Part shown: in pieces, positions 1 through 59,320 of the stretch | How positions within the stretch are numbered: position 1 is the stretch's first letter | How the letters are laid out: each line of letters begins with the position of its first letter | Source: an uncultured Pelagibacteraceae bacterium | GTDB taxonomy: Bacteria; Pseudomonadota; Alphaproteobacteria; Pelagibacterales; AG-422-B15 | Length of the DNA stretch: 59,320 nucleotides | Reading direction: 5' to 3' | NCBI GenBank assembly: GCA_902510025.1 | Contig: CABWZX010000004.1 | Location: 1-59,320 of the forward strand | Notes under the pieces: generated by a model | Told to the model about the DNA's origin: nothing | Seen by the model: the letters and a program-made list of their open reading frames with translations, nothing else | The model's database searches: none | Program-made: the position numbers and the translations under genes

Positions 1-604
1 GGGCAGAATGCCCTATCATTGCTCTTTGCCACATATCGGAACTATCAAATTCATCTTCTTCACCGCCAATTGCAGTTGGATAAAGAAGTATTTCTGCTCC
101 CTTTAATACCATTGCTCTAGCTGCTTCAGGAAACCATTGATCCCAACAAATTCCGATACCAATCTTTGCATAAGCTGTGTTCCAAACTTTAAAACCTGTA
201 TCTCCAGGATTAAAATAAAATTTCTCTTGATAGCCAGGTCCATCAGGTATGTGGGACTTTCTATATTTGCCTAACACTATTCCGTCAGCATCAGCGATCG
301 CTACTGAATTATAATAAGCGCGATTTGCTTTTTCAAAAAAACTAATAGGAAGAACAACTTTTAATTCTTTTGCAAGCTTTGACATTCTCTCTATCGTAGG
401 ATGGTTTTCAAACGGTTTAGACAAATCAAAAAGTTCTTCTTTTTGATCCATGCAAAAATATTGTGTTTCAAATAGCTCCTGAATCAGAATAATTTGAGCT
501 CCCTTACCTGCGGCATCTCTAATTAATGATTCAGCCTTATCAATATTCTCAGACACATTCTTTGAACACGCCATTTGTGTTGCAGCTACCGTTATCTCGC
601 TCAT
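1..604 (-). CDS. aguB: N-carbamoylputrescine amidase / carbon-nitrogen hydrolase (partial, runs off window start)
   Basis: Reverse-strand translation from ATG at 604: MSEITVAATQMACSKNVSENIDKAESLIRDAAGKGAQIILIQELFETQYFC...GIGICWDQWFPEAARAMVLKGAEILLYPTAIG; nitrilase-type E/K/C residues; ATGA overlap with aguA. Confidence 0.9.
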   Translation of the reverse strand, partial: MSEITVAATQMACSKNVSENIDKAESLIRDAAGKGAQIILIQELFETQYFCMDQKEELFDLSKPFENHPTIERMSKLAKELKVVLPISFFEKANRAYYNSVAIADADGIVLGKYRKSHIPDGPGYQEKFYFNPGDTGFKVWNTAYAKIGIGICWDQWFPEAARAMVLKGAEILLYPTAIGGEEDEFDSSDMWQRAMIGHSA

Positions 605-1638
605 GTTTTTGCCTTTGGTTGTTGTTGTGTTATGCAGTGTACCCCACCTCCGCCTAAAAGTATATCTAGACCATCGACACATTCAATTTTTCTATCTGGA
701 AAAGAAGATTGGATTATATTTATTGCATTTTCATCTGCTTTTTCGTCATGAAATATAGGCAAAACAATTCCTCCATTAGCAATATAGTAATTAATATAGG
801 AACACGGCTCATCATCATTTGGAATCAATCTTTTATATGACATCTCCACTTCAATTACTTCTAATCGTCTATCTAAACTATCCGTTGCTGTCTTTAATAC
901 TTCTAGATTTTCATTAAGCCTATCATAATATGTGTCACTTTTATCATTACAAGTCATAGCCATAACTGTTCCCGGTTTAACAAAACATGCAACATTATCT
1001 ATATGTCCATTAGTGCCTTCATCAGTGCCGTGCTTTAACCAAATAATCTTTTTTACACCAAAATTATCTTTTAAATTATTTTCAATATCTTCTTTAGATA
1101 AATTTGGATTACGATTTTCATGTAACAAACATTGCTCTGTTGTTATTAATGTTCCTTCACCATCAACATGAATGGATCCACCTTCTAAAACCATATTATT
1201 TTTAAAATACTTTGCTTTTGAACTATCAATCATAAATCGAGCAACCTTATCATCAAGTTCATAATTTATTTTGTAACCCCAGCAATTAAAATCTGAATCA
1301 ACACCACCTAAATTATTGTTTTTATCTAAAAGAAAAATTGCACCTGAGTCTCTGCACCATCCATCATTAATCTCAAGAGGAATAATCTCAATATCAGATT
1401 TTAAAAGACTATTAGTAGAATCAATATCGTTGGGATGCACGATCATCTTCACTTTTTCAAATTTGGAAATACTATTCGCAACACTGGCCCAATTGATACG
1501 ACCTTTACCTAAATCAAAATGAGTCCATGAAACTGCATCTTCAGATGGAGTCATTTCAGTTGGCCACTGCATCCAACAACATTCATGTTCCGACCATTCG
1601 GCGGGCATAAAATATGAGGAATCTTTTGGAGTGTGCAT
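601..1638 (-). CDS. aguA: agmatine deiminase
   Basis: 345 aa; MPAEWSEHECCWMQWP, GWCRDSGAIFL, LEGGSIHVDGEGTLITTEQCLL, GTDEGTNGHIDNVACF, LGGGGVHCITQQQP motifs. Confidence 0.93.
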   Translation of the reverse strand: MHTPKDSSYFMPAEWSEHECCWMQWPTEMTPSEDAVSWTHFDLGKGRINWASVANSISKFEKVKMIVHPNDIDSTNSLLKSDIEIIPLEINDGWCRDSGAIFLLDKNNNLGGVDSDFNCWGYKINYELDDKVARFMIDSSKAKYFKNNMVLEGGSIHVDGEGTLITTEQCLLHENRNPNLSKEDIENNLKDNFGVKKIIWLKHGTDEGTNGHIDNVACFVKPGTVMAMTCNDKSDTYYDRLNENLEVLKTATDSLDRRLEVIEVEMSYKRLIPNDDEPCSYINYYIANGGIVLPIFHDEKADENAINIIQSSFPDRKIECVDGLDILLGGGGVHCITQQQPKAKT

Positions 1639-1658
1639 TATATAATTTTAATTAAAGA

Positions 1659-1735
<77 letters not shown>

Positions 1736-1776
1736 AAACGTTGGTGAATGTATATAAAATCAATAAATACTGCAAT

Positions 1777-2721
1777 CTATTTAAAGAAGTCTAAGAGTAT
1801 TTTATTTATTTCATCTGGCTTTTCTTGTTGTATCCAATGGCCAGCATTTTTAATTTTATGACTTGAAACAAGGTTGTCATAATAATCTGGATTGATTGGA
1901 GCCCATTTTCCTACCGGATCATCTTCTCCAGTTATAAAACATGTCTTTGAAGGTATTTTTTTTGGATGAGTGTCTTTTGTAATTTCCCAATTCCTATCAA
2001 TATTTCTGTACCAATTAATCGGTCCACGCATTCCATTTTTTTCAAACTCTCTTAAATAAAAATTAAAATCTTCTTCTGTCATAAAATCTGGAATTGAATC
2101 AAATGAACCTAAAGAATCCAAAAATGTCATATCTTTTTTATTTGGCTTTGGCTCAAAGGTTTGTGCTGGCTTATCATCTGAAGTAATGGAGCCGTAAACA
2201 GATAACAGTGATCTTCTCATATCAGATTCTAACTCCTTTTCTACAACACCTTCTTTTTGAAAATAAAGCATGTAAAAGAATATATCTTTAAATAAAAATT
2301 TCATTGTTTCTATTGGTGCGCTTTGAGAAACAGTGTGAGGAACGCTCATACCGCAAACTTTATCAACTCTGTTTTGGTGATAAAGGCTTGTGTTCCATAC
2401 AACTGGCCCTCCCCAATCGTGACCAATCAAATTAAATGAATCACATTTTAAATGATCGGCAATAGCAATGACATCTGATGTAAGTTTCATTATATCATAT
2501 TCTTCAATCTCATGAGGTTTAGAAGAATTTCCATACCCTCGCATATCTGGAACAGCAACTTTGAATCCATTTTTAACAAAAAAATGAATTTGATGTCTCC
2601 AAGAATACGAAGATTCAGGCCAGCCATGGACCATGATAATTAGAGGTCCTTCACCATCACAATAAGTATTTAATTTTATGTCTTTATTTTGAACTTGAAT
2701 AAATTTTGATGTATCTAACAT
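1777..2721 (-). CDS. alpha/beta hydrolase, epoxide hydrolase-like
   Basis: HGWPESSYSWRHQ, DMRGYGNSSKP, GHDWGGPVVW, C-terminal GHWIQQEKP. Confidence 0.85.
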   Translation of the reverse strand: MLDTSKFIQVQNKDIKLNTYCDGEGPLIIMVHGWPESSYSWRHQIHFFVKNGFKVAVPDMRGYGNSSKPHEIEEYDIMKLTSDVIAIADHLKCDSFNLIGHDWGGPVVWNTSLYHQNRVDKVCGMSVPHTVSQSAPIETMKFLFKDIFFYMLYFQKEGVVEKELESDMRRSLLSVYGSITSDDKPAQTFEPKPNKKDMTFLDSLGSFDSIPDFMTEEDFNFYLREFEKNGMRGPINWYRNIDRNWEITKDTHPKKIPSKTCFITGEDDPVGKWAPINPDYYDNLVSSHKIKNAGHWIQQEKPDEINKILLDFFK

Positions 2722-2725
2722 ACTT

Positions 2726-3160
2726 TTAAGAAGGATCCTTTTTTCCTCTATTAGTTAAAATCTTAAAAATTCCATCTGAATTAAAAATAATGTTTTTATC
2801 AATAAATAGCTGACACTTCATAAATATAATTGATTTTGTTGCTCTTGTTAATTCTGCAAATCCATAAACCCAAGATCCTTTGACTGCTGGACCAACATAA
2901 TTTGCATTGAGTTTTGCAGTTAAACATGGAAATTTATTTTTCTTCCATGCAGTATATCCCATAATACCGTCTGCAAAAGAAACTAGTGTGCCTCCATGAG
3001 CGATTCCAGCCTTATTGCAATTGATCTCATTCACTTCGAAGCCTTTATAATAAACTCCCTCTAACTCTAAATTATAAACAAAACCATTATTTTTTGAAAA
3101 AGGACCAGGATCAGGATCTAATATGTAATTATCCTTATTTGTTAAGATCTTAAAATTCAT
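2726..3160 (-). CDS. PaaI/hotdog-fold thioesterase family protein
   Basis: 144 aa; NKAGIAHGGTLVSFADGIMGYTAW hotdog motif. Confidence 0.8.
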   Translation of the reverse strand: MNFKILTNKDNYILDPDPGPFSKNNGFVYNLELEGVYYKGFEVNEINCNKAGIAHGGTLVSFADGIMGYTAWKKNKFPCLTAKLNANYVGPAVKGSWVYGFAELTRATKSIIFMKCQLFIDKNIIFNSDGIFKILTNRGKKDPS

Positions 3161-3174
3161 AAATTAAATTGTAT

Positions 3175-3204
3175 TTGAAAATATATTATTATCACATATA
3201 TAAT
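3175..3204 (+). promoter_or_regulatory. putative sigma70 promoter of the thi leader (-35 TTGAAA 3175-3180, -10 TATAAT 3199-3204)
   Basis: Near-consensus hexamers with 18-bp spacer; predicted start about 3211, at the first nucleotides of the TPP aptamer. Confidence 0.6.
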
Positions 3205-3210
3205 TAGTTT

Positions 3211-3290
3211 GCTACAGGGGAGCTTGAGCTGAGAGGTTTCTTAAAGAAACGACCCTTAACCTGATCTAGATAATGCTAGCGGAGGAAGTT
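3211..3290 (+). promoter_or_regulatory. TPP riboswitch (THI element)
   Basis: AGGGGAGC...GCTGAGA-GGTTTCTTAAAGAAAC-GACCCTTAACCTGATCTAGATAATGCTAGCGGAGGAAG; canonical CUGAGA, GACCCUU, ACCUGAUCU..UAAUGC.AGCG blocks; directly upstream of thiB. Confidence 0.95.
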
Positions 3291-3291
3291 T

Positions 3292-4182
3292 ATGATCAAA
3301 AAATACTTAATTATTTTTTTTCTACTATTAATCTCAACAAATTTATTTGCTAAAGAAACAATTATTGTTGGTACCTATGACTCGTTTGCTGCTGAATGGG
3401 GTCCAGGACCAGAGATAGAAAGATTGTTTGAAGAAATCTGTGATTGTGATCTTAAATATATAACAACATCTCAGGCTGGAACTTTACTTGGTAATATTTT
3501 CTTAAAAAATAAAGATATTATCTTAGGAGCAACATATGATGCCGAAAAATTCAATAGTTTTTACAAATTTCAAGCTTATGACTACGGATATTATGCTTTT
3601 ATATATAATGAAAATTTGCTTACAAATCCTCCACAAACTTTTGATGAATTAATTAATAGAGATGATCTAAAGATTGTCGTTCAAGATCCAAGAACAAGTC
3701 CAGTTGGAATGGGATTATTAAAATGGATGAGTGCAGTATTTGATCAACATAAGATGGAAGCGATAAGCAAGCTCGATAAACAAATAATAACATATACACC
3801 AGGATGGAGCGAAGCCTATGGTATGTTTCTTGAAGAAAAAGCTGATTTAGTTTTAAGTTATAGCACTTCTCCTTTTTATCATCAGGAATATGAAAACATT
3901 TATCATTATAAAGCTTTAATTTTTCATGAAGGTCACATTAAAGAAAATGAATATGTAATAATTCCAAAAGATTCTAAACAAAAAGTAACTGGGGAAAAAT
4001 TCTTATCTTTCCTTAATACTGAAGAAATACAAAAAATCATTGCAAAAAATAATATTATGTACCCTATCTTAGATTCTGCAATTCCTTCTAAAATGAAAGA
4101 TCTTCAAAAGCCAAAAGCAGTAATGAACATGTCAACTAATGAAGAGCTTATCTCATTGTGGTTAAATGCGGCTATTCAATAA
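3292..4182 (+). CDS. thiB: thiamine ABC transporter substrate-binding protein
   Basis: Signal peptide; TYDSFAAEWGPGPEIERLFEE, ThiB/TbpA-like; TPP riboswitch upstream. Confidence 0.92.
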   Translation: MIKKYLIIFFLLLISTNLFAKETIIVGTYDSFAAEWGPGPEIERLFEEICDCDLKYITTSQAGTLLGNIFLKNKDIILGATYDAEKFNSFYKFQAYDYGYYAFIYNENLLTNPPQTFDELINRDDLKIVVQDPRTSPVGMGLLKWMSAVFDQHKMEAISKLDKQIITYTPGWSEAYGMFLEEKADLVLSYSTSPFYHQEYENIYHYKALIFHEGHIKENEYVIIPKDSKQKVTGEKFLSFLNTEEIQKIIAKNNIMYPILDSAIPSKMKDLQKPKAVMNMSTNEELISLWLNAAIQ

Positions 4183-5689
4183 TTTAAAACACAGACTTTA
4201 TTGGATAAGTCCTTTTATTATCTTTCTTGCTATCTCGATTCCTTTGATAAGTGCTTTTTATCTTTATGATTTCAATAAAGGTTTTGAATATTCAGACTAT
4301 ATATCTTCAATTACTTTCTTTAGTTTATATCAATCTTTATTATCTGCATTATTATCAATAATAATCGGAACTGTGTTCGCCTATCTATTAATTAAACATA
4401 GTTATATTTTTGGAATTAAGTACATAATAAATTCATTATCGATTTTGTTTGTACTTCCAACAATTATAACAATTTTTGGCATTCTATCAATTTATGGAAA
4501 TTTTTTTCAAGTCTATGGCTTTTTTGGAATCTTATTGGGCCATGTGATATTAAATGTACCTTTAGTTACAAGAGTTATCTTTCAAACTCTAAAAGATATA
4601 AGTCCAAATGAGAGAATGTTAGCTGATCAAATGAATTTAAATTTCTGGGGAACATTTCTAGCAGTTGAATGGCCGGTAATAAAAAAAAATATTCCAAGTC
4701 TTTTTGTTTTAATTTCATTTATCTGCTTCGTTAGCTTTACACCTATTCTGATCTTAGGAGGTAGTCCAAAATATTCAACTCTTGAAGTAGCAATTTATCA
4801 TGCTGTGATGTTTGCAGACGAGTTTAATGTCGCCTTTAATCTTCTTATTCTTCAAATTCTAATATGTGGTTCAATATATTTTATATTTTTTAGAAATTTC
4901 AAAAGTAAAAATTTTATAATTGATGAACATAAAGAGTATAAGACTTTAACTGTTATTTCTTCTAAACATATTATTGAGTACTTAGTCTTAACTTTAATAT
5001 CAATATTAGTTTTCTCTCCTATTGTATTCATCTTTATTAAAGGAATAAATTTGACATTATTCGAAGTTCTGAATTCTTTTTATTTCTGGTCAGCTTTAGG
5101 AACAACTTTCTTAATTGGCTGTCTTTCAGGAGTTTTATCAATAATACTGACATATGGAAATTTAGTTTTTTTAGATAAAAACCAAAATTCATCTGAATTT
5201 TGGTTTTATATTTTGATAATTTTCTCGCCAGGAATTTTGGCAGTGGGCTATTACATTTTTTTTAATGAGATTATTGATTCTTCTATCTCAAATATAGTGA
5301 TAATTATTATCATTAATTCAATAATTACTCTGCCTTTCACTTATAATTATTTATCTCCTTCTTTCTTCAGAGTCTCAAAAGAGCATGAGGATATATCTAA
5401 AAGTATCAATATATATGGAACTAAAAGATTCTTTCTTGTTGATTGGCCACGCCTAAGAGAACCTTTAGTGACTGCATTCTGTGTTTCATCTATATTATCA
5501 GCTAGTGATTTAGTTATAATTTCTTTTTTTGGAACCAATGACTTGTCAACTCTCACCCAAACCATATATAGACTTATGGGAAACTATAGAATGGATGAAG
5601 CTTATGCAGTGTCGCTCTTACTGCTCATATATTGTTTCATATATTTTATGATTTCGTATAAATTGATCTTAAGAAAATGGAACACATAA
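4166..5689 (+). CDS. thiP: thiamine ABC transporter permease
   Basis: 507 aa, two tandem permease halves with many TM segments; overlaps thiB by 17 nt. Confidence 0.88.
   Translation: MRLFNNLKHRLYWISPFIIFLAISIPLISAFYLYDFNKGFEYSDYISSITFFSLYQSLLSALLSIIIGTVFAYLLIKHSYIFGIKYIINSLSILFVLPTIITIFGILSIYGNFFQVYGFFGILLGHVILNVPLVTRVIFQTLKDISPNERMLADQMNLNFWGTFLAVEWPVIKKNIPSLFVLISFICFVSFTPILILGGSPKYSTLEVAIYHAVMFADEFNVAFNLLILQILICGSIYFIFFRNFKSKNFIIDEHKEYKTLTVISSKHIIEYLVLTLISILVFSPIVFIFIKGINLTLFEVLNSFYFWSALGTTFLIGCLSGVLSIILTYGNLVFLDKNQNSSEFWFYILIIFSPGILAVGYYIFFNEIIDSSISNIVIIIIINSIITLPFTYNYLSPSFFRVSKEHEDISKSINIYGTKRFFLVDWPRLREPLVTAFCVSSILSASDLVIISFFGTNDLSTLTQTIYRLMGNYRMDEAYAVSLLLLIYCFIYFMISYKLILRKWNT
5178..5207. 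repeat. perfect 14-bp inverted repeat inside thiP
   Basis: AAAACCAAAATTCA-TC-TGAATTTTGGTTTT. Confidence 0.9.
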
Positions 5690-6969
5690 TAAACTTAACA
5701 AATCACTGGGCAGGCTTTAGTGCTCTTATAATTTTCATCGTTGCCTATGGTTTTGTGATGGCTGAAGAATTCACACACCTAAGAAAATCTAAACCTGTAG
5801 TCTTAGCTGCTGGTCTTATTTGGGGAATAGTTGCTTTTGTTTACTCAAGCACTCCACACTATGAAATTGTTGAAGAAGAAATCAGACATAGCTTTTTAGA
5901 ATATGCTGAACTAGCTTTCTTCTTATTAGTCGCAATGACATATATTAATGCACTCGAAGAAAGAAATGTATTTAATTCACTTAAATCATGGTTAATCAAA
6001 AAACAATTTAGCTACAGACAACTTTTCTGGATAACTGGCGTACTTGCTTTCTTTTTATCTCCATTAGCTGACAATTTAACAACTGCTCTAGTTTTATGTG
6101 CAGTAGTATTGGCAGTTGGATCTTCAAGTCCAAAATTTGTTGGACTAGCATGTATTAATATTGTTGTAGCAGCTAATGCCGGAGGAGCATTTAGTCCCTT
6201 TGGGGATATTACAACTTTAATGGTTTGGCAGGCTGGCCAACTAGAATTTACTCAATTCTTTGCATTAGTTATACCATCAGTTGTTAATTACATTATACCT
6301 GCAGGAATAATGCATTTCTTTGTTTCAAATCATAAGCCAGATATTGCTGAGCAAGATATTTCAATAAAATTTGGTGGAAGAACAATAATTCTTTTGGGTC
6401 TGCTAACTATACTAACTGCAGTAAGCTTCCATAATTTCCTACACCTTCCTCCAGTCTTTGGAATGATGACTGGCTTAGCATACTTACAACTATATGGTTA
6501 CTATATTAAAAGAAAATCTAAGTTACTTAACGAACCGTCTTATGATTTTTTTGAAAACGTTGCAAGAGTTGAATGGGATACACTCTTATTTTTCTTTGGA
6601 GTGATTCTAGCAGTTGGAGGATTAGGATTTATTGGATATTTAGAATACGTTTCTGCGTTTATGTATACAGATCTTGGGGCTACTAATGCCAATATACTTG
6701 TTGGAATTTTATCTGCAATTGTTGACAACATACCAGTAATGTTTGCAGTTCTAACAATGGACCCAACTATGCCTGATTCACAGTGGTTACTTGTTACTTT
6801 AACTGCAGGAGTTGGCGGAAGCATGCTTTCAATTGGGTCAGCTGCCGGTGTCGCTTTGATGGGTCAATCAAAAGGAATGTATACATTCTTTGGGCATTTA
6901 AAATGGACGCCTGTAATTGCTCTTGGCTATTTTGCAAGCATATACACTCATATTCTTTTAAACTTTTAA
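5677..6969 (+). CDS. nhaD: NhaD-type Na+/H+ antiporter
   Basis: 430 aa; FVMAEEFTHLRKSKPVVLAAGLIWG, SPLADNLTTALVLCAVV, NAGGAFSPFGDITTLMVWQAG, SIGSAAGVALMGQ. Confidence 0.92.
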   Translation: MEHIINLTNHWAGFSALIIFIVAYGFVMAEEFTHLRKSKPVVLAAGLIWGIVAFVYSSTPHYEIVEEEIRHSFLEYAELAFFLLVAMTYINALEERNVFNSLKSWLIKKQFSYRQLFWITGVLAFFLSPLADNLTTALVLCAVVLAVGSSSPKFVGLACINIVVAANAGGAFSPFGDITTLMVWQAGQLEFTQFFALVIPSVVNYIIPAGIMHFFVSNHKPDIAEQDISIKFGGRTIILLGLLTILTAVSFHNFLHLPPVFGMMTGLAYLQLYGYYIKRKSKLLNEPSYDFFENVARVEWDTLLFFFGVILAVGGLGFIGYLEYVSAFMYTDLGATNANILVGILSAIVDNIPVMFAVLTMDPTMPDSQWLLVTLTAGVGGSMLSIGSAAGVALMGQSKGMYTFFGHLKWTPVIALGYFASIYTHILLNF

Positions 6970-6981
6970 AAGAGATTAGAT

Positions 6982-7527
6982 TTGAGATTAATTTCTACTT
7001 TATTTTTCTTCTTGCTGCTGATAATAGCTCCATTAATGGCAAACAACGCGTATGACTATAAATTTACTTCTATAAATGAAGAAGACACAATCAATTTATC
7101 TGAATATAAAGGGAAGACTATTGTTATAGTCAATACTGCTAGCCTTTGTGGCTTTACATATCAATATGAAGGGCTTCAATCTTTATATGATAAATATAAA
7201 GATAAAGGTTTAGTTATTATTGGAGTTCCTTCTAATCAATTTTTGCAAGAGGAACCTGGTGATGAAAAACAAATTAAAGAATTTTGTGAATCTACATTTG
7301 GCATAACCTTTCCACTAACTGCAAAGAGTAAAGTTAAAGGCTCAGATGCTCATCCATTTTATAAATGGGCAAAAAATGAATTAGGTTTTATTGCTGGAGT
7401 TCCTCGATGGAACTTTCATAAAATCATTATTGATAAAAATGGCAATGCGGTGACTGGCTACACGCCCTTAACAAAGCCAAGCTCAAAAAAATTTATTAAT
7501 AAGATAGAAGATCTATTAAGCCTTTAA
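6982..7527 (+). CDS. glutathione peroxidase family protein with signal peptide (TTG start)
   Basis: NTASLCGFTYQYEGLQSLYDKYKDKGLVIIGVPSNQF, WNFHKIIIDKNG. Confidence 0.9.
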   Translation: MRLISTLFFFLLLIIAPLMANNAYDYKFTSINEEDTINLSEYKGKTIVIVNTASLCGFTYQYEGLQSLYDKYKDKGLVIIGVPSNQFLQEEPGDEKQIKEFCESTFGITFPLTAKSKVKGSDAHPFYKWAKNELGFIAGVPRWNFHKIIIDKNGNAVTGYTPLTKPSSKKFINKIEDLLSL

Positions 7528-7529
7528 AA

Positions 7530-7605
7530 TGGCGGTCCCTACGGGATTCGAACCCGTGATCTTCTGGATGAAAACCAGATATCCTAACCGCTAGACGAAG
7601 GGACC
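7530..7605 (-). tRNA. tRNA-Glu (TTC), 3' CCA encoded
   Basis: Reverse strand GGTCCCTTCGTCTAGCGGTTAGGATATCTGGTTTTCATCCAGAAGATCACGGGTTCGAATCCCGTAGGGACCGCCA. Confidence 0.96.
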
Positions 7606-7651
7606 TTAAGATTATTTATATATCCAATATTAAACTTAAATCAATAAGTGT

Positions 7652-9433
7652 TTAACTAATCTGTTCGCCAATATCTTCTATATGCAATTGAGGAGTACGT
7701 CTTCCTCCCCATTCATTTATTTTAATTTTACCTAGTAAAGAAACCGAATTTCCTTTGTTCTTTTGTATTTCATCTCCTAAAGGTGTGGATAAACTTCGAA
7801 ATGCCATTGCCTCTATAAACCCTCCTTCGGGTGTTTTAATTAAGCATTTTAGATGATTTTCTCCAATTTGTTTTACTGATGCAAGCAGTGAATTCTTTAC
7901 AACAAAATTTGGTTCAAAGTTATCTGATCCGAATGGACCTAGTTTCTCGATCTCATCATAGACTTCAAGATTAATTCCTGAAGAACTAATAAGTGAATCA
8001 ACATATATCATTTTTTCATCTGTCACTTTAGACTGGCTGTTAGAAAGCTGATTTTCAAAAAAATCACTGAGTTCTTCAATTTTACTCTCTTTGATTGAAA
8101 GTCCTGCGGCCATAGAATGACCTCCTCCAGAATCAATAATACCCGCTTGCTTTGCAGCAATAACTAGATTTCCTAAATCTATTCCTTTAATCGATCGTCC
8201 TGAACCTTTAGCTTTACCGTTTGATATTGTAATTACTACACAAGGCCTGTGATACTTATCTTTCAATCGACTTGCAATAATTCCTATAACTCCCTCATGC
8301 CAGTCTTCTCCATATACAACCAATAGTTTTTTATTTAATTTTTCTTCATTAACCTGTTTATCTGCAGAATCTAAAACGTAGCTTTCTATAGTTCTTCTTT
8401 CTTGATTAAATTTATCCAGCTCATCTGCTATACGGTCCGCATCAGCAGTGTCAGTCGCTGTTAAAAGCTCAGTCCCAAAACTTGATCGGCCCAACCTGCC
8501 TGCTGCATTAATTCTCGGTCCCAACTTGAATCCTAGATCATAAGTAGAAATTTTTCCTTTGATTGCAGATTTATTAATCAATGATCTTAATCCAACATTG
8601 AGTTGCTTTTTCATCACCTCAATACCTTTAATGACTAGCAATCTATTTATTCCTCTTAAAGGAACAGCATCACATATGGTCCCCAATGCAATTATATCTA
8701 AAAAACTTATCATATTGGGCTCCGCTAGATTATTATTAGCAAACCATTCCGTTGAACGTAACTTGCGATTTAATGCGATTAAAAAAAAATATGTCACTCC
8801 TACAGCAGCTAAGTAATTTAAATTAGAGGTATCATCTAATCGATTGGGATTAACTATTGCATATGCTTCCGGGAGAGTAATTTCTGGCTGATGATGATCT
8901 AAAACAATAACATCTAGATTCTCTTTCTTAGCAAATTCCATCTCATCATAAGACATGGTTCCGCAATCAACAGTAATAATTACCTTAACGTTATTTTTCT
9001 TAAACTTTGAAAAAATTTCCTTGCTAGGTCCATACCCTTCGGTAAATCTATTTGGAATATGATATTCAAGTTCTATTCCTAAAGACTTAAAATAATTAAT
9101 AATAATTGAAGTAGAGGTAGAACCATCAACATCATAGTCTCCAAAAATTGCTACTTTCTCATTATTACAGATTGAATCGTAAATACGGCTACATGCTTTT
9201 TCCATATCAGTTAAATTATATGGATCAGGCATATGATCTTTTAAGGAAGGATTAATATATTGATCAATATCTGATATATTAATATTTCTTATGCTAAAGA
9301 GTTTTGCTAATAGATAACTAAAGCCAAAATTTTGAGAAATATTTTCTGTTTCTCTTTCATCAAAACTTTTAAATTTCCAAAGTTTATTGGTTAGGGATAA
9401 AAAATCTTTTTGAAGACCTTTTTCTACCATCAT
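7652..9433 (-). CDS. recJ: single-stranded-DNA-specific exonuclease RecJ
   Basis: FGDYDVDGSTSTSI, DHHQPE, GPRINAAGRLG, SGGGHSMAAGLSI. Confidence 0.95.
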   Translation of the reverse strand: MMVEKGLQKDFLSLTNKLWKFKSFDERETENISQNFGFSYLLAKLFSIRNINISDIDQYINPSLKDHMPDPYNLTDMEKACSRIYDSICNNEKVAIFGDYDVDGSTSTSIIINYFKSLGIELEYHIPNRFTEGYGPSKEIFSKFKKNNVKVIITVDCGTMSYDEMEFAKKENLDVIVLDHHQPEITLPEAYAIVNPNRLDDTSNLNYLAAVGVTYFFLIALNRKLRSTEWFANNNLAEPNMISFLDIIALGTICDAVPLRGINRLLVIKGIEVMKKQLNVGLRSLINKSAIKGKISTYDLGFKLGPRINAAGRLGRSSFGTELLTATDTADADRIADELDKFNQERRTIESYVLDSADKQVNEEKLNKKLLVVYGEDWHEGVIGIIASRLKDKYHRPCVVITISNGKAKGSGRSIKGIDLGNLVIAAKQAGIIDSGGGHSMAAGLSIKESKIEELSDFFENQLSNSQSKVTDEKMIYVDSLISSSGINLEVYDEIEKLGPFGSDNFEPNFVVKNSLLASVKQIGENHLKCLIKTPEGGFIEAMAFRSLSTPLGDEIQKNKGNSVSLLGKIKINEWGGRRTPQLHIEDIGEQIS

Positions 9434-10384
9434 TTATTTTATTTTATGATATGTCTCAATATATTGAGTGGATGAGTCATTAGATCTAAGAACAAGTGAG
9501 TGGGTCACGTGGTTATTATCTAGATTTCTTACTCCTCTAACCATTGTTCCTTCAGTAACTCCAGTGGCAGAAAAAATAATATCTCCATGGGCAAGTTCAT
9601 TTAGACTATATTTTTTATCGAGATCTTCGATTCCAATCTTTTGTGCTCTAGATTTTTCATCATCATTGTTGATAACTAATCTAGCTTGCATTTGTCCACC
9701 GATACATTGTAACGCAGCCGCTGCTAGAACACCCTCAGGGGCACCCCCAACTCCTAAATAAATATCAACTGGATTATCTGTTTGAGTTGTCATTATAACA
9801 CCAGCAACATCTCCATCAGGAATTAAAACAATCTTTGCTCCTATAGATCTTAATGATTCAATTTGATCACTGTGTCTAGGTCTTTCAAGAACACAAGCGG
9901 TTACATCGTTAATTTTTATTTTTTTTGCATCAGCAATACTCTTAATATTGTCTTTAACCGATGCATCTAGATCGATTACATCCTTAGGAAGTTGTCCTCC
10001 AACTGCAATTTTATTCATATAAGTATCAGGAGCATAAAGTAAGCCGCCTTTTTGAGCAGCTGCAATAACAGATAAAGAATTGGGCATACCTTTTGCAGTT
10101 ATTGTTGTTCCTTCAAGTGGATCTAGCGCAATATCAACCTCACTATTATTTCCAGAACCAACTTCTTCACCAATATACAGCATAGGAGCTTCATCTCTCT
10201 CCCCTTCGCCAATAACAATACGACCTTTAAAATCAATATCATTTAAAGCTGTTCTCATTGCATCAACAGCAACTTGGTCTGCAGCTTTTTCATCTCCAAG
10301 CCCTATAAGTTTTGAAGCCGCTATCGCTGCTTTTTCGGTAGCATTTACAATTCCAGAAGCATATTGTGTTGAAATAATTGTCAA
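9434..10384 (-). CDS. glpX: class II fructose-1,6-bisphosphatase
   Basis: GRIVIGEGERDEAPMLYIGEEVG, DPLEGTTITAKG, GVGGAPEGVLAAAAL. Confidence 0.95.
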   Translation of the reverse strand: MTIISTQYASGIVNATEKAAIAASKLIGLGDEKAADQVAVDAMRTALNDIDFKGRIVIGEGERDEAPMLYIGEEVGSGNNSEVDIALDPLEGTTITAKGMPNSLSVIAAAQKGGLLYAPDTYMNKIAVGGQLPKDVIDLDASVKDNIKSIADAKKIKINDVTACVLERPRHSDQIESLRSIGAKIVLIPDGDVAGVIMTTQTDNPVDIYLGVGGAPEGVLAAAALQCIGGQMQARLVINNDDEKSRAQKIGIEDLDKKYSLNELAHGDIIFSATGVTEGTMVRGVRNLDNNHVTHSLVLRSNDSSTQYIETYHKIK

Positions 10385-11670
10385 AGTGAATCCTCTATTC
10401 TTACCAATTTAACAGATGAACTAACAGTATTTAAACCTTTTATTTTTTTTAAGGCTGAGATTAATGTGGACTCTTTTATGCTGTGAATAATAAGAATAAT
10501 CTCAGCATAGTTCTTCTTTTGAGAAGGTTTTTGAATAATGCTTTCTATTGAAACCTTGTGATAAGAAAGCACTTTAGTAATACTTGCCATCACTCCGCTT
10601 TGGTCTTTGGCTAAAATTCTTAAATAATAAGAAAACTTTAGATCAGTTATCTTTCTTATTTTTAGTCTTTTCTTTCTCTTTACAGATGACCCTAAAGGGA
10701 GAATGTAAGTTCCTCTATGAATATCCATTAAATCTGACATTACTGACGCACCTGTTGGACCCGCTCCTGCTCCAGGTCCTTCAAATATGTTTGAACCTAT
10801 AACATTATCATTAACAACAATTGCATTTAACTCATTATCTACTTTTGAAATATCTGAATCTTGTTTTACAAAACATGGGTGAACTCTTTGTTCAACCTGT
10901 GATCCTTTTTTTTCAGCGATTGCAAGCAACTTAATTGAGTAACCTAGTTCCTTTGCATATAAAAAATCACTGGCATCAATTTTTGAAATTCCCTCAATAT
11001 ATGTACCTTTAAAATCTATTTTAATGTTAAAAGCTAAACTAGAAAGGATGCTTATTTTATGAGCTGCATCAATTCCTTGAATATCAAATGTAGGATCTAA
11101 TTCAGCAAATCCTTTCTTTTGTGCGTCTTTTAATACATCTTTAAAATCTCTCTTGTCTTGAGACATTTTAGTTAAAATATAATTACATGTTCCATTTAAG
11201 ATTCCATAAATTTTAGAAATTTTGTTGAATCTTAAATTCTCTCTTACAGCTTTTACAATTGGAACACCTCCAGCAATTGCAGCCTCATAGTTCAAGCAAA
11301 CATTGTTCTTTTCCGCAATAGCAGCTAACTCATTTCCGTGAGTTGCTATTAAAGCTTTATTTGCAGTAATAACATGTTTCTTATTAGATAAAGCCTTTTT
11401 GACAAGTTTGTATGCAACACCTGACGAACCGCCAATGAGCTCAACAATAACATCTATTTCTTTGTTTGACGCAAGCTGCAAGGCATTAGATACTAACGGT
11501 AAGTTCTTTGTATTAAAGTTTCTCTTTTTTTTTATGTTCTTAACAGCAATTTGGACAATCTTTACGTTCGATTCAGATTTAGAATTAGCTTTAAAACCTT
11601 TAAGTTGCTTTAAAAATCCTCCTCCAACTGTACCTAAGCCAGCAATACCTACTCCTAAAGATTTACTCAT
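10381..11670 (-). CDS. hom: homoserine dehydrogenase (C-terminal ACT domain)
   Basis: GIAGLGTVGGGFLK, NKALIATHGNEL, GILNGTCNYILTKM, GPGAGAGPTGASVMSDL. Confidence 0.95.
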   Translation of the reverse strand: MSKSLGVGIAGLGTVGGGFLKQLKGFKANSKSESNVKIVQIAVKNIKKKRNFNTKNLPLVSNALQLASNKEIDVIVELIGGSSGVAYKLVKKALSNKKHVITANKALIATHGNELAAIAEKNNVCLNYEAAIAGGVPIVKAVRENLRFNKISKIYGILNGTCNYILTKMSQDKRDFKDVLKDAQKKGFAELDPTFDIQGIDAAHKISILSSLAFNIKIDFKGTYIEGISKIDASDFLYAKELGYSIKLLAIAEKKGSQVEQRVHPCFVKQDSDISKVDNELNAIVVNDNVIGSNIFEGPGAGAGPTGASVMSDLMDIHRGTYILPLGSSVKRKKRLKIRKITDLKFSYYLRILAKDQSGVMASITKVLSYHKVSIESIIQKPSQKKNYAEIILIIHSIKESTLISALKKIKGLNTVSSSVKLVRIEDSL

Positions 11671-11884
11671 CTATATCCACACTTTCTGGCACACTATCAA
11701 GATCAGGTTTTTCTGATTCACTATTAAATTCTTCGCTTAATTCACCAACATCAGGATTTATAAAAGTCTCATAAAAAGAATAATTATTTTTTTCTATAAA
11801 ACTACAATTAGAAAAAATTAAAAAAGCAAAGATAAGGGGGAATACACATTTTTCTTTGTAGAAAATTTTGATTTTTTGGTTCAT
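11663..11884 (-). CDS. small putative lipoprotein, unknown function
   Basis: 73 aa; hydrophobic N-terminus with lipobox-like LIFSNC, acidic C-terminus; 4-nt overlap with argC and 8-nt overlap with hom. Confidence 0.6.
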   Translation of the reverse strand: MNQKIKIFYKEKCVFPLIFAFLIFSNCSFIEKNNYSFYETFINPDVGELSEEFNSESEKPDLDSVPESVDIDE

Positions 11885-12897
11885 ATCAATGCTGTTTCCT
11901 CATCTATCATGTTCATTAAGTTAAAATTTTGCATTGCCTGGCCAGCAGCTCCTTTAACTAAATTATCTAAGACACTCACTATACAAATTATATCATTCTT
12001 ATATCCTTTTTTAACGCCAATTATTAGTTTATTTGTTCCAACAACATCCTTAGTAGTTGGAATTTCATTGAGTGGAAGGATTTCAATAAAGACTTCATCT
12101 TTAAATCTATCAGATAAAATCGTGTGAATTTCTTCTGCAGATGAATTAATAGGATTAATATAAATGTTAGACAGTATTCCTCTTTCAACAGGTATTAAGT
12201 TTGCAGAAAAAAATACTTCTACCTTCTCATTCTTATTATGAATAGTTAACTCTTGATTTATTTCAGCTATATGTCTGTGGTCACCTACTCCATAAGTTTT
12301 AATATTTTCATAAACTTCTTTAAGTAGTTGTTCCTTATCTTTTGTTTTTCCTGCTCCAGAATATCCAGACTTTGCATCAATAATGATATTATCAGTACTT
12401 ATAGCCTGCTCTTGAACCAATATTGTCAATGGAATTAAAACACTAGTTGCGTAACAACCTGGATTAGCAACATGTTTTGAATTCTTTATTTGACTTCTGT
12501 TCAATTCAGTTAAGCCATATCTAAAATCCTCTACCAATTCTAAATTATTGTGCTCAAAATTGTACCAATCTAAATAATCTTGTTCTGAATTAAGCCTAAA
12601 ATCAATTGATAAATCGATAACTTTTATATTGCTTGGAAACTCTTTAATGATTTTATGCAATTGTTCATTTGGTAAACAATTGAATACAAAATCAACATTA
12701 GAAAAATCTATTTCATCAATTTTTTGATAATAAAGTTCGGTTTGACTTTGTTTTTTAATATGATCAAAATTGATTTTCTCACCTGCAGACATATTGGCAG
12801 ATAAACCATTAATATTTATCTCTGGATGACTAACGCACATATTAATCAACTCATTCCCTACAAACCCACTTGCGCCTAAAATTACTATATTCTTCAT
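11881..12897 (-). CDS. argC: N-acetyl-gamma-glutamyl-phosphate reductase
   Basis: ILGASGFVGNELINM, NPGCYATSVLIPL, DAKSGYSGAGK, YGVGDHRHIAEI. Confidence 0.95.
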   Translation of the reverse strand: MKNIVILGASGFVGNELINMCVSHPEININGLSANMSAGEKINFDHIKKQSQTELYYQKIDEIDFSNVDFVFNCLPNEQLHKIIKEFPSNIKVIDLSIDFRLNSEQDYLDWYNFEHNNLELVEDFRYGLTELNRSQIKNSKHVANPGCYATSVLIPLTILVQEQAISTDNIIIDAKSGYSGAGKTKDKEQLLKEVYENIKTYGVGDHRHIAEINQELTIHNKNEKVEVFFSANLIPVERGILSNIYINPINSSAEEIHTILSDRFKDEVFIEILPLNEIPTTKDVVGTNKLIIGVKKGYKNDIICIVSVLDNLVKGAAGQAMQNFNLMNMIDEETALI

Positions 12898-12948
12898 GAC
12901 TGATAAATTAAATCTAAGTTAAAATGATAGATTAAAAGATGGAAAAAA

Positions 12949-13413
12949 TTATCTCTTAGAGAATTGGTAACGTCTTCTTGCTTTTCGTCTACCATATTTT
13001 TTTCTTTCAACGATTCTTGAATCTCTTGTAAGCAAACCTTCTGCCTTAAGCGCGCTTCGTAAATTTGGATCGAACAAAGAAAGTGCCTTAGATATACCAT
13101 GCCTTACAGCTCCAGCTTGTCCAGATAGACCGCCTCCACTAACTGTTATCATTGCATCTATATCAAGTTTTCTTTTTGTTAATTCTAAAGGCTGATTAAC
13201 TAACATGTTTAGAACTGGACGAGAGAAATACTTATCACTATCTTTTCCATTTATAGAAACTTTTCCTGTTCCTGTCTTAATCCATACTCTTGCGACTGCA
13301 TTTTTTCTTTTGCCAGTAGCATAGGATCTTCCTAACTTGTCTACTGTAGGTGTAGATATCTCTTCTACTGTAGGTGTAGATATCTCTAAATTACTATCTT
13401 CTGAAATTTCCAT
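12949..13413 (-). CDS. rpsI: 30S ribosomal protein S9
   Basis: [26 protein letters not shown]...[19 protein letters not shown]...[20 protein letters not shown] opens at 13428 but start taken at MEISED. Confidence 0.95.
13340..13387 (-). repeat. perfect tandem 24-bp repeat (2 copies) in the rpsI 5' coding region
   Basis: TCTACTGTAGGTGTAGATATCTCT x2; encodes [16 protein letters not shown]. Confidence 0.95.
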
Positions 13414-13414
13414 A

Positions 13415-13879
13415 TTAAACCATTTCAATTATATTAAACTTTTTAAGGGCTTGTGAATCGTGCGGATGACTCTCACCGCAATAAACTTTCATATTAGATA
13501 TTTGCTGTCTACCTAATGGCCCTTTTGGAATCATTCTTTGAACTGCTAACCTAATTATTCTGTCGGGGTTCTTACCTTCAATTATTTTCTTTGCTGTAGT
13601 TTCCTTTATTCCTCCTGGATAACCTGTATGCCAATAATATTTTTTATCAGAAAGTTTGTTTCCAGTTAATTTTACTTTCTCAGCATTAATAATTATTACA
13701 TTGTCCCCACAATCAACATGAGGGGTAAAGTTAGCTTTATGCTTGCCTCTTAGTATCTTTGATACATTTGATGCAAGTCTACCTAGAACTACATTCTCAG
13801 CATCAATCAGAAGCCATTGTTTATCCACATCCTTAGGGTTTAACGACTTTGTTTGCTTAATTATTTTAGAATTTGTCAT
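13415..13879 (-). CDS. rplM: 50S ribosomal protein L13
   Basis: [51 protein letters not shown]. Confidence 0.96.
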
Positions 13880-14010
13880 CGTGTGGCTAATTAACTAAAT
13901 AACTCCAATATGTCAATTTAAATTTCTTTACTATATAAAATCAATTAGTTACTCAATGGTATTATAATACTAATAATTTAACTTTACTTATTTTTTTTAG
14001 TTTGCTTAAA

Positions 14011-14016
14011 TATATT
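14011..14016 (+). promoter_or_regulatory. possible -10 element (TATATT) of the metY leader
   Basis: TATATT about 7-12 nt before the aptamer; poor -35 (TTATTT 13988-13993). Confidence 0.3.
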
Positions 14017-14027
14017 TGTCGATTTTT

Positions 14028-14074
14028 TGCGGCTTGCGGACTTTAACAGCTAAGCCTAGAATGTAGCCGCACAT
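14028..14074 (+). promoter_or_regulatory. SAM-II/SAM-V-like pseudoknot riboswitch aptamer with alternative antiterminator
   Basis: P1 GGCT 14031-14034 : AGCC 14053-14056; P2 GCTA 14049-14052 : TAGC 14064-14067; loop GGACUUUAAC and AAUGUAGC resemble SAM-II core; precedes metY. Confidence 0.7.
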
Positions 14075-14098
14075 AATTGAAAATGTGCGGTTTTTTTT
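14067..14098 (+). terminator. intrinsic terminator in the metY leader (attenuator)
   Basis: CCGCACAT-AATTGAAA-ATGTGCGG-TTTTTTTT. Confidence 0.92.
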
Positions 14099-14149
14099 GA
14101 ACACAAATTCGGCGGTAAATTTGTTAATAACTAAATATAAGGAGAAATT

Positions 14150-15466
14150 ATGGCTAAAAATAAATTCGTTCCTAGTGATTCAGTAAATCCTGAAACTCTA
14201 GCTCTTCATGGAGGAGATTACAGGAGTGATCCTTCGACTACTGCTGTAGCTGTTCCAATCTATCAAACTACATCTTATCAATTTAATAGCACTGAACATG
14301 CTGCAAATCTATTTGGAGCAAAAGATTTTGGAAATATCTACACTAGAATTATGAACCCAACAGTAGATGTTCTAGAAAAAAGAGTTGCTGCTTTGGAAGG
14401 TGGAGTTGCTGCTCTTTGCGTCAGTTCAGGACAAGCCGCTTCAGCGCTTAGTATACAAAATCTGGCTAAAGCGGGAGATAATGTAGTTAGTTCTACTGAC
14501 CTCTATGGAGGAACTTGGAATCTTTTTGCAAATACACTTAAAGATTTAGGTATAGAAGTAAGATTTGCTGACCCTACTGATCCAGAAAGTTTCCGTAAGT
14601 TAACTGATGACAACACTCGTGCTTATTATGCTGAAACTTTACCAAACCCAAAATTAAAGGTTTTCCCCATTAGGGAAGTAGCTGATATCGGCGATGAATA
14701 CAATATACCGTTAATTGTAGACAATACTTCATCACCCGTAATTTGTAAACCAATTGAACATGGAGCAACAATTGTTGTTCACTCTTTAACAAAATTTATT
14801 GGTGGCCATGGAACGACAATTGGCGGAATCATTGTTGATAGTGGCAAGTTTAATTGGGCAAAAGATAAAGAAAGGCAGCCAATGATTAATGATCCTGATC
14901 CAAGTTACCACGGCATGATTTGGTCAGAGTTTGCTGAAGCAATAAATATGCCAATTGCATATATTGTTAGAGCAAGATTTGTGGGCTTAAGAGACTTGGG
15001 TCCTTGCTTGCCTCCTCAAAGTGCTTTTCAAATAATACAAGGCTTAGAGACGGTAACACTAAGAATGCAAAAGCATTGTGATAACGCTGCTAAAGTTGCT
15101 GAATTTCTATCTAAACATAACAAAGTAACTAAAGTTATATATGCAGGTTTAGATGAAGATGAGGCTGGTAAGAGAGCAAGTAAATACCTTAAAGGTGGAT
15201 TTGGAGCTCTTTGTGGATTTGAGCTTAAAGGTGGTAAACAAAGTGGTCAGAAGTTTATTGATAACCTAAATATGTTCTACCATGTAGCAAATATAGGTGA
15301 TGCAAGAAGCTTGGCAATCCATCCAGCTACTACAACTCACTCTCAATTATCAGATGAAGACATGCTTGCAACCGGAGTTAGTCCTAGTTACGTAAGACTC
15401 TCTATTGGAATTGAGCATATCGATGATATCATAAGCGATCTATCTAACGCTCTAGATAACGCTTAA
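14150..15466 (+). CDS. metY: O-acetylhomoserine sulfhydrylase (aminocarboxypropyltransferase)
   Basis: NPETLALHGGDYRSDPSTTAVAVPIYQTTSYQF, VVHSLTKFIGGHGTTIGGIIVD, NIGDARSLAIHPATTTHSQLS. Confidence 0.95.
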   Translation: MAKNKFVPSDSVNPETLALHGGDYRSDPSTTAVAVPIYQTTSYQFNSTEHAANLFGAKDFGNIYTRIMNPTVDVLEKRVAALEGGVAALCVSSGQAASALSIQNLAKAGDNVVSSTDLYGGTWNLFANTLKDLGIEVRFADPTDPESFRKLTDDNTRAYYAETLPNPKLKVFPIREVADIGDEYNIPLIVDNTSSPVICKPIEHGATIVVHSLTKFIGGHGTTIGGIIVDSGKFNWAKDKERQPMINDPDPSYHGMIWSEFAEAINMPIAYIVRARFVGLRDLGPCLPPQSAFQIIQGLETVTLRMQKHCDNAAKVAEFLSKHNKVTKVIYAGLDEDEAGKRASKYLKGGFGALCGFELKGGKQSGQKFIDNLNMFYHVANIGDARSLAIHPATTTHSQLSDEDMLATGVSPSYVRLSIGIEHIDDIISDLSNALDNA

Positions 15467-15473
15467 TAAATTT

Positions 15474-15507
15474 AAATCCTCTTAGTATTTTTGTACTAAG
15501 AGGATTT
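15474..15507. terminator. bidirectional terminator between metY and ctaA, overlapping the ctaA 3' end
   Basis: AAATCCTCTTAGTA-TTTTTG-TACTAAGAGGATTT, 14-bp perfect stem. Confidence 0.88.
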
Positions 15508-16518
15508 TCTACTTAAAACAAACATATAAATAGATAATAAGAATAGTATTATTGAATTTCCTTGATGAGCTAACGCTAGATACCAGGGAATATTTAAAAA
15601 TGTCATTAGAATACCAATTCCTCCTTGAATTAAAAAGACTATATCAAAAGATACAATAAGAATTAGCGTCTCATACTTTGAATTTTTATTAAAAATAATA
15701 AAATTTAAAAAAATTATTACAGATAATAGAATAAATGCGAAAGTCCTGTGAAAGAACAATATAAATTCTTTATTCTCAAAAAAACTATATAGATATCTGG
15801 TTTGAATTATTAAATCCCCTGGTACTAAATTTCCATCATAAAGAGGCCACGTATTATATAATAATCCAGAATCAGTGCCTGACACAAATGCCCCATATAA
15901 AATCTGCAAAAAAATAAGAATAAAAATTGTTAGTATAAGTTTATTTTGGATTATTAGATCTTCATTCACTCTATGTCCAAGTACAAATTTTAATAATGAG
16001 TGGAAAATTAAGCCCAAAATAATTAATGCAATAGTAAGATGCAATGAAAGACGATATTGACTAACATCAACTCTGTCTGTTAATCCGCTTTTTACCATAT
16101 ACCACCCAACTATTGCTTGGACAGCAAGTAAGAGGCCTATCAATAAAACATTGAAATAATATCCCTCTGGAATTTTCTTGCTGATTATCATGTAGATTAA
16201 TGGAGCTAGATAAATCAAGCCAATAAGTCTTGCAAAAGCTCTATGAAACCACTCCCAGAAATATATAACTTTAAATTCTGCAAGAGTCATACTGCTATTT
16301 ATCAAAATGAATTCATCAATCGTCTTATATTTATTAAATTCAATTATCCACGAGGTCTCACTGATTGGATATAGAATTCCAGTCACTGGTAGCCATTCTG
16401 TGATAGAAAGCCCAGAATCAGAGATTCTTGTATAACCCCCAATCAAAATGATAGATACAACTGAAAGGCCAAGTATAATTAACCATATTAAAAAAATATT
16501 GATTTTACCAAATAACAT
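15496..16518 (-). CDS. ctaA: heme A synthase (COX15/CtaA)
   Basis: GGYTRISDSGLSITEWLPVTG, EWFHRAFARLIG, GALVSGT-like GAFVSGTDSGLLYNTWPLYDG, AHQGNSI. Confidence 0.93.
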   Translation of the reverse strand: MLFGKINIFLIWLIILGLSVVSIILIGGYTRISDSGLSITEWLPVTGILYPISETSWIIEFNKYKTIDEFILINSSMTLAEFKVIYFWEWFHRAFARLIGLIYLAPLIYMIISKKIPEGYYFNVLLIGLLLAVQAIVGWYMVKSGLTDRVDVSQYRLSLHLTIALIILGLIFHSLLKFVLGHRVNEDLIIQNKLILTIFILIFLQILYGAFVSGTDSGLLYNTWPLYDGNLVPGDLIIQTRYLYSFFENKEFILFFHRTFAFILLSVIIFLNFIIFNKNSKYETLILIVSFDIVFLIQGGIGILMTFLNIPWYLALAHQGNSIILFLLSIYMFVLSRKSS

Positions 16519-16533
16519 AATTAAATAAAAACA

Positions 16534-16731
16534 ATGAACAAATTTAAGAAAATATTAAGCATATTGATTTTTATTGTGAGCATATTCATATATTCTTTAT
16601 TAGTTATGGTTTTTTTATCAAAAATCAACTTCAATAATTGGTTTATTGAACTTATTATATACTTTACTGCAGGCATATTATGGATTTTTCCTTCAATATA
16701 TATTTTGAAACCATTTAAAAGAAATAAATGA
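16534..16731 (+). CDS. small two-TM membrane protein, DUF2842-like
   Basis: 65 aa; ends GILWIFPSIYILKPFKR; adjacent to ctaA. Confidence 0.65.
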   Translation: MNKFKKILSILIFIVSIFIYSLLVMVFLSKINFNNWFIELIIYFTAGILWIFPSIYILKPFKRNK

Positions 16732-17024
16732 ACAAAAAAGAAAAAATTAAAAAAATGAAAGAAGTCAGATCTTTGATCGATAGAATTGATGACAAAATTT
16801 TACCTTTAATGGTAAAAAGATCAAAGCTTGTAAATAAGGCTTTAGAGCTTAAATCAAAAAAAAATGAGATTATTGATAGGAAGCGTATAAATCAGATACT
16901 TAAAAAAGTAGAATCTAAATCACAAAAAATGAAGTCTAATCCAAAACTAATAAAATCTATATGGATGAATATGATTCAAAGCTTTATTGATCATGAGAGA
17001 AAAGAATTTAAAAGAAGGAAATAA
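16728..17024 (+). CDS. chorismate mutase (AroQ-type)
   Basis: VRSLIDRIDDKILPLMVKRSKLVNKALELKS; 4-nt overlap with preceding gene. Confidence 0.8.
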   Translation: MNKKEKIKKMKEVRSLIDRIDDKILPLMVKRSKLVNKALELKSKKNEIIDRKRINQILKKVESKSQKMKSNPKLIKSIWMNMIQSFIDHERKEFKRRK

Positions 17025-17216
17025 TTATTTGCTGTGGGGTGGTAATTTTTTCTCGACAAACCACTCATGTTTCTTAGTCGCAGGATTATATTTTTTCATC
17101 CTCAGTTTATCTTTAGCCTTTAAACCTGAAGTAGGCTTCTTTACGTAGTAATAGAATTTACTATCAGTTTTATCTTCAGGAACTAATCTAACTTTTACAG
17201 TAGACTTTTTTGCCAT
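17025..17216 (-). CDS. rpmG: 50S ribosomal protein L33
   Basis: MAKKSTVKVRLVPE...FYYYVKKP...KLRMKKYNPATKKHEWFVEKK. Confidence 0.9.
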   Translation of the reverse strand: MAKKSTVKVRLVPEDKTDSKFYYYVKKPTSGLKAKDKLRMKKYNPATKKHEWFVEKKLPPHSK

Positions 17217-17228
17217 TTTAATTTCTTC

Positions 17229-17651
17229 TTAATCTTGGTTTAATTTTTTCTTAAGTGCAACTAGATCATTCAACACGTGCATTAGCTTCTTCCGTTTTGT
17301 TTCACTTACTGCTCGAGATGAATTGTTTATTTCATCTTGATGAATATTATTATTTTCATTATCTGTAAAGAAATTATTAGGGCTATCTTTAGTTAAAATT
17401 TTTCTTGTTCCATTCTCTTTTATTACTTTCTGGACACCTCTTATTGTATATCCATCGTTATATAATAAATATTTAATACCCTTAAGTAATTCAATATCTT
17501 CAGGTCTATAATATCTTCTACCGCCACCTCTTTTAATTGGTTTGATTTGAGCAAATTTTGTTTCCCAAAATCTCAAAACATGTTGGGGGAGAGATAAATC
17601 TTTAGAAACTTCACTTATTGTTCTAAATGCTTCGGGTGATTTAGTGTTCAT
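17229..17651 (-). CDS. MerR family transcriptional regulator
   Basis: [48 protein letters not shown]. Confidence 0.9.
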
Positions 17652-17662
17652 AAAAAAAATTC

Positions 17663-17977
17663 CTAAACATTTGATCCAGTTAGTTTATTTTTTGCATCAA
17701 CTTTTGACTTTAAAACATTTGATGCTCTAAATGTAACTACATTTCGAGCTGTGATTGGGACTTCTTCTCCTGTTTTTGGATTTCTTCCAATTCTCTCTTT
17801 TTTACCCCTTACTATAAAAGTACCAAAAGATGATATTTTAACATCTTTTCCACTTATCAAGCTTTTTAAAATTTCATTAAAAACTGAATCTACTAATGAC
17901 GCTGACTCATTTCGAGATAAACCTACATTCTTAAATACTGCTTCACTTAAAGAAGACCTTGTTGTCGTTTTCTCCAT
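17663..17977 (-). CDS. ihfA: integration host factor subunit alpha
   Basis: [58 protein letters not shown]. Confidence 0.92.
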
Positions 17978-18043
17978 TATGAAAATTATATGTAATAAAA
18001 TCTAATCTAACAACATATTATTGTAAATAATGGCATAAAATTT

Positions 18044-19069
18044 CTATGTTTTCATAGTCTTAGAAATATATCTTTTGATTTTTTCATTAACATTATTCTG
18101 AACTAATGAATATATGATGTCTGCTGCATAAGATATTCCCATGTGCTCTGAGCTTCCATGACATTTTATTACTGGAGAATTTAAACCTATCAATATGCCG
18201 CAGTTATGGATCCTAGGATCAAGCCTTTCATTAACTGATTTTAGCGCTAGGGACGAAAATAAGTATCCTAATTTTGAAACAACTGAACTCTTAAATCCAT
18301 TATTGAGGTATGTCTGTATCATTTTAGCAGTTCCTTCTGCTGTCTTTAAGGCGACATTTCCAGTAAACCCATCAGTTACAACAACATTGGTTCTTCCAAT
18401 AGAAATATCATTTCCTTCAACGTAGCCATAAAAATTAATTATAGATTCATCAGAAAGTTTTTTTAAGGTCTCAGATGCCGCCTGAACAATCTCATTTCCC
18501 TTATTTTCTTCAACTCCAACATTTAAAAGTCCAACAGATGGGTTTTCAATTTTAAATAAAATTGAGGCTAAGCTTGAACCTAGAATTGCATTGTCTAACA
18601 AATATCTAGCGTCATTTTTTGTATTAGCGCCTAGATCAAGAATTATTGATTCACTTTTTAAATTAGGCCAAATAGATGCAATTGCAGGTCTTTTAATTTC
18701 ATCTATCGTCTTAACATAAAGTAAAGATAAAGCCATTAGTGCTCCAGTATTGCCACAAGATAATAAAGAATCTGATGTTCCATTAACAACCGATTGTATT
18801 GCTTTTGCCATACTAGATTCAGTCTTTTGTTTAATCACTTCAGCAGGTTTGTCTGACATTAAAACTTCTTGCTCACAATCAATAATCTCTGAGTTTTTAT
18901 ATAATGAACTATATTTATCTAATTCACTCTTTATAGAATTTTCATGTCCAAACAAATAAAAAGAATAATTATCATTTCTTAAAGAAGATTCATTCAGTCC
19001 TAATATAATCTCAGACAGTGAAGTTTCACTTCCCAATGTATCAACAGATAGTTTAATATTTTTATTCAA
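18044..19069 (-). CDS. plsX: phosphate acyltransferase PlsX
   Basis: LSCGNTGALMALSLLYVKTIDEIKRPAIASIWPN, VGLLNVGVEENKGNE, VVTDGFTGNVALKTAEG. Confidence 0.94.
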   Translation of the reverse strand: MNKNIKLSVDTLGSETSLSEIILGLNESSLRNDNYSFYLFGHENSIKSELDKYSSLYKNSEIIDCEQEVLMSDKPAEVIKQKTESSMAKAIQSVVNGTSDSLLSCGNTGALMALSLLYVKTIDEIKRPAIASIWPNLKSESIILDLGANTKNDARYLLDNAILGSSLASILFKIENPSVGLLNVGVEENKGNEIVQAASETLKKLSDESIINFYGYVEGNDISIGRTNVVVTDGFTGNVALKTAEGTAKMIQTYLNNGFKSSVVSKLGYLFSSLALKSVNERLDPRIHNCGILIGLNSPVIKCHGSSEHMGISYAADIIYSLVQNNVNEKIKRYISKTMKT

Positions 19070-19074
19070 TTTAG

Positions 19075-19623
19075 CTAAACTTTAATTTCGTTAATATTAG
19101 TAAACTCAAAATTAATCTTGATATTTTTTTCCAAAGCAGATTCTTTAAAAAAATGAATATTCTTCAACAAATAATCAATGAAGAAATTTATTTTTTCTGA
19201 AGATACTCTCTTGTCTTTATAGATATTGTCTTTAACAGTGTTAAACAATTTTTCTTTGTTATTTTGCTCCCTATACATCTGAACGCCCTGACTATAATTT
19301 GATATCCTACCATAAAAGGCAGATATAAAAACTTTCATTTTTTTATTTACCGAAACGTCACCAAATCCCATCTCTCTTAAATTGTTTTCAAAGTCTTGAA
19401 ACATAAAGTCAAATAGTTTTTGAGGTATCGGACTATTATTGATTCCTGATTCTCTGAAGAATTGAAAAATCATAAATGAATGAAAAATAATTAAATCAAA
19501 ACGTGACTCAAGAGTGTCATCTACTTCTTTATCAATATAAAAAAATTTTAATCTCGATCTTTTGATCACATTCTGATAAATTTTTTCAATTAATATTGAA
19601 TTATTTTTCCTACTGAATATCAT
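19075..19623 (-). CDS. ubiquinol-cytochrome c chaperone family protein (CBP3-like)
   Basis: 182 aa; RFDLIIFHSFMIFQFFRE...LFDFMFQDFENNLREMGFGDVSVNKKMKVFISAFYGRI; sits between bamE and plsX. Confidence 0.87.
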   Translation of the reverse strand: MIFSRKNNSILIEKIYQNVIKRSRLKFFYIDKEVDDTLESRFDLIIFHSFMIFQFFRESGINNSPIPQKLFDFMFQDFENNLREMGFGDVSVNKKMKVFISAFYGRISNYSQGVQMYREQNNKEKLFNTVKDNIYKDKRVSSEKINFFIDYLLKNIHFFKESALEKNIKINFEFTNINEIKV

Positions 19624-19631
19624 CTTATTAA

Positions 19632-20072
19632 ATGTATAGGTTCATAATATATCTACTATTTGTATTGTTTGTATATAGTTGTTCTCCTATAAACAAACAA
19701 CATGGGTTTTCCGCAGATGACATAATCAATAACTCAGCGGAAATGGAAAAACTAGCAGTTAGTGACACAAAGACACATAAGAATCATATTCTTGATACAT
19801 TAGGCTCACCTTCCGTAAAGATCCAAGACGTAGATGATGTATGGATATATCTTTTATCTGTAAAAGAAGAAAAAGTATTTGAAGATGATGAAATTAATTT
19901 TCAACATGTGTATCGCTTTCAATTTGACAGCAATGGATACTTGATAAAATCTGATATACTTGATAAAAGCAATTTTAACCAGATTGCATTCTCTAAAGAA
20001 GAAACAACGATCACTAGAGACGCTTATAGTATCTCAAATCAAATTTACGATGCCTTTACAAAAGGGAGGTAA
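19632..20072 (+). CDS. bamE: outer membrane assembly lipoprotein BamE (SmpA/OmlA)
   Basis: Lipobox VYSC; NHILDTLGSPSVK...DVWIYL...YRFQFDSNGYL. Confidence 0.85.
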   Translation: MYRFIIYLLFVLFVYSCSPINKQHGFSADDIINNSAEMEKLAVSDTKTHKNHILDTLGSPSVKIQDVDDVWIYLLSVKEEKVFEDDEINFQHVYRFQFDSNGYLIKSDILDKSNFNQIAFSKEETTITRDAYSISNQIYDAFTKGR

Positions 20073-20073
20073 A

Positions 20074-22137
20074 TTATAAAGCTGCGAGCAATAAGAGAGC
20101 TACTATATTTGTAATCTTAATCATAGGATTTACCGCAGGGCCAGCAGTATCTTTATATGGATCTCCTACAGTGTCTCCAGTAACTGCAGCTTTATGTGCT
20201 TCCGATCCCTTCCCACCATAATTTCCATCCTCAACATATTTTTTTGCATTATCCCATGCTCCACCGCCTGCAGTCATCGATATAGCTACAAATACACCAG
20301 TAACAATTACACCTAACAGCATTGCACCTAAAGCTGAAACAGCTGCATTCTGATCTGCTACAAAAGAAACTACAAAATATAATACTATTGGTGATAGAAC
20401 TGGAAGCATTGAAGGAATAACCATTTCTTTAATTGCAGACTTTGTTAGCAAGTCTACAGATTTTGAATAATCAGGCTTAGACTCGCCTGACATAATCCCA
20501 GGGTTATCTGCAAACTGCTGCCTAACTTCTTCTACAACTGCTCCACCAGCTCTTCCAACAGCCATCATCCCCATTGATCCAAAGAGATATGGCAACAAAC
20601 CACCAATTAATAATCCAACAACAACATAAGGATTTTCAAGGCTGAAGTTTGGTGTGATATGACTTAGATGATCCGTTTTAAGATCATTAACGTATGCTGC
20701 AAAAAGAACTAGAGCACCCAAACCAGCTGATCCAATTGCATACCCTTTAGTAACAGCTTTAGTTGTGTTTCCTACTGCGTCTAATGCATCAGTAGTTTTT
20801 CTTACACTTTCATCAAGATTGGACATTTCAGCAATGCCACCTGCATTGTCTGTTACTGGTCCATATGCATCAAGTGCTACAACCATTCCAGCCAATCCAA
20901 GCATTGAAGTTACTGCAATTGCAATACCAAAAAGACCTGCAAGTTGGAATGTTAAGACAATTCCTATCACAATGACAATTGCAGGAAGTGCAGTCGCCTC
21001 CATAGAAACAGCCAAGCCTTGAATAACATTTGTTCCATGTCCTGTGGTTGAAGCCTTTGCAATACTTTGTACAGGTCTATAGTTAGTCCCTGTATAATAT
21101 TCAGTAATCCAAATAAGAAGTCCTGTAATTACTAATCCAATAATTGCACAAACATATAATGACATTCCAGTAAAGCTTGCATTGCTAATATCACCAAATC
21201 CAATAACTTTCTGAGTAACTGGATACATGAATACAAGTGAAAGTACAGAAGATGCAATAAATCCCTTATAAAGTGCTCCCATAATACTTTCTGATTTACC
21301 AAGTCTTACAAAGAAAGTTCCGATAATTGACGCTATCAAACAACTTCCACATATAGCCATTGGATAAATAAGCATTGATGATGAGCCTGGGAAAAAAATC
21401 ATTGCAAGTACCATTGTTGCTACAACTGTAACTGCATATGTTTCAAATAAATCTGCTGCCATTCCAGCACAGTCACCTACATTATCTCCAACATTGTCAG
21501 CGATCACGGCAGGATTACGTGGATCATCTTCTGGTATTCCAGCCTCTACTTTTCCTACAAGATCAGCTCCAACATCTGCACCCTTAGTAAAAATACCTCC
21601 ACCAAGTCTTGCGAAAATCGAAATTAAAGAAGCACCAAATCCTAAACCTACAAGTGAATTTTTTAGAATACTTTCATCAACTGAATAACTTACTAAAACC
21701 ATATAATAAACTGAAATTGAAAGTAGAGCTAAGCCAGCAACAAGCATACCTGTGACTGCTCCAGCTTTAAATGCAACATTTAACCCTTGGGCCAAACCTT
21801 TGGATGCTGCTTGAGCAGTTCTAACATTTGCTCTTACAGATATAATCATTCCTATATATCCTGCAGCACCTGATAAAATTGCTCCTATAAGATATCCGCC
21901 AACAACCCAAATGTTTCCAAAAGGAGATAAAAAGAGTAATACACAGATTATAGCACCAACAATTGCAATGGTAGTATACTGCCTGTTTAAATAAGCTTGT
22001 GCACCGACTTGAATTGCAGATGAAATCTCTTGCATTTTTTCGTTGCCAGCATCCGATTTAAGAACTGAATTTCCAGCCCAAAAACCATAAATTAATGAAA
22101 GTATTCCTGTAAATATTATGAGGTAGATTTCAATCAT
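20074..22137 (-). CDS. hppA: membrane-bound proton-translocating pyrophosphatase (K+-independent type)
   Basis: [62 protein letters not shown] signature. Confidence 0.96.
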
Positions 22138-22171
22138 ATTGTGTTATTCCTTTTTATCCTTTGATGCAGCA

Positions 22172-22193
22172 AAATGCCAAAAAAATGGCATTT
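22172..22193 (-). terminator. possible terminator between nusB and hppA
   Basis: AAATGCCA-AAAAAA-TGGCATTT stem-loop; short U tail on minus strand. Confidence 0.45.
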
Positions 22194-22225
22194 ATGCAAC
22201 TTTTATTTTAGTGAATTCCTAAGTT

Positions 22226-22645
22226 CTAAATATTATCCAATACTCCATTTAATAGTCCTATCTCTTTTCCAGAGAAGAACTTGTCCGCAATCAATAAATA
22301 CTCAGAAATTACTACTTTCTTTGAAATTTCAGCACCATATTTTAGCTCATAAATAGCTGGATGGAATATTGCTAATAAAAGCGGGTCAATCTTATCAATC
22401 TTGTTCTTATTAGATAAAGCATGATTGAGATCATTATCTATCCGATTTAGGTTATCTTGAACTCCATGAAATATTTTATCAGCAAAGTTTAAATTTGATT
22501 TAGATATAGAATGCTTATATTCAGAGTTTTCTATTATTTGCTTAAAAATATCTTGAATAAAAGAACTCTTCGCATCCTTGTTAATTGATAACTGATATAA
22601 TGCCTGAACTACTAAAAGTCTTTGTAAAGATTTGATATTAGACAT
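22226..22645 (-). CDS. nusB: transcription antitermination factor NusB
   Basis: LLVVQALYQLSIN...DPLLLAIFHPAIYELKY...KVVISEYLLIADKFFSGKEIGLLNGVLD. Confidence 0.9.
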   Translation of the reverse strand: MSNIKSLQRLLVVQALYQLSINKDAKSSFIQDIFKQIIENSEYKHSISKSNLNFADKIFHGVQDNLNRIDNDLNHALSNKNKIDKIDPLLLAIFHPAIYELKYGAEISKKVVISEYLLIADKFFSGKEIGLLNGVLDNI

Positions 22646-23069
22646 CTTCGTATGAAGGCAGATTTCTCAGAACTGAAATAACCGCATCAATAGTCTCTAC
22701 TGGTTTTTTTTCATATCTTGCTTTCACCTGATCCATATTTTCGCAAGTTAAAATTCCATTTCCAATTGGAATTTTCTTACTCATAGATAAGGACATGATT
22801 CCGTCTATTATAGAAGACGAAATAAAATCAAAGTGCTTTGTTTCACCTCTAATAATACATCCAAGAGCAATAATACCGTCATATTTTTGAATCCTCTCAT
22901 CATCAAACATAGATAATAATGTAGGAATCTCAAATGAGCCACTTACCCTACTAACTTCATAAGAATATTCTTTTTGATCTAAGTAGTTTTTTGCTTTATC
23001 AATCATAACATCAGCAATATCTTTATAGAAATCTGCACAAACAATTAGAAAATTTAGTTTTTTTGTCAT
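22638..23069 (-). CDS. ribH: 6,7-dimethyl-8-ribityllumazine synthase
   Basis: VSGSFEIPTLLSM, GIIALGCIIRGETKHFDFISSSI, IPIGNGILTCENMDQ. Confidence 0.94.
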   Translation of the reverse strand: MTKKLNFLIVCADFYKDIADVMIDKAKNYLDQKEYSYEVSRVSGSFEIPTLLSMFDDERIQKYDGIIALGCIIRGETKHFDFISSSIIDGIMSLSMSKKIPIGNGILTCENMDQVKARYEKKPVETIDAVISVLRNLPSYEDV

Positions 23070-23073
23070 TTTT

Positions 23074-24201
23074 TTAGTTTAATTCACTAAGTAATCTTGT
23101 TTCAATAATTTCAATATTATATGCCTCTAATCCAATAAATTTCCAATCTGTATTTGTTAGCAAGATCATTTTTTTTACACCTAGCTCACTTAGAATCTGA
23201 GCACCCATGCCAAAAATCCTCAATTCTAATTTTTCCTCTTGAGCATTTTTTTCATCTTTAGAGTTATCATCTTGTAAAGCAGCTAGTTGACTAATAGCAG
23301 ATGATCCACTGTCACGTACAAGAATAAGAATACCTCTACCTTCTTTTGATATTTCTTTAATTGATTTACGTAAAGATTCATCATTGCTTCCATAGTCTCC
23401 TAAAAGGTTCTCGAAATAGTCAGTTACGTGAACTCGAACTAAAATTGGATTTCCGTCATCAATTTCTCCTTTCGATAAAACAATCTGCTCAGTTTTATCA
23501 AAAGACGACTCATAGATTTTTATGTCAAAATCTTCTCCTGATTTAAGAGTTATTTTAGACTCATATGACTTATTTAAAAAATTATCTTTATGTCTTCGAT
23601 ATGCAATCAAATCAACAATTTTTCCAATTTTAATATTATGTTTTTCTGAAAACTTTATTAAATCTGGAATACGTGCCATTGTACCGTCATCATTCATTAT
23701 TTCACAAATAACCCCTGCTGGAATCAATCCTGCTAACCTGGAAAGATCAACTGATGCTTCAGTATGTCCTGCTCTTACTAACACTCCCCCATCACGTGCA
23801 ACTAATGGGAAAACATGACCCGGACTCATAATATCATCTTTTGTTTTGTTGCTATTAATCGCAGTTTGTATTGTAATTGCTCTGTCTTGTGCGGAGATTC
23901 CTGTAGTAACACCTTCTTTAGCTTCTATTGAAATAGTAAATGCAGTTGTATCTCTAGTATCATTATTTTGTGACATTAAAGGCAAATTTAATTCCTGAAC
24001 TCTTTTTTCTGTTAATGTAAGACAAATTAAACCTCTTCCATGAGTTGCCATAAAATTTATAGCTTTGTCATCAACTTTTTGCGCAGGAATAATTAAATCT
24101 CCTTCATTTTCACGGTCTTCGTCATCTACCATGATGACCATTTTTCCCATTTGAAGATCATCGATGATTTCTTCTATTGAAGATATAAATTTTTGATTCA
24201 T
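23074..24201 (-). CDS. ribBA: RibBA: 3,4-dihydroxy-2-butanone 4-phosphate synthase fused to a degenerate GTP cyclohydrolase II domain
   Basis: MVIMVDDEDRENEGDLIIPAQ, THGRGLICLTL, RAGHTEASVDLSRLAG; C-terminal half RibA-like but without zinc cysteines. Confidence 0.93.
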   Translation of the reverse strand: MNQKFISSIEEIIDDLQMGKMVIMVDDEDRENEGDLIIPAQKVDDKAINFMATHGRGLICLTLTEKRVQELNLPLMSQNNDTRDTTAFTISIEAKEGVTTGISAQDRAITIQTAINSNKTKDDIMSPGHVFPLVARDGGVLVRAGHTEASVDLSRLAGLIPAGVICEIMNDDGTMARIPDLIKFSEKHNIKIGKIVDLIAYRRHKDNFLNKSYESKITLKSGEDFDIKIYESSFDKTEQIVLSKGEIDDGNPILVRVHVTDYFENLLGDYGSNDESLRKSIKEISKEGRGILILVRDSGSSAISQLAALQDDNSKDEKNAQEEKLELRIFGMGAQILSELGVKKMILLTNTDWKFIGLEAYNIEIIETRLLSELN

Positions 24202-24211
24202 ATATTGAATG

Positions 24212-24805
24212 TTATTTTAAATGTTGCGTAACATATCTCGCAAGCATATCAACTTCAACATTTATTATTTCACCTTCTTGGATGGAATGAAAGTTTGTGT
24301 TCTTCCATGTATAAGGAACTATATTTACACTAAATGTTCTTTTTGAAACCTTATTGACTGTAAGCGATATACCATTTAATGCGATTGAACATTTTCTGGT
24401 AATAAATTTCTTAGTTTCTTTTGTAATAGCTAATTCAACTTGGTGAGAATTGTTGACCTTATTAATCTTTAATATTTTTGTTATACAATCAACGTGTCCA
24501 AAAACAAAATGCCCACTAATCTCGTCTCCAACTCTTAATGATTTTTCTAAATTTACTATTGATCCTTTTCTTAAATCTGAAAGGTTAGTACATTTTATAG
24601 TCTCTCTAGAAATATCAAAATCTATATCAACAAACTTACCATTCTTTTTAATAGTATGTGCTGTAAGACAAACTCCATTGCATGCTATAGAACTTCCTTT
24701 CTTAATATCTTTTATTTTAAAATTTGTACTAAGCTTTAGAAGATAGTCTCCTTTCTTCTTAAACTCTTTTACTTTTGCAAAATTTTCTATTATTCCAGAA
24801 AACAT
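24212..24805 (-). CDS. ribE: riboflavin synthase (alpha subunit)
   Basis: MFSGIIENFAKV, IACNGVCLTA, GHFVFGHVDCI, IALNGISLTVN. Confidence 0.94.
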   Translation of the reverse strand: MFSGIIENFAKVKEFKKKGDYLLKLSTNFKIKDIKKGSSIACNGVCLTAHTIKKNGKFVDIDFDISRETIKCTNLSDLRKGSIVNLEKSLRVGDEISGHFVFGHVDCITKILKINKVNNSHQVELAITKETKKFITRKCSIALNGISLTVNKVSKRTFSVNIVPYTWKNTNFHSIQEGEIINVEVDMLARYVTQHLK

Positions 24806-24808
24806 TTC

Positions 24809-25891
24809 CTATCCTCGAGTATAAATATCCATAGTATCATCTTCCACTCTTGTACTATTCTCTAACTTAAATTTTTTTACTAAATTCATTTTTCTTATAT
24901 TTAAATTTGAAATTGCTCCGATCCCTTCACCTCCTATTACTTTACTAGCCCTAAACCAGTATATTTTATCAATAAGATTGTTCTTAAGTAACGAAGTACC
25001 TATCTGTGATCCACCTTCAACTAATATACGGTGATAACCTTTCCAAGAAATTAATTTAATAACCTTTCTTATATCTAGCATATCTGGATTGTCGTTCAAT
25101 CTAATCAATGTAATCTTTTTATATTTTTTCTTATTAAAATTAGAAGAGTTATGAAAAATGGATATTTTGCGATTTTTTAATTTAAAAATCTTACTATTCA
25201 AACTTAGACTTAAATTTGTGTCTAAAATAAATATATCTGGAGAAGTATGCTCTAAACCAGGTAATCGACAATTCAATGATGGATTATCTTTCTCAACTGT
25301 ACCCCTTCCAACTAAAATGCAATCGTTCTTACTTCTAAGATAGTGACCCATCATTCTTGAATGTTTTCCAGTAATCCACTTACTATCTTTTGTTTTTGTG
25401 GCAATTTTACCATCAGCAGTTGATGCTATTTTAAGACACACATGAGGCTTATTCTTATTAATTGAATGAAAGAAAATATTATTAAACTTATTCATGTGAT
25501 TATTAAAGTTGGTTTTAGTTACTCGTATACCTCTATTCCTTAATTTTTTTATACCATCACCGTTAACTAATGGATTCTTATCTATTTGAGATATAACAAC
25601 ATCTTTAAATTTATATTTTATAATATTATCAACACATGGTGGGGTTTTGCCTCTATGTGAACAAGGTTCTAAAGTTGAATACATTGTAGAACCTTTCAGT
25701 AAAGACTTATTTCTTACTTGACTAATTGCGTGCATTTCAGCGTGGGGTGAGCCTCCTATCTGAGTCCATCCTCTAGAAAGTATTTCTCCGTTTTTAACTA
25801 TAATCACTCCAACAGGAGGGTTTGGAGCAGTCAAACCAACTGAACGTTCAGCCATTCTAACAGCCAACTCCATATACATTTTGGAACTCAA
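24809..25891 (-). CDS. ribD: bifunctional pyrimidine deaminase/reductase RibD
   Basis: TAPNPPVGVIIVKNG, GGSPHAEMHAI, STLEPCSHRGKTPPCVDNII, VEGGSQIGTSLL. Confidence 0.95.
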   Translation of the reverse strand: MSSKMYMELAVRMAERSVGLTAPNPPVGVIIVKNGEILSRGWTQIGGSPHAEMHAISQVRNKSLLKGSTMYSTLEPCSHRGKTPPCVDNIIKYKFKDVVISQIDKNPLVNGDGIKKLRNRGIRVTKTNFNNHMNKFNNIFFHSINKNKPHVCLKIASTADGKIATKTKDSKWITGKHSRMMGHYLRSKNDCILVGRGTVEKDNPSLNCRLPGLEHTSPDIFILDTNLSLSLNSKIFKLKNRKISIFHNSSNFNKKKYKKITLIRLNDNPDMLDIRKVIKLISWKGYHRILVEGGSQIGTSLLKNNLIDKIYWFRASKVIGGEGIGAISNLNIRKMNLVKKFKLENSTRVEDDTMDIYTRG

Positions 25892-25899
25892 TTTATTAC

Positions 25900-26358
25900 C
25901 TAGTCTTTATTTGAAGAAATAACTCCTAAGAACTCTTCAAAGTCTTTTGCTTCCCTAAAGTTCTTATAAACAGAAGCAAACCTAACATATGCTACAGAAT
26001 CTATGCTTTGAAGTCCTTCCATTACAATCTCTCCAATTACATCTGAAGATACTTCTGTTTCACCTAAACTCTCTACCCTTCTTACTATTCCACTTAACAT
26101 TCTATCTACACGATCACTGTCTACGGGTCTTTTCCGTAAAGCTATTTGGACAGATCTTTCTAACTTATCTCTAGCAAAAGGAACTTTTTTTCCAGATTTC
26201 TTAATTACAGTTAATTCTCTTAATTGAATTCTTTCAAACGTAGTAAATCTTGCTCCACAAGCTGCACAAAATCTTCTTCTTCTAATTGCTGAATTATCTT
26301 CTGTGGAACGAGAATCTTTTACTTGAGTATCGTCATTGCTGCAAAACGGACATTTCAT
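25900..26358 (-). CDS. nrdR: transcriptional repressor NrdR
   Basis: [46 protein letters not shown]. Confidence 0.97.
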
Positions 26359-26367
26359 AAATACCTA

Positions 26368-27630
26368 CTAACTATAAATTGGAAAATTATCACAAAGTTC
26401 TTTAACCTGTTCCCTTACTTTCGCTTCAACTATACTATTATCATTAGGATTTTCTTGAAGTCCATTTAAAGTTTCAAGAATTAATTCCCCAACCCGCTTG
26501 AATTCATCCTCTTTAAATCCTCTAGTTGTTCCTGCCGGAGTTCCAAGTCTAATTCCAGAAGTAACCTTTGGAGGATTGGGGTCTTTTGGTATTCCATTTT
26601 TATTACATGTAATATTTGCATTTTCTAGACTTGTAGAAGCTGCTGCACCAGTTAAATTTTTAGGCGTTAAATCAACTAGTAGAAGATGAGTATCTGTACC
26701 TCCAGAAACTATTTTCAAGCCTCCATCAACTAAAACTTCACTCAGTTTTTTTGCGTTCTTGATTACTTGTTTTATATACTCCTTAAATTCAGGTTTAAGT
26801 GCTTCTCCAAAAGCAACTGCCTTTGCAGCTATTACATGCATCAAAGGACCACCTTGATAACCAGGAAATACTGCTGAATTAAATTTCTTTCCGAGACCTT
26901 TATTGTTTGACAATATCATTCCACCTCGTGCACCTCTAATTGTTTTATGTGTAGTTGAAGTAACAACATCAGCATATTCTAATGGATTAGGGTATTCGCC
27001 TGCAGCAACAAGTCCTGAGAAATGAGCCATATCAATATGCAGATAAGCACCAACTTTGTCAGCAATTTCTCTAAACCTTTTAAAATCTATAATGCGAGAA
27101 TAAGCGCTACCACCAGCAATTATTATCTTAGGACTATGTTCAGTTGCAACCGACTCAACTTCATCATAATTAATCAATCCTTTGTCGTCTAATCCATATT
27201 GAACCGCATTGAACCATTTCCCAGATAAAGATGGAGCAGATCCATGTGTTAAATGTCCACCTGCATCAAGACTCATCCCTAAGATCGTATCACCAGGTTT
27301 AATGAGTGCCAAAAGTACAGCCCCGTTAGCTTGAGCTCCAGAATGAGGTTGAACATTTGCATACTCACACTTGTAAAGTTCTTTTAATCTATTTATTGCA
27401 AGGTCTTCTGCAATATCTACAAATTCACAACCTCCATAATATCGAGCGCTTGCATATCCTTCTGCATACTTATTAGTCAAAATTGAACCTTGGGCCTCTA
27501 AAACTGCTTTGGATACAATGTTTTCAGAAGCAATTAATTCAATTTGATTTTGTTGACGATCTAGCTCTTTATCAATTGCTAGAGAAATCTCTTTATCTAT
27601 CTCATTTAGAGACTTTGAAAAAAAATCCAT
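26368..27630 (-). CDS. glyA: serine hydroxymethyltransferase
   Basis: [60 protein letters not shown]. Confidence 0.97.
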
Positions 27631-27635
27631 AAAAC

Positions 27636-28073
27636 TTAACCTATCTTATTTACTCTTTTTGTATGACGATCTCCCTCAAAAGGAGTCGAAAAAAATTTAT
27701 CGACACAAGATATGGCCGTAGATTCATCTACTAATCTTGCTCCAATAGTTAAAACATTTGCATCATTATGTGCTCTTGCCAGTTCTACCATCTCTTCGTT
27801 AACACACAAAGCTGCTCTTATTCCTTTGTGTTTGTTAGCAACCATAGCCATTCCTTGTCCACTTCCACAAATTAATATCCCTCTAGTAGCATCATCATCA
27901 GCTAAATCAGTACATACCTTCTTTGCAAAATCAGGGTAATCAACTGAATCATTATTAGTTGGACCTCGATCAATCAAACTAAAATTATTACTTTCTAAAT
28001 ACTCAATAATTTTATTCTTCATCTCAAAACCAGCATGGTCAGACGCGATAGACACTTTAAATTTTTCAGGCAT
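27636..28073 (-). CDS. rpiB: ribose-5-phosphate isomerase B
   Basis: [51 protein letters not shown]. Confidence 0.95.
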
Positions 28074-28130
28074 ATCTACGTATTTTTAAACCATTTATAC
28101 TAAATATGGTACCATTAAATCAAATATTCT

Positions 28131-28883
28131 CTAGTGAGGCCACAATAATCTTTCCTGTAATATGTCTTTTAATTTTTTTGGCCTGTCAGTCATAATTCCA
28201 TCAACACCATAATCTATTAAAGTTTTCATTTCACTTTCATCATTAATAGTCCAAACATGAATCTTCTTTCCTGAGCTATGTACATGTCCCACTAAATTTT
28301 TTGTTACTATTTTCACCCCATAAAAATACATAGGGATTTGAAGACAAGGAGCGTTATTGTTAAAAAAAGGAAGAAATCTATTTATGAAAAAATTAATTAC
28401 TTCATCCTGAGACATTGAAGTACATAGCCTATTCTTTAAACCATCTCTCAATATATTTAAATTCTCATATTTAAATGATCCAACACAAAATCTATTTAAG
28501 TTTTTTTGTTTTTTAAGTTCATCTAAAAGCAAATAAGCTGATTTCTCACTTTTTGGCTCAATATTAAAATATATATTTGACCAAGTGTTTAACGCTTCGG
28601 ATAAAAGAGGAACTTTGTGCTTATTAAATATTTTATATTCTTGTAATTCTGCAAAACTTACATCGGAAATCTTAACATCTAAATTACAAATTCTTTTTAA
28701 ATCATTATCATGAAAAATTACCAATTTATTATCTTTGGTATGCTGAACATCTGTTTCTATATATTGATATCCTAGATTTATTGATTTTTCGAATGCTTCT
28801 AATGTATTCTCATCATTTTCAATAGATCCGCCTCTATGAGAAAAAGGAGTAAATTTGTAATTGTCTAAATAATCAAAAGGCAT
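28131..28883 (-). CDS. glycerophosphodiester phosphodiesterase family protein
   Basis: FSHRGGSIENDENTLEAFEKSINLGYQYIETDVQHTKDNKLVIFHD; WTINDESEMKTLIDYGVDGIMTDRP. Confidence 0.92.
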   Translation of the reverse strand: MPFDYLDNYKFTPFSHRGGSIENDENTLEAFEKSINLGYQYIETDVQHTKDNKLVIFHDNDLKRICNLDVKISDVSFAELQEYKIFNKHKVPLLSEALNTWSNIYFNIEPKSEKSAYLLLDELKKQKNLNRFCVGSFKYENLNILRDGLKNRLCTSMSQDEVINFFINRFLPFFNNNAPCLQIPMYFYGVKIVTKNLVGHVHSSGKKIHVWTINDESEMKTLIDYGVDGIMTDRPKKLKDILQERLLWPH

Positions 28884-28897
28884 ATATATATAGATCC

Positions 28898-29671
28898 ATG
28901 ATTGAAAATTTTTTAATTATTTTAGCGTTCAATTGGCTCGTCGTCACTCTTTTATGGTTTTCAACTTTAAAAATCAGAAGAGCAGATTTTATTGATATTT
29001 ATTGGGGTCCAAGTTTCTTTTTTTCAGCACTGCTAATATTTTTTTTGAACAATAATTTTACTCTGGCAAGCTTTATAATTCTTATACTTGTTGGGATATG
29101 GGGTATGAGACTAGGTTTGTATTTATACTTTAGAAATATCAAAAAAGATGAAGATAAGAGATATATAAAAATCAGAGATTCAATAGGCAACATTGGTCTA
29201 TATTTTATTACTTATATGATTCAAGTAATATTAATTGGATTAGTGTCTCTTCCTATTCAAATATTGATCATACAAAGTGAAGTAATAAATTTGAATTTTA
29301 TCTCTTTAATTGGAGTTATTGTAACTTTTATTGGAATTATTATTGAGAGTACTGCAGATTTGCAAATGTCTAAATTTAAAGCAATTCCTAATAATAAAGG
29401 GAAGTTGATGGATAAAGGGTTATGGCAATTCTCAAGACATCCAAATTATTTTGGAGATAGTTTATTTTGGTGGGGTATATTTATATTTTCTTATTCATAC
29501 ACATCTAATTTACTGATAATCATATCACCAATAATAATGACTTATTTCCTTATGCGAGTTTCAGGTGTAACGTTATTAGAACGTCAATTAAGATATAAAA
29601 AAGAAGGCTATGATGAATATATAAATAACACAAGTTCTTTTATATTAATGCCTAAGAAAAATAAAAAATAA
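28898..29671 (+). CDS. DUF1295 / steroid 5-alpha-reductase-like membrane protein
   Basis: FIDIYWGPSFFFSALL, GKLMDKGLWQFSRHPNYFGDSLFWWGIF, RRYKEGYDEY-like C-terminus. Confidence 0.88.
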   Translation: MIENFLIILAFNWLVVTLLWFSTLKIRRADFIDIYWGPSFFFSALLIFFLNNNFTLASFIILILVGIWGMRLGLYLYFRNIKKDEDKRYIKIRDSIGNIGLYFITYMIQVILIGLVSLPIQILIIQSEVINLNFISLIGVIVTFIGIIIESTADLQMSKFKAIPNNKGKLMDKGLWQFSRHPNYFGDSLFWWGIFIFSYSYTSNLLIIISPIIMTYFLMRVSGVTLLERQLRYKKEGYDEYINNTSSFILMPKKNKK

Positions 29672-29672
29672 A

Positions 29673-30683
29673 ATGTCAAATATTCATTCATCAAGTTTCC
29701 CTTCTTTAAGACTTCGTAGAGGAAGATCGAATCCGTGGATCAGAAATTTACTAACTGAAAATAAATTAACAGTTAATGACCTAATTTGGCCAATATTTAT
29801 TTGTGAAGGTGAAAATAAAAAAGAAGAGATATCTTCTATGCCTAATGTTTATAGATATTCAATAGATCGACTTGATGAGATATCTGAGAACGCTAATGAT
29901 TTAGGAATAAACTTAGTTGCATTATTTCCTTATACGCCCGAAGAGAAGAAAACTGAGGGCGGGGAAGAATCTATAAATTCAAAAAATCTTATTTGCGAAT
30001 CTCTAAAAAAGATTAAATCTCAAAAAAATAATTTTGGAGTTATGTGTGACATTGCTCTTGATCCTTATACTTCTCACGGTCATGATGGATTGGTAAATAA
30101 TGAAGGGGAAATTTTAAATGATGAAACAAATTCTTTGCTAGTTAAGCAAGCTTTGTTATTTGCTGAACATGGAGCCGATGTCATTGCGCCTTCTGACATG
30201 ATGGATGGCAGAATAGGTAAGATTAGAAACAAACTTGAGGAAGAGAAGTTCTACGATACTATAATATTATCGTATGCAGCCAAATATGCTTCAAAAATGT
30301 ATTCACCATTTAGAGATGCTGTAGGCTCATCATCAAATCTAAAAACAGACAAAAAAACATATCAAATGAATATTGCAAATTCTGATGAGGCCCTAAGAGA
30401 AGTTGCAATGGATATCAAAGAAGGTGCAGACATAGTAATGGTAAAGCCTGGGATAAGTTATCTTGATATAATTAGTAAAATTAAATCAGAATTTAATTTC
30501 CCAACCTTTGCATACCAGGTATCAGGAGAGTACTCCATGATAAAGGCAGCTGCAGATAAAGGTTTTATTGATGAGGAAGAAATAGTCTTTGAACAACTAA
30601 CATCTTTCAAAAGAGCTGGAGCAGATGCAATATTATCTTATTTTGCACCTGATGTTGCTCGAAAATTAAAATCAGGAAATTAA
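29673..30683 (+). CDS. hemB: delta-aminolevulinic acid dehydratase (porphobilinogen synthase)
   Basis: LRLRRGRSNPWIRNLLTEN, DIALDPYTSHGHDGLV, APSDMMDGRIGKIR, VKPGISYLDI, YQVSGEYSMIKAA. Confidence 0.96.
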   Translation: MSNIHSSSFPSLRLRRGRSNPWIRNLLTENKLTVNDLIWPIFICEGENKKEEISSMPNVYRYSIDRLDEISENANDLGINLVALFPYTPEEKKTEGGEESINSKNLICESLKKIKSQKNNFGVMCDIALDPYTSHGHDGLVNNEGEILNDETNSLLVKQALLFAEHGADVIAPSDMMDGRIGKIRNKLEEEKFYDTIILSYAAKYASKMYSPFRDAVGSSSNLKTDKKTYQMNIANSDEALREVAMDIKEGADIVMVKPGISYLDIISKIKSEFNFPTFAYQVSGEYSMIKAAADKGFIDEEEIVFEQLTSFKRAGADAILSYFAPDVARKLKSGN

Positions 30684-31535
30684 TCTTTTAACTAAGCTTG
30701 AAGTATCGAATTGATTTCCACCCATTTTTTGAATCTCTGAATAAAAATCATCAACAATTTTAGTTACTTCCAGATTTATGCCATACTCTTTTGCTTGTTC
30801 AAAAGTAATCGATAAGTCCTTCCGCATTAAGTCAACGGCAAATCCAAAGTCAAATTTATTATCTACCATTGTAGTAAATCTGTTTTCCATTTGCCATGAT
30901 TGTGCTGCCCCAGATGATATCACATCTAAAACATCTTCTGGGGAGAGTTCAGTTTGTTTCATAAAATAAATCGCTTCAGATAAACCTTGGATTAAACCGG
31001 CGATACATATTTGATTAATTATTTTAGTCAATTGACCAGAACCAGAATTCCCCATAAATTTGATTTTTTTTCCATAAGATTTTAATAATTCCTCACATTT
31101 TACAAATGCCTTTTTGTCTCCACCAACCATAATACTTAAGGTTCCATTTTCAGCTCCAGATTGTCCACCAGAAATTGGTGCATCAAGAAAAGTAACTTTT
31201 TTTTGAGAAAAAATTTTTTCTAATTCTAATACTAGCTTCGGAGATACTGTTGAATGATCAATAAATATACTACCTTCCTTTAATTGATTTAAACATCCAT
31301 TCTCTGAAGTTGTAATATCTTGAAGGTCTTTATCATTACCGACGCAAGAGATAACAAAATCATATTCTTTATTAATTAAACTTAGATCATTAATTACTTT
31401 TCCCTTATAGACAGACTGCCACTTATCCATTTTCTCTTTTGACCGGTTATATACTGAAACATCATTTGTTTTACTAAGATATCCTGCCATTGGAAATCCC
31501 ATAATCCCTATTCCTATAAATAAAATTTTATACAT
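30672..31535 (-). CDS. NAD(P)-dependent beta-hydroxyacid dehydrogenase (3-hydroxyisobutyrate dehydrogenase-like)
   Basis: FIGIGIMGFPMAGYL, DAPISGGQSGAENGTLSIMVGG, KIINQICIAGLIQGLSEAI. Confidence 0.9.
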   Translation of the reverse strand: MYKILFIGIGIMGFPMAGYLSKTNDVSVYNRSKEKMDKWQSVYKGKVINDLSLINKEYDFVISCVGNDKDLQDITTSENGCLNQLKEGSIFIDHSTVSPKLVLELEKIFSQKKVTFLDAPISGGQSGAENGTLSIMVGGDKKAFVKCEELLKSYGKKIKFMGNSGSGQLTKIINQICIAGLIQGLSEAIYFMKQTELSPEDVLDVISSGAAQSWQMENRFTTMVDNKFDFGFAVDLMRKDLSITFEQAKEYGINLEVTKIVDDFYSEIQKMGGNQFDTSSLVKRLIS

Positions 31536-32832
31536 TAAAAATATCTGTCATTCTTTGCATTGCACTAATTGTTACCAACAAAGGCATTCTAAATAATCTA
31601 CCTCCAGGAAATTTTCTATGTTTTATTTTTTCAAACAATTCTAATTCTGCAGTTTTTCCATTAGCAATACCTTCAGCAAGAATCTTTCCTGCTAAACCTG
31701 TGAGAGCAACTCCATGACCTGAAAATCCCTGAGCATAAAATATTTTTTCACTTTCCATACCAATGTCTGGAACTCTATTCATAGTCAAAGCTATTAAGCC
31801 TCCCCAAATGTAGTCAATTTTTAAATGACTAAGCTGCGGGAATATTTTATCTAATTGTCTTTTTGTTCGTTTCTTTAAACCTTCTACATTCTTTAACGAA
31901 TAACCTACAGCACCACCAAAAATCATCCGCTTGCTTGCTGACAATCTGTAATAGTTTAAATCAAAATTAGTATCTGAGACACAATAATCATTCGGCAGCA
32001 CTTGTTCTTGATGTGAAGAATTTAAATGTTCTGTGCAAACTATGTATGTTTCACATGGCATTACTCTATTTTTAAAATTCATATTTAACTCTTCTAAATA
32101 TGCATTACAACATATGGCTATATTTTTAGCGTTAACTTTTCCTGAACTTAGCAGTACCTCAACATTACTCTTAGCTTCATTGATTTTTCTAACAGAAGAA
32201 TTTTCATACATTTTTACACCTAAATTGTGAGCTGCATGCATCAATCCAATTGCATATTTTAATGGATGCAAGTGACCTGCTCCATAATCTAAAACTCCGC
32301 CATAATATAATGAAGATCCAATTTCACCTTTAACTTCTGCTTTATCTAAGATATCAAGTTTATCATACCCATAAGTTTTAAATTTATATTTCGATTCTTT
32401 TTCATATTCTTTCATCTTACTTTCACTAGTCGCAGCAATAATGCCTCCATTTTTCTTATCACAATCAATATTAAATTCCTCTATTCTCTGATCAATAAGA
32501 TTTACAGAATCAAGAGAGATGTCCCAAATTTGTTTTGCAAAATTTATTCCATAATTTTTTTCAATAATATCTATTCCCCATGCAACATCAGGCCAAATTT
32601 GACCTCCATTTCTTCCTGATGCGCCCCATCCAATTAAATTTTGCTCTAATAAAATAACATTCAATCCTTTTTTAGCTGCCTCAATTGCAGTAGATAAACC
32701 AGTAAACCCTCCTCCAATTACGCATAAGTCACAGCTCAGTTCATCATTTAAAGAGGGAAAAGATTCTTTATCTTTATTTAAGCTAGCTACATAGTAGCTA
32801 TCAGGATACTGTTCCATTTTTCTAGTATTCAA
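31528..32832 (-). CDS. FAD-dependent oxidoreductase (DAO family; gamma-glutamylputrescine oxidase-like)
   Basis: CDLCVIGGGFTGLSTAIEAAKKGLNVILLEQNLIGWGASGRNGGQIWPD; AQGFSGHGVALTGLAGKILAE. Confidence 0.87.
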   Translation of the reverse strand: MNTRKMEQYPDSYYVASLNKDKESFPSLNDELSCDLCVIGGGFTGLSTAIEAAKKGLNVILLEQNLIGWGASGRNGGQIWPDVAWGIDIIEKNYGINFAKQIWDISLDSVNLIDQRIEEFNIDCDKKNGGIIAATSESKMKEYEKESKYKFKTYGYDKLDILDKAEVKGEIGSSLYYGGVLDYGAGHLHPLKYAIGLMHAAHNLGVKMYENSSVRKINEAKSNVEVLLSSGKVNAKNIAICCNAYLEELNMNFKNRVMPCETYIVCTEHLNSSHQEQVLPNDYCVSDTNFDLNYYRLSASKRMIFGGAVGYSLKNVEGLKKRTKRQLDKIFPQLSHLKIDYIWGGLIALTMNRVPDIGMESEKIFYAQGFSGHGVALTGLAGKILAEGIANGKTAELELFEKIKHRKFPGGRLFRMPLLVTISAMQRMTDIFNV

Positions 32833-35037
32833 TTAAATTTTTATATGCAAATTCTTTGGCTCAATTTTACCTGCTTGAGCTCTTTTACCAAACCATTTTT
32901 TTAGTTCTTTAGGATTAATAAGAATTTTAGATGAAGAACTAACTTTTAAGCCTTCATTAGAATCTAGGCACACTGCAGAATAGGTTTTTCCTGATTTAAA
33001 TTTCTGAAGAGTAACTCCTCTTCCTTTTTGCATAAAAGGTATATCTGCATGCTTGAAAACTAGAAGTTTAACTGATTTTTTTTCCCCACTAATGACTGCT
33101 ATAGAATCGCCTTCTTTATTTGAACATGAAACAGCTCTATCATTGGGTTTAAGATTCATAACTTTTCTGCCAGATTTTGTTGAAGCAATTAAATCATTAG
33201 AATTTACAAAGAATCCTTTTCCAGCTGAACTTGTTAAAAGATATTCTTGATCATCCTCATATAAACTAGCAAAAACAATTTCTTCATTATCAGCCTTATC
33301 TATAAGCATACTTAGTGGATCTCCAAAACCTCTACCTGAAGTAACTTTTGAGCAATTAATAGTATAAAATTTACCCATTGAAGAAAAAAGTATTACTTTA
33401 TTATTATTTTTACATCTAACAATAAACTTCTCTGAATCTCCATCTTTATACTTAACATTAGAATAATCATCTTGATGTCCTTTAATCGATTTAATCCAAC
33501 CATTTTTTGATATAATAATCGTTATGGGTTCTTTACTTTCAAATTCTTCAATAGAGTAATCAACAGATTCGTAGCTATGGTTAATTTCTGTCCTTCGTTT
33601 TGAAACTCCCTCTATCTTCTTAAAGGTTTCTAAACTTTCTTTAAATTCTTTGTCTAATATTGAAGTTTGCTTATTTTTTGATCTTAAAATTAAATTCAAT
33701 TCCTTCTTATAAATTTGTAAATCTTTATATTCAGATTTTATCTCTTTTTCTTCAAGTTTCTTTAATTGTCTTAACCTCATGGATAGAACTGCTTCGGCTT
33801 GTCTTTTATTAAGCCTAAACGTCTTCATTAATTTCTTCTCAGGGTCAGGGTCAGTTCTTATTATCTTAATAATTCTATTCAAATTCGAATAAACTATAAG
33901 AAATCCTTTTAATAACTCTATTCTACTTTCTGTTTGCTTTAACCTATGCTTAGATCTTCTCTTTAGTATATTATAGCGATGGTCTATAAAAGATTTTAGA
34001 GTATCTTTAAGTGAAAATAATTTTGGCTCTAGTTTAGAGTTAATAGCATTTAAATTAATAGAAAACCTAGATTCTAAATCTGTATTTTTAAAAAGGTCTT
34101 CCATTATAACTTCGGCTTTAAAGGTTCTGTTTTTAGGAATAATTACAATTCTGATATCTTCTGCAGACTCGTCCTGTATCGTCTCCAAATAATTAACTTT
34201 TTTTGTATCAATAAGTTCTGAAACTTTCTCAATTATTCTCGATTTATTAACTTGATACGGTATTTCGTGAACTACTAACTGATATTGTCCTCGTCCTAAA
34301 CTTTCTTGTTTCCATTTCGCTCTCAATCTAATTGTTCCCTTGCCTTTAGAATAAGCCTCCCTGATGGATTGAGCACTATCAACAATTTCTCCTCCTGTAG
34401 GAAAGTCTGGACCTGGAATAATTTTAAGTAATTGAGAATTGGTGTAATTTGGTTTTTTTAATAATTTTAATAAAGCAGTAAAGAGTTCTTCAATGTTATG
34501 AGGAGGTATATTTGTTGCCATTCCAACGGCAATTCCAGAACTTCCATTTGCTAGAAGATTTGGAAATGCTGAAGGAAGAACCATTGGCTCATCTTCTGAA
34601 CCGTCATATGTTTTAATAAAATCAACAGTTTCTTCCGTAATGTCACGTAACATCAGCTCAGCAAATGCTGTAAGCCTAGCTTCTGTGTACCTCATTGCAG
34701 CGGCATTATCTCCATCAATATTTCCAAAGTTTCCCTGTCCATCAATTAACTGGTAACGAGTTGAGAAAGCTTGAGCTAATCTAACTAGGGCTTCATAAAC
34801 AGATTGATCTCCATGTGGATGGAATTTACCAATCACATCTCCAACAACTCTTGCAGATTTTTTAAAACCAGAATTGTTTCCTAATCTTAACTGGTACATT
34901 GCATAAAGTAATCTTCTATGGACTGGTTTTAATCCATCTCTAACATCAGGGAGTGCGCGATGAGTGATTGTTGATAGTGCGTAGGCAAGATATCTCTCTT
35001 CAAGAGCACTAGAAAATTCAACTTTTTTTATATTCAT
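32833..35037 (-). CDS. parC: DNA topoisomerase IV subunit A
   Basis: [71 protein letters not shown]. Confidence 0.94.
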
Positions 35038-35042
35038 ATTAA

Positions 35043-35765
35043 TTATTTATTAAATATCTCTTTTAAACGATTCCTACTTTGAGGGAAATTAAGATTATTA
35101 GGTTCAAAAAATCTCTTTCTCAAGAAATATTCAGTCAATTCTAAGCCATTACTAATATCGTTATTGTCACACTCACTATCTTTAGAGACAATAAATTTTG
35201 GTAGCTTTATCAATCTATCTTTGTAAGATCCAGCACCCTCAAGGGTCACAGCTCTACCACTTGTAGGAGAAACATAAATTAATTCATCTCTTCTCGATGT
35301 AACTGCACATTTGCTTAAATCTATTCCATATCCAATTTCTGAGAGCAGCTCTAATTCCCAATTAATATATTCTTTAATCCAATCAGTATCATTGGATGAT
35401 ATTTTTTTTATCATTTCTCTTGAGTTATAATAGATTAAATCGTTAGGTTGCTTCTCAGCCATAGCTAAGGAAACCAAAGAGCATAACGAAGATAATGCGA
35501 TCAGTTTATCTTTCTGGTTAAGAATTAAAGATGACCAAGCTTTTATAGGTTCAATTGTAAAGTTTCCAAGGTGTGTTTCTAATCTACCTGACCATAATAC
35601 CTTTACTTCATTGCCTGGTTCAATTATAGACCTTAGGTTCTTTGAATGTATTCCTCTGATAAGCCCTTTATGTCTACCGTGTTCTTTTGTAAAAACTTCT
35701 AAAATATAAGATTTTTCATTATGCAGGTTAAAGCCTAAAACGATTCCTTCACTTTCCCATCTCAT
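35043..35765 (-). CDS. recO: DNA repair protein RecO
   Basis: [33 protein letters not shown]; located parC-recO-era. Confidence 0.9.
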
Positions 35766-35767
35766 AT

Positions 35768-36610
35768 TTATTTTTCTGATTTTAATTTAACAAATAAAAA
35801 TAGGTTTATCTTTTTGTTTTCAAACTTTGCAATTTCCCTTCTTGATTGCGATCCTATTTCCTTAAGCGTAGACCCTCTTTTACCTATCAAAATATTTTTG
35901 TGTGACTTTTTGCTTATAGCTATTCTCTGGTGGATTGTAATTTCATCCTTTGTTTTCTTAATTCTTTCTGTGTGAACTTTACATAGATATGGAATTTCTT
36001 TATGTATTTTATCATAAATTTTTTCCCTAGTAATCTCAGAGTAGAATATATCTTTCTTAAGAAGGACGGTTTTCTTTTTTGAATATTTTTGCTTTCTTTT
36101 TGGTAAATATTTTTTTGTAGATTCTAATAAATCACTAATACCATCACCATCTAAAGCAGAGATTGGAAAAATATCTTCTAACCCTGTCTGATCTTTATAG
36201 TCTTTAATCTTTATAAATATATTACCCTTACTAATCTTATCAATTTTATTAAGAATTAGAAATATACTTTGGTCATTAACTTTATTATATATAGTTTTAA
36301 CAATTTTCTTAAGAGTCGGTTCTATTTTTTTGGAAATATCTAATACTAAATAGATTATTGTTGCTGTTTCTATTTCAGAAATTGCAGAGTTTGACATTCT
36401 ATTTGAAATTTTCTTAGTTGAAGAAAATATTCCAGGTGTATCCAGTAAAATGATTTCTGCTTCAGATAAACTCTTAATTGCTTTTTGATTAAATGTTGTA
36501 GACTGTTTTTTTCTTGAAACTAAAGATACTCGTTTACCAATAATTTTATTTAATAATGTAGATTTGCCTGAATTGGTTGGTCCAATTAATAAGATAGTTC
36601 CACTTTTCAT
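35768..36610 (-). CDS. era: GTPase Era
   Basis: GPTNSGKSTLLNKIIGKRVSLVSRKKQSTT, LLDTPGI, LNKIDKI, C-terminal KH domain ILIGKRGSTLKEIGSQSRREI. Confidence 0.95.
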   Translation of the reverse strand: MKSGTILLIGPTNSGKSTLLNKIIGKRVSLVSRKKQSTTFNQKAIKSLSEAEIILLDTPGIFSSTKKISNRMSNSAISEIETATIIYLVLDISKKIEPTLKKIVKTIYNKVNDQSIFLILNKIDKISKGNIFIKIKDYKDQTGLEDIFPISALDGDGISDLLESTKKYLPKRKQKYSKKKTVLLKKDIFYSEITREKIYDKIHKEIPYLCKVHTERIKKTKDEITIHQRIAISKKSHKNILIGKRGSTLKEIGSQSRREIAKFENKKINLFLFVKLKSEK

Positions 36611-36613
36611 GTA

Positions 36614-37294
36614 TTATTTAACTATTTTATTCAATCTTATAAATGATTCTGCAGCTTTCATTTCTGCATCTTTAATAGATTTTCCCTCTTCAGTAGTCTT
36701 CTTATATCCTTTAAACGAGAGTTCTACACTAAAGACTGGGTCATGATCAGCTCCAGATTGGTTTAAAAGCTTATATTCGGGTAGTTCCTTATATCTTTTA
36801 AGTGTCCATTCTTGCAAAAAAGATTTTGGATCAATTAAATTATTATTGTCCAATAATTCAAATTCTTTATTCCAAAACTTAAATATGAATTTTCTAGATT
36901 CTTCATATCCACTATCTGAGTATATTGCTCCTATTAAGGATTCACATGTATCAGCTAAAATATTTTTTTTTTCATTGCCTTTAGAACTTGTTTCAGTTGG
37001 GCCTAACAGAATAAAATCACCAAGATTAAAAGACTGAGAGATTTTATAGCATGTCTCTTTATTAACTAACTTACTATAACGCTTATCAAGCAATCCCTCA
37101 GGATCATTTGGAAAGTCATTAATTAGTTTTTCTGAGATTACTAGCCCTAAAACTCTATCTCCAAGGAACTCTAATGTTTCATTGCTATTATCACTATCAA
37201 AACTTTTGTGAGTCAAAGATCTTCTTAATATAGATTGGTCTTTAAATTTAAAAGATATTGAGTTCTCTAAATCACTAATTTCTTTCTTATGCAT
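36614..37294 (-). CDS. rnc: ribonuclease III
   Basis: TLEFLGDRVLGLVISEKL, KNILADTCESLIGAIYSDSG, dsRBD at C-terminus. Confidence 0.95.
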   Translation of the reverse strand: MHKKEISDLENSISFKFKDQSILRRSLTHKSFDSDNSNETLEFLGDRVLGLVISEKLINDFPNDPEGLLDKRYSKLVNKETCYKISQSFNLGDFILLGPTETSSKGNEKKNILADTCESLIGAIYSDSGYEESRKFIFKFWNKEFELLDNNNLIDPKSFLQEWTLKRYKELPEYKLLNQSGADHDPVFSVELSFKGYKKTTEEGKSIKDAEMKAAESFIRLNKIVK

Positions 37295-37300
37295 TTGAAT

Positions 37301-38008
37301 CTATTTTATGAACTTAAAGAGTCTTTCAAACTGGATATCAAAAGGCCATCTCCAAAATTCTATAAACCAAGATCCATCTTTTGTTGAAAAAAATATTATT
37401 TGAGCTTTGGCGACAATTCTCTCAGCAGGCACTGGCCCCCAAAATCTACTATCATTTGAATTATCTCTATTATCTCCCATAAAGAAATAATGATTTTCAG
37501 GAACTATAAACTCTTCAATATTATCTTGTGGCTTATCTCCTAAATCCCTTATTTCATAATTTACTCCATTAGCCATAGTTTCTCTGTATATAACAATACC
37601 TTTATCATCAGTTCGAACGAACTCCCTCTCAACAGATTTAGAATTTATATAAACTATACCATCTATTAATTTTATCTTATCTTCAGGTAAGCCAATTAGT
37701 CTTTTAATATAATCATTTCGTGTATGAGGAGGCTTAAATATAACAACATCTCCTCTTTTTGGTGAATGTTCAAATATCCTTCCATTAATTAATGGCAAGC
37801 TAAATGGAAAAGAATGACGACTATAACCATAATCATATTTTGAAGAAAATATTCTATCGCCAACTAGTAAACCTGGTTCCATTGATGAAGAAGGAATGAA
37901 GAAAGGTTGAAACAGAAATGTTCTGATAAGTAATGCTATTATTATTGCATAAGATATGGTTATTAAATTAGACTTAATCCATGATGACGTAGATTCTTTA
38001 TCGCTCAT
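37301..38008 (-). CDS. lepB: signal peptidase I
   Basis: FFIPSSSMEPGLLVGDRIF, RGDVVIFKPPHTRNDYIKRLIGLPEDKI, YFFMGDNRDNSNDSRFWGPV. Confidence 0.96.
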   Translation of the reverse strand: MSDKESTSSWIKSNLITISYAIIIALLIRTFLFQPFFIPSSSMEPGLLVGDRIFSSKYDYGYSRHSFPFSLPLINGRIFEHSPKRGDVVIFKPPHTRNDYIKRLIGLPEDKIKLIDGIVYINSKSVEREFVRTDDKGIVIYRETMANGVNYEIRDLGDKPQDNIEEFIVPENHYFFMGDNRDNSNDSRFWGPVPAERIVAKAQIIFFSTKDGSWFIEFWRWPFDIQFERLFKFIK

Positions 38009-38400
38009 ATGTTGTCTGCATTTATTGTTACAATAGCTTGAGCATACGGAAATTCATCAGTAATAGATAAATTTATGCTTGGGACAGAATTTTTAGGTAT
38101 CAATGAATCGAGACGCTTTTTTGATTCCCCATGAAAATTCATAGAAGGTTTTCCTGAGGGTAAGTTTATAACTTCCAAATCTCTCCAATATACGCCTTTT
38201 CTAAAACCTGTTCCTAAAGCCTTTGCAGCAGCTTCTTTAGCCGCAAATCTTTTTGCAAAGCATTCAACGCTCAATTTTCTTTTCTCACATTTTTTAATTT
38301 CTGATTCTGTAAAAATTCTTTTCTTGAATCTATCTCCAAATCTTAAAAGAGTTTTTTCAATCCTACGAATATCTAAAATGTCTGAACCTAAACCAATCAT
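38005..38400 (-). CDS. acpS: holo-[acyl-carrier-protein] synthase
   Basis: MIGLGSDILDIRRIEKTL, FAKRFAAKEAAAKALGTGFRKGVYW. Confidence 0.95.
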   Translation of the reverse strand: MIGLGSDILDIRRIEKTLLRFGDRFKKRIFTESEIKKCEKRKLSVECFAKRFAAKEAAAKALGTGFRKGVYWRDLEVINLPSGKPSMNFHGESKKRLDSLIPKNSVPSINLSITDEFPYAQAIVTINADNI

Positions 38401-39140
38401 GCAAGCATTCTTCCTTTTTCTATTAAACGTTTAAATTCCACTATAGTATCTTTTAACCCTGAGAAAATTGATTCAGAAATGATAAAATGGCCAATGTTGA
38501 ATTCCTTAATTTCTTTGATGCCTGCAAGCTTCTCGATTGATTCAAACGTAATCCCATGACCTAAATGAACCTCTAATCCTATTTTACTCGCTAAAAAAGA
38601 AGATTCTTTGATCTTATTATATGCACTCTCAAAATCTAGCCCAAGATGAACATCTTTGCAAAATTCACCCGCATGAATCTCTACTATATCTGCGCCTATA
38701 TCTTTTGCTGCATTAATTTGTTCTTCAGACGGATCTATAAATAATGACACTCTAATATTATTTTTTTTCAACTCATTAATTAAATTGTAAAGAATATTAT
38801 GATTTCTTTGAATATGAATTCCACCTTCAGTAGTTACTTCTTCCCTTTTTTCTGGAACAATACAACAGGCATTAGGTTTTGTTCTGATTGCTATTTCCAT
38901 CATCTCACTAGTTGGAGCCATTTCAAAATTTAAAGGCAAATCAACATTTTCTTTTATTTCTAAAATATCATCATCTCTAATATGCCTTCTATCTTCTCTT
39001 AAATGAGCGGTAATTCCATCAGCTCCAAACTCTTTACACAGAAGTGCAGCTCTAAGTGGACTTGGATAATTTTCCCCTCTAACATTTCTTAGAGTTGCAA
39101 CATGGTCAATATTCACTCCGAGTCTTGGCAGGTTATCCAT
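38397..39140 (-). CDS. pdxJ: pyridoxine 5'-phosphate synthase
   Basis: LGVNIDHVATLRNVRGENYPSPLRAA, GADGITAHLREDRRHI, LGHGITFE, FNIGHFIISES. Confidence 0.96.
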   Translation of the reverse strand: MDNLPRLGVNIDHVATLRNVRGENYPSPLRAALLCKEFGADGITAHLREDRRHIRDDDILEIKENVDLPLNFEMAPTSEMMEIAIRTKPNACCIVPEKREEVTTEGGIHIQRNHNILYNLINELKKNNIRVSLFIDPSEEQINAAKDIGADIVEIHAGEFCKDVHLGLDFESAYNKIKESSFLASKIGLEVHLGHGITFESIEKLAGIKEIKEFNIGHFIISESIFSGLKDTIVEFKRLIEKGRMLA

Positions 39141-39143
39141 AAA

Positions 39144-39725
39144 TTAGTTTTTTCGGCTACCAGGCTTAACTGGATCAATTTTTGTTAAATCTTCTGGAAG
39201 ATTGTCTGGATCATATGTTGGTATATCTAGTTTTAATAATGATGTTATTTCATGATTATCAAATATGTTTTCTTGCGAACGATCAACAATGCAGGCAATG
39301 CCAAGTATGTTGACATTCATCTTGTCCAGTTTTTCTAAGCATTCTTTTGAAGATTTTCCTGTTGTGATAACATCCTCAACAAATAAAACATTTTTATTTT
39401 TTTCTATCTCAAATCCTCTTCTTAACTCAAATTCTTCATTTACTCTTTCAAAAAAAATAGATTTGGAATTAAGGCACCTAGCAACTTCATAACCAACTAG
39501 AATTCCTCCTAATGCAGGAGCTATAACATATTCAATTTTTTTATTGATTTCAGATTCAACTTTTTTTGCTAATGCATTTCCAATTATGCTTGATGTCTTT
39601 GGATCAACAAATAACTTAGAACATTGACAATAAGTACCTGATCTCTTTCCTGAGGAAAGAGTGAAATGACCATACTGCAGCGCCCCAGTTTTTTCAAAGA
39701 TATTTAATAGCTCTTGTTTGTTCAT
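39144..39725 (-). CDS. pyrE: orotate phosphoribosyltransferase
   Basis: GHFTLSSGKRSGTYCQCSKLF, APALGGILVGYEVAR, VLFVEDVITTGKSSKECLE. Confidence 0.93.
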   Translation of the reverse strand: MNKQELLNIFEKTGALQYGHFTLSSGKRSGTYCQCSKLFVDPKTSSIIGNALAKKVESEINKKIEYVIAPALGGILVGYEVARCLNSKSIFFERVNEEFELRRGFEIEKNKNVLFVEDVITTGKSSKECLEKLDKMNVNILGIACIVDRSQENIFDNHEITSLLKLDIPTYDPDNLPEDLTKIDPVKPGSRKN

Positions 39726-39727
39726 AT

Positions 39728-41854
39728 TTAATTAATAAATAGTCTTGATGCCGCACTTACATTGTCCACTTTTTTTAAAGCATCTATTATTGATTCTAAA
39801 TGCAAAATATTATTTACATCTATAACAAATATCATATCAAAAAAATCGTCGCCCTTTTCAGAAATATTAAGATTTGTTATATTTCCTTTTTCACCCCCCA
39901 CAACTGTAGCGAGTTTTCCAAGTGACCCTGGTTCATTTTTAACTGAAACCTTAATTCTTGAAGAAAAAAATTGATCTTGATCAACATCTTTCCAAGTAGC
40001 TGAAATCCATTCTTCTTTTTTATAATCTTTGTTTAATTCATCACAATTTAATGAATGAATGATAATACCAGAATCCTCAGATGTGATTCCAATTATGTCT
40101 TCATCTGGCAATGGCAAACAACACTCTGAAAAATGTATTGCAACTCCTGGCTGTAAATCTTTTATTTCTAATGGAACCTTATCCATCTTCTTTGATCTTC
40201 TGTATCTTGAAAAAAATGAAAGCCCTGATGCAGGCTTCAACTTTAATAATTGTCTTGGTTTTATGTGGCCTTTTCCAATTGAAATCAATAGCTCCTCTGA
40301 ATTCTTTCTATTTAACTTTTTTGCAAAAGTATCCAGCAGTCCGGATGATAGATCTTCATCTTTATCTAATACTTTTTTTAGAATTTTTTTTCCAAGATTT
40401 GCAAATTCATCTTTTTCCTGTTTTTTAAAATATTTTTTAATTGATGACTGTGCTTTTGCTGTAGTAACGATATTTTCCCAAGTTTCTGAAGGAGCTTGAC
40501 TTTTAGATGTCAAAATTTCAATCTCATCACCGTTCTGTATTTTTGTATATAGTGGTCTTGGTTTTCCATTAATTTTACAACCAACACAACGATTTCCTAT
40601 TTCTGAATGAAGCGCATATGCAAAATCAATTGAATTAGAATTTGAAGGCAGATGGATAAGATCTCCTTTCGGGGTAAAACAAAAAACTTGATCTTGAAAC
40701 ATTTCTAGTTTTGTTGCCTCTAGAAGCTCTTCTGAAGATGCTCCACTATCAAGAATCTCAACTAAATCTCTAAGCCATGTAACATTTACAGGGTCTGAAG
40801 ATGAATTATCAACTAAATTATAGTTTTCCTTATAAGACCAATGAGCTGCTATTCCTCTGTCAGCCACTGAATCCATTTCCTTAGTTCTTATTTGCAACTC
40901 TACCCTTTGTCTTTCTGGGCCAACAATGGTTGTATGTATTGATTGATAATTATTTATTTTTGGTGTTGAAATATAATCTTTAAAAGAACCTGGGACAGCT
41001 GGCCACCTATTATGAATTATTCCCAGTATAGCATAACAGTCATTAATGGAATCAGTTAAAATTCTATAAGCAAATATATCGGACAACTGCCTAAAAGCTA
41101 TTTGCTTGTTCTGCATTTTATGCCAAACAGAATAGATTTTCTTTTCTCTACCAAGGATCTGACTACTAAGATTGTTTTTTTCTAAAAGTTCTAAAATTTT
41201 TTTCTTTATTTTTTCAGTTAAATTAGAGGTATCCTTTTTTAGATATTCAATTCTATTAGAAATTGATGAGTAGGCAGAAGGATTTAGAATTTGGAATGAT
41301 AAATCTTCTAATTCATCCTTAAATTCATGCATCCCCAACCTTCCTGCAAGAGGCGCATATATTTCTATAGTCTCAGATGCAATTCTTTTTCTTCTATTTT
41401 CCTCAGGTATGAACTGAATAGTCCTCATATTATGTAATCTATCAGCAAGCTTTACTAACAAAACTCTAATATCTTTTGACATAGCTAGAATTAATTTTCT
41501 AAAATTCTCAGCTTGAAATTTATTTTCTGTATAAGTTTCTATTTTAGAAAGTTTAGTTACACCATTAACTAATTTAACAACTTCCTCTCCAAATTCATCT
41601 TTCAAATCATTTTCAGTTGTAAGAGTATCTTCAAGCGTATCGTGAAGCAGTCCTGTAACTATTGTAGACGTATCAAGTTTTAAACTTAATAAAATATCTG
41701 CTACAGCCAAAGGATGAGAAATATATGGATCTCCTGAATGTCTTCTCTGAGATTTGTGAGCTGATAGAGCAAAGTCATAAGCTTTCTCAATCAACTGAAC
41801 ATTTAAATCCGGGTCATAAGACTTTATTTTGCTAATAAGCTCATTTTGAACCAT
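39728..41854 (-). CDS. rsh: bifunctional (p)ppGpp synthetase/hydrolase (RelA/SpoT homologue)
   Basis: HD domain HSGDPYISHPLAVADIL..LLHDTLEDT, synthetase NYQSIHTTIVGPERQRVELQIRT, TGS and ACT domains. Confidence 0.95.
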   Translation of the reverse strand: MVQNELISKIKSYDPDLNVQLIEKAYDFALSAHKSQRRHSGDPYISHPLAVADILLSLKLDTSTIVTGLLHDTLEDTLTTENDLKDEFGEEVVKLVNGVTKLSKIETYTENKFQAENFRKLILAMSKDIRVLLVKLADRLHNMRTIQFIPEENRRKRIASETIEIYAPLAGRLGMHEFKDELEDLSFQILNPSAYSSISNRIEYLKKDTSNLTEKIKKKILELLEKNNLSSQILGREKKIYSVWHKMQNKQIAFRQLSDIFAYRILTDSINDCYAILGIIHNRWPAVPGSFKDYISTPKINNYQSIHTTIVGPERQRVELQIRTKEMDSVADRGIAAHWSYKENYNLVDNSSSDPVNVTWLRDLVEILDSGASSEELLEATKLEMFQDQVFCFTPKGDLIHLPSNSNSIDFAYALHSEIGNRCVGCKINGKPRPLYTKIQNGDEIEILTSKSQAPSETWENIVTTAKAQSSIKKYFKKQEKDEFANLGKKILKKVLDKDEDLSSGLLDTFAKKLNRKNSEELLISIGKGHIKPRQLLKLKPASGLSFFSRYRRSKKMDKVPLEIKDLQPGVAIHFSECCLPLPDEDIIGITSEDSGIIIHSLNCDELNKDYKKEEWISATWKDVDQDQFFSSRIKVSVKNEPGSLGKLATVVGGEKGNITNLNISEKGDDFFDMIFVIDVNNILHLESIIDALKKVDNVSAASRLFIN

Positions 41855-41911
41855 AGTTAGACCTTATAAATCATACATTGTGCAGTTAGTGAAGTAGAAA
41901 AAGAATGAAAA

Positions 41912-42430
41912 TTAAAGCTTTCTAGGAATTTTATATAGTTTTTCACCTGTGTAACCAGATTTATATATATTACAAATGCTTTGATTTTGCTTAGGGTGTA
42001 TCCAATTCGAACATATGTCCATCATTGGCTTTAGAACAAACCCTCTCTCATGAATTCTAGGGTGAGGTAAAATACATTTAGAATTATTTTCTCTTGCTGC
42101 ACTAATTCTTCCTGGCTTCACTAGCAATATATCCAAGTCACAAGTTCGAGATGAGTTTTTTTTGTATATATTTCTTCCTAAGTTCTTTTCTATACTTTTA
42201 AGAACGAAGAGTAGTGATTCTGGTTTTAAAGCAGAATCCACCATAATAGCGCCGTTAAAAAAAGTATTTGCAGCAGAATTAAAATCTTTAGGTGGAGATG
42301 AATATAAGAAAGATTTCTTGATTACACGAATATTATTTTGATTCAATTTCTTTATCGCATACTTAAGTGAATCAACTGGACTTCCATGCTTAGAAGGCAT
42401 ATTCGAACCAATTCCAATAATATATATCAT
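41912..42430 (-). CDS. folK: 2-amino-4-hydroxy-6-hydroxymethyldihydropteridine pyrophosphokinase
   Basis: YIIGIGSNMP..., SSRTCDLDILLV, LPHPRIHERGFVLKPMMDI; start taken at MIYIIG (ATGA overlap with smpB). Confidence 0.9.
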   Translation of the reverse strand: MIYIIGIGSNMPSKHGSPVDSLKYAIKKLNQNNIRVIKKSFLYSSPPKDFNSAANTFFNGAIMVDSALKPESLLFVLKSIEKNLGRNIYKKNSSRTCDLDILLVKPGRISAARENNSKCILPHPRIHERGFVLKPMMDICSNWIHPKQNQSICNIYKSGYTGEKLYKIPRKL

Positions 42431-42864
42431 CTTATTGCCTTCTTCTCTCTCTCCCAACTTCTTTTCTTCTTAACTTCTCTTTTGTCATGAAGTTTCTTTC
42501 CCTTTGATAAAGCTATTTCTAATTTTGCTATTCCCTTTTTATTAAAATATATCTTTGTGGGTATCAGAGTTAAAGATTCCTTCTTTATTTTACCTGATAT
42601 TTTTTTAATTTCTTTTTTATGAAGAAGAAGCTTTCTTGGTCTTGATTCGTCATGATTCATGTATGAAGAGTTAGCATATCTTGAAAAATAAGAATTAATT
42701 AGAAATATTTCATTATTAACCTCTTTAGCAAATGATTCAGAAATATCTACCCTGCCATCACGCAAAGATTTTATTTCACTTCCCATTAATTGGATTCCAG
42801 CTTCAAAAACTTCAATAAAGAAATAATTATATCGAGCTTTTCTATTTTGCGCTGCTATTTGCAA
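42427..42864 (-). CDS. smpB: SsrA-binding protein SmpB
   Basis: NRKARYNYFFIEVFEAGIQLMGSEIKSLRDGRVDISESFA; YFNKKGIAKLEIALSKGKKLHDKREVKKKRSWERE. Confidence 0.96.
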   Translation of the reverse strand: MQIAAQNRKARYNYFFIEVFEAGIQLMGSEIKSLRDGRVDISESFAKEVNNEIFLINSYFSRYANSSYMNHDESRPRKLLLHKKEIKKISGKIKKESLTLIPTKIYFNKKGIAKLEIALSKGKKLHDKREVKKKRSWEREKKAIR

Positions 42865-42866
42865 AG

Positions 42867-43739
42867 TTAAATAAGTGAAGCATGTTTTAATGCTTGTTCT
42901 ACTGTTTTTTTTGTTTCATTAGAAATTTCTGTAAGTGGAAGTCTTATTTCACTTGAACATAGGCCCAATTTATTAGCTGCATATTTTACTGGGCCGGGAC
43001 TTGATTCAATAAATAAAGCTGTATGCAAAGGCATGAGCAGATCATTAATTTTAGCTGCTTCTTGAAATTTACACTCCAAACATAAATTCATAAAATCAGA
43101 GCATAATTTTGGAGCGATATTTGCAGTTACAGAAATTGCTCCATGACCACCATATAACATAAAAGCTAAACATGTAGCGTCATCACCTGTTAATAAATTA
43201 AAATCTTCACCAATATCTATTCTTGAATTGTAAACTCTTGGAATATCTGCAGTGGCGTCCTTAACACCTACAATATTTTTCAGTTTAAACAATTCTTTCA
43301 TTGTCTCATTGGTCATATTTACTACAGACCTGCCAGGTATATTGTAAATAATTATTGGTATATTGGAGTTTGTAGCAATTGACTTATAGTGTTCGTACAT
43401 CCCTTTTTGAGTAGGCTTATTGTAATATGGAGTTACTATTAATGCTGCATCAGCACCGGATTTCTCAGCATGGCAAGTAAGATCAATTGCTTCCTCGGTA
43501 TTATTTGATCCAGTGCCTGCAATAACTGGAACTCTTTTATTGACCTGATCTATACAAATTTCAACAGCTTGCTTATGCTCCTCATGGGATAAAGTTGGAG
43601 ACTCTCCAGTTGTTCCAACTGGAACTACCCCGTGAATCCCCTCGTCAATTTGAAAATCAATAAAAGACCTAAATGATTCTTCATCAATTTTGCCATTCTT
43701 AAATGGGGTAATAAGAGCTGTAAATGATCCCTTTAACAT
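42867..43739 (-). CDS. dapA: 4-hydroxy-tetrahydrodipicolinate synthase
   Basis: MLKGSFTALITPFKNG, GTTGESPTLSHEEH, VIAGTGSNNT, VTPYYNKPTQ, IIYNIPGRSVVNM. Confidence 0.95.
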   Translation of the reverse strand: MLKGSFTALITPFKNGKIDEESFRSFIDFQIDEGIHGVVPVGTTGESPTLSHEEHKQAVEICIDQVNKRVPVIAGTGSNNTEEAIDLTCHAEKSGADAALIVTPYYNKPTQKGMYEHYKSIATNSNIPIIIYNIPGRSVVNMTNETMKELFKLKNIVGVKDATADIPRVYNSRIDIGEDFNLLTGDDATCLAFMLYGGHGAISVTANIAPKLCSDFMNLCLECKFQEAAKINDLLMPLHTALFIESSPGPVKYAANKLGLCSSEIRLPLTEISNETKKTVEQALKHASLI

Positions 43740-43819
43740 AAAACTATTTTAGCACTATTAATTATTTAAAAAACAATAAATCATAAATATACTCCCTTTA
43801 ACATAAATACCTTTATCTT

Positions 43820-45934
43820 GTGAAAAAAATAGCATTAATCATATTACTCGCATTTATTCCTTATTCATTGGATGCATCTACTACAAACTTTCCATTAAAG
43901 AGACCTGACCACGTAGCGGCATCACTTATGATTGACAAGCTTTTTCCTGTAAAAAGGCCTTCGCAACCTATTTTATCACAAATACTAAGCAATAAAGATT
44001 ATGAATTATTTGAGCTCGCTCTGGATAAGGCTGAAAAATATAAATGGGATAGAGTTAAAGGGATTCAATCAAATATTAAAGATGACTTGGCAAGAGATGT
44101 ACTTGAATGGCTAAGGTACTATAACGGAGCGACAGATTTAAATTTCTCCAACTATAAAGAATATATAAGCCTTAACTCACAGTGGCCATTAATTGAAAGT
44201 ATTAAATTAAAGGCAGAGTCCAAAATAACATTTCAAGAAGACAATAAAGAATTAATAAAATATTTCAGAGATAATCCTCCTAAAACTGGATGGGGTAAAA
44301 TATATTATGGAAATGCATTATTAAATATTGGTGAAATAGAAAAAGGAAGTGCTCTCATAAAAGAAGGATACATTAGTGGAAGCCTAACAAGAAAAGAACA
44401 AGCACGAGTTATTAAAAAATTTAAAAATTTATTTAATCAAGAAGATCATAAAAAACGGATAAATGAATTACTTTGGGATGGAAAGTATCGTACTGCAAGT
44501 AGGTTAATAAAATATGTAAATAAAGATTTCCAAAAATTATATGAGGCAAGAATAGGTCTTATCTCTTTTGCTGGAGGAGTTGATGACCTTATTGCAAGAG
44601 TGCCAAAAAGATTGGCTAATCATCCTGGTCTAGTGCATGATAGAATAAAATGGCGAATAAAAAAAAGAAAATACGATAGTGCCCTTGAGCTACTTTTATC
44701 AATAAGTGAATCTGATCCAAAAAAACTTCAGAGGCCAGAAAAATTTTGGCGTCAAAAAAATATATTAATTCGTAGGTTGATTGACCAACATCAATATAAC
44801 ACAGCTTATGAACTTGCAACTAATCATGGATTAACATCAAACGCAGATATCGCATCAGCTGAATGGATGGCAGGTTGGATCAGTATTACATTCTTAGATA
44901 ATCCACAAGATGCTCTGCAGCATTTTGAAGAGATTTGGAATGTATCATCTAGACCAATATCAAAAGCACGGGCAGCTTACTGGATAGGAAAGTCATATGA
45001 AGAAGTCGGAAATAAAGAAAAATCTCAGGAATGGTATAATAAGGCCTCTGTTTATAATTTAACATTTTATGGACAGTTAGCTGGTGTAAAATCGGAAGAA
45101 AATATTTTCTTTGATCCAGTAGTAAATGTTAAAAGAGAAGAAAGTGAAGAATCAATTCAGCTTAATAACAAAGTTTATGCAGCAATCTCACTTCTTAATG
45201 AATTTGACAGACCAAAGATTGTCAAAAAGTTTTTAAAAGATTTAGCAGATAGAGAAGATATAGTTGTTGCATCAAATGCTATGCAAATTGCAGCAGATAT
45301 AGGTAGGCACGATTTTGCAGTACAGGCAGGAAAAATATTTTATTATAACAATGTAATTCTTGACTCAAAAAGTTTCCCAGTTGTTGATAGACCCGAGTTT
45401 GGAAAGATTATGTTTCCTGATCAAAGCTTAATTCATTCTGTAATTAGACAAGAAAGTCAATTTGATCCAAAGGCAGGAAGTCATGCTGGTGCTAAAGGAT
45501 TAATGCAGTTAATGCCATATACTGCAAAAAAAGTTTCTCAGGGACTTAATCTAGAATATTCAAAAAGCAAACTAACTGACAATCCTAATTACAATGTTAT
45601 TCTCGGAAGCGCATATTTAGATATTCTCCTATCCAACTTAGATGGCTCATATATTTTAACTCTTGCTGCTTATAATGCTGGACAATCAAGAGTTGCGGCT
45701 TGGATTAAAAAATATGGAGACCCAAGAAAAGACGATATTGATGCTGTAGATTGGATAGAGCTAATACCATTCAAAGAAACTCGCAACTACGTACAAAGAG
45801 TTCTAGAGAATGTTCAAGTTTATAGTTTTCTTGAGAATAACAATACACCTCAACCTTACTCGATACTTGAAAATTTAAATCGAGGATATGTGGGCGGAAA
45901 GACTATAATTAAGCCAGTAAAAAAGAACAGCTAG
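43820..45934 (+). CDS. slt: soluble lytic murein transglycosylase (GTG start)
   Basis: N-terminal signal peptide, alpha-superhelical region, C-terminal SLT domain SVIRQESQFDPKAGSHAGAKGLMQLMPYTA...LAAYNAGQSRV. Confidence 0.9.
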   Translation: MKKIALIILLAFIPYSLDASTTNFPLKRPDHVAASLMIDKLFPVKRPSQPILSQILSNKDYELFELALDKAEKYKWDRVKGIQSNIKDDLARDVLEWLRYYNGATDLNFSNYKEYISLNSQWPLIESIKLKAESKITFQEDNKELIKYFRDNPPKTGWGKIYYGNALLNIGEIEKGSALIKEGYISGSLTRKEQARVIKKFKNLFNQEDHKKRINELLWDGKYRTASRLIKYVNKDFQKLYEARIGLISFAGGVDDLIARVPKRLANHPGLVHDRIKWRIKKRKYDSALELLLSISESDPKKLQRPEKFWRQKNILIRRLIDQHQYNTAYELATNHGLTSNADIASAEWMAGWISITFLDNPQDALQHFEEIWNVSSRPISKARAAYWIGKSYEEVGNKEKSQEWYNKASVYNLTFYGQLAGVKSEENIFFDPVVNVKREESEESIQLNNKVYAAISLLNEFDRPKIVKKFLKDLADREDIVVASNAMQIAADIGRHDFAVQAGKIFYYNNVILDSKSFPVVDRPEFGKIMFPDQSLIHSVIRQESQFDPKAGSHAGAKGLMQLMPYTAKKVSQGLNLEYSKSKLTDNPNYNVILGSAYLDILLSNLDGSYILTLAAYNAGQSRVAAWIKKYGDPRKDDIDAVDWIELIPFKETRNYVQRVLENVQVYSFLENNNTPQPYSILENLNRGYVGGKTIIKPVKKNS

Positions 45935-45941
45935 TAATATT

Positions 45942-47234
45942 ATGTTACCAAATAATGACCAAACATGTGGTTGGATCAATGAACTACCAAAACGAACAGG
46001 TATAAATAAATTTGAAGGTCAAGCCTCATGTGATTGGATTATTGTCGGGGCCGGGTATACCGGGCTTTCTGCAGCTAGACAGCTAGGAAATATGAATCCA
46101 AACATGAATATTGCAGTTATTGATGCTGAAGTGGCTGGAGAAGGTGCGAGTAGTAGAAATTCTGGTTATTTAGTTGAAAGTACTATGAATGATGGGTTCG
46201 TATCATCTAAAAATACTGAAGATTACAAAACTAAGTGTGATCTGTACTCATTGGGTATTGAAAAAGTAAAAAAATTTATAACACAGCATCAAGTTGACTG
46301 CGATTGGAATGAATGTGGAAAATATTATGCATCTTCAAAAATAGAAGATGAGAAAAAGTTAACCAGATTCAATAATATGCTTTCTTCATTAAAGATTAAA
46401 AATCAAATTCTATATAAGGATGACTTACAAAATAGGCTTGGAACAGGATTTTATAAAATTGGCATATATACAAATGGTGGCATTCTTTTAAACCCAGCAA
46501 AATTAGCTAGATCAATGGTAGATTCTTTGCCTGAAAATGTAACTCTTTATGAAAATTCTCCATTGCTTAAATGGGAGACAATAAATAAAAAAATTAATTG
46601 TACCCTTTCTAGAGGAACAATCAATGCATCATCAATTATATTCTGTACAAATGGTTTTCTGTCATCACTGGGTATAGAGAGTCATTATAGTTTTCCTCTC
46701 TTATTGACAGCAAGTATGACAAGAAGGCTTACAGATAAAGAATTTAATCAAATTGGGTCACCTAGTGAATGGGGTGTCTTATCAATAAGGCCAATGGGTG
46801 CAACAGTTAGAATGACAAATGACCGTCGCATACTTATTAGAAATACAGTTTCACTTCATAAGAATTATACAAATATAGAAAGTAATAAAAATATTCATCT
46901 AAAAGGGATCCTAAAAAGATTTCCTTCATTGCCAAAAGATATCATTGAAACAACATGGTCAGGCACTGTTTGTCGAAGTGGAAACGCTGCTCCAATTTTC
47001 AAAAAAATAAGTAATAATATTTATGCTACAGGTTGTTTTAATGGATCTGGAATTGGACTTGGAACTCTATTTGGAGAGGAGATAGCTAATAAAGCATGCA
47101 ATAATATGACAAATGAGATTGAGTTGATTCAAAGAAACAAGAAACCGAATTGGTTACCGCCACAACCTTTTTTAAATTTGGGTATCAAAGCAAGATTTTT
47201 AATTGATAAAAATTATGCTAAATCTGAACTATAA
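45942..47234 (+). CDS. FAD-dependent oxidoreductase (DAO family; gamma-glutamylputrescine oxidase-like)
   Basis: CDWIIVGAGYTGLSAARQLG, GEGASSRNSGYLVES, YATGCFNGSGIGLGTLFGEEIA. Confidence 0.85.
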   Translation: MLPNNDQTCGWINELPKRTGINKFEGQASCDWIIVGAGYTGLSAARQLGNMNPNMNIAVIDAEVAGEGASSRNSGYLVESTMNDGFVSSKNTEDYKTKCDLYSLGIEKVKKFITQHQVDCDWNECGKYYASSKIEDEKKLTRFNNMLSSLKIKNQILYKDDLQNRLGTGFYKIGIYTNGGILLNPAKLARSMVDSLPENVTLYENSPLLKWETINKKINCTLSRGTINASSIIFCTNGFLSSLGIESHYSFPLLLTASMTRRLTDKEFNQIGSPSEWGVLSIRPMGATVRMTNDRRILIRNTVSLHKNYTNIESNKNIHLKGILKRFPSLPKDIIETTWSGTVCRSGNAAPIFKKISNNIYATGCFNGSGIGLGTLFGEEIANKACNNMTNEIELIQRNKKPNWLPPQPFLNLGIKARFLIDKNYAKSEL

Positions 47235-47236
47235 AT

Positions 47237-47328
47237 TGGCGGAGAGAGTGGGATTCGAACCCACGGTACATGTTGCCATGTACGACAAGTTAGCAACCTG
47301 CTGCTTTCGACCACTCAGCCATCTCTCC
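47237..47328 (-). tRNA. tRNA-Ser (GCT), long variable arm, 3' CCA encoded
   Basis: Reverse strand GGAGAGATGGCTGAGTGGTCGAAAGCAGCAGGTTGCTAACTTGTCGTACATGGCAACATGTACCGTGGGTTCGAATCCCACTCTCTCCGCCA. Confidence 0.96.
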
Positions 47329-47357
47329 GAGCAATATTAGTGATATCTAATTTAATT

Positions 47358-48800
47358 TTAATTATCTAGCTTTTTCTTTAAAAGTTTATTTAAAGTACCT
47401 GGATTAGCTTTTCCTTTGCTTAGTTTCATAACCTCTCCTACAAAAAAACCAAGAAGTTTTGTTTTTCCATTCTTATACTTCTCAATATTTTCTGGATTAC
47501 TATTAAGTACTTCATCTACTAATTTCTCAATTTCTCCTTCATCACTAATTTGTGATAAACCTTTTTCCTCAATTATTAAATTAGGATTTTTTCCTGTCTC
47601 GCACATATCTTCAAAAATATCTTTAGCAAGACGGTTAGAAATTTTTCCGCTCTCAATATTGTCTAATAATTCTCCCATCATATCCGCAGAAACTGGGCTA
47701 TCTTGAATTGAGATATTTTTTTTATTCAAAACGGAGAACAGTTCACCAGTAACCCATGTGGTTACAAGTTTAGGAGCCCTTCCTTTAACGACCGCTTCAT
47801 AGTATTCGCTTGTTGCTTTATCAGAAACAACCACTTCAGCGTCATAATTACTAAGTGAATATTCTTTAACAAATCTTGCTTTTTTCTCATCTGGAAGTTC
47901 GGGTATATTTTTTTTAATATTCTCAATCCATTCTTTTTCTAAAACTAAAGGCAAAAGATCGGGGTCAGGAAAATATCTATAATCATGAGCATCTTCTTTT
48001 GATCTCATTGAACGTGTTTCTCCTGAATTAATATCATATAAACGTGTTTCTTGATCTACGCGTTTACCTGAATCTATTAGTTTAATTTGTCTTTTTGATT
48101 CATATACAATTGCAGAACTAATATGCTTAAAAGAATTTAGATTTTTGATTTCACAACGTGTACCGAGTGCTTCGCCATCTTTATTTACTGAAACATTAAC
48201 ATCTGCTCTGAGTGAACCTTGTTCCATATTCCCATCGCAGGTATCTAAATACCGAAGTATACTCCTAACCTTTCTCACATAATTAACAGCTTCTTTAGGT
48301 GAGTTCATGTCAGGTTTGGAAACAATCTCCATAAGCGCTATTCCTGAACGATTAAGATCAACAAATGTGTACTTTGGATCCTGATCATGGAGGCTTTTTC
48401 CCGCATCTTGTTCAAGATGTAAACGCTCTATTCCAATTCTTTTCTGATTATTTTCTGTCTCAATATCAATATATCCTTCTCCTACAATTGGATCTTTATA
48501 TTGAGATATCTGATAACCTTGAGGCAAATCTTGATAAAAATAATTCTTACGATCAAAAATTGATTTCTCATTTATTTTTGCATTAATTCCAATTCCAGAT
48601 CTAACAGCTTGCTCTACACAGTAACTATTAATAACTGGAAGCATCCCTGGCATAGCTGCATCTATTAAGCTAACTTGACTATTCGGGCTTGATCCAAAAT
48701 CAGTAGGAGATGAAGAAAATAATTTTGAATTTGATTTAACTTGAGCATGGATTTCAATGCCTATTACCAAGTTCCAGTCATTAATCATGTTATCCACCAT
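47358..48800 (-). CDS. gatB: Asp-tRNA(Asn)/Glu-tRNA(Gln) amidotransferase subunit B
   Basis: NLVIGIEIHAQVKSNSKLFSSSP, NYFYQDLPQGYQISQY, DLNRSGIALMEIVSKPDM. Confidence 0.96.
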   Translation of the reverse strand: MVDNMINDWNLVIGIEIHAQVKSNSKLFSSSPTDFGSSPNSQVSLIDAAMPGMLPVINSYCVEQAVRSGIGINAKINEKSIFDRKNYFYQDLPQGYQISQYKDPIVGEGYIDIETENNQKRIGIERLHLEQDAGKSLHDQDPKYTFVDLNRSGIALMEIVSKPDMNSPKEAVNYVRKVRSILRYLDTCDGNMEQGSLRADVNVSVNKDGEALGTRCEIKNLNSFKHISSAIVYESKRQIKLIDSGKRVDQETRLYDINSGETRSMRSKEDAHDYRYFPDPDLLPLVLEKEWIENIKKNIPELPDEKKARFVKEYSLSNYDAEVVVSDKATSEYYEAVVKGRAPKLVTTWVTGELFSVLNKKNISIQDSPVSADMMGELLDNIESGKISNRLAKDIFEDMCETGKNPNLIIEEKGLSQISDEGEIEKLVDEVLNSNPENIEKYKNGKTKLLGFFVGEVMKLSKGKANPGTLNKLLKKKLDN

Positions 48801-50260
48801 TTTTCTGGAGTTGCTTTATATTGAACTGTTTCCTCAATATTTTTTGCAATGTTAAGAAGCTTTTGTTCTTCAAATGAATTTGTAATTAATTGTAAACCAA
48901 TAGGTAGATTCTTTTCGTCGTTTGAAAAAGGTATGGATATGCCTGGAATACCAGCTAAATTCACCGGAACAGTGAAAATATCATTAAAATAATTCTGAAC
49001 TGGATCATTTGGTTCATTGGCAATTTCAAATGCAGTACTGGGTGTTGATGGTGTTAATATTGCATCTACATCATTAAAAGCTTTGTTAAAATCATCTTTG
49101 ATTAAAGATCTTACCTTTTGGGCTTTTAAATAATATGCATCATAATAACCCGAAGACAAAACATAAGTTCCTATTAATATTCTTCGCTTAACTTCATCTC
49201 CAAAACCTTCTGACCTTGTTTTCTCATACATATCAATTAAATTTTCACCTTGTTCTCTTAGGCCATAACGTACTCCATCATAACGAGCTAAGTTTGAAGA
49301 TGCTTCCGCAGGTGCAATAATGTAATAAGTTGGTAAAGCACTCATTGTATGAGGCAGGCTAATATTAATAATCTCTGCACCATTTGATTTTAAAAGATCT
49401 TTACATGCATCCCAGGCTTTCAGAGTACTTTTAGGGAGATCATCACTCATAAATTCTTTTGGAACTCCTACCTTCATTCCTTTGACATTAGAGTTCATAT
49501 TTTGAGAGTAGTTTTCTTTTTCTTTAATGGAAGATGTTGAGTCTTTATTGTCATGTCCAGAGATGATATCTAAAAGTATTGCTGCATCATCAACAGTTTT
49601 AGTAATCGGACCAGCCTGATCAAGAGATGAAGCAAAAGCAACAATACCCCATCTTGATACACGTCCATACGAAGGCTTGAGTCCAACGGTTCCAGTAAAA
49701 GATGCGGGCTGTCTGATAGACCCTCCTGTATCAGTTCCTAATGAAGCAATACATAAATCTCCTGCAACTGCTGCCGCAGAGCCGCCCGAAGATCCACCTG
49801 GGACAAGATCTGCTTTTGAATCTTTTAATTTCCACGGGTTCTTTACAGGTCCAAAGTAACTTGTTTTATTTGTTGATCCCATAGCAAACTCATCACAGTT
49901 TAATTTTCCTAAACTAATTAAGCCTGAATCCTTACATTTTTGAGTTACAGTTGATTCATATGTTGGAATAAAATCTGAAAGTATTTTACTTGAGGCGGTC
50001 GTTAAGGTGCCTTTAGTGCAAAAAAGATCTTTAATTCCAATTGGAACACCATCAAAATCACTTTTTAAACTATTTGAGGCTCTTCGTTCATCAGATTTAA
50101 CTGCTTCTGATAAGGAAGATTCTTCTAGCACATAATTATAACAGTTTAGCTCTTTTCCTTCTGTTATATTTTTTAAATAAAGTTCAGTTAATTCTTTTGA
50201 AGATAATTCTTTATTTTTAAGAAGATCAGATGCTTGTTTTATAGTTAAATTTTCAGTCAT
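48785..50260 (-). CDS. gatA: Asp-tRNA(Asn)/Glu-tRNA(Gln) amidotransferase subunit A
   Basis: GVPIGIKDLFCTKG, VPGGSSGGSAAAVAG, GTDTGGSIRQPASFTGTVGLKPSYGRVSRWG. Confidence 0.97.
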   Translation of the reverse strand: MTENLTIKQASDLLKNKELSSKELTELYLKNITEGKELNCYNYVLEESSLSEAVKSDERRASNSLKSDFDGVPIGIKDLFCTKGTLTTASSKILSDFIPTYESTVTQKCKDSGLISLGKLNCDEFAMGSTNKTSYFGPVKNPWKLKDSKADLVPGGSSGGSAAAVAGDLCIASLGTDTGGSIRQPASFTGTVGLKPSYGRVSRWGIVAFASSLDQAGPITKTVDDAAILLDIISGHDNKDSTSSIKEKENYSQNMNSNVKGMKVGVPKEFMSDDLPKSTLKAWDACKDLLKSNGAEIINISLPHTMSALPTYYIIAPAEASSNLARYDGVRYGLREQGENLIDMYEKTRSEGFGDEVKRRILIGTYVLSSGYYDAYYLKAQKVRSLIKDDFNKAFNDVDAILTPSTPSTAFEIANEPNDPVQNYFNDIFTVPVNLAGIPGISIPFSNDEKNLPIGLQLITNSFEEQKLLNIAKNIEETVQYKATPEKWWIT

Positions 50261-50548
50261 TTATTCAATTACTTTTGGAACAACATAGAAATTCATTTCC
50301 TGTTCAGGTGCATTTTCCAATACATCTTCAGCCTCATTTATTTTCTCAACAATATCTTCTCGGGATAATAGCTTTTGCTCTAGTGAATTAGAAGTTGGAT
50401 CAACTTGATCAGTTTTAATTTCCTGTAATTGGTCAACAAACTTTAAAATTGAATTTAGATCTTCACCTAAACTATCAAGTTTATCATCTTTTATCGATAT
50501 GCGTGCCAGCTTACCAAGTTTTAAAAGGTTTTTCTTATCAAATTCCAT
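50261..50548 (-). CDS. gatC: Asp-tRNA(Asn)/Glu-tRNA(Gln) amidotransferase subunit C
   Basis: KLGKLARISIKDDKL..LNSILKFVDQLQEIKTDQVDPTSN; upstream of gatA. Confidence 0.93.
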   Translation of the reverse strand: MEFDKKNLLKLGKLARISIKDDKLDSLGEDLNSILKFVDQLQEIKTDQVDPTSNSLEQKLLSREDIVEKINEAEDVLENAPEQEMNFYVVPKVIE

Positions 50549-50598
50549 AATGTTAAGAACTATTATCTATAAACATTGTATGATATATAATCAAAAAA

Positions 50599-51087
50599 AT
50601 GCTTAATGAAACAAAAAAAGAAGTTGATTTACTTGATCTCAAAAACATTGTTGAAAGTAAGCATAAAATCATAGGACTAGACTTAGGTAAAAAACGAATT
50701 GGGGTTTCAATTTCAACCTCAGACATGGATGGAGCCCTTCCCCTAAGAACAATACAATATTCAAACATAAAAGATCTTATAGAAGAATTATCAGTAATTA
50801 TAAAAACTCATGATATTAAGGCAATGGTAATTGGATTACCTATAAATATGGATGGCTCAGAAGGAAAAAGCTCACAATCTATAAGAGACAAGTCAAATAA
50901 AATATTAAGCTTCTTTGAGATGCCTTATTCTTTTTGGGACGAAAGATTATCAACAGCAGCTGTAGCACAGCTTTATGAATCCCCTTCAAAAACAAGACAA
51001 AAAAAGAAGAATCCAAAAAAAGACATTGATAACTTAGCATCAGCATTTATCTTGGAAGGTGCTCTTGAATACATTAAAAGGAATTAG
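50599..51087 (+). CDS. ruvX: YqgF/RuvX-type putative Holliday junction resolvase
   Basis: IIGLDLGKKRIGVSIS, VIGLPINMDGSEGKSSQSIRD, WDERLSTAAV, DNLASAFILEGAL. Confidence 0.9.
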   Translation: MLNETKKEVDLLDLKNIVESKHKIIGLDLGKKRIGVSISTSDMDGALPLRTIQYSNIKDLIEELSVIIKTHDIKAMVIGLPINMDGSEGKSSQSIRDKSNKILSFFEMPYSFWDERLSTAAVAQLYESPSKTRQKKKNPKKDIDNLASAFILEGALEYIKRN

Positions 51088-51089
51088 CA

Positions 51090-52028
51090 ATGATTGAGAA
51101 AGTTAATATTCCAGAAATTTCTCAAAAACATCTACATGGAATCAAAGATCTTACCGTTGATGATATCAATAAGATTTTAGAATTAAGTAACTTTTTCAAA
51201 TTAAATAATAGAGAGAAAGATAAAAATTACCCGATATTAAAAGGCCGAACAATAATTAACCTTTTTTTTGAACCTTCCACTCGAACTTTAATTTCTTTCG
51301 AAATTGCTGCAAAACGATTAGGTGCAGATGTAATTAATATGAATATAGAAGGTTCTTCACTAAGGAAAGGTGAGAGTCTTCAAGACACAGCCAATACATT
51401 AGGAGCAATGAACCCGGATCTTGTTGTAATTAGACATGGAATAGATAATGCAACAAAACAAATCTCAGAAATTTTAAGCTGCCCTGTGATTAATGCTGGA
51501 GAAGGAATTAATGAACACCCTACCCAAGCTCTTCTGGATGCTTACACTATAATAAATAATGAAAGAAACTTAGAAAATATAACGGTTGCAATTTGTGGTG
51601 ACTTAGAACATAGCAGAGTTGCACGTTCAAATTACTATCTCCTTAAAAAGATGAAGTCTAATGTAAGGTTTGTATATCCAGAATTTTTTAAGCCAAAAGA
51701 CTTAGATAAATATGACGTAGAAACTTTCACTAATCTAGAGAAAGGTATAACAGATGCTGATATTGTTATGATGTTAAGAATACAAAATGAAAGAATATCA
51801 GATATGAAGTTGCCTTCAAAAGAATCATACTTTGAAAAATTTGGTCTAACCTATAAGAAGTTAAAATTAGCTAAACCTGACGCTCTTGTCTTGCATCCAG
51901 GTCCTATAAATAGAAACGTAGAAATTGAAGATAGCTTAGCTGACGATATAGACAAATCAGTTATTAATGAACAAGTTGAAAATGGTGTAGCAGTAAGAAT
52001 GGCCTGCTTATCAATAATGGTAAAATAA
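51090..52028 (+). CDS. pyrB: aspartate carbamoyltransferase catalytic subunit
   Basis: NLFFEPSTRTLISFEIAAKRLGADVINM, VIRHG, NAGEGINEHPTQALLDAYTI, LHPGPINRNVEI. Confidence 0.96.
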   Translation: MIEKVNIPEISQKHLHGIKDLTVDDINKILELSNFFKLNNREKDKNYPILKGRTIINLFFEPSTRTLISFEIAAKRLGADVINMNIEGSSLRKGESLQDTANTLGAMNPDLVVIRHGIDNATKQISEILSCPVINAGEGINEHPTQALLDAYTIINNERNLENITVAICGDLEHSRVARSNYYLLKKMKSNVRFVYPEFFKPKDLDKYDVETFTNLEKGITDADIVMMLRIQNERISDMKLPSKESYFEKFGLTYKKLKLAKPDALVLHPGPINRNVEIEDSLADDIDKSVINEQVENGVAVRMACLSIMVK

Positions 52029-52610
52029 GTGATTTTTGAATCATTGCTCGTTGTCTATTTCTCATACCTGTTAGGATCAATTCCCTCAGGAGTAATTATT
52101 GCAAAATTCTTCTCTTTAGGAGAACTAAATAAAATTGGCTCAGGAAATACAGGTGCAACTAATGTCTTAAGAACAGGAAACTATTGGGGCGCAGGACTTA
52201 CACTTATTATCGATTTCTTTAAAGCATATATCGCAATATCAATTTGCATTATTATTAATGGAGATTTAATAATCCTTTCAGCATGTGTTATTTTACTTGG
52301 TCATATCTTTCCTGTATGGGTTGAAAATTTAAAAGGCGGAAAAGGGTTTGCATCATTCCTTGGAATCTTATGCGCTTTAAATATTACATTAATGATTCTT
52401 GTTTGTGTTGTTTGGTTAATTATATTTTTTAAAAACAAGATATCCTCTGTTTCAACTTTAATATCTGCAAACTTATCAAGCTTTTATTCTCTAATCATCT
52501 TAGATCTTTCAACTTCATTAATCTTACTATTTCTTAACTTAATTATTATTTTCTCCCATCAAGAGAACATAAAAAGATTGATTAAGGGAACTGAAGGTAA
52601 AATTTTATAA
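52029..52610 (+). CDS. plsY: glycerol-3-phosphate acyltransferase PlsY (GTG start)
   Basis: YLLGSIPSGVIIAKFF, IGSGNTGATNVLRTGNYWGAGLTLIIDFFKAY, GHIFPVWVENLKGGKGFASFLG. Confidence 0.94.
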   Translation: MIFESLLVVYFSYLLGSIPSGVIIAKFFSLGELNKIGSGNTGATNVLRTGNYWGAGLTLIIDFFKAYIAISICIIINGDLIILSACVILLGHIFPVWVENLKGGKGFASFLGILCALNITLMILVCVVWLIIFFKNKISSVSTLISANLSSFYSLIILDLSTSLILLFLNLIIIFSHQENIKRLIKGTEGKIL

Positions 52611-52699
52611 TTCCTTATATTCCGCGATAATTTATATTTTTTACAGTCATAATTTGACAAACCGATCAAAAATATATTAAAGACGCCAAAAATAGAATT

Positions 52700-55282
52700 A
52701 TGAATTTAGTTATCGTAGAAAGCCCAGCTAAAGCAAAAACAATAAATAAATATCTTGGTAATGAATTTAATGTTTTGGCAAGCTTTGGACATGTAAGGGA
52801 TCTTCCATCAAAGAACGGATCTGTAAACCCAGATGATAATTTCTCATTTGAATGGGAAGTATCCAATACATCTAAAAAACACATGAAAGAAATATATGAA
52901 GCTAGTGAAAAAGCTTCAACCCTCTACTTGGCAACTGACCCTGATAGAGAAGGCGAAGCTATTGCATGGCATATAGTTGAGCTTTTAAATAAAAAAAAGC
53001 TTCTAAAAGATAAGAATGTAAAAAGAGTTGTATTTAGTGAAATTACTAAAAATGCAGTTACAGAAGGAATTGCCAATCCTAGAAACATAGATAATGATCT
53101 TGTAGAAGCTTATCTCGCTAGAAGGGCTTTAGATTATTTGTTTGGATTCAATCTTTCTCCTGTTTTATGGAGAAAGTTACCTGGAGCAAAATCTGCAGGA
53201 AGAGTACAGTCAGTCGCATTAAGATTAATATGTGAAAGAGAACTCGAAATTGAATCATTTAAACCTGAAGAATATTGGAAGATAAAAGCTGATGTTGAAA
53301 TAGAAAGTGGCGTCCATATAAATGCCAACTTAATTTCTGTCGATGATCAAAAAATTGAAAAATTTACTTTTAAAAATGAAGATGCCACAAAAAAAATTGT
53401 AGAAGATATTAAAACTAAAAAGTTCAAAATTTCTGACATTTCCAAAAAACCTGCAACAAGAAATCCTGATGCGCCCTTTTCTACTTCAACACTTCAACAA
53501 ACAGCTTCAAGCATATTTGGATTTGGAGCATCAAGAACTATGCAGATAGCTCAAAAGCTCTTTCAAGGAATAGATATAGAGGGTGAAACGGTTGGTTTAA
53601 TTACCTATATGAGAACAGATAGCACTGAAATCTCTAAAGAAGCTATAGAATCTTATAGATCATACCTAAAAACAAATTTTGATAATAATTACCTTCCAAA
53701 AGAAGTTAGAACATATAAAAGTAAAAAAGCAAAAAATGCACAAGAAGCGCATGAAGGAATTAGACCTACAGATATTAACTTAAAACCTGATGATGTATCT
53801 AAATTCTTAGATGCCGACAGTCTCAAGCTTTATAAACTTATTTGGAAAAGAGCTTTAGCTAGTCAAATGAGCTCTGCATCATTTGAAAGGACTGCTTTAG
53901 AAATAAGTGCTGAAGATAAATCAATTAAGCTTAGAGCAAATGGATCAGTTCCAAAATTTGATGGTTTCTTAAACATATATAGTGAATTTAAAGTAAAGAG
54001 TGATGATATAGATAAAAAAAATGATGAAGAAGAATCAGAAGACGAAAATTCTTTGCCTGAAGTAAGTCTAAATACAAGAATTAATAGTGTAACTCCTGAA
54101 AACACTCAGCACTTTACCTTGCCTCCCCCACGCTATTCTGAGGCAAGCTTAGTTAAAAAACTAGAAGAGCTTGGAATTGGCAGACCATCAACATATGCGA
54201 GTATCATTTCAGTTCTTAAAATGAGGAGTTATGTTGAAGTTGAAAAAAATAGATTCATACCAGAAGATAGGGCGATACTAATTACTGCATTTTTAAAAGG
54301 ATTCTTTGGCCAATATGTCGATTACGAATTTACTGCCAGTATGGAAGAATCGCTAGATGAAATTACATCAGGAAAAATCAAGTGGACAGATTTCTTGGAG
54401 AAATTTTGGAATGGATTCTCTTCTAATGTAGGAAGTGTTACAGATCTTAGAATCACAAATGTGTTAGATAGTTTAAATGAAATTTTAAAAAACCATATAT
54501 TTGAAAAATCTTCTGACGACGAAACATCTGTATCAAGAGCTTGTCCTTCGGAAGGATGTAAAGGTCAACTAAGCTTAAAAGTAAGTCGATTTGGAGCGTT
54601 TGTAGGTTGTTCAGATTACCCTGATTGTAAGTTTACTAGACCCATTTCTTACAAAAAAATAAAAGAAGCATTCGAAGATGAAGTTTTAGGTATTGATGAA
54701 GCTTCAAACAAAGAAATTAAATTATTAAATGGTAGATTTGGTCCTTATATTCAATTAGGTGAACAAGAAGGAAAAGATAAACCTCAAAGATCATCGGTTC
54801 CTAAAGGTGTTTCGCCAAGCGAAATTGATCTAGAGAAAGCTAAATATCTTTTAAGTTTACCTAGAGAAATTGGATCTCATCCTGAAAGTGGAGAAATTAT
54901 CACTGTCAACTATGGAAGGTATGGGGGGTATCTAAGTTGTGCTGAGAAGAATGCTAGTCTTGAGGATAACAGTGAAATATTTGACATAGGAATTAATAGA
55001 GCTGTTGATCTACTTGCTAATGCTAAACCTGGTAGACTTAGAAGTTCTTCTGAAATTAAAACTCTAGGTGAACATCCTGACGATAAGAAGCCTGTAAAAG
55101 TTATGAAGGGAAAATTTGGTCCATATATAAAATATAAGACAATTAATGCTACGATACCTGAGCAAATTGACCCAGAAAATATTGAAATGGATGAAGCTCT
55201 TGATTTAATTGATAAAAAACAAGAAAAAATGGGTAAGAAAAAAGTTAAGAAAAAAGCCCCTAAAAAGAAAAAAAGTCTGTAA
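52700..55282 (+). CDS. topA: DNA topoisomerase I
   Basis: NLVIVESPAKAKTINKYLG, LATDPDREGEAIAWHI, ARRALDYLFGFNLSPVLWRK, GLITYMRTDST, Cys4 zinc ribbon CPSEGCKGQLSLKVSRFGAFVGCSDYPDCKFTRPI, Lys-rich C-terminus. Confidence 0.97.
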   Translation: MNLVIVESPAKAKTINKYLGNEFNVLASFGHVRDLPSKNGSVNPDDNFSFEWEVSNTSKKHMKEIYEASEKASTLYLATDPDREGEAIAWHIVELLNKKKLLKDKNVKRVVFSEITKNAVTEGIANPRNIDNDLVEAYLARRALDYLFGFNLSPVLWRKLPGAKSAGRVQSVALRLICERELEIESFKPEEYWKIKADVEIESGVHINANLISVDDQKIEKFTFKNEDATKKIVEDIKTKKFKISDISKKPATRNPDAPFSTSTLQQTASSIFGFGASRTMQIAQKLFQGIDIEGETVGLITYMRTDSTEISKEAIESYRSYLKTNFDNNYLPKEVRTYKSKKAKNAQEAHEGIRPTDINLKPDDVSKFLDADSLKLYKLIWKRALASQMSSASFERTALEISAEDKSIKLRANGSVPKFDGFLNIYSEFKVKSDDIDKKNDEEESEDENSLPEVSLNTRINSVTPENTQHFTLPPPRYSEASLVKKLEELGIGRPSTYASIISVLKMRSYVEVEKNRFIPEDRAILITAFLKGFFGQYVDYEFTASMEESLDEITSGKIKWTDFLEKFWNGFSSNVGSVTDLRITNVLDSLNEILKNHIFEKSSDDETSVSRACPSEGCKGQLSLKVSRFGAFVGCSDYPDCKFTRPISYKKIKEAFEDEVLGIDEASNKEIKLLNGRFGPYIQLGEQEGKDKPQRSSVPKGVSPSEIDLEKAKYLLSLPREIGSHPESGEIITVNYGRYGGYLSCAEKNASLEDNSEIFDIGINRAVDLLANAKPGRLRSSSEIKTLGEHPDDKKPVKVMKGKFGPYIKYKTINATIPEQIDPENIEMDEALDLIDKKQEKMGKKKVKKKAPKKKKSL

Positions 55283-55335
55283 TTTAAAATCAGATTACTT
55301 AAGATTATCTCCACTTAAAATACGAAAGGGAAAAT

Positions 55336-56826
55336 ATGGCACTTGCTTATAATGATGTAGTAGAGAAAAAAAATGCAATTGATTTTAAAACTCAGGCTTT
55401 CATAAACGGAAACTATGTGGATTCAACAACAGGTAAAACTTTTGAAAACATAAGTCCTGTCGATGGAAAACTTATAACAAATGTTTCTGAGTGCGATATT
55501 GAAGATATTAATTCAGCAGTAAAAGCTGCGAGAGAAGTTTTTGAAAAAGGATCTTGGTCAAGGATGGCTCCAAGTAAAAGAAAGAAAATTCTCTTTAACT
55601 TTGCTGACTTAATGAAAAAAAATATTCTTGAGCTTGGAATACTTGAAACTCTTAATATGGGAAAACCTATTTCAAATGCAACTGGAGATATTGCTGCATG
55701 TATTAACTGTACAAGATGGTATGCTGAAGCTATAGACAAAATATATGATGATGTAGCTCCTACTAGTGATAATTTATTAGCTACTATTACTCGAGAGCCA
55801 TTAGGAGTTGTAGGCGCTGTTACACCATGGAACTATCCATTATTGATGGCTTGCTGGAAATTTGCACCAGCATTGGCTACTGGAAACAGTTTTATTTTAA
55901 AACCTGCTGAGCAATCTCCATTATCAGCATTACGGGTAGCTGAGCTAGCAATAGAAGCTGGTATGCCGGAAGGCGTGTTTAATGTTGTACCTGGCTATGG
56001 ACCTACTGCTGGCAAAGCATTAGGTATGCATATGGATGTTGACAAACTTGGATTTACTGGATCAACAGAAGTTGGCAGATATTTTCTCTCATATTCTGGT
56101 CAATCTAACATGAAAAGAGTCTCGCTAGAATGTGGCGGAAAATCTCCAAACATTATATTTGCTGATGCACCTGATTTAGATCATGCTGCAAAAATGGCCG
56201 CTAATGGCATGTTTGGAAATAGCGGTCAAGTTTGTGATGCTCCTTCAAGACTTCTGGTTGAAAAATCAATCAAAGATGAGTTTCTTGAAAAAGTAGTTAA
56301 TTATTCAAAGCCATGGATGCCTGATGATCCATTTAATCCTGAAACTCTAATGGGAACAATTGTAGATAAAACCCAAACAGAAAAGATTCTGAATTATATA
56401 GATGCTGGTAAAAGCGAAGGTGCAAGTGTTATAACGGGTGGAGATCAGGTTAAAAAGGATACAGGTGGCTATTATATCAGTCCAACTGTATTCAAAGATG
56501 TAAAAAATGAAATGACAGTTGCCAAAGAAGAAATTTTTGGCCCTGTTCTTTGCGCTATTGACTTTGAGAATGAAGATGAAGCACTTCAAATTGCAAATGA
56601 CACTGCTTATGGTCTTAATGCAATGATTTGGTCAAATGACTTAAATAAAGTTCATAAACTTGTGAAAAGAATAAAAAGTGGGAAAGTCCTTGTTAACAGT
56701 TTAAGTGATGGAGACATGTCTTTACCGCATGGAGGATTTAAACAATCTGGATTTGGAAGAGACAAATCACTTGAGGCTCTTGGACAATATACACAATCTA
56801 AACTGACATTAATTGAAATAAAATAA
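55336..56826 (+). CDS. aldehyde dehydrogenase family protein (betaine/gamma-aminobutyraldehyde-type)
   Basis: GVVGAVTPWNYPLLMACWKFAPALATGNSFILKPAEQSPLSAL, GFTGSTEVGR, ECGGKSPNIIFADAP, NSGQVCDAPSRLLVE. Confidence 0.94.
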   Translation: MALAYNDVVEKKNAIDFKTQAFINGNYVDSTTGKTFENISPVDGKLITNVSECDIEDINSAVKAAREVFEKGSWSRMAPSKRKKILFNFADLMKKNILELGILETLNMGKPISNATGDIAACINCTRWYAEAIDKIYDDVAPTSDNLLATITREPLGVVGAVTPWNYPLLMACWKFAPALATGNSFILKPAEQSPLSALRVAELAIEAGMPEGVFNVVPGYGPTAGKALGMHMDVDKLGFTGSTEVGRYFLSYSGQSNMKRVSLECGGKSPNIIFADAPDLDHAAKMAANGMFGNSGQVCDAPSRLLVEKSIKDEFLEKVVNYSKPWMPDDPFNPETLMGTIVDKTQTEKILNYIDAGKSEGASVITGGDQVKKDTGGYYISPTVFKDVKNEMTVAKEEIFGPVLCAIDFENEDEALQIANDTAYGLNAMIWSNDLNKVHKLVKRIKSGKVLVNSLSDGDMSLPHGGFKQSGFGRDKSLEALGQYTQSKLTLIEIK

Positions 56827-57497
56827 TGATTTCAACATCCCTCGATAGAGAGGTATTGAATCAGATTGAAAATTTAAACATCAATTGTTACAAACCTCTT
56901 TTAATTTCAGATGCTGACGAAGTTATATTAAACTTTGTTCGAACTTTTGAAATATACTTAAATAGTATTGGATTATATTATGATCTTTCATCTTATGCAT
57001 TATTTGGAAACATAAAGAAAATAAAAAATGATATAGCTATAGAAAATGATCAAATAATTAAACACATTGCAGATTTTTATAATTTACACACAGAAGAAAT
57101 TAGTTTTGTGGATGAATCAATTAAATATTTAGAGAGAATTAAAAATGATCTTGATTGCCAAATTATAGTTTTATCAAACCTGCCCCATCATAATAGAGAA
57201 AAAAGAGAATTAGCATTTAAGAAAAATGGACTAAATTTCCCTATAATTTCTAACTCTGGATTAAAAGGACTTGCCATTAAAGAAATAGCAAAAAAACAGA
57301 AAAATAAAATTTTCTTTATCGATGATATATCTGCTAATCTATTATCAGCATATAATGAAGCAGATGATGTAAGGCTAATTCATTTTATATCTGATAAAAG
57401 GTTAGAAAAATTAGCCACTACTCCTAAGGAAGTTGATTTTAAAGCAAAAAATTGGAAAGAGATTTATAATTATTTAGAAGATGAAACTAGCAGATAA
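56826..57497 (+). CDS. HAD-like hydrolase family protein
   Basis: ISDADEVILNFV...IIVLSNLPHHNREKR...KIFFIDDISANLLSAY; 1-nt overlap with the aldehyde dehydrogenase gene. Confidence 0.65.
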   Translation: MISTSLDREVLNQIENLNINCYKPLLISDADEVILNFVRTFEIYLNSIGLYYDLSSYALFGNIKKIKNDIAIENDQIIKHIADFYNLHTEEISFVDESIKYLERIKNDLDCQIIVLSNLPHHNREKRELAFKKNGLNFPIISNSGLKGLAIKEIAKKQKNKIFFIDDISANLLSAYNEADDVRLIHFISDKRLEKLATTPKEVDFKAKNWKEIYNYLEDETSR

Positions 57498-57942
57498 ACT
57501 TAAAGAGCTATCTATACCTATTCCAGAATCCTCAGTAAAATTTGGAAATTACTTACCATTTCTTAAGGATGGAAACAGGATTTATATTTCAGGCCAGTTA
57601 CCAATTAAAGACGGGGCGATTATCTCTGGTAAAGTAAATTCTGAAGTAACATTGGAAGAGGCAAACAAAGCTGCTAAGTTGTGCATGATAAATACACTAA
57701 TTATTTTATATTCAATAGATAGTGAAATTAATTTGAAAGATATATCATGCATTCAATTATCAGGTTTTGTAAATGCAGATAACACCTTCGATAAACATCC
57801 AGACGTTGTAAATGGTGCTTCAGATTTTATTTGTGAAGTTTTGGGTGGCAATGGGATGCATACAAGAATAGCTGTTGGTTGCAGTTCACTTCCTAAGAAT
57901 GCATGTGTAGAAATTTCATCAATTTTCTCTTTAAAAGAATAA
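57481..57942 (+). CDS. RidA/YjgF family protein
   Basis: RIYISGQLPIKDGAIISGKVNSEVTLEEANKAAKLCMINTL...GNGMHTRIAVGCSSLPKNACVEI. Confidence 0.9.
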   Translation: MKLADKLKELSIPIPESSVKFGNYLPFLKDGNRIYISGQLPIKDGAIISGKVNSEVTLEEANKAAKLCMINTLIILYSIDSEINLKDISCIQLSGFVNADNTFDKHPDVVNGASDFICEVLGGNGMHTRIAVGCSSLPKNACVEISSIFSLKE

Positions 57943-57943
57943 A

Positions 57944-58624
57944 ATGGAAGCCTTTTTGAAAAGGCCAATTGCGCATAGAGGCCTTCATAATAATAAAGAT
58001 GTTATCGAAAATACAATTGAGTCTTTTGAACTAGCAATAAAAAATAATTTCTTAATTGAACTTGACATTGTTCTTTCTAAAGACGGAGAGGTTATGGTCT
58101 TTCATGATTACGATCTTAATCGATTAGCTGGATCAAATAAATTAATAAATAACTGTAGTGCAAATGAACTAAGAAATATTAAATTACTAGGAACAAATTC
58201 AGTAATTTCATCAATTGATGAAGTTCTGCATAGGGTTAACGGTAAGATTCCTATTCTAATTGAAATTAAAGAATCATTTTACCCAAACATAGAAGAACGC
58301 CTATTTGAAATAATAAGATCATATGAAGGTGAAATAGCGATACAATCATTCAATAAAAAGTCCATAATATGGTTTAAAAATAATGCTCCATTTTATAAAC
58401 TTGGATTAGTATCAAATGATCCGGATTTAACAATTGAAGAGATTGATATACTAGGTATAGATTTTTTAGCTTTTGATATAAATATTTTAGATTCAGATAT
58501 AGTGAAAAAGCTAAAAAAACTTAAATTTCATATACTTACATGGACTGTTGACACACCTGAAAAATATAAGAAATCACAAAAACTAGCGGATAATTGTATA
58601 TTTGAAAAAATTAAAATTTGTTAA
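57944..58624 (+). CDS. glycerophosphodiester phosphodiesterase family protein (second copy in window)
   Basis: PIAHRGLHNNKDVIENTIESFELAIKNNFLIELDIVLSKDGEVMVFHDYDLNRL. Confidence 0.92.
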   Translation: MEAFLKRPIAHRGLHNNKDVIENTIESFELAIKNNFLIELDIVLSKDGEVMVFHDYDLNRLAGSNKLINNCSANELRNIKLLGTNSVISSIDEVLHRVNGKIPILIEIKESFYPNIEERLFEIIRSYEGEIAIQSFNKKSIIWFKNNAPFYKLGLVSNDPDLTIEEIDILGIDFLAFDINILDSDIVKKLKKLKFHILTWTVDTPEKYKKSQKLADNCIFEKIKIC

Positions 58625-58629
58625 GATCT

Positions 58630-59320
58630 ATGTTAATTATTAAAAATATTAATTCTCTTCAGAAAAAATTAGAGAATTTCAGAAAAAATAATAATGAAAT
58701 ATCTTTAGTCCCTACTATGGGTTCATTACACGAAGGTCATCTTTCTTTAGTAAAAAAAGCCAAAAAAAGGAAGGGAATTGTTGTTGTTAGTATTTTTATT
58801 AATCCTACTCAATTTGGTACCAATGAAGATTTTAAAAGATATCCAAAAAATACAAGTAAAGATATCAGGCTTCTTAAAAAACTATCTGCTGATATTCTTT
58901 ATCTACCAAATAAAAATGAAATACTCACTCATAAAACATTAAAATTGAAACAAACAAGACTTAAAATTGAAAGCATTCTATGTGGAAAATCTAGACCTGA
59001 TTACTTTCCTGGAGTTGGCAAAATAATAATAAAACTTTTTGACATAATTAAACCTAATTATGCATATTTTGGAGAAAAAGATTATCAACAATATTATTTT
59101 ATTAAACTACTATCAAATAAATTAAAATTTAATACTAATATCTTATCTGGAAAAACTATTAGAGACAATCTTGGGCTTGCTCTATCTTCTAGAAACTTAT
59201 ATTTAAGTAATAAGGAAAAAATTATAGCTCAAAATATCATAAAGATTTTAAGAAAAACTAAAAGAGAACTATCTAAAAAATGGAAACCATCATTTATTAT
59301 TAATAAAAATAAAAAACTCT
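58630..59320 (+). CDS. panC: pantoate--beta-alanine ligase (partial, runs off window end)
   Basis: Translation from ATG 58630: SLVPTMGSLHEGHLSLVKKAKKRKGIVVVSIFINPTQFGTNEDFKRYPKN...ILCGKSRPDYFPGVGKIIIKLF...FGEKDYQQ; open to the edge. Confidence 0.93.
   Translation, partial: MLIIKNINSLQKKLENFRKNNNEISLVPTMGSLHEGHLSLVKKAKKRKGIVVVSIFINPTQFGTNEDFKRYPKNTSKDIRLLKKLSADILYLPNKNEILTHKTLKLKQTRLKIESILCGKSRPDYFPGVGKIIIKLFDIIKPNYAYFGEKDYQQYYFIKLLSNKLKFNTNILSGKTIRDNLGLALSSRNLYLSNKEKIIAQNIIKILRKTKRELSKKWKPSFIINKNKKL

Follow-up and report, generated by a model that had tools for sequence, protein, structure and literature searches.

A probable short SAM-II-type riboswitch variant in the metY leader of an uncultured Pelagibacteraceae bacterium

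The leader of metY in the window (the whole analysed stretch of 59,320 nucleotides) very probably contains a small variant of the SAM-II-type riboswitch with a minimal P1 helix of 3 bp. By its letters the element appears to descend from SAM-II, and by its anatomy it would be a very small, 39-nt pseudoknot at positions 14018-14056, with SAM as its likeliest ligand. The aptamer core and the terminator that follows it are solid, while the exact antiterminator is not.

Anatomy and distribution of the metY leader element

The gene metY, whose divergent neighbour in the window is rplM, is preceded by a leader stretch that reads GUC-GAUUUUUUGC-GGCUUGC-G-GAC-UUUAACA-GCUAAGCC and lies 5' of an intrinsic terminator (Table 1). 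The order of P1, third strand, P2, P1', L3 and P2' typical of an H-type pseudoknot can be read from this stretch, with a predicted P1 of 3 bp. Pocket positions of SAM-II were mapped onto it from the published work (PMC3764141), and 12 of the 13 invariant bases were found in order (U10-12, U20, U21, G22, C23, G42, C43, U44, A45 and A46). The exception is A47, which contacts the amino and carboxylate groups of SAM and is replaced by G14054. The pattern of core plus 3-bp P1 occurs at a single place in the whole window and in none of 20,000 dinucleotide shuffles of 13880-14149. This pseudoknot, far above chance by the shuffles and by a reversed-pattern control, had not been drawn in the original prediction, all of whose quoted strings do occur at the coordinates given for them. 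What was drawn there as P1, GGCT(14031-34):AGCC(14053-56), is actually part of P2 of the SAM-II-type pseudoknot, and the proposed P2, GCTA(14049-52):TAGC(14064-67), breaks in genus g3, which mostly has CAGC, and in genus g2.

Table 1. Coordinates of metY and of observed and predicted features of its leader
Feature	Position	Strand	Basis
Predicted P1, 5' strand GUC	14018..14020	+	Pairs with 14039-14041; GTC..GAC in nearly all homologous metY leaders
L1 / predicted third strand; GAUUU at 14021-14025	14021..14030	+	Sequence comparison; SAM-II U10-U12 = 14023-14025 (PMC3764141)
Predicted P2, 5' strand GGCUUGC	14031..14037	+	SAM-II U20, U21, G22, C23 = 14034-14037
Predicted P1, 3' strand GAC	14039..14041	+	Invariant in 16 aligned f1 leaders
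L3 UUUAACA, 7 nt	14042..14048	+	Sequence comparison
Predicted P2, 3' strand GCUAAGCC	14049..14056	+	U44 = U14051, A45/A46 = 14052-14053, A47 position = G14054
Candidate antiterminator, aptamer-side strands UCGAUU 14019-14024 and UGCGGCU 14028-14034	14019..14034	+	Best fold before terminator 3' arm; window genus only
Candidate antiterminator, terminator-side strands AGCCGCA 14065-14071 and AAUUGA 14075-14080	14065..14080	+	Same best fold
Intrinsic terminator hairpin CCGCACAU-AAUUGAAA-AUGUGCGG	14067..14090	+	Sequence, terminator scan, alignment
Terminator U8 tract	14091..14098	+	Sequence
Shine-Dalgarno-like AAGGAG of metY	14139..14144	+	Sequence
metY, O-acetylhomoserine/O-acetylserine sulfhydrylase, 438 aa	14150..15466	+	TIGR01326 602 bits, cut-off 495

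The originally proposed terminator, CCGCACAT-AATTGAAA-ATGTGCGG-T8 at 14067-14098, has the GC-rich hairpin and U tract of an intrinsic-terminator attenuator. It is the sole terminator-like site within 13700-14300, where 0.3 are expected, and it is kept at the same place in three genera (g1, g2 and g3) of f1, the family to which the window belongs. With the full terminator the minimum free energy of the window RNA is -24.3 kcal/mol. The coupling to a terminator and the association with metY were borne out by the terminator scan and the TIGR01326 match. Leaders of metY orthologues were gathered by protein homology, and the GCUUGC of the P2 5' strand is invariant in 16/16 aligned f1 leaders. No pair of P2 or the terminator has changed on both sides in the f1 alignment (0/12 pairs covary), and compensatory changes are absent from P1. 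Since P2 never varies and could alternatively be drawn as a simple hairpin, covariation lends the pseudoknot no independent support.

Of the 397 Pelagibacterales genomes searched, 34, among them that of the cultured HIMB114, contain the pattern at a single place each; the reversed control matched in none. All 30 copies that were compared by coordinates lie directly 5' of metY. The same stretch is present in g1, g2 and most of g3 as well as in g5 and g8 of the sister family f2. Leaders of f2 (g5 and g8, including HIMB114 and L142) read GUC-GAUUUGAUACAG-CUUGCG-GAC..ACA-GCUAAAGCG, which are textbook SAM-II letters with A47 intact in most copies. A GTDB-wide search with the same pattern recovered copies before metK in Marinomonas and Spirochaetia, plus copies in Rhodospirillales. 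Further matches in Paenibacillus, Enteractinococcus, Verrucomicrobiales, Anaerolineae and a deltaproteobacterium are likely due to chance, about 17 chance matches being estimated. Separately, a SAM-II-like element was noticed on the minus strand of a SAR86 contig (L093, a gammaproteobacterium; ~2304-2339). It has a 5-bp P1, a 5-nt L3 and a 5-bp outer P2 (GGCAC:GUGCC), falls below the Rfam threshold and precedes a small uncharacterised ORF of 77 aa.

Assignment to SAM-II and comparison with SAM-V

Searches of the region with Rfam at gathering and permissive thresholds returned chance matches only (Phe_leader, trpB and a plastid intron), of which Phe_leader and trpB have E values above 2. The best RF00521 score among the metY elements is 13.1 bits, for a copy from the same genus, as against a gathering threshold of 36 bits. 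An empty covariance-model search had been named in the original prediction as an outcome against it, but the result is explained by the model itself. As its alignment shows, the only base pairs in RF00521 are those of a 6-bp P1, and the metY element is missed because this sole scored paired region has shrunk from 6 to 3 bp. P1 grows to 5-6 bp in relatives from Marinomonas, SAR86 and Rhodospirillales; the Marinomonas and Rhodospirillales copies, with the same core and the same GUC:GAC inside their long P1, pass the threshold at 36-46 bits.

The element shares with SAM-II (SAM_alpha, RF00521; long-loop form RF01726) the order P1-GAUUU-P2-P1'-L3-GCUAA, the 12 pocket bases, the control of metY and a downstream terminator. 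Members of the class lie 5' of methionine or SAM genes and mostly come with a terminator, as is the case here with metY and 14067-14098. It differs from SAM-II in its P1 (3 bp instead of about 6), its L3 (7 nt instead of the 11-12 nt of most long-P1 copies), the G in place of A47 and the lack of detection by Rfam. In Rhizobiales and Rhodobacterales, metY usually stands under SAM-II control (PMC4239095). SAM, perhaps bound with changed affinity, is favoured as the ligand because the downstream genes are SAM-feedback genes. A leader peptide, a protein-binding site or another attenuator that is not a riboswitch has very little probability: nothing specific speaks for it beyond the Phe_leader and trpB matches, which are due to chance, no Rfam leader was found, and the SAM-II pocket consensus is present in order.

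The original prediction had left the class between SAM-II and SAM-V, and only the former half of that label fits. From the locus one might expect SAM-V, since rplM-metY of 'Ca. Pelagibacter ubique' is under this riboswitch (PMC2704228, PMC5069961). In several g6 genomes, too, SAM-V directly precedes metY. The window element has further likenesses to this system in its triplex core logic (PMC6061858) and its short P1, which has 4 bp there, but the SAM-V of 'Ca. Pelagibacter ubique' is translational, sits at the ribosome-binding site and contains a P3, all of which are absent here. The window element ends at 14056, some 95 nt short of the start codon and clear of the Shine-Dalgarno sequence at 14139-14144, with the terminator in between. 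RF01826 did not match the metY leader, its sole match in the genome being a copy before bhmT with 76.9 bits. SAM-V identity is ruled out by this miss together with the position and the missing P3, and its probability is negligible. A further related system, of 'Ca. P. ubique' (PMC11508383), resembles the window element in UUGCG, GCUAA and a terminator with CCGC in its 5' arm, and differs in its 6-bp P1, its retained A47 and the SAM-V downstream.

Elsewhere in this genome a canonical SAM-II precedes metX (L032, 36.8 bits), and a bhmT-like gene (L001) is preceded by a SAM-II-like core, recognised by eye, with a terminator and then by SAM-V. Together these elements make the methionine genes look like a SAM-riboswitch regulon. 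SAR11 lineages may control metY by different SAM riboswitches: that of 'Ca. Pelagibacter ubique' by SAM-V, those described here by the short SAM-II. The standard model misses the short form, and annotations of SAR11-type bacteria therefore appear to understate how often SAM-II controls metY.

The A47-to-G change in the binding pocket

G47 is fixed in the intact f1 copies (g1, g2 and g3), in which core and terminator are kept, and was also found in two g8 genomes. A47 is retained together with a 3-bp P1 in g5 and in most g8 copies, and P1 shortening therefore probably preceded the A47 change. In an alphaproteobacterial class sample of 289 genomes, SAM-II core patterns with A47 matched 136 genomes and those with G47 matched 14. 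Seven G47 cases were convincing on inspection; six stand before metK in three families (L186-L191), and the seventh, from a fourth family, stands before metY (L180). The metY and one metK were identified by profile and the other metK genes by their shared N-terminal sequence. Like the window element, these copies have GCUAAG in place of GCUAAA and could form a C19-G47 pair. Unlike it, they have a P1 of normal length; their RF00521 scores lie above the threshold in L187 and L188 and at 25-37 bits in the others. No description of a G47 SAM-II or of the short-P1 form was found in the open-access literature that was searched.

In SAM-V, replacement of A50, the equivalent of A47, by inosine severely weakened binding (PMC6061858), which implies that G47 should matter; the rest of the pocket is nonetheless kept in three genera. 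It is conceivable, though unlikely, that the G47 form in the metY leaders of this lineage and in the rare metK and metY leaders constitutes a functional class of SAM-II variants whose ligand preference has changed and in which the methionine end of SAM is no longer read in the usual way. Such a re-tuned riboswitch would still terminate but would sense another adenosyl compound (S-adenosylhomocysteine, decarboxylated SAM or methylthioadenosine) or high SAM only. The fixation of G47 with an intact core and terminator and its recurrence in otherwise canonical SAM-II copies are consistent with this, and SAM-I variants that sense spermidine provide a precedent (PMC10853860). However, every associated gene found, metY or metK, is a classic SAM-feedback gene that points to SAM, and the groove donors and acceptors of a C-G pair might replace those of A47.

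Loss of A47 and a P1 of only 3 bp would also be expected if the pocket had become non-functional, leaving a constitutive or weak attenuator composed of a plain GGCUUGC/GCUAAGCC hairpin and the terminator. Part of g3 (L028-L031, L039-L043) has neither terminator nor core before metY and retains TTTGCAGACTTTTACAGCAATT-like remnants, which look like the same element in decay; metY leaders of g4 and some of g3 (L004, L005, L025, L027) have no element at all. Moreover, 14020-14105 folds well as plain hairpins (z = -3.0). Against such decay in the window stand the other 12 pocket bases and their spacing, kept in three genera, among them loop bases for which a plain hairpin would have no use (GA(G)UUU and the bulged U44), and a non-functional pocket is judged improbable. 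The preferred reading remains a SAM-II-type riboswitch, and the A-to-G change found in nature at the position reading the aminoacyl group of SAM, present in metK leaders too, provides a ready experiment on the SAM-II pocket.

Proposed switch and neighbouring elements

The switch is most likely an OFF switch. At high levels of the ligand, most likely SAM, the leader would adopt the H-type pseudoknot with P1 (14018-20:14039-41) and P2 (14031-37:14049-56), the U-rich third strand being placed in the groove of P2. The pseudoknot would sequester strands of the aptamer whose alternative partner is the 5' arm of the terminator, so that 14067-14098 could form and metY would remain untranscribed. When the ligand is scarce, the 5' aptamer strand would pair with 14065-14080 as an antiterminator and metY would be made.

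The best fold before the 3' arm of the terminator has -17.9 kcal/mol and joins 14028-34:14065-71 with 14019-24:14075-80. It uses the P1 5' strand, the third strand and the start of P2, and thus excludes both aptamer and terminator, which fits an OFF switch. The originally proposed antiterminator TGCGGCT(14028-34):AGCCGCA(14065-71) is part of this fold in the window's genus, and L003 has all 7 bp as well; the pairings in g2 and g3 differ, with TGCAGCT at this place in g2 and TACAGCT or TGCAGCT in g3. Shuffles of the upstream part paired with the terminator 5' arm at least as well as the real sequence in 6/100 cases for the window, 11/100 for L003, 1-32/100 for g3 and 31-45/100 for g2. The real pairing exceeds the shuffles by a small margin, and this exact antiterminator is no more than suggestive.

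In g3 (L006-L024), GCUGUGAAACUCGA between the terminator and the start codon complements the P1/L1 strand UCGAGUUU..ACAGC over about 14 bp. At most 10/300 shuffles were as good, and L011 carries a matched change from ACAGC:GCUGU to GCAGC:GCUGC; this helix may form upon read-through only. On inspection by eye, such a helix between L1 and the read-through sequence beyond the U tract had seemed to be widespread, but it was rejected as a general feature, RNAduplex with shuffles being significant in g3 only and not in the window's genus.

Two further observations concern other parts of the window. The rplM-metY intergenic region contains a palindrome, GGTATTATAATACT, at 13958-13971, and a GGTAYTATARTACC-like sequence is kept in the family's metY leaders, even in those that lack the riboswitch. 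Could this palindrome be an operator or part of a divergent rplM promoter? On the plus strand at 3206-3304, a TPP riboswitch (RF00059, 56.1 bits) ends right at the start codon of the gene at 3292-4182. This gene resembles a periplasmic binding protein and is followed by an ABC permease-like gene at 4166-5689 (both named by eye); the two probably encode a thiamine transporter under translational control by the TPP riboswitch.
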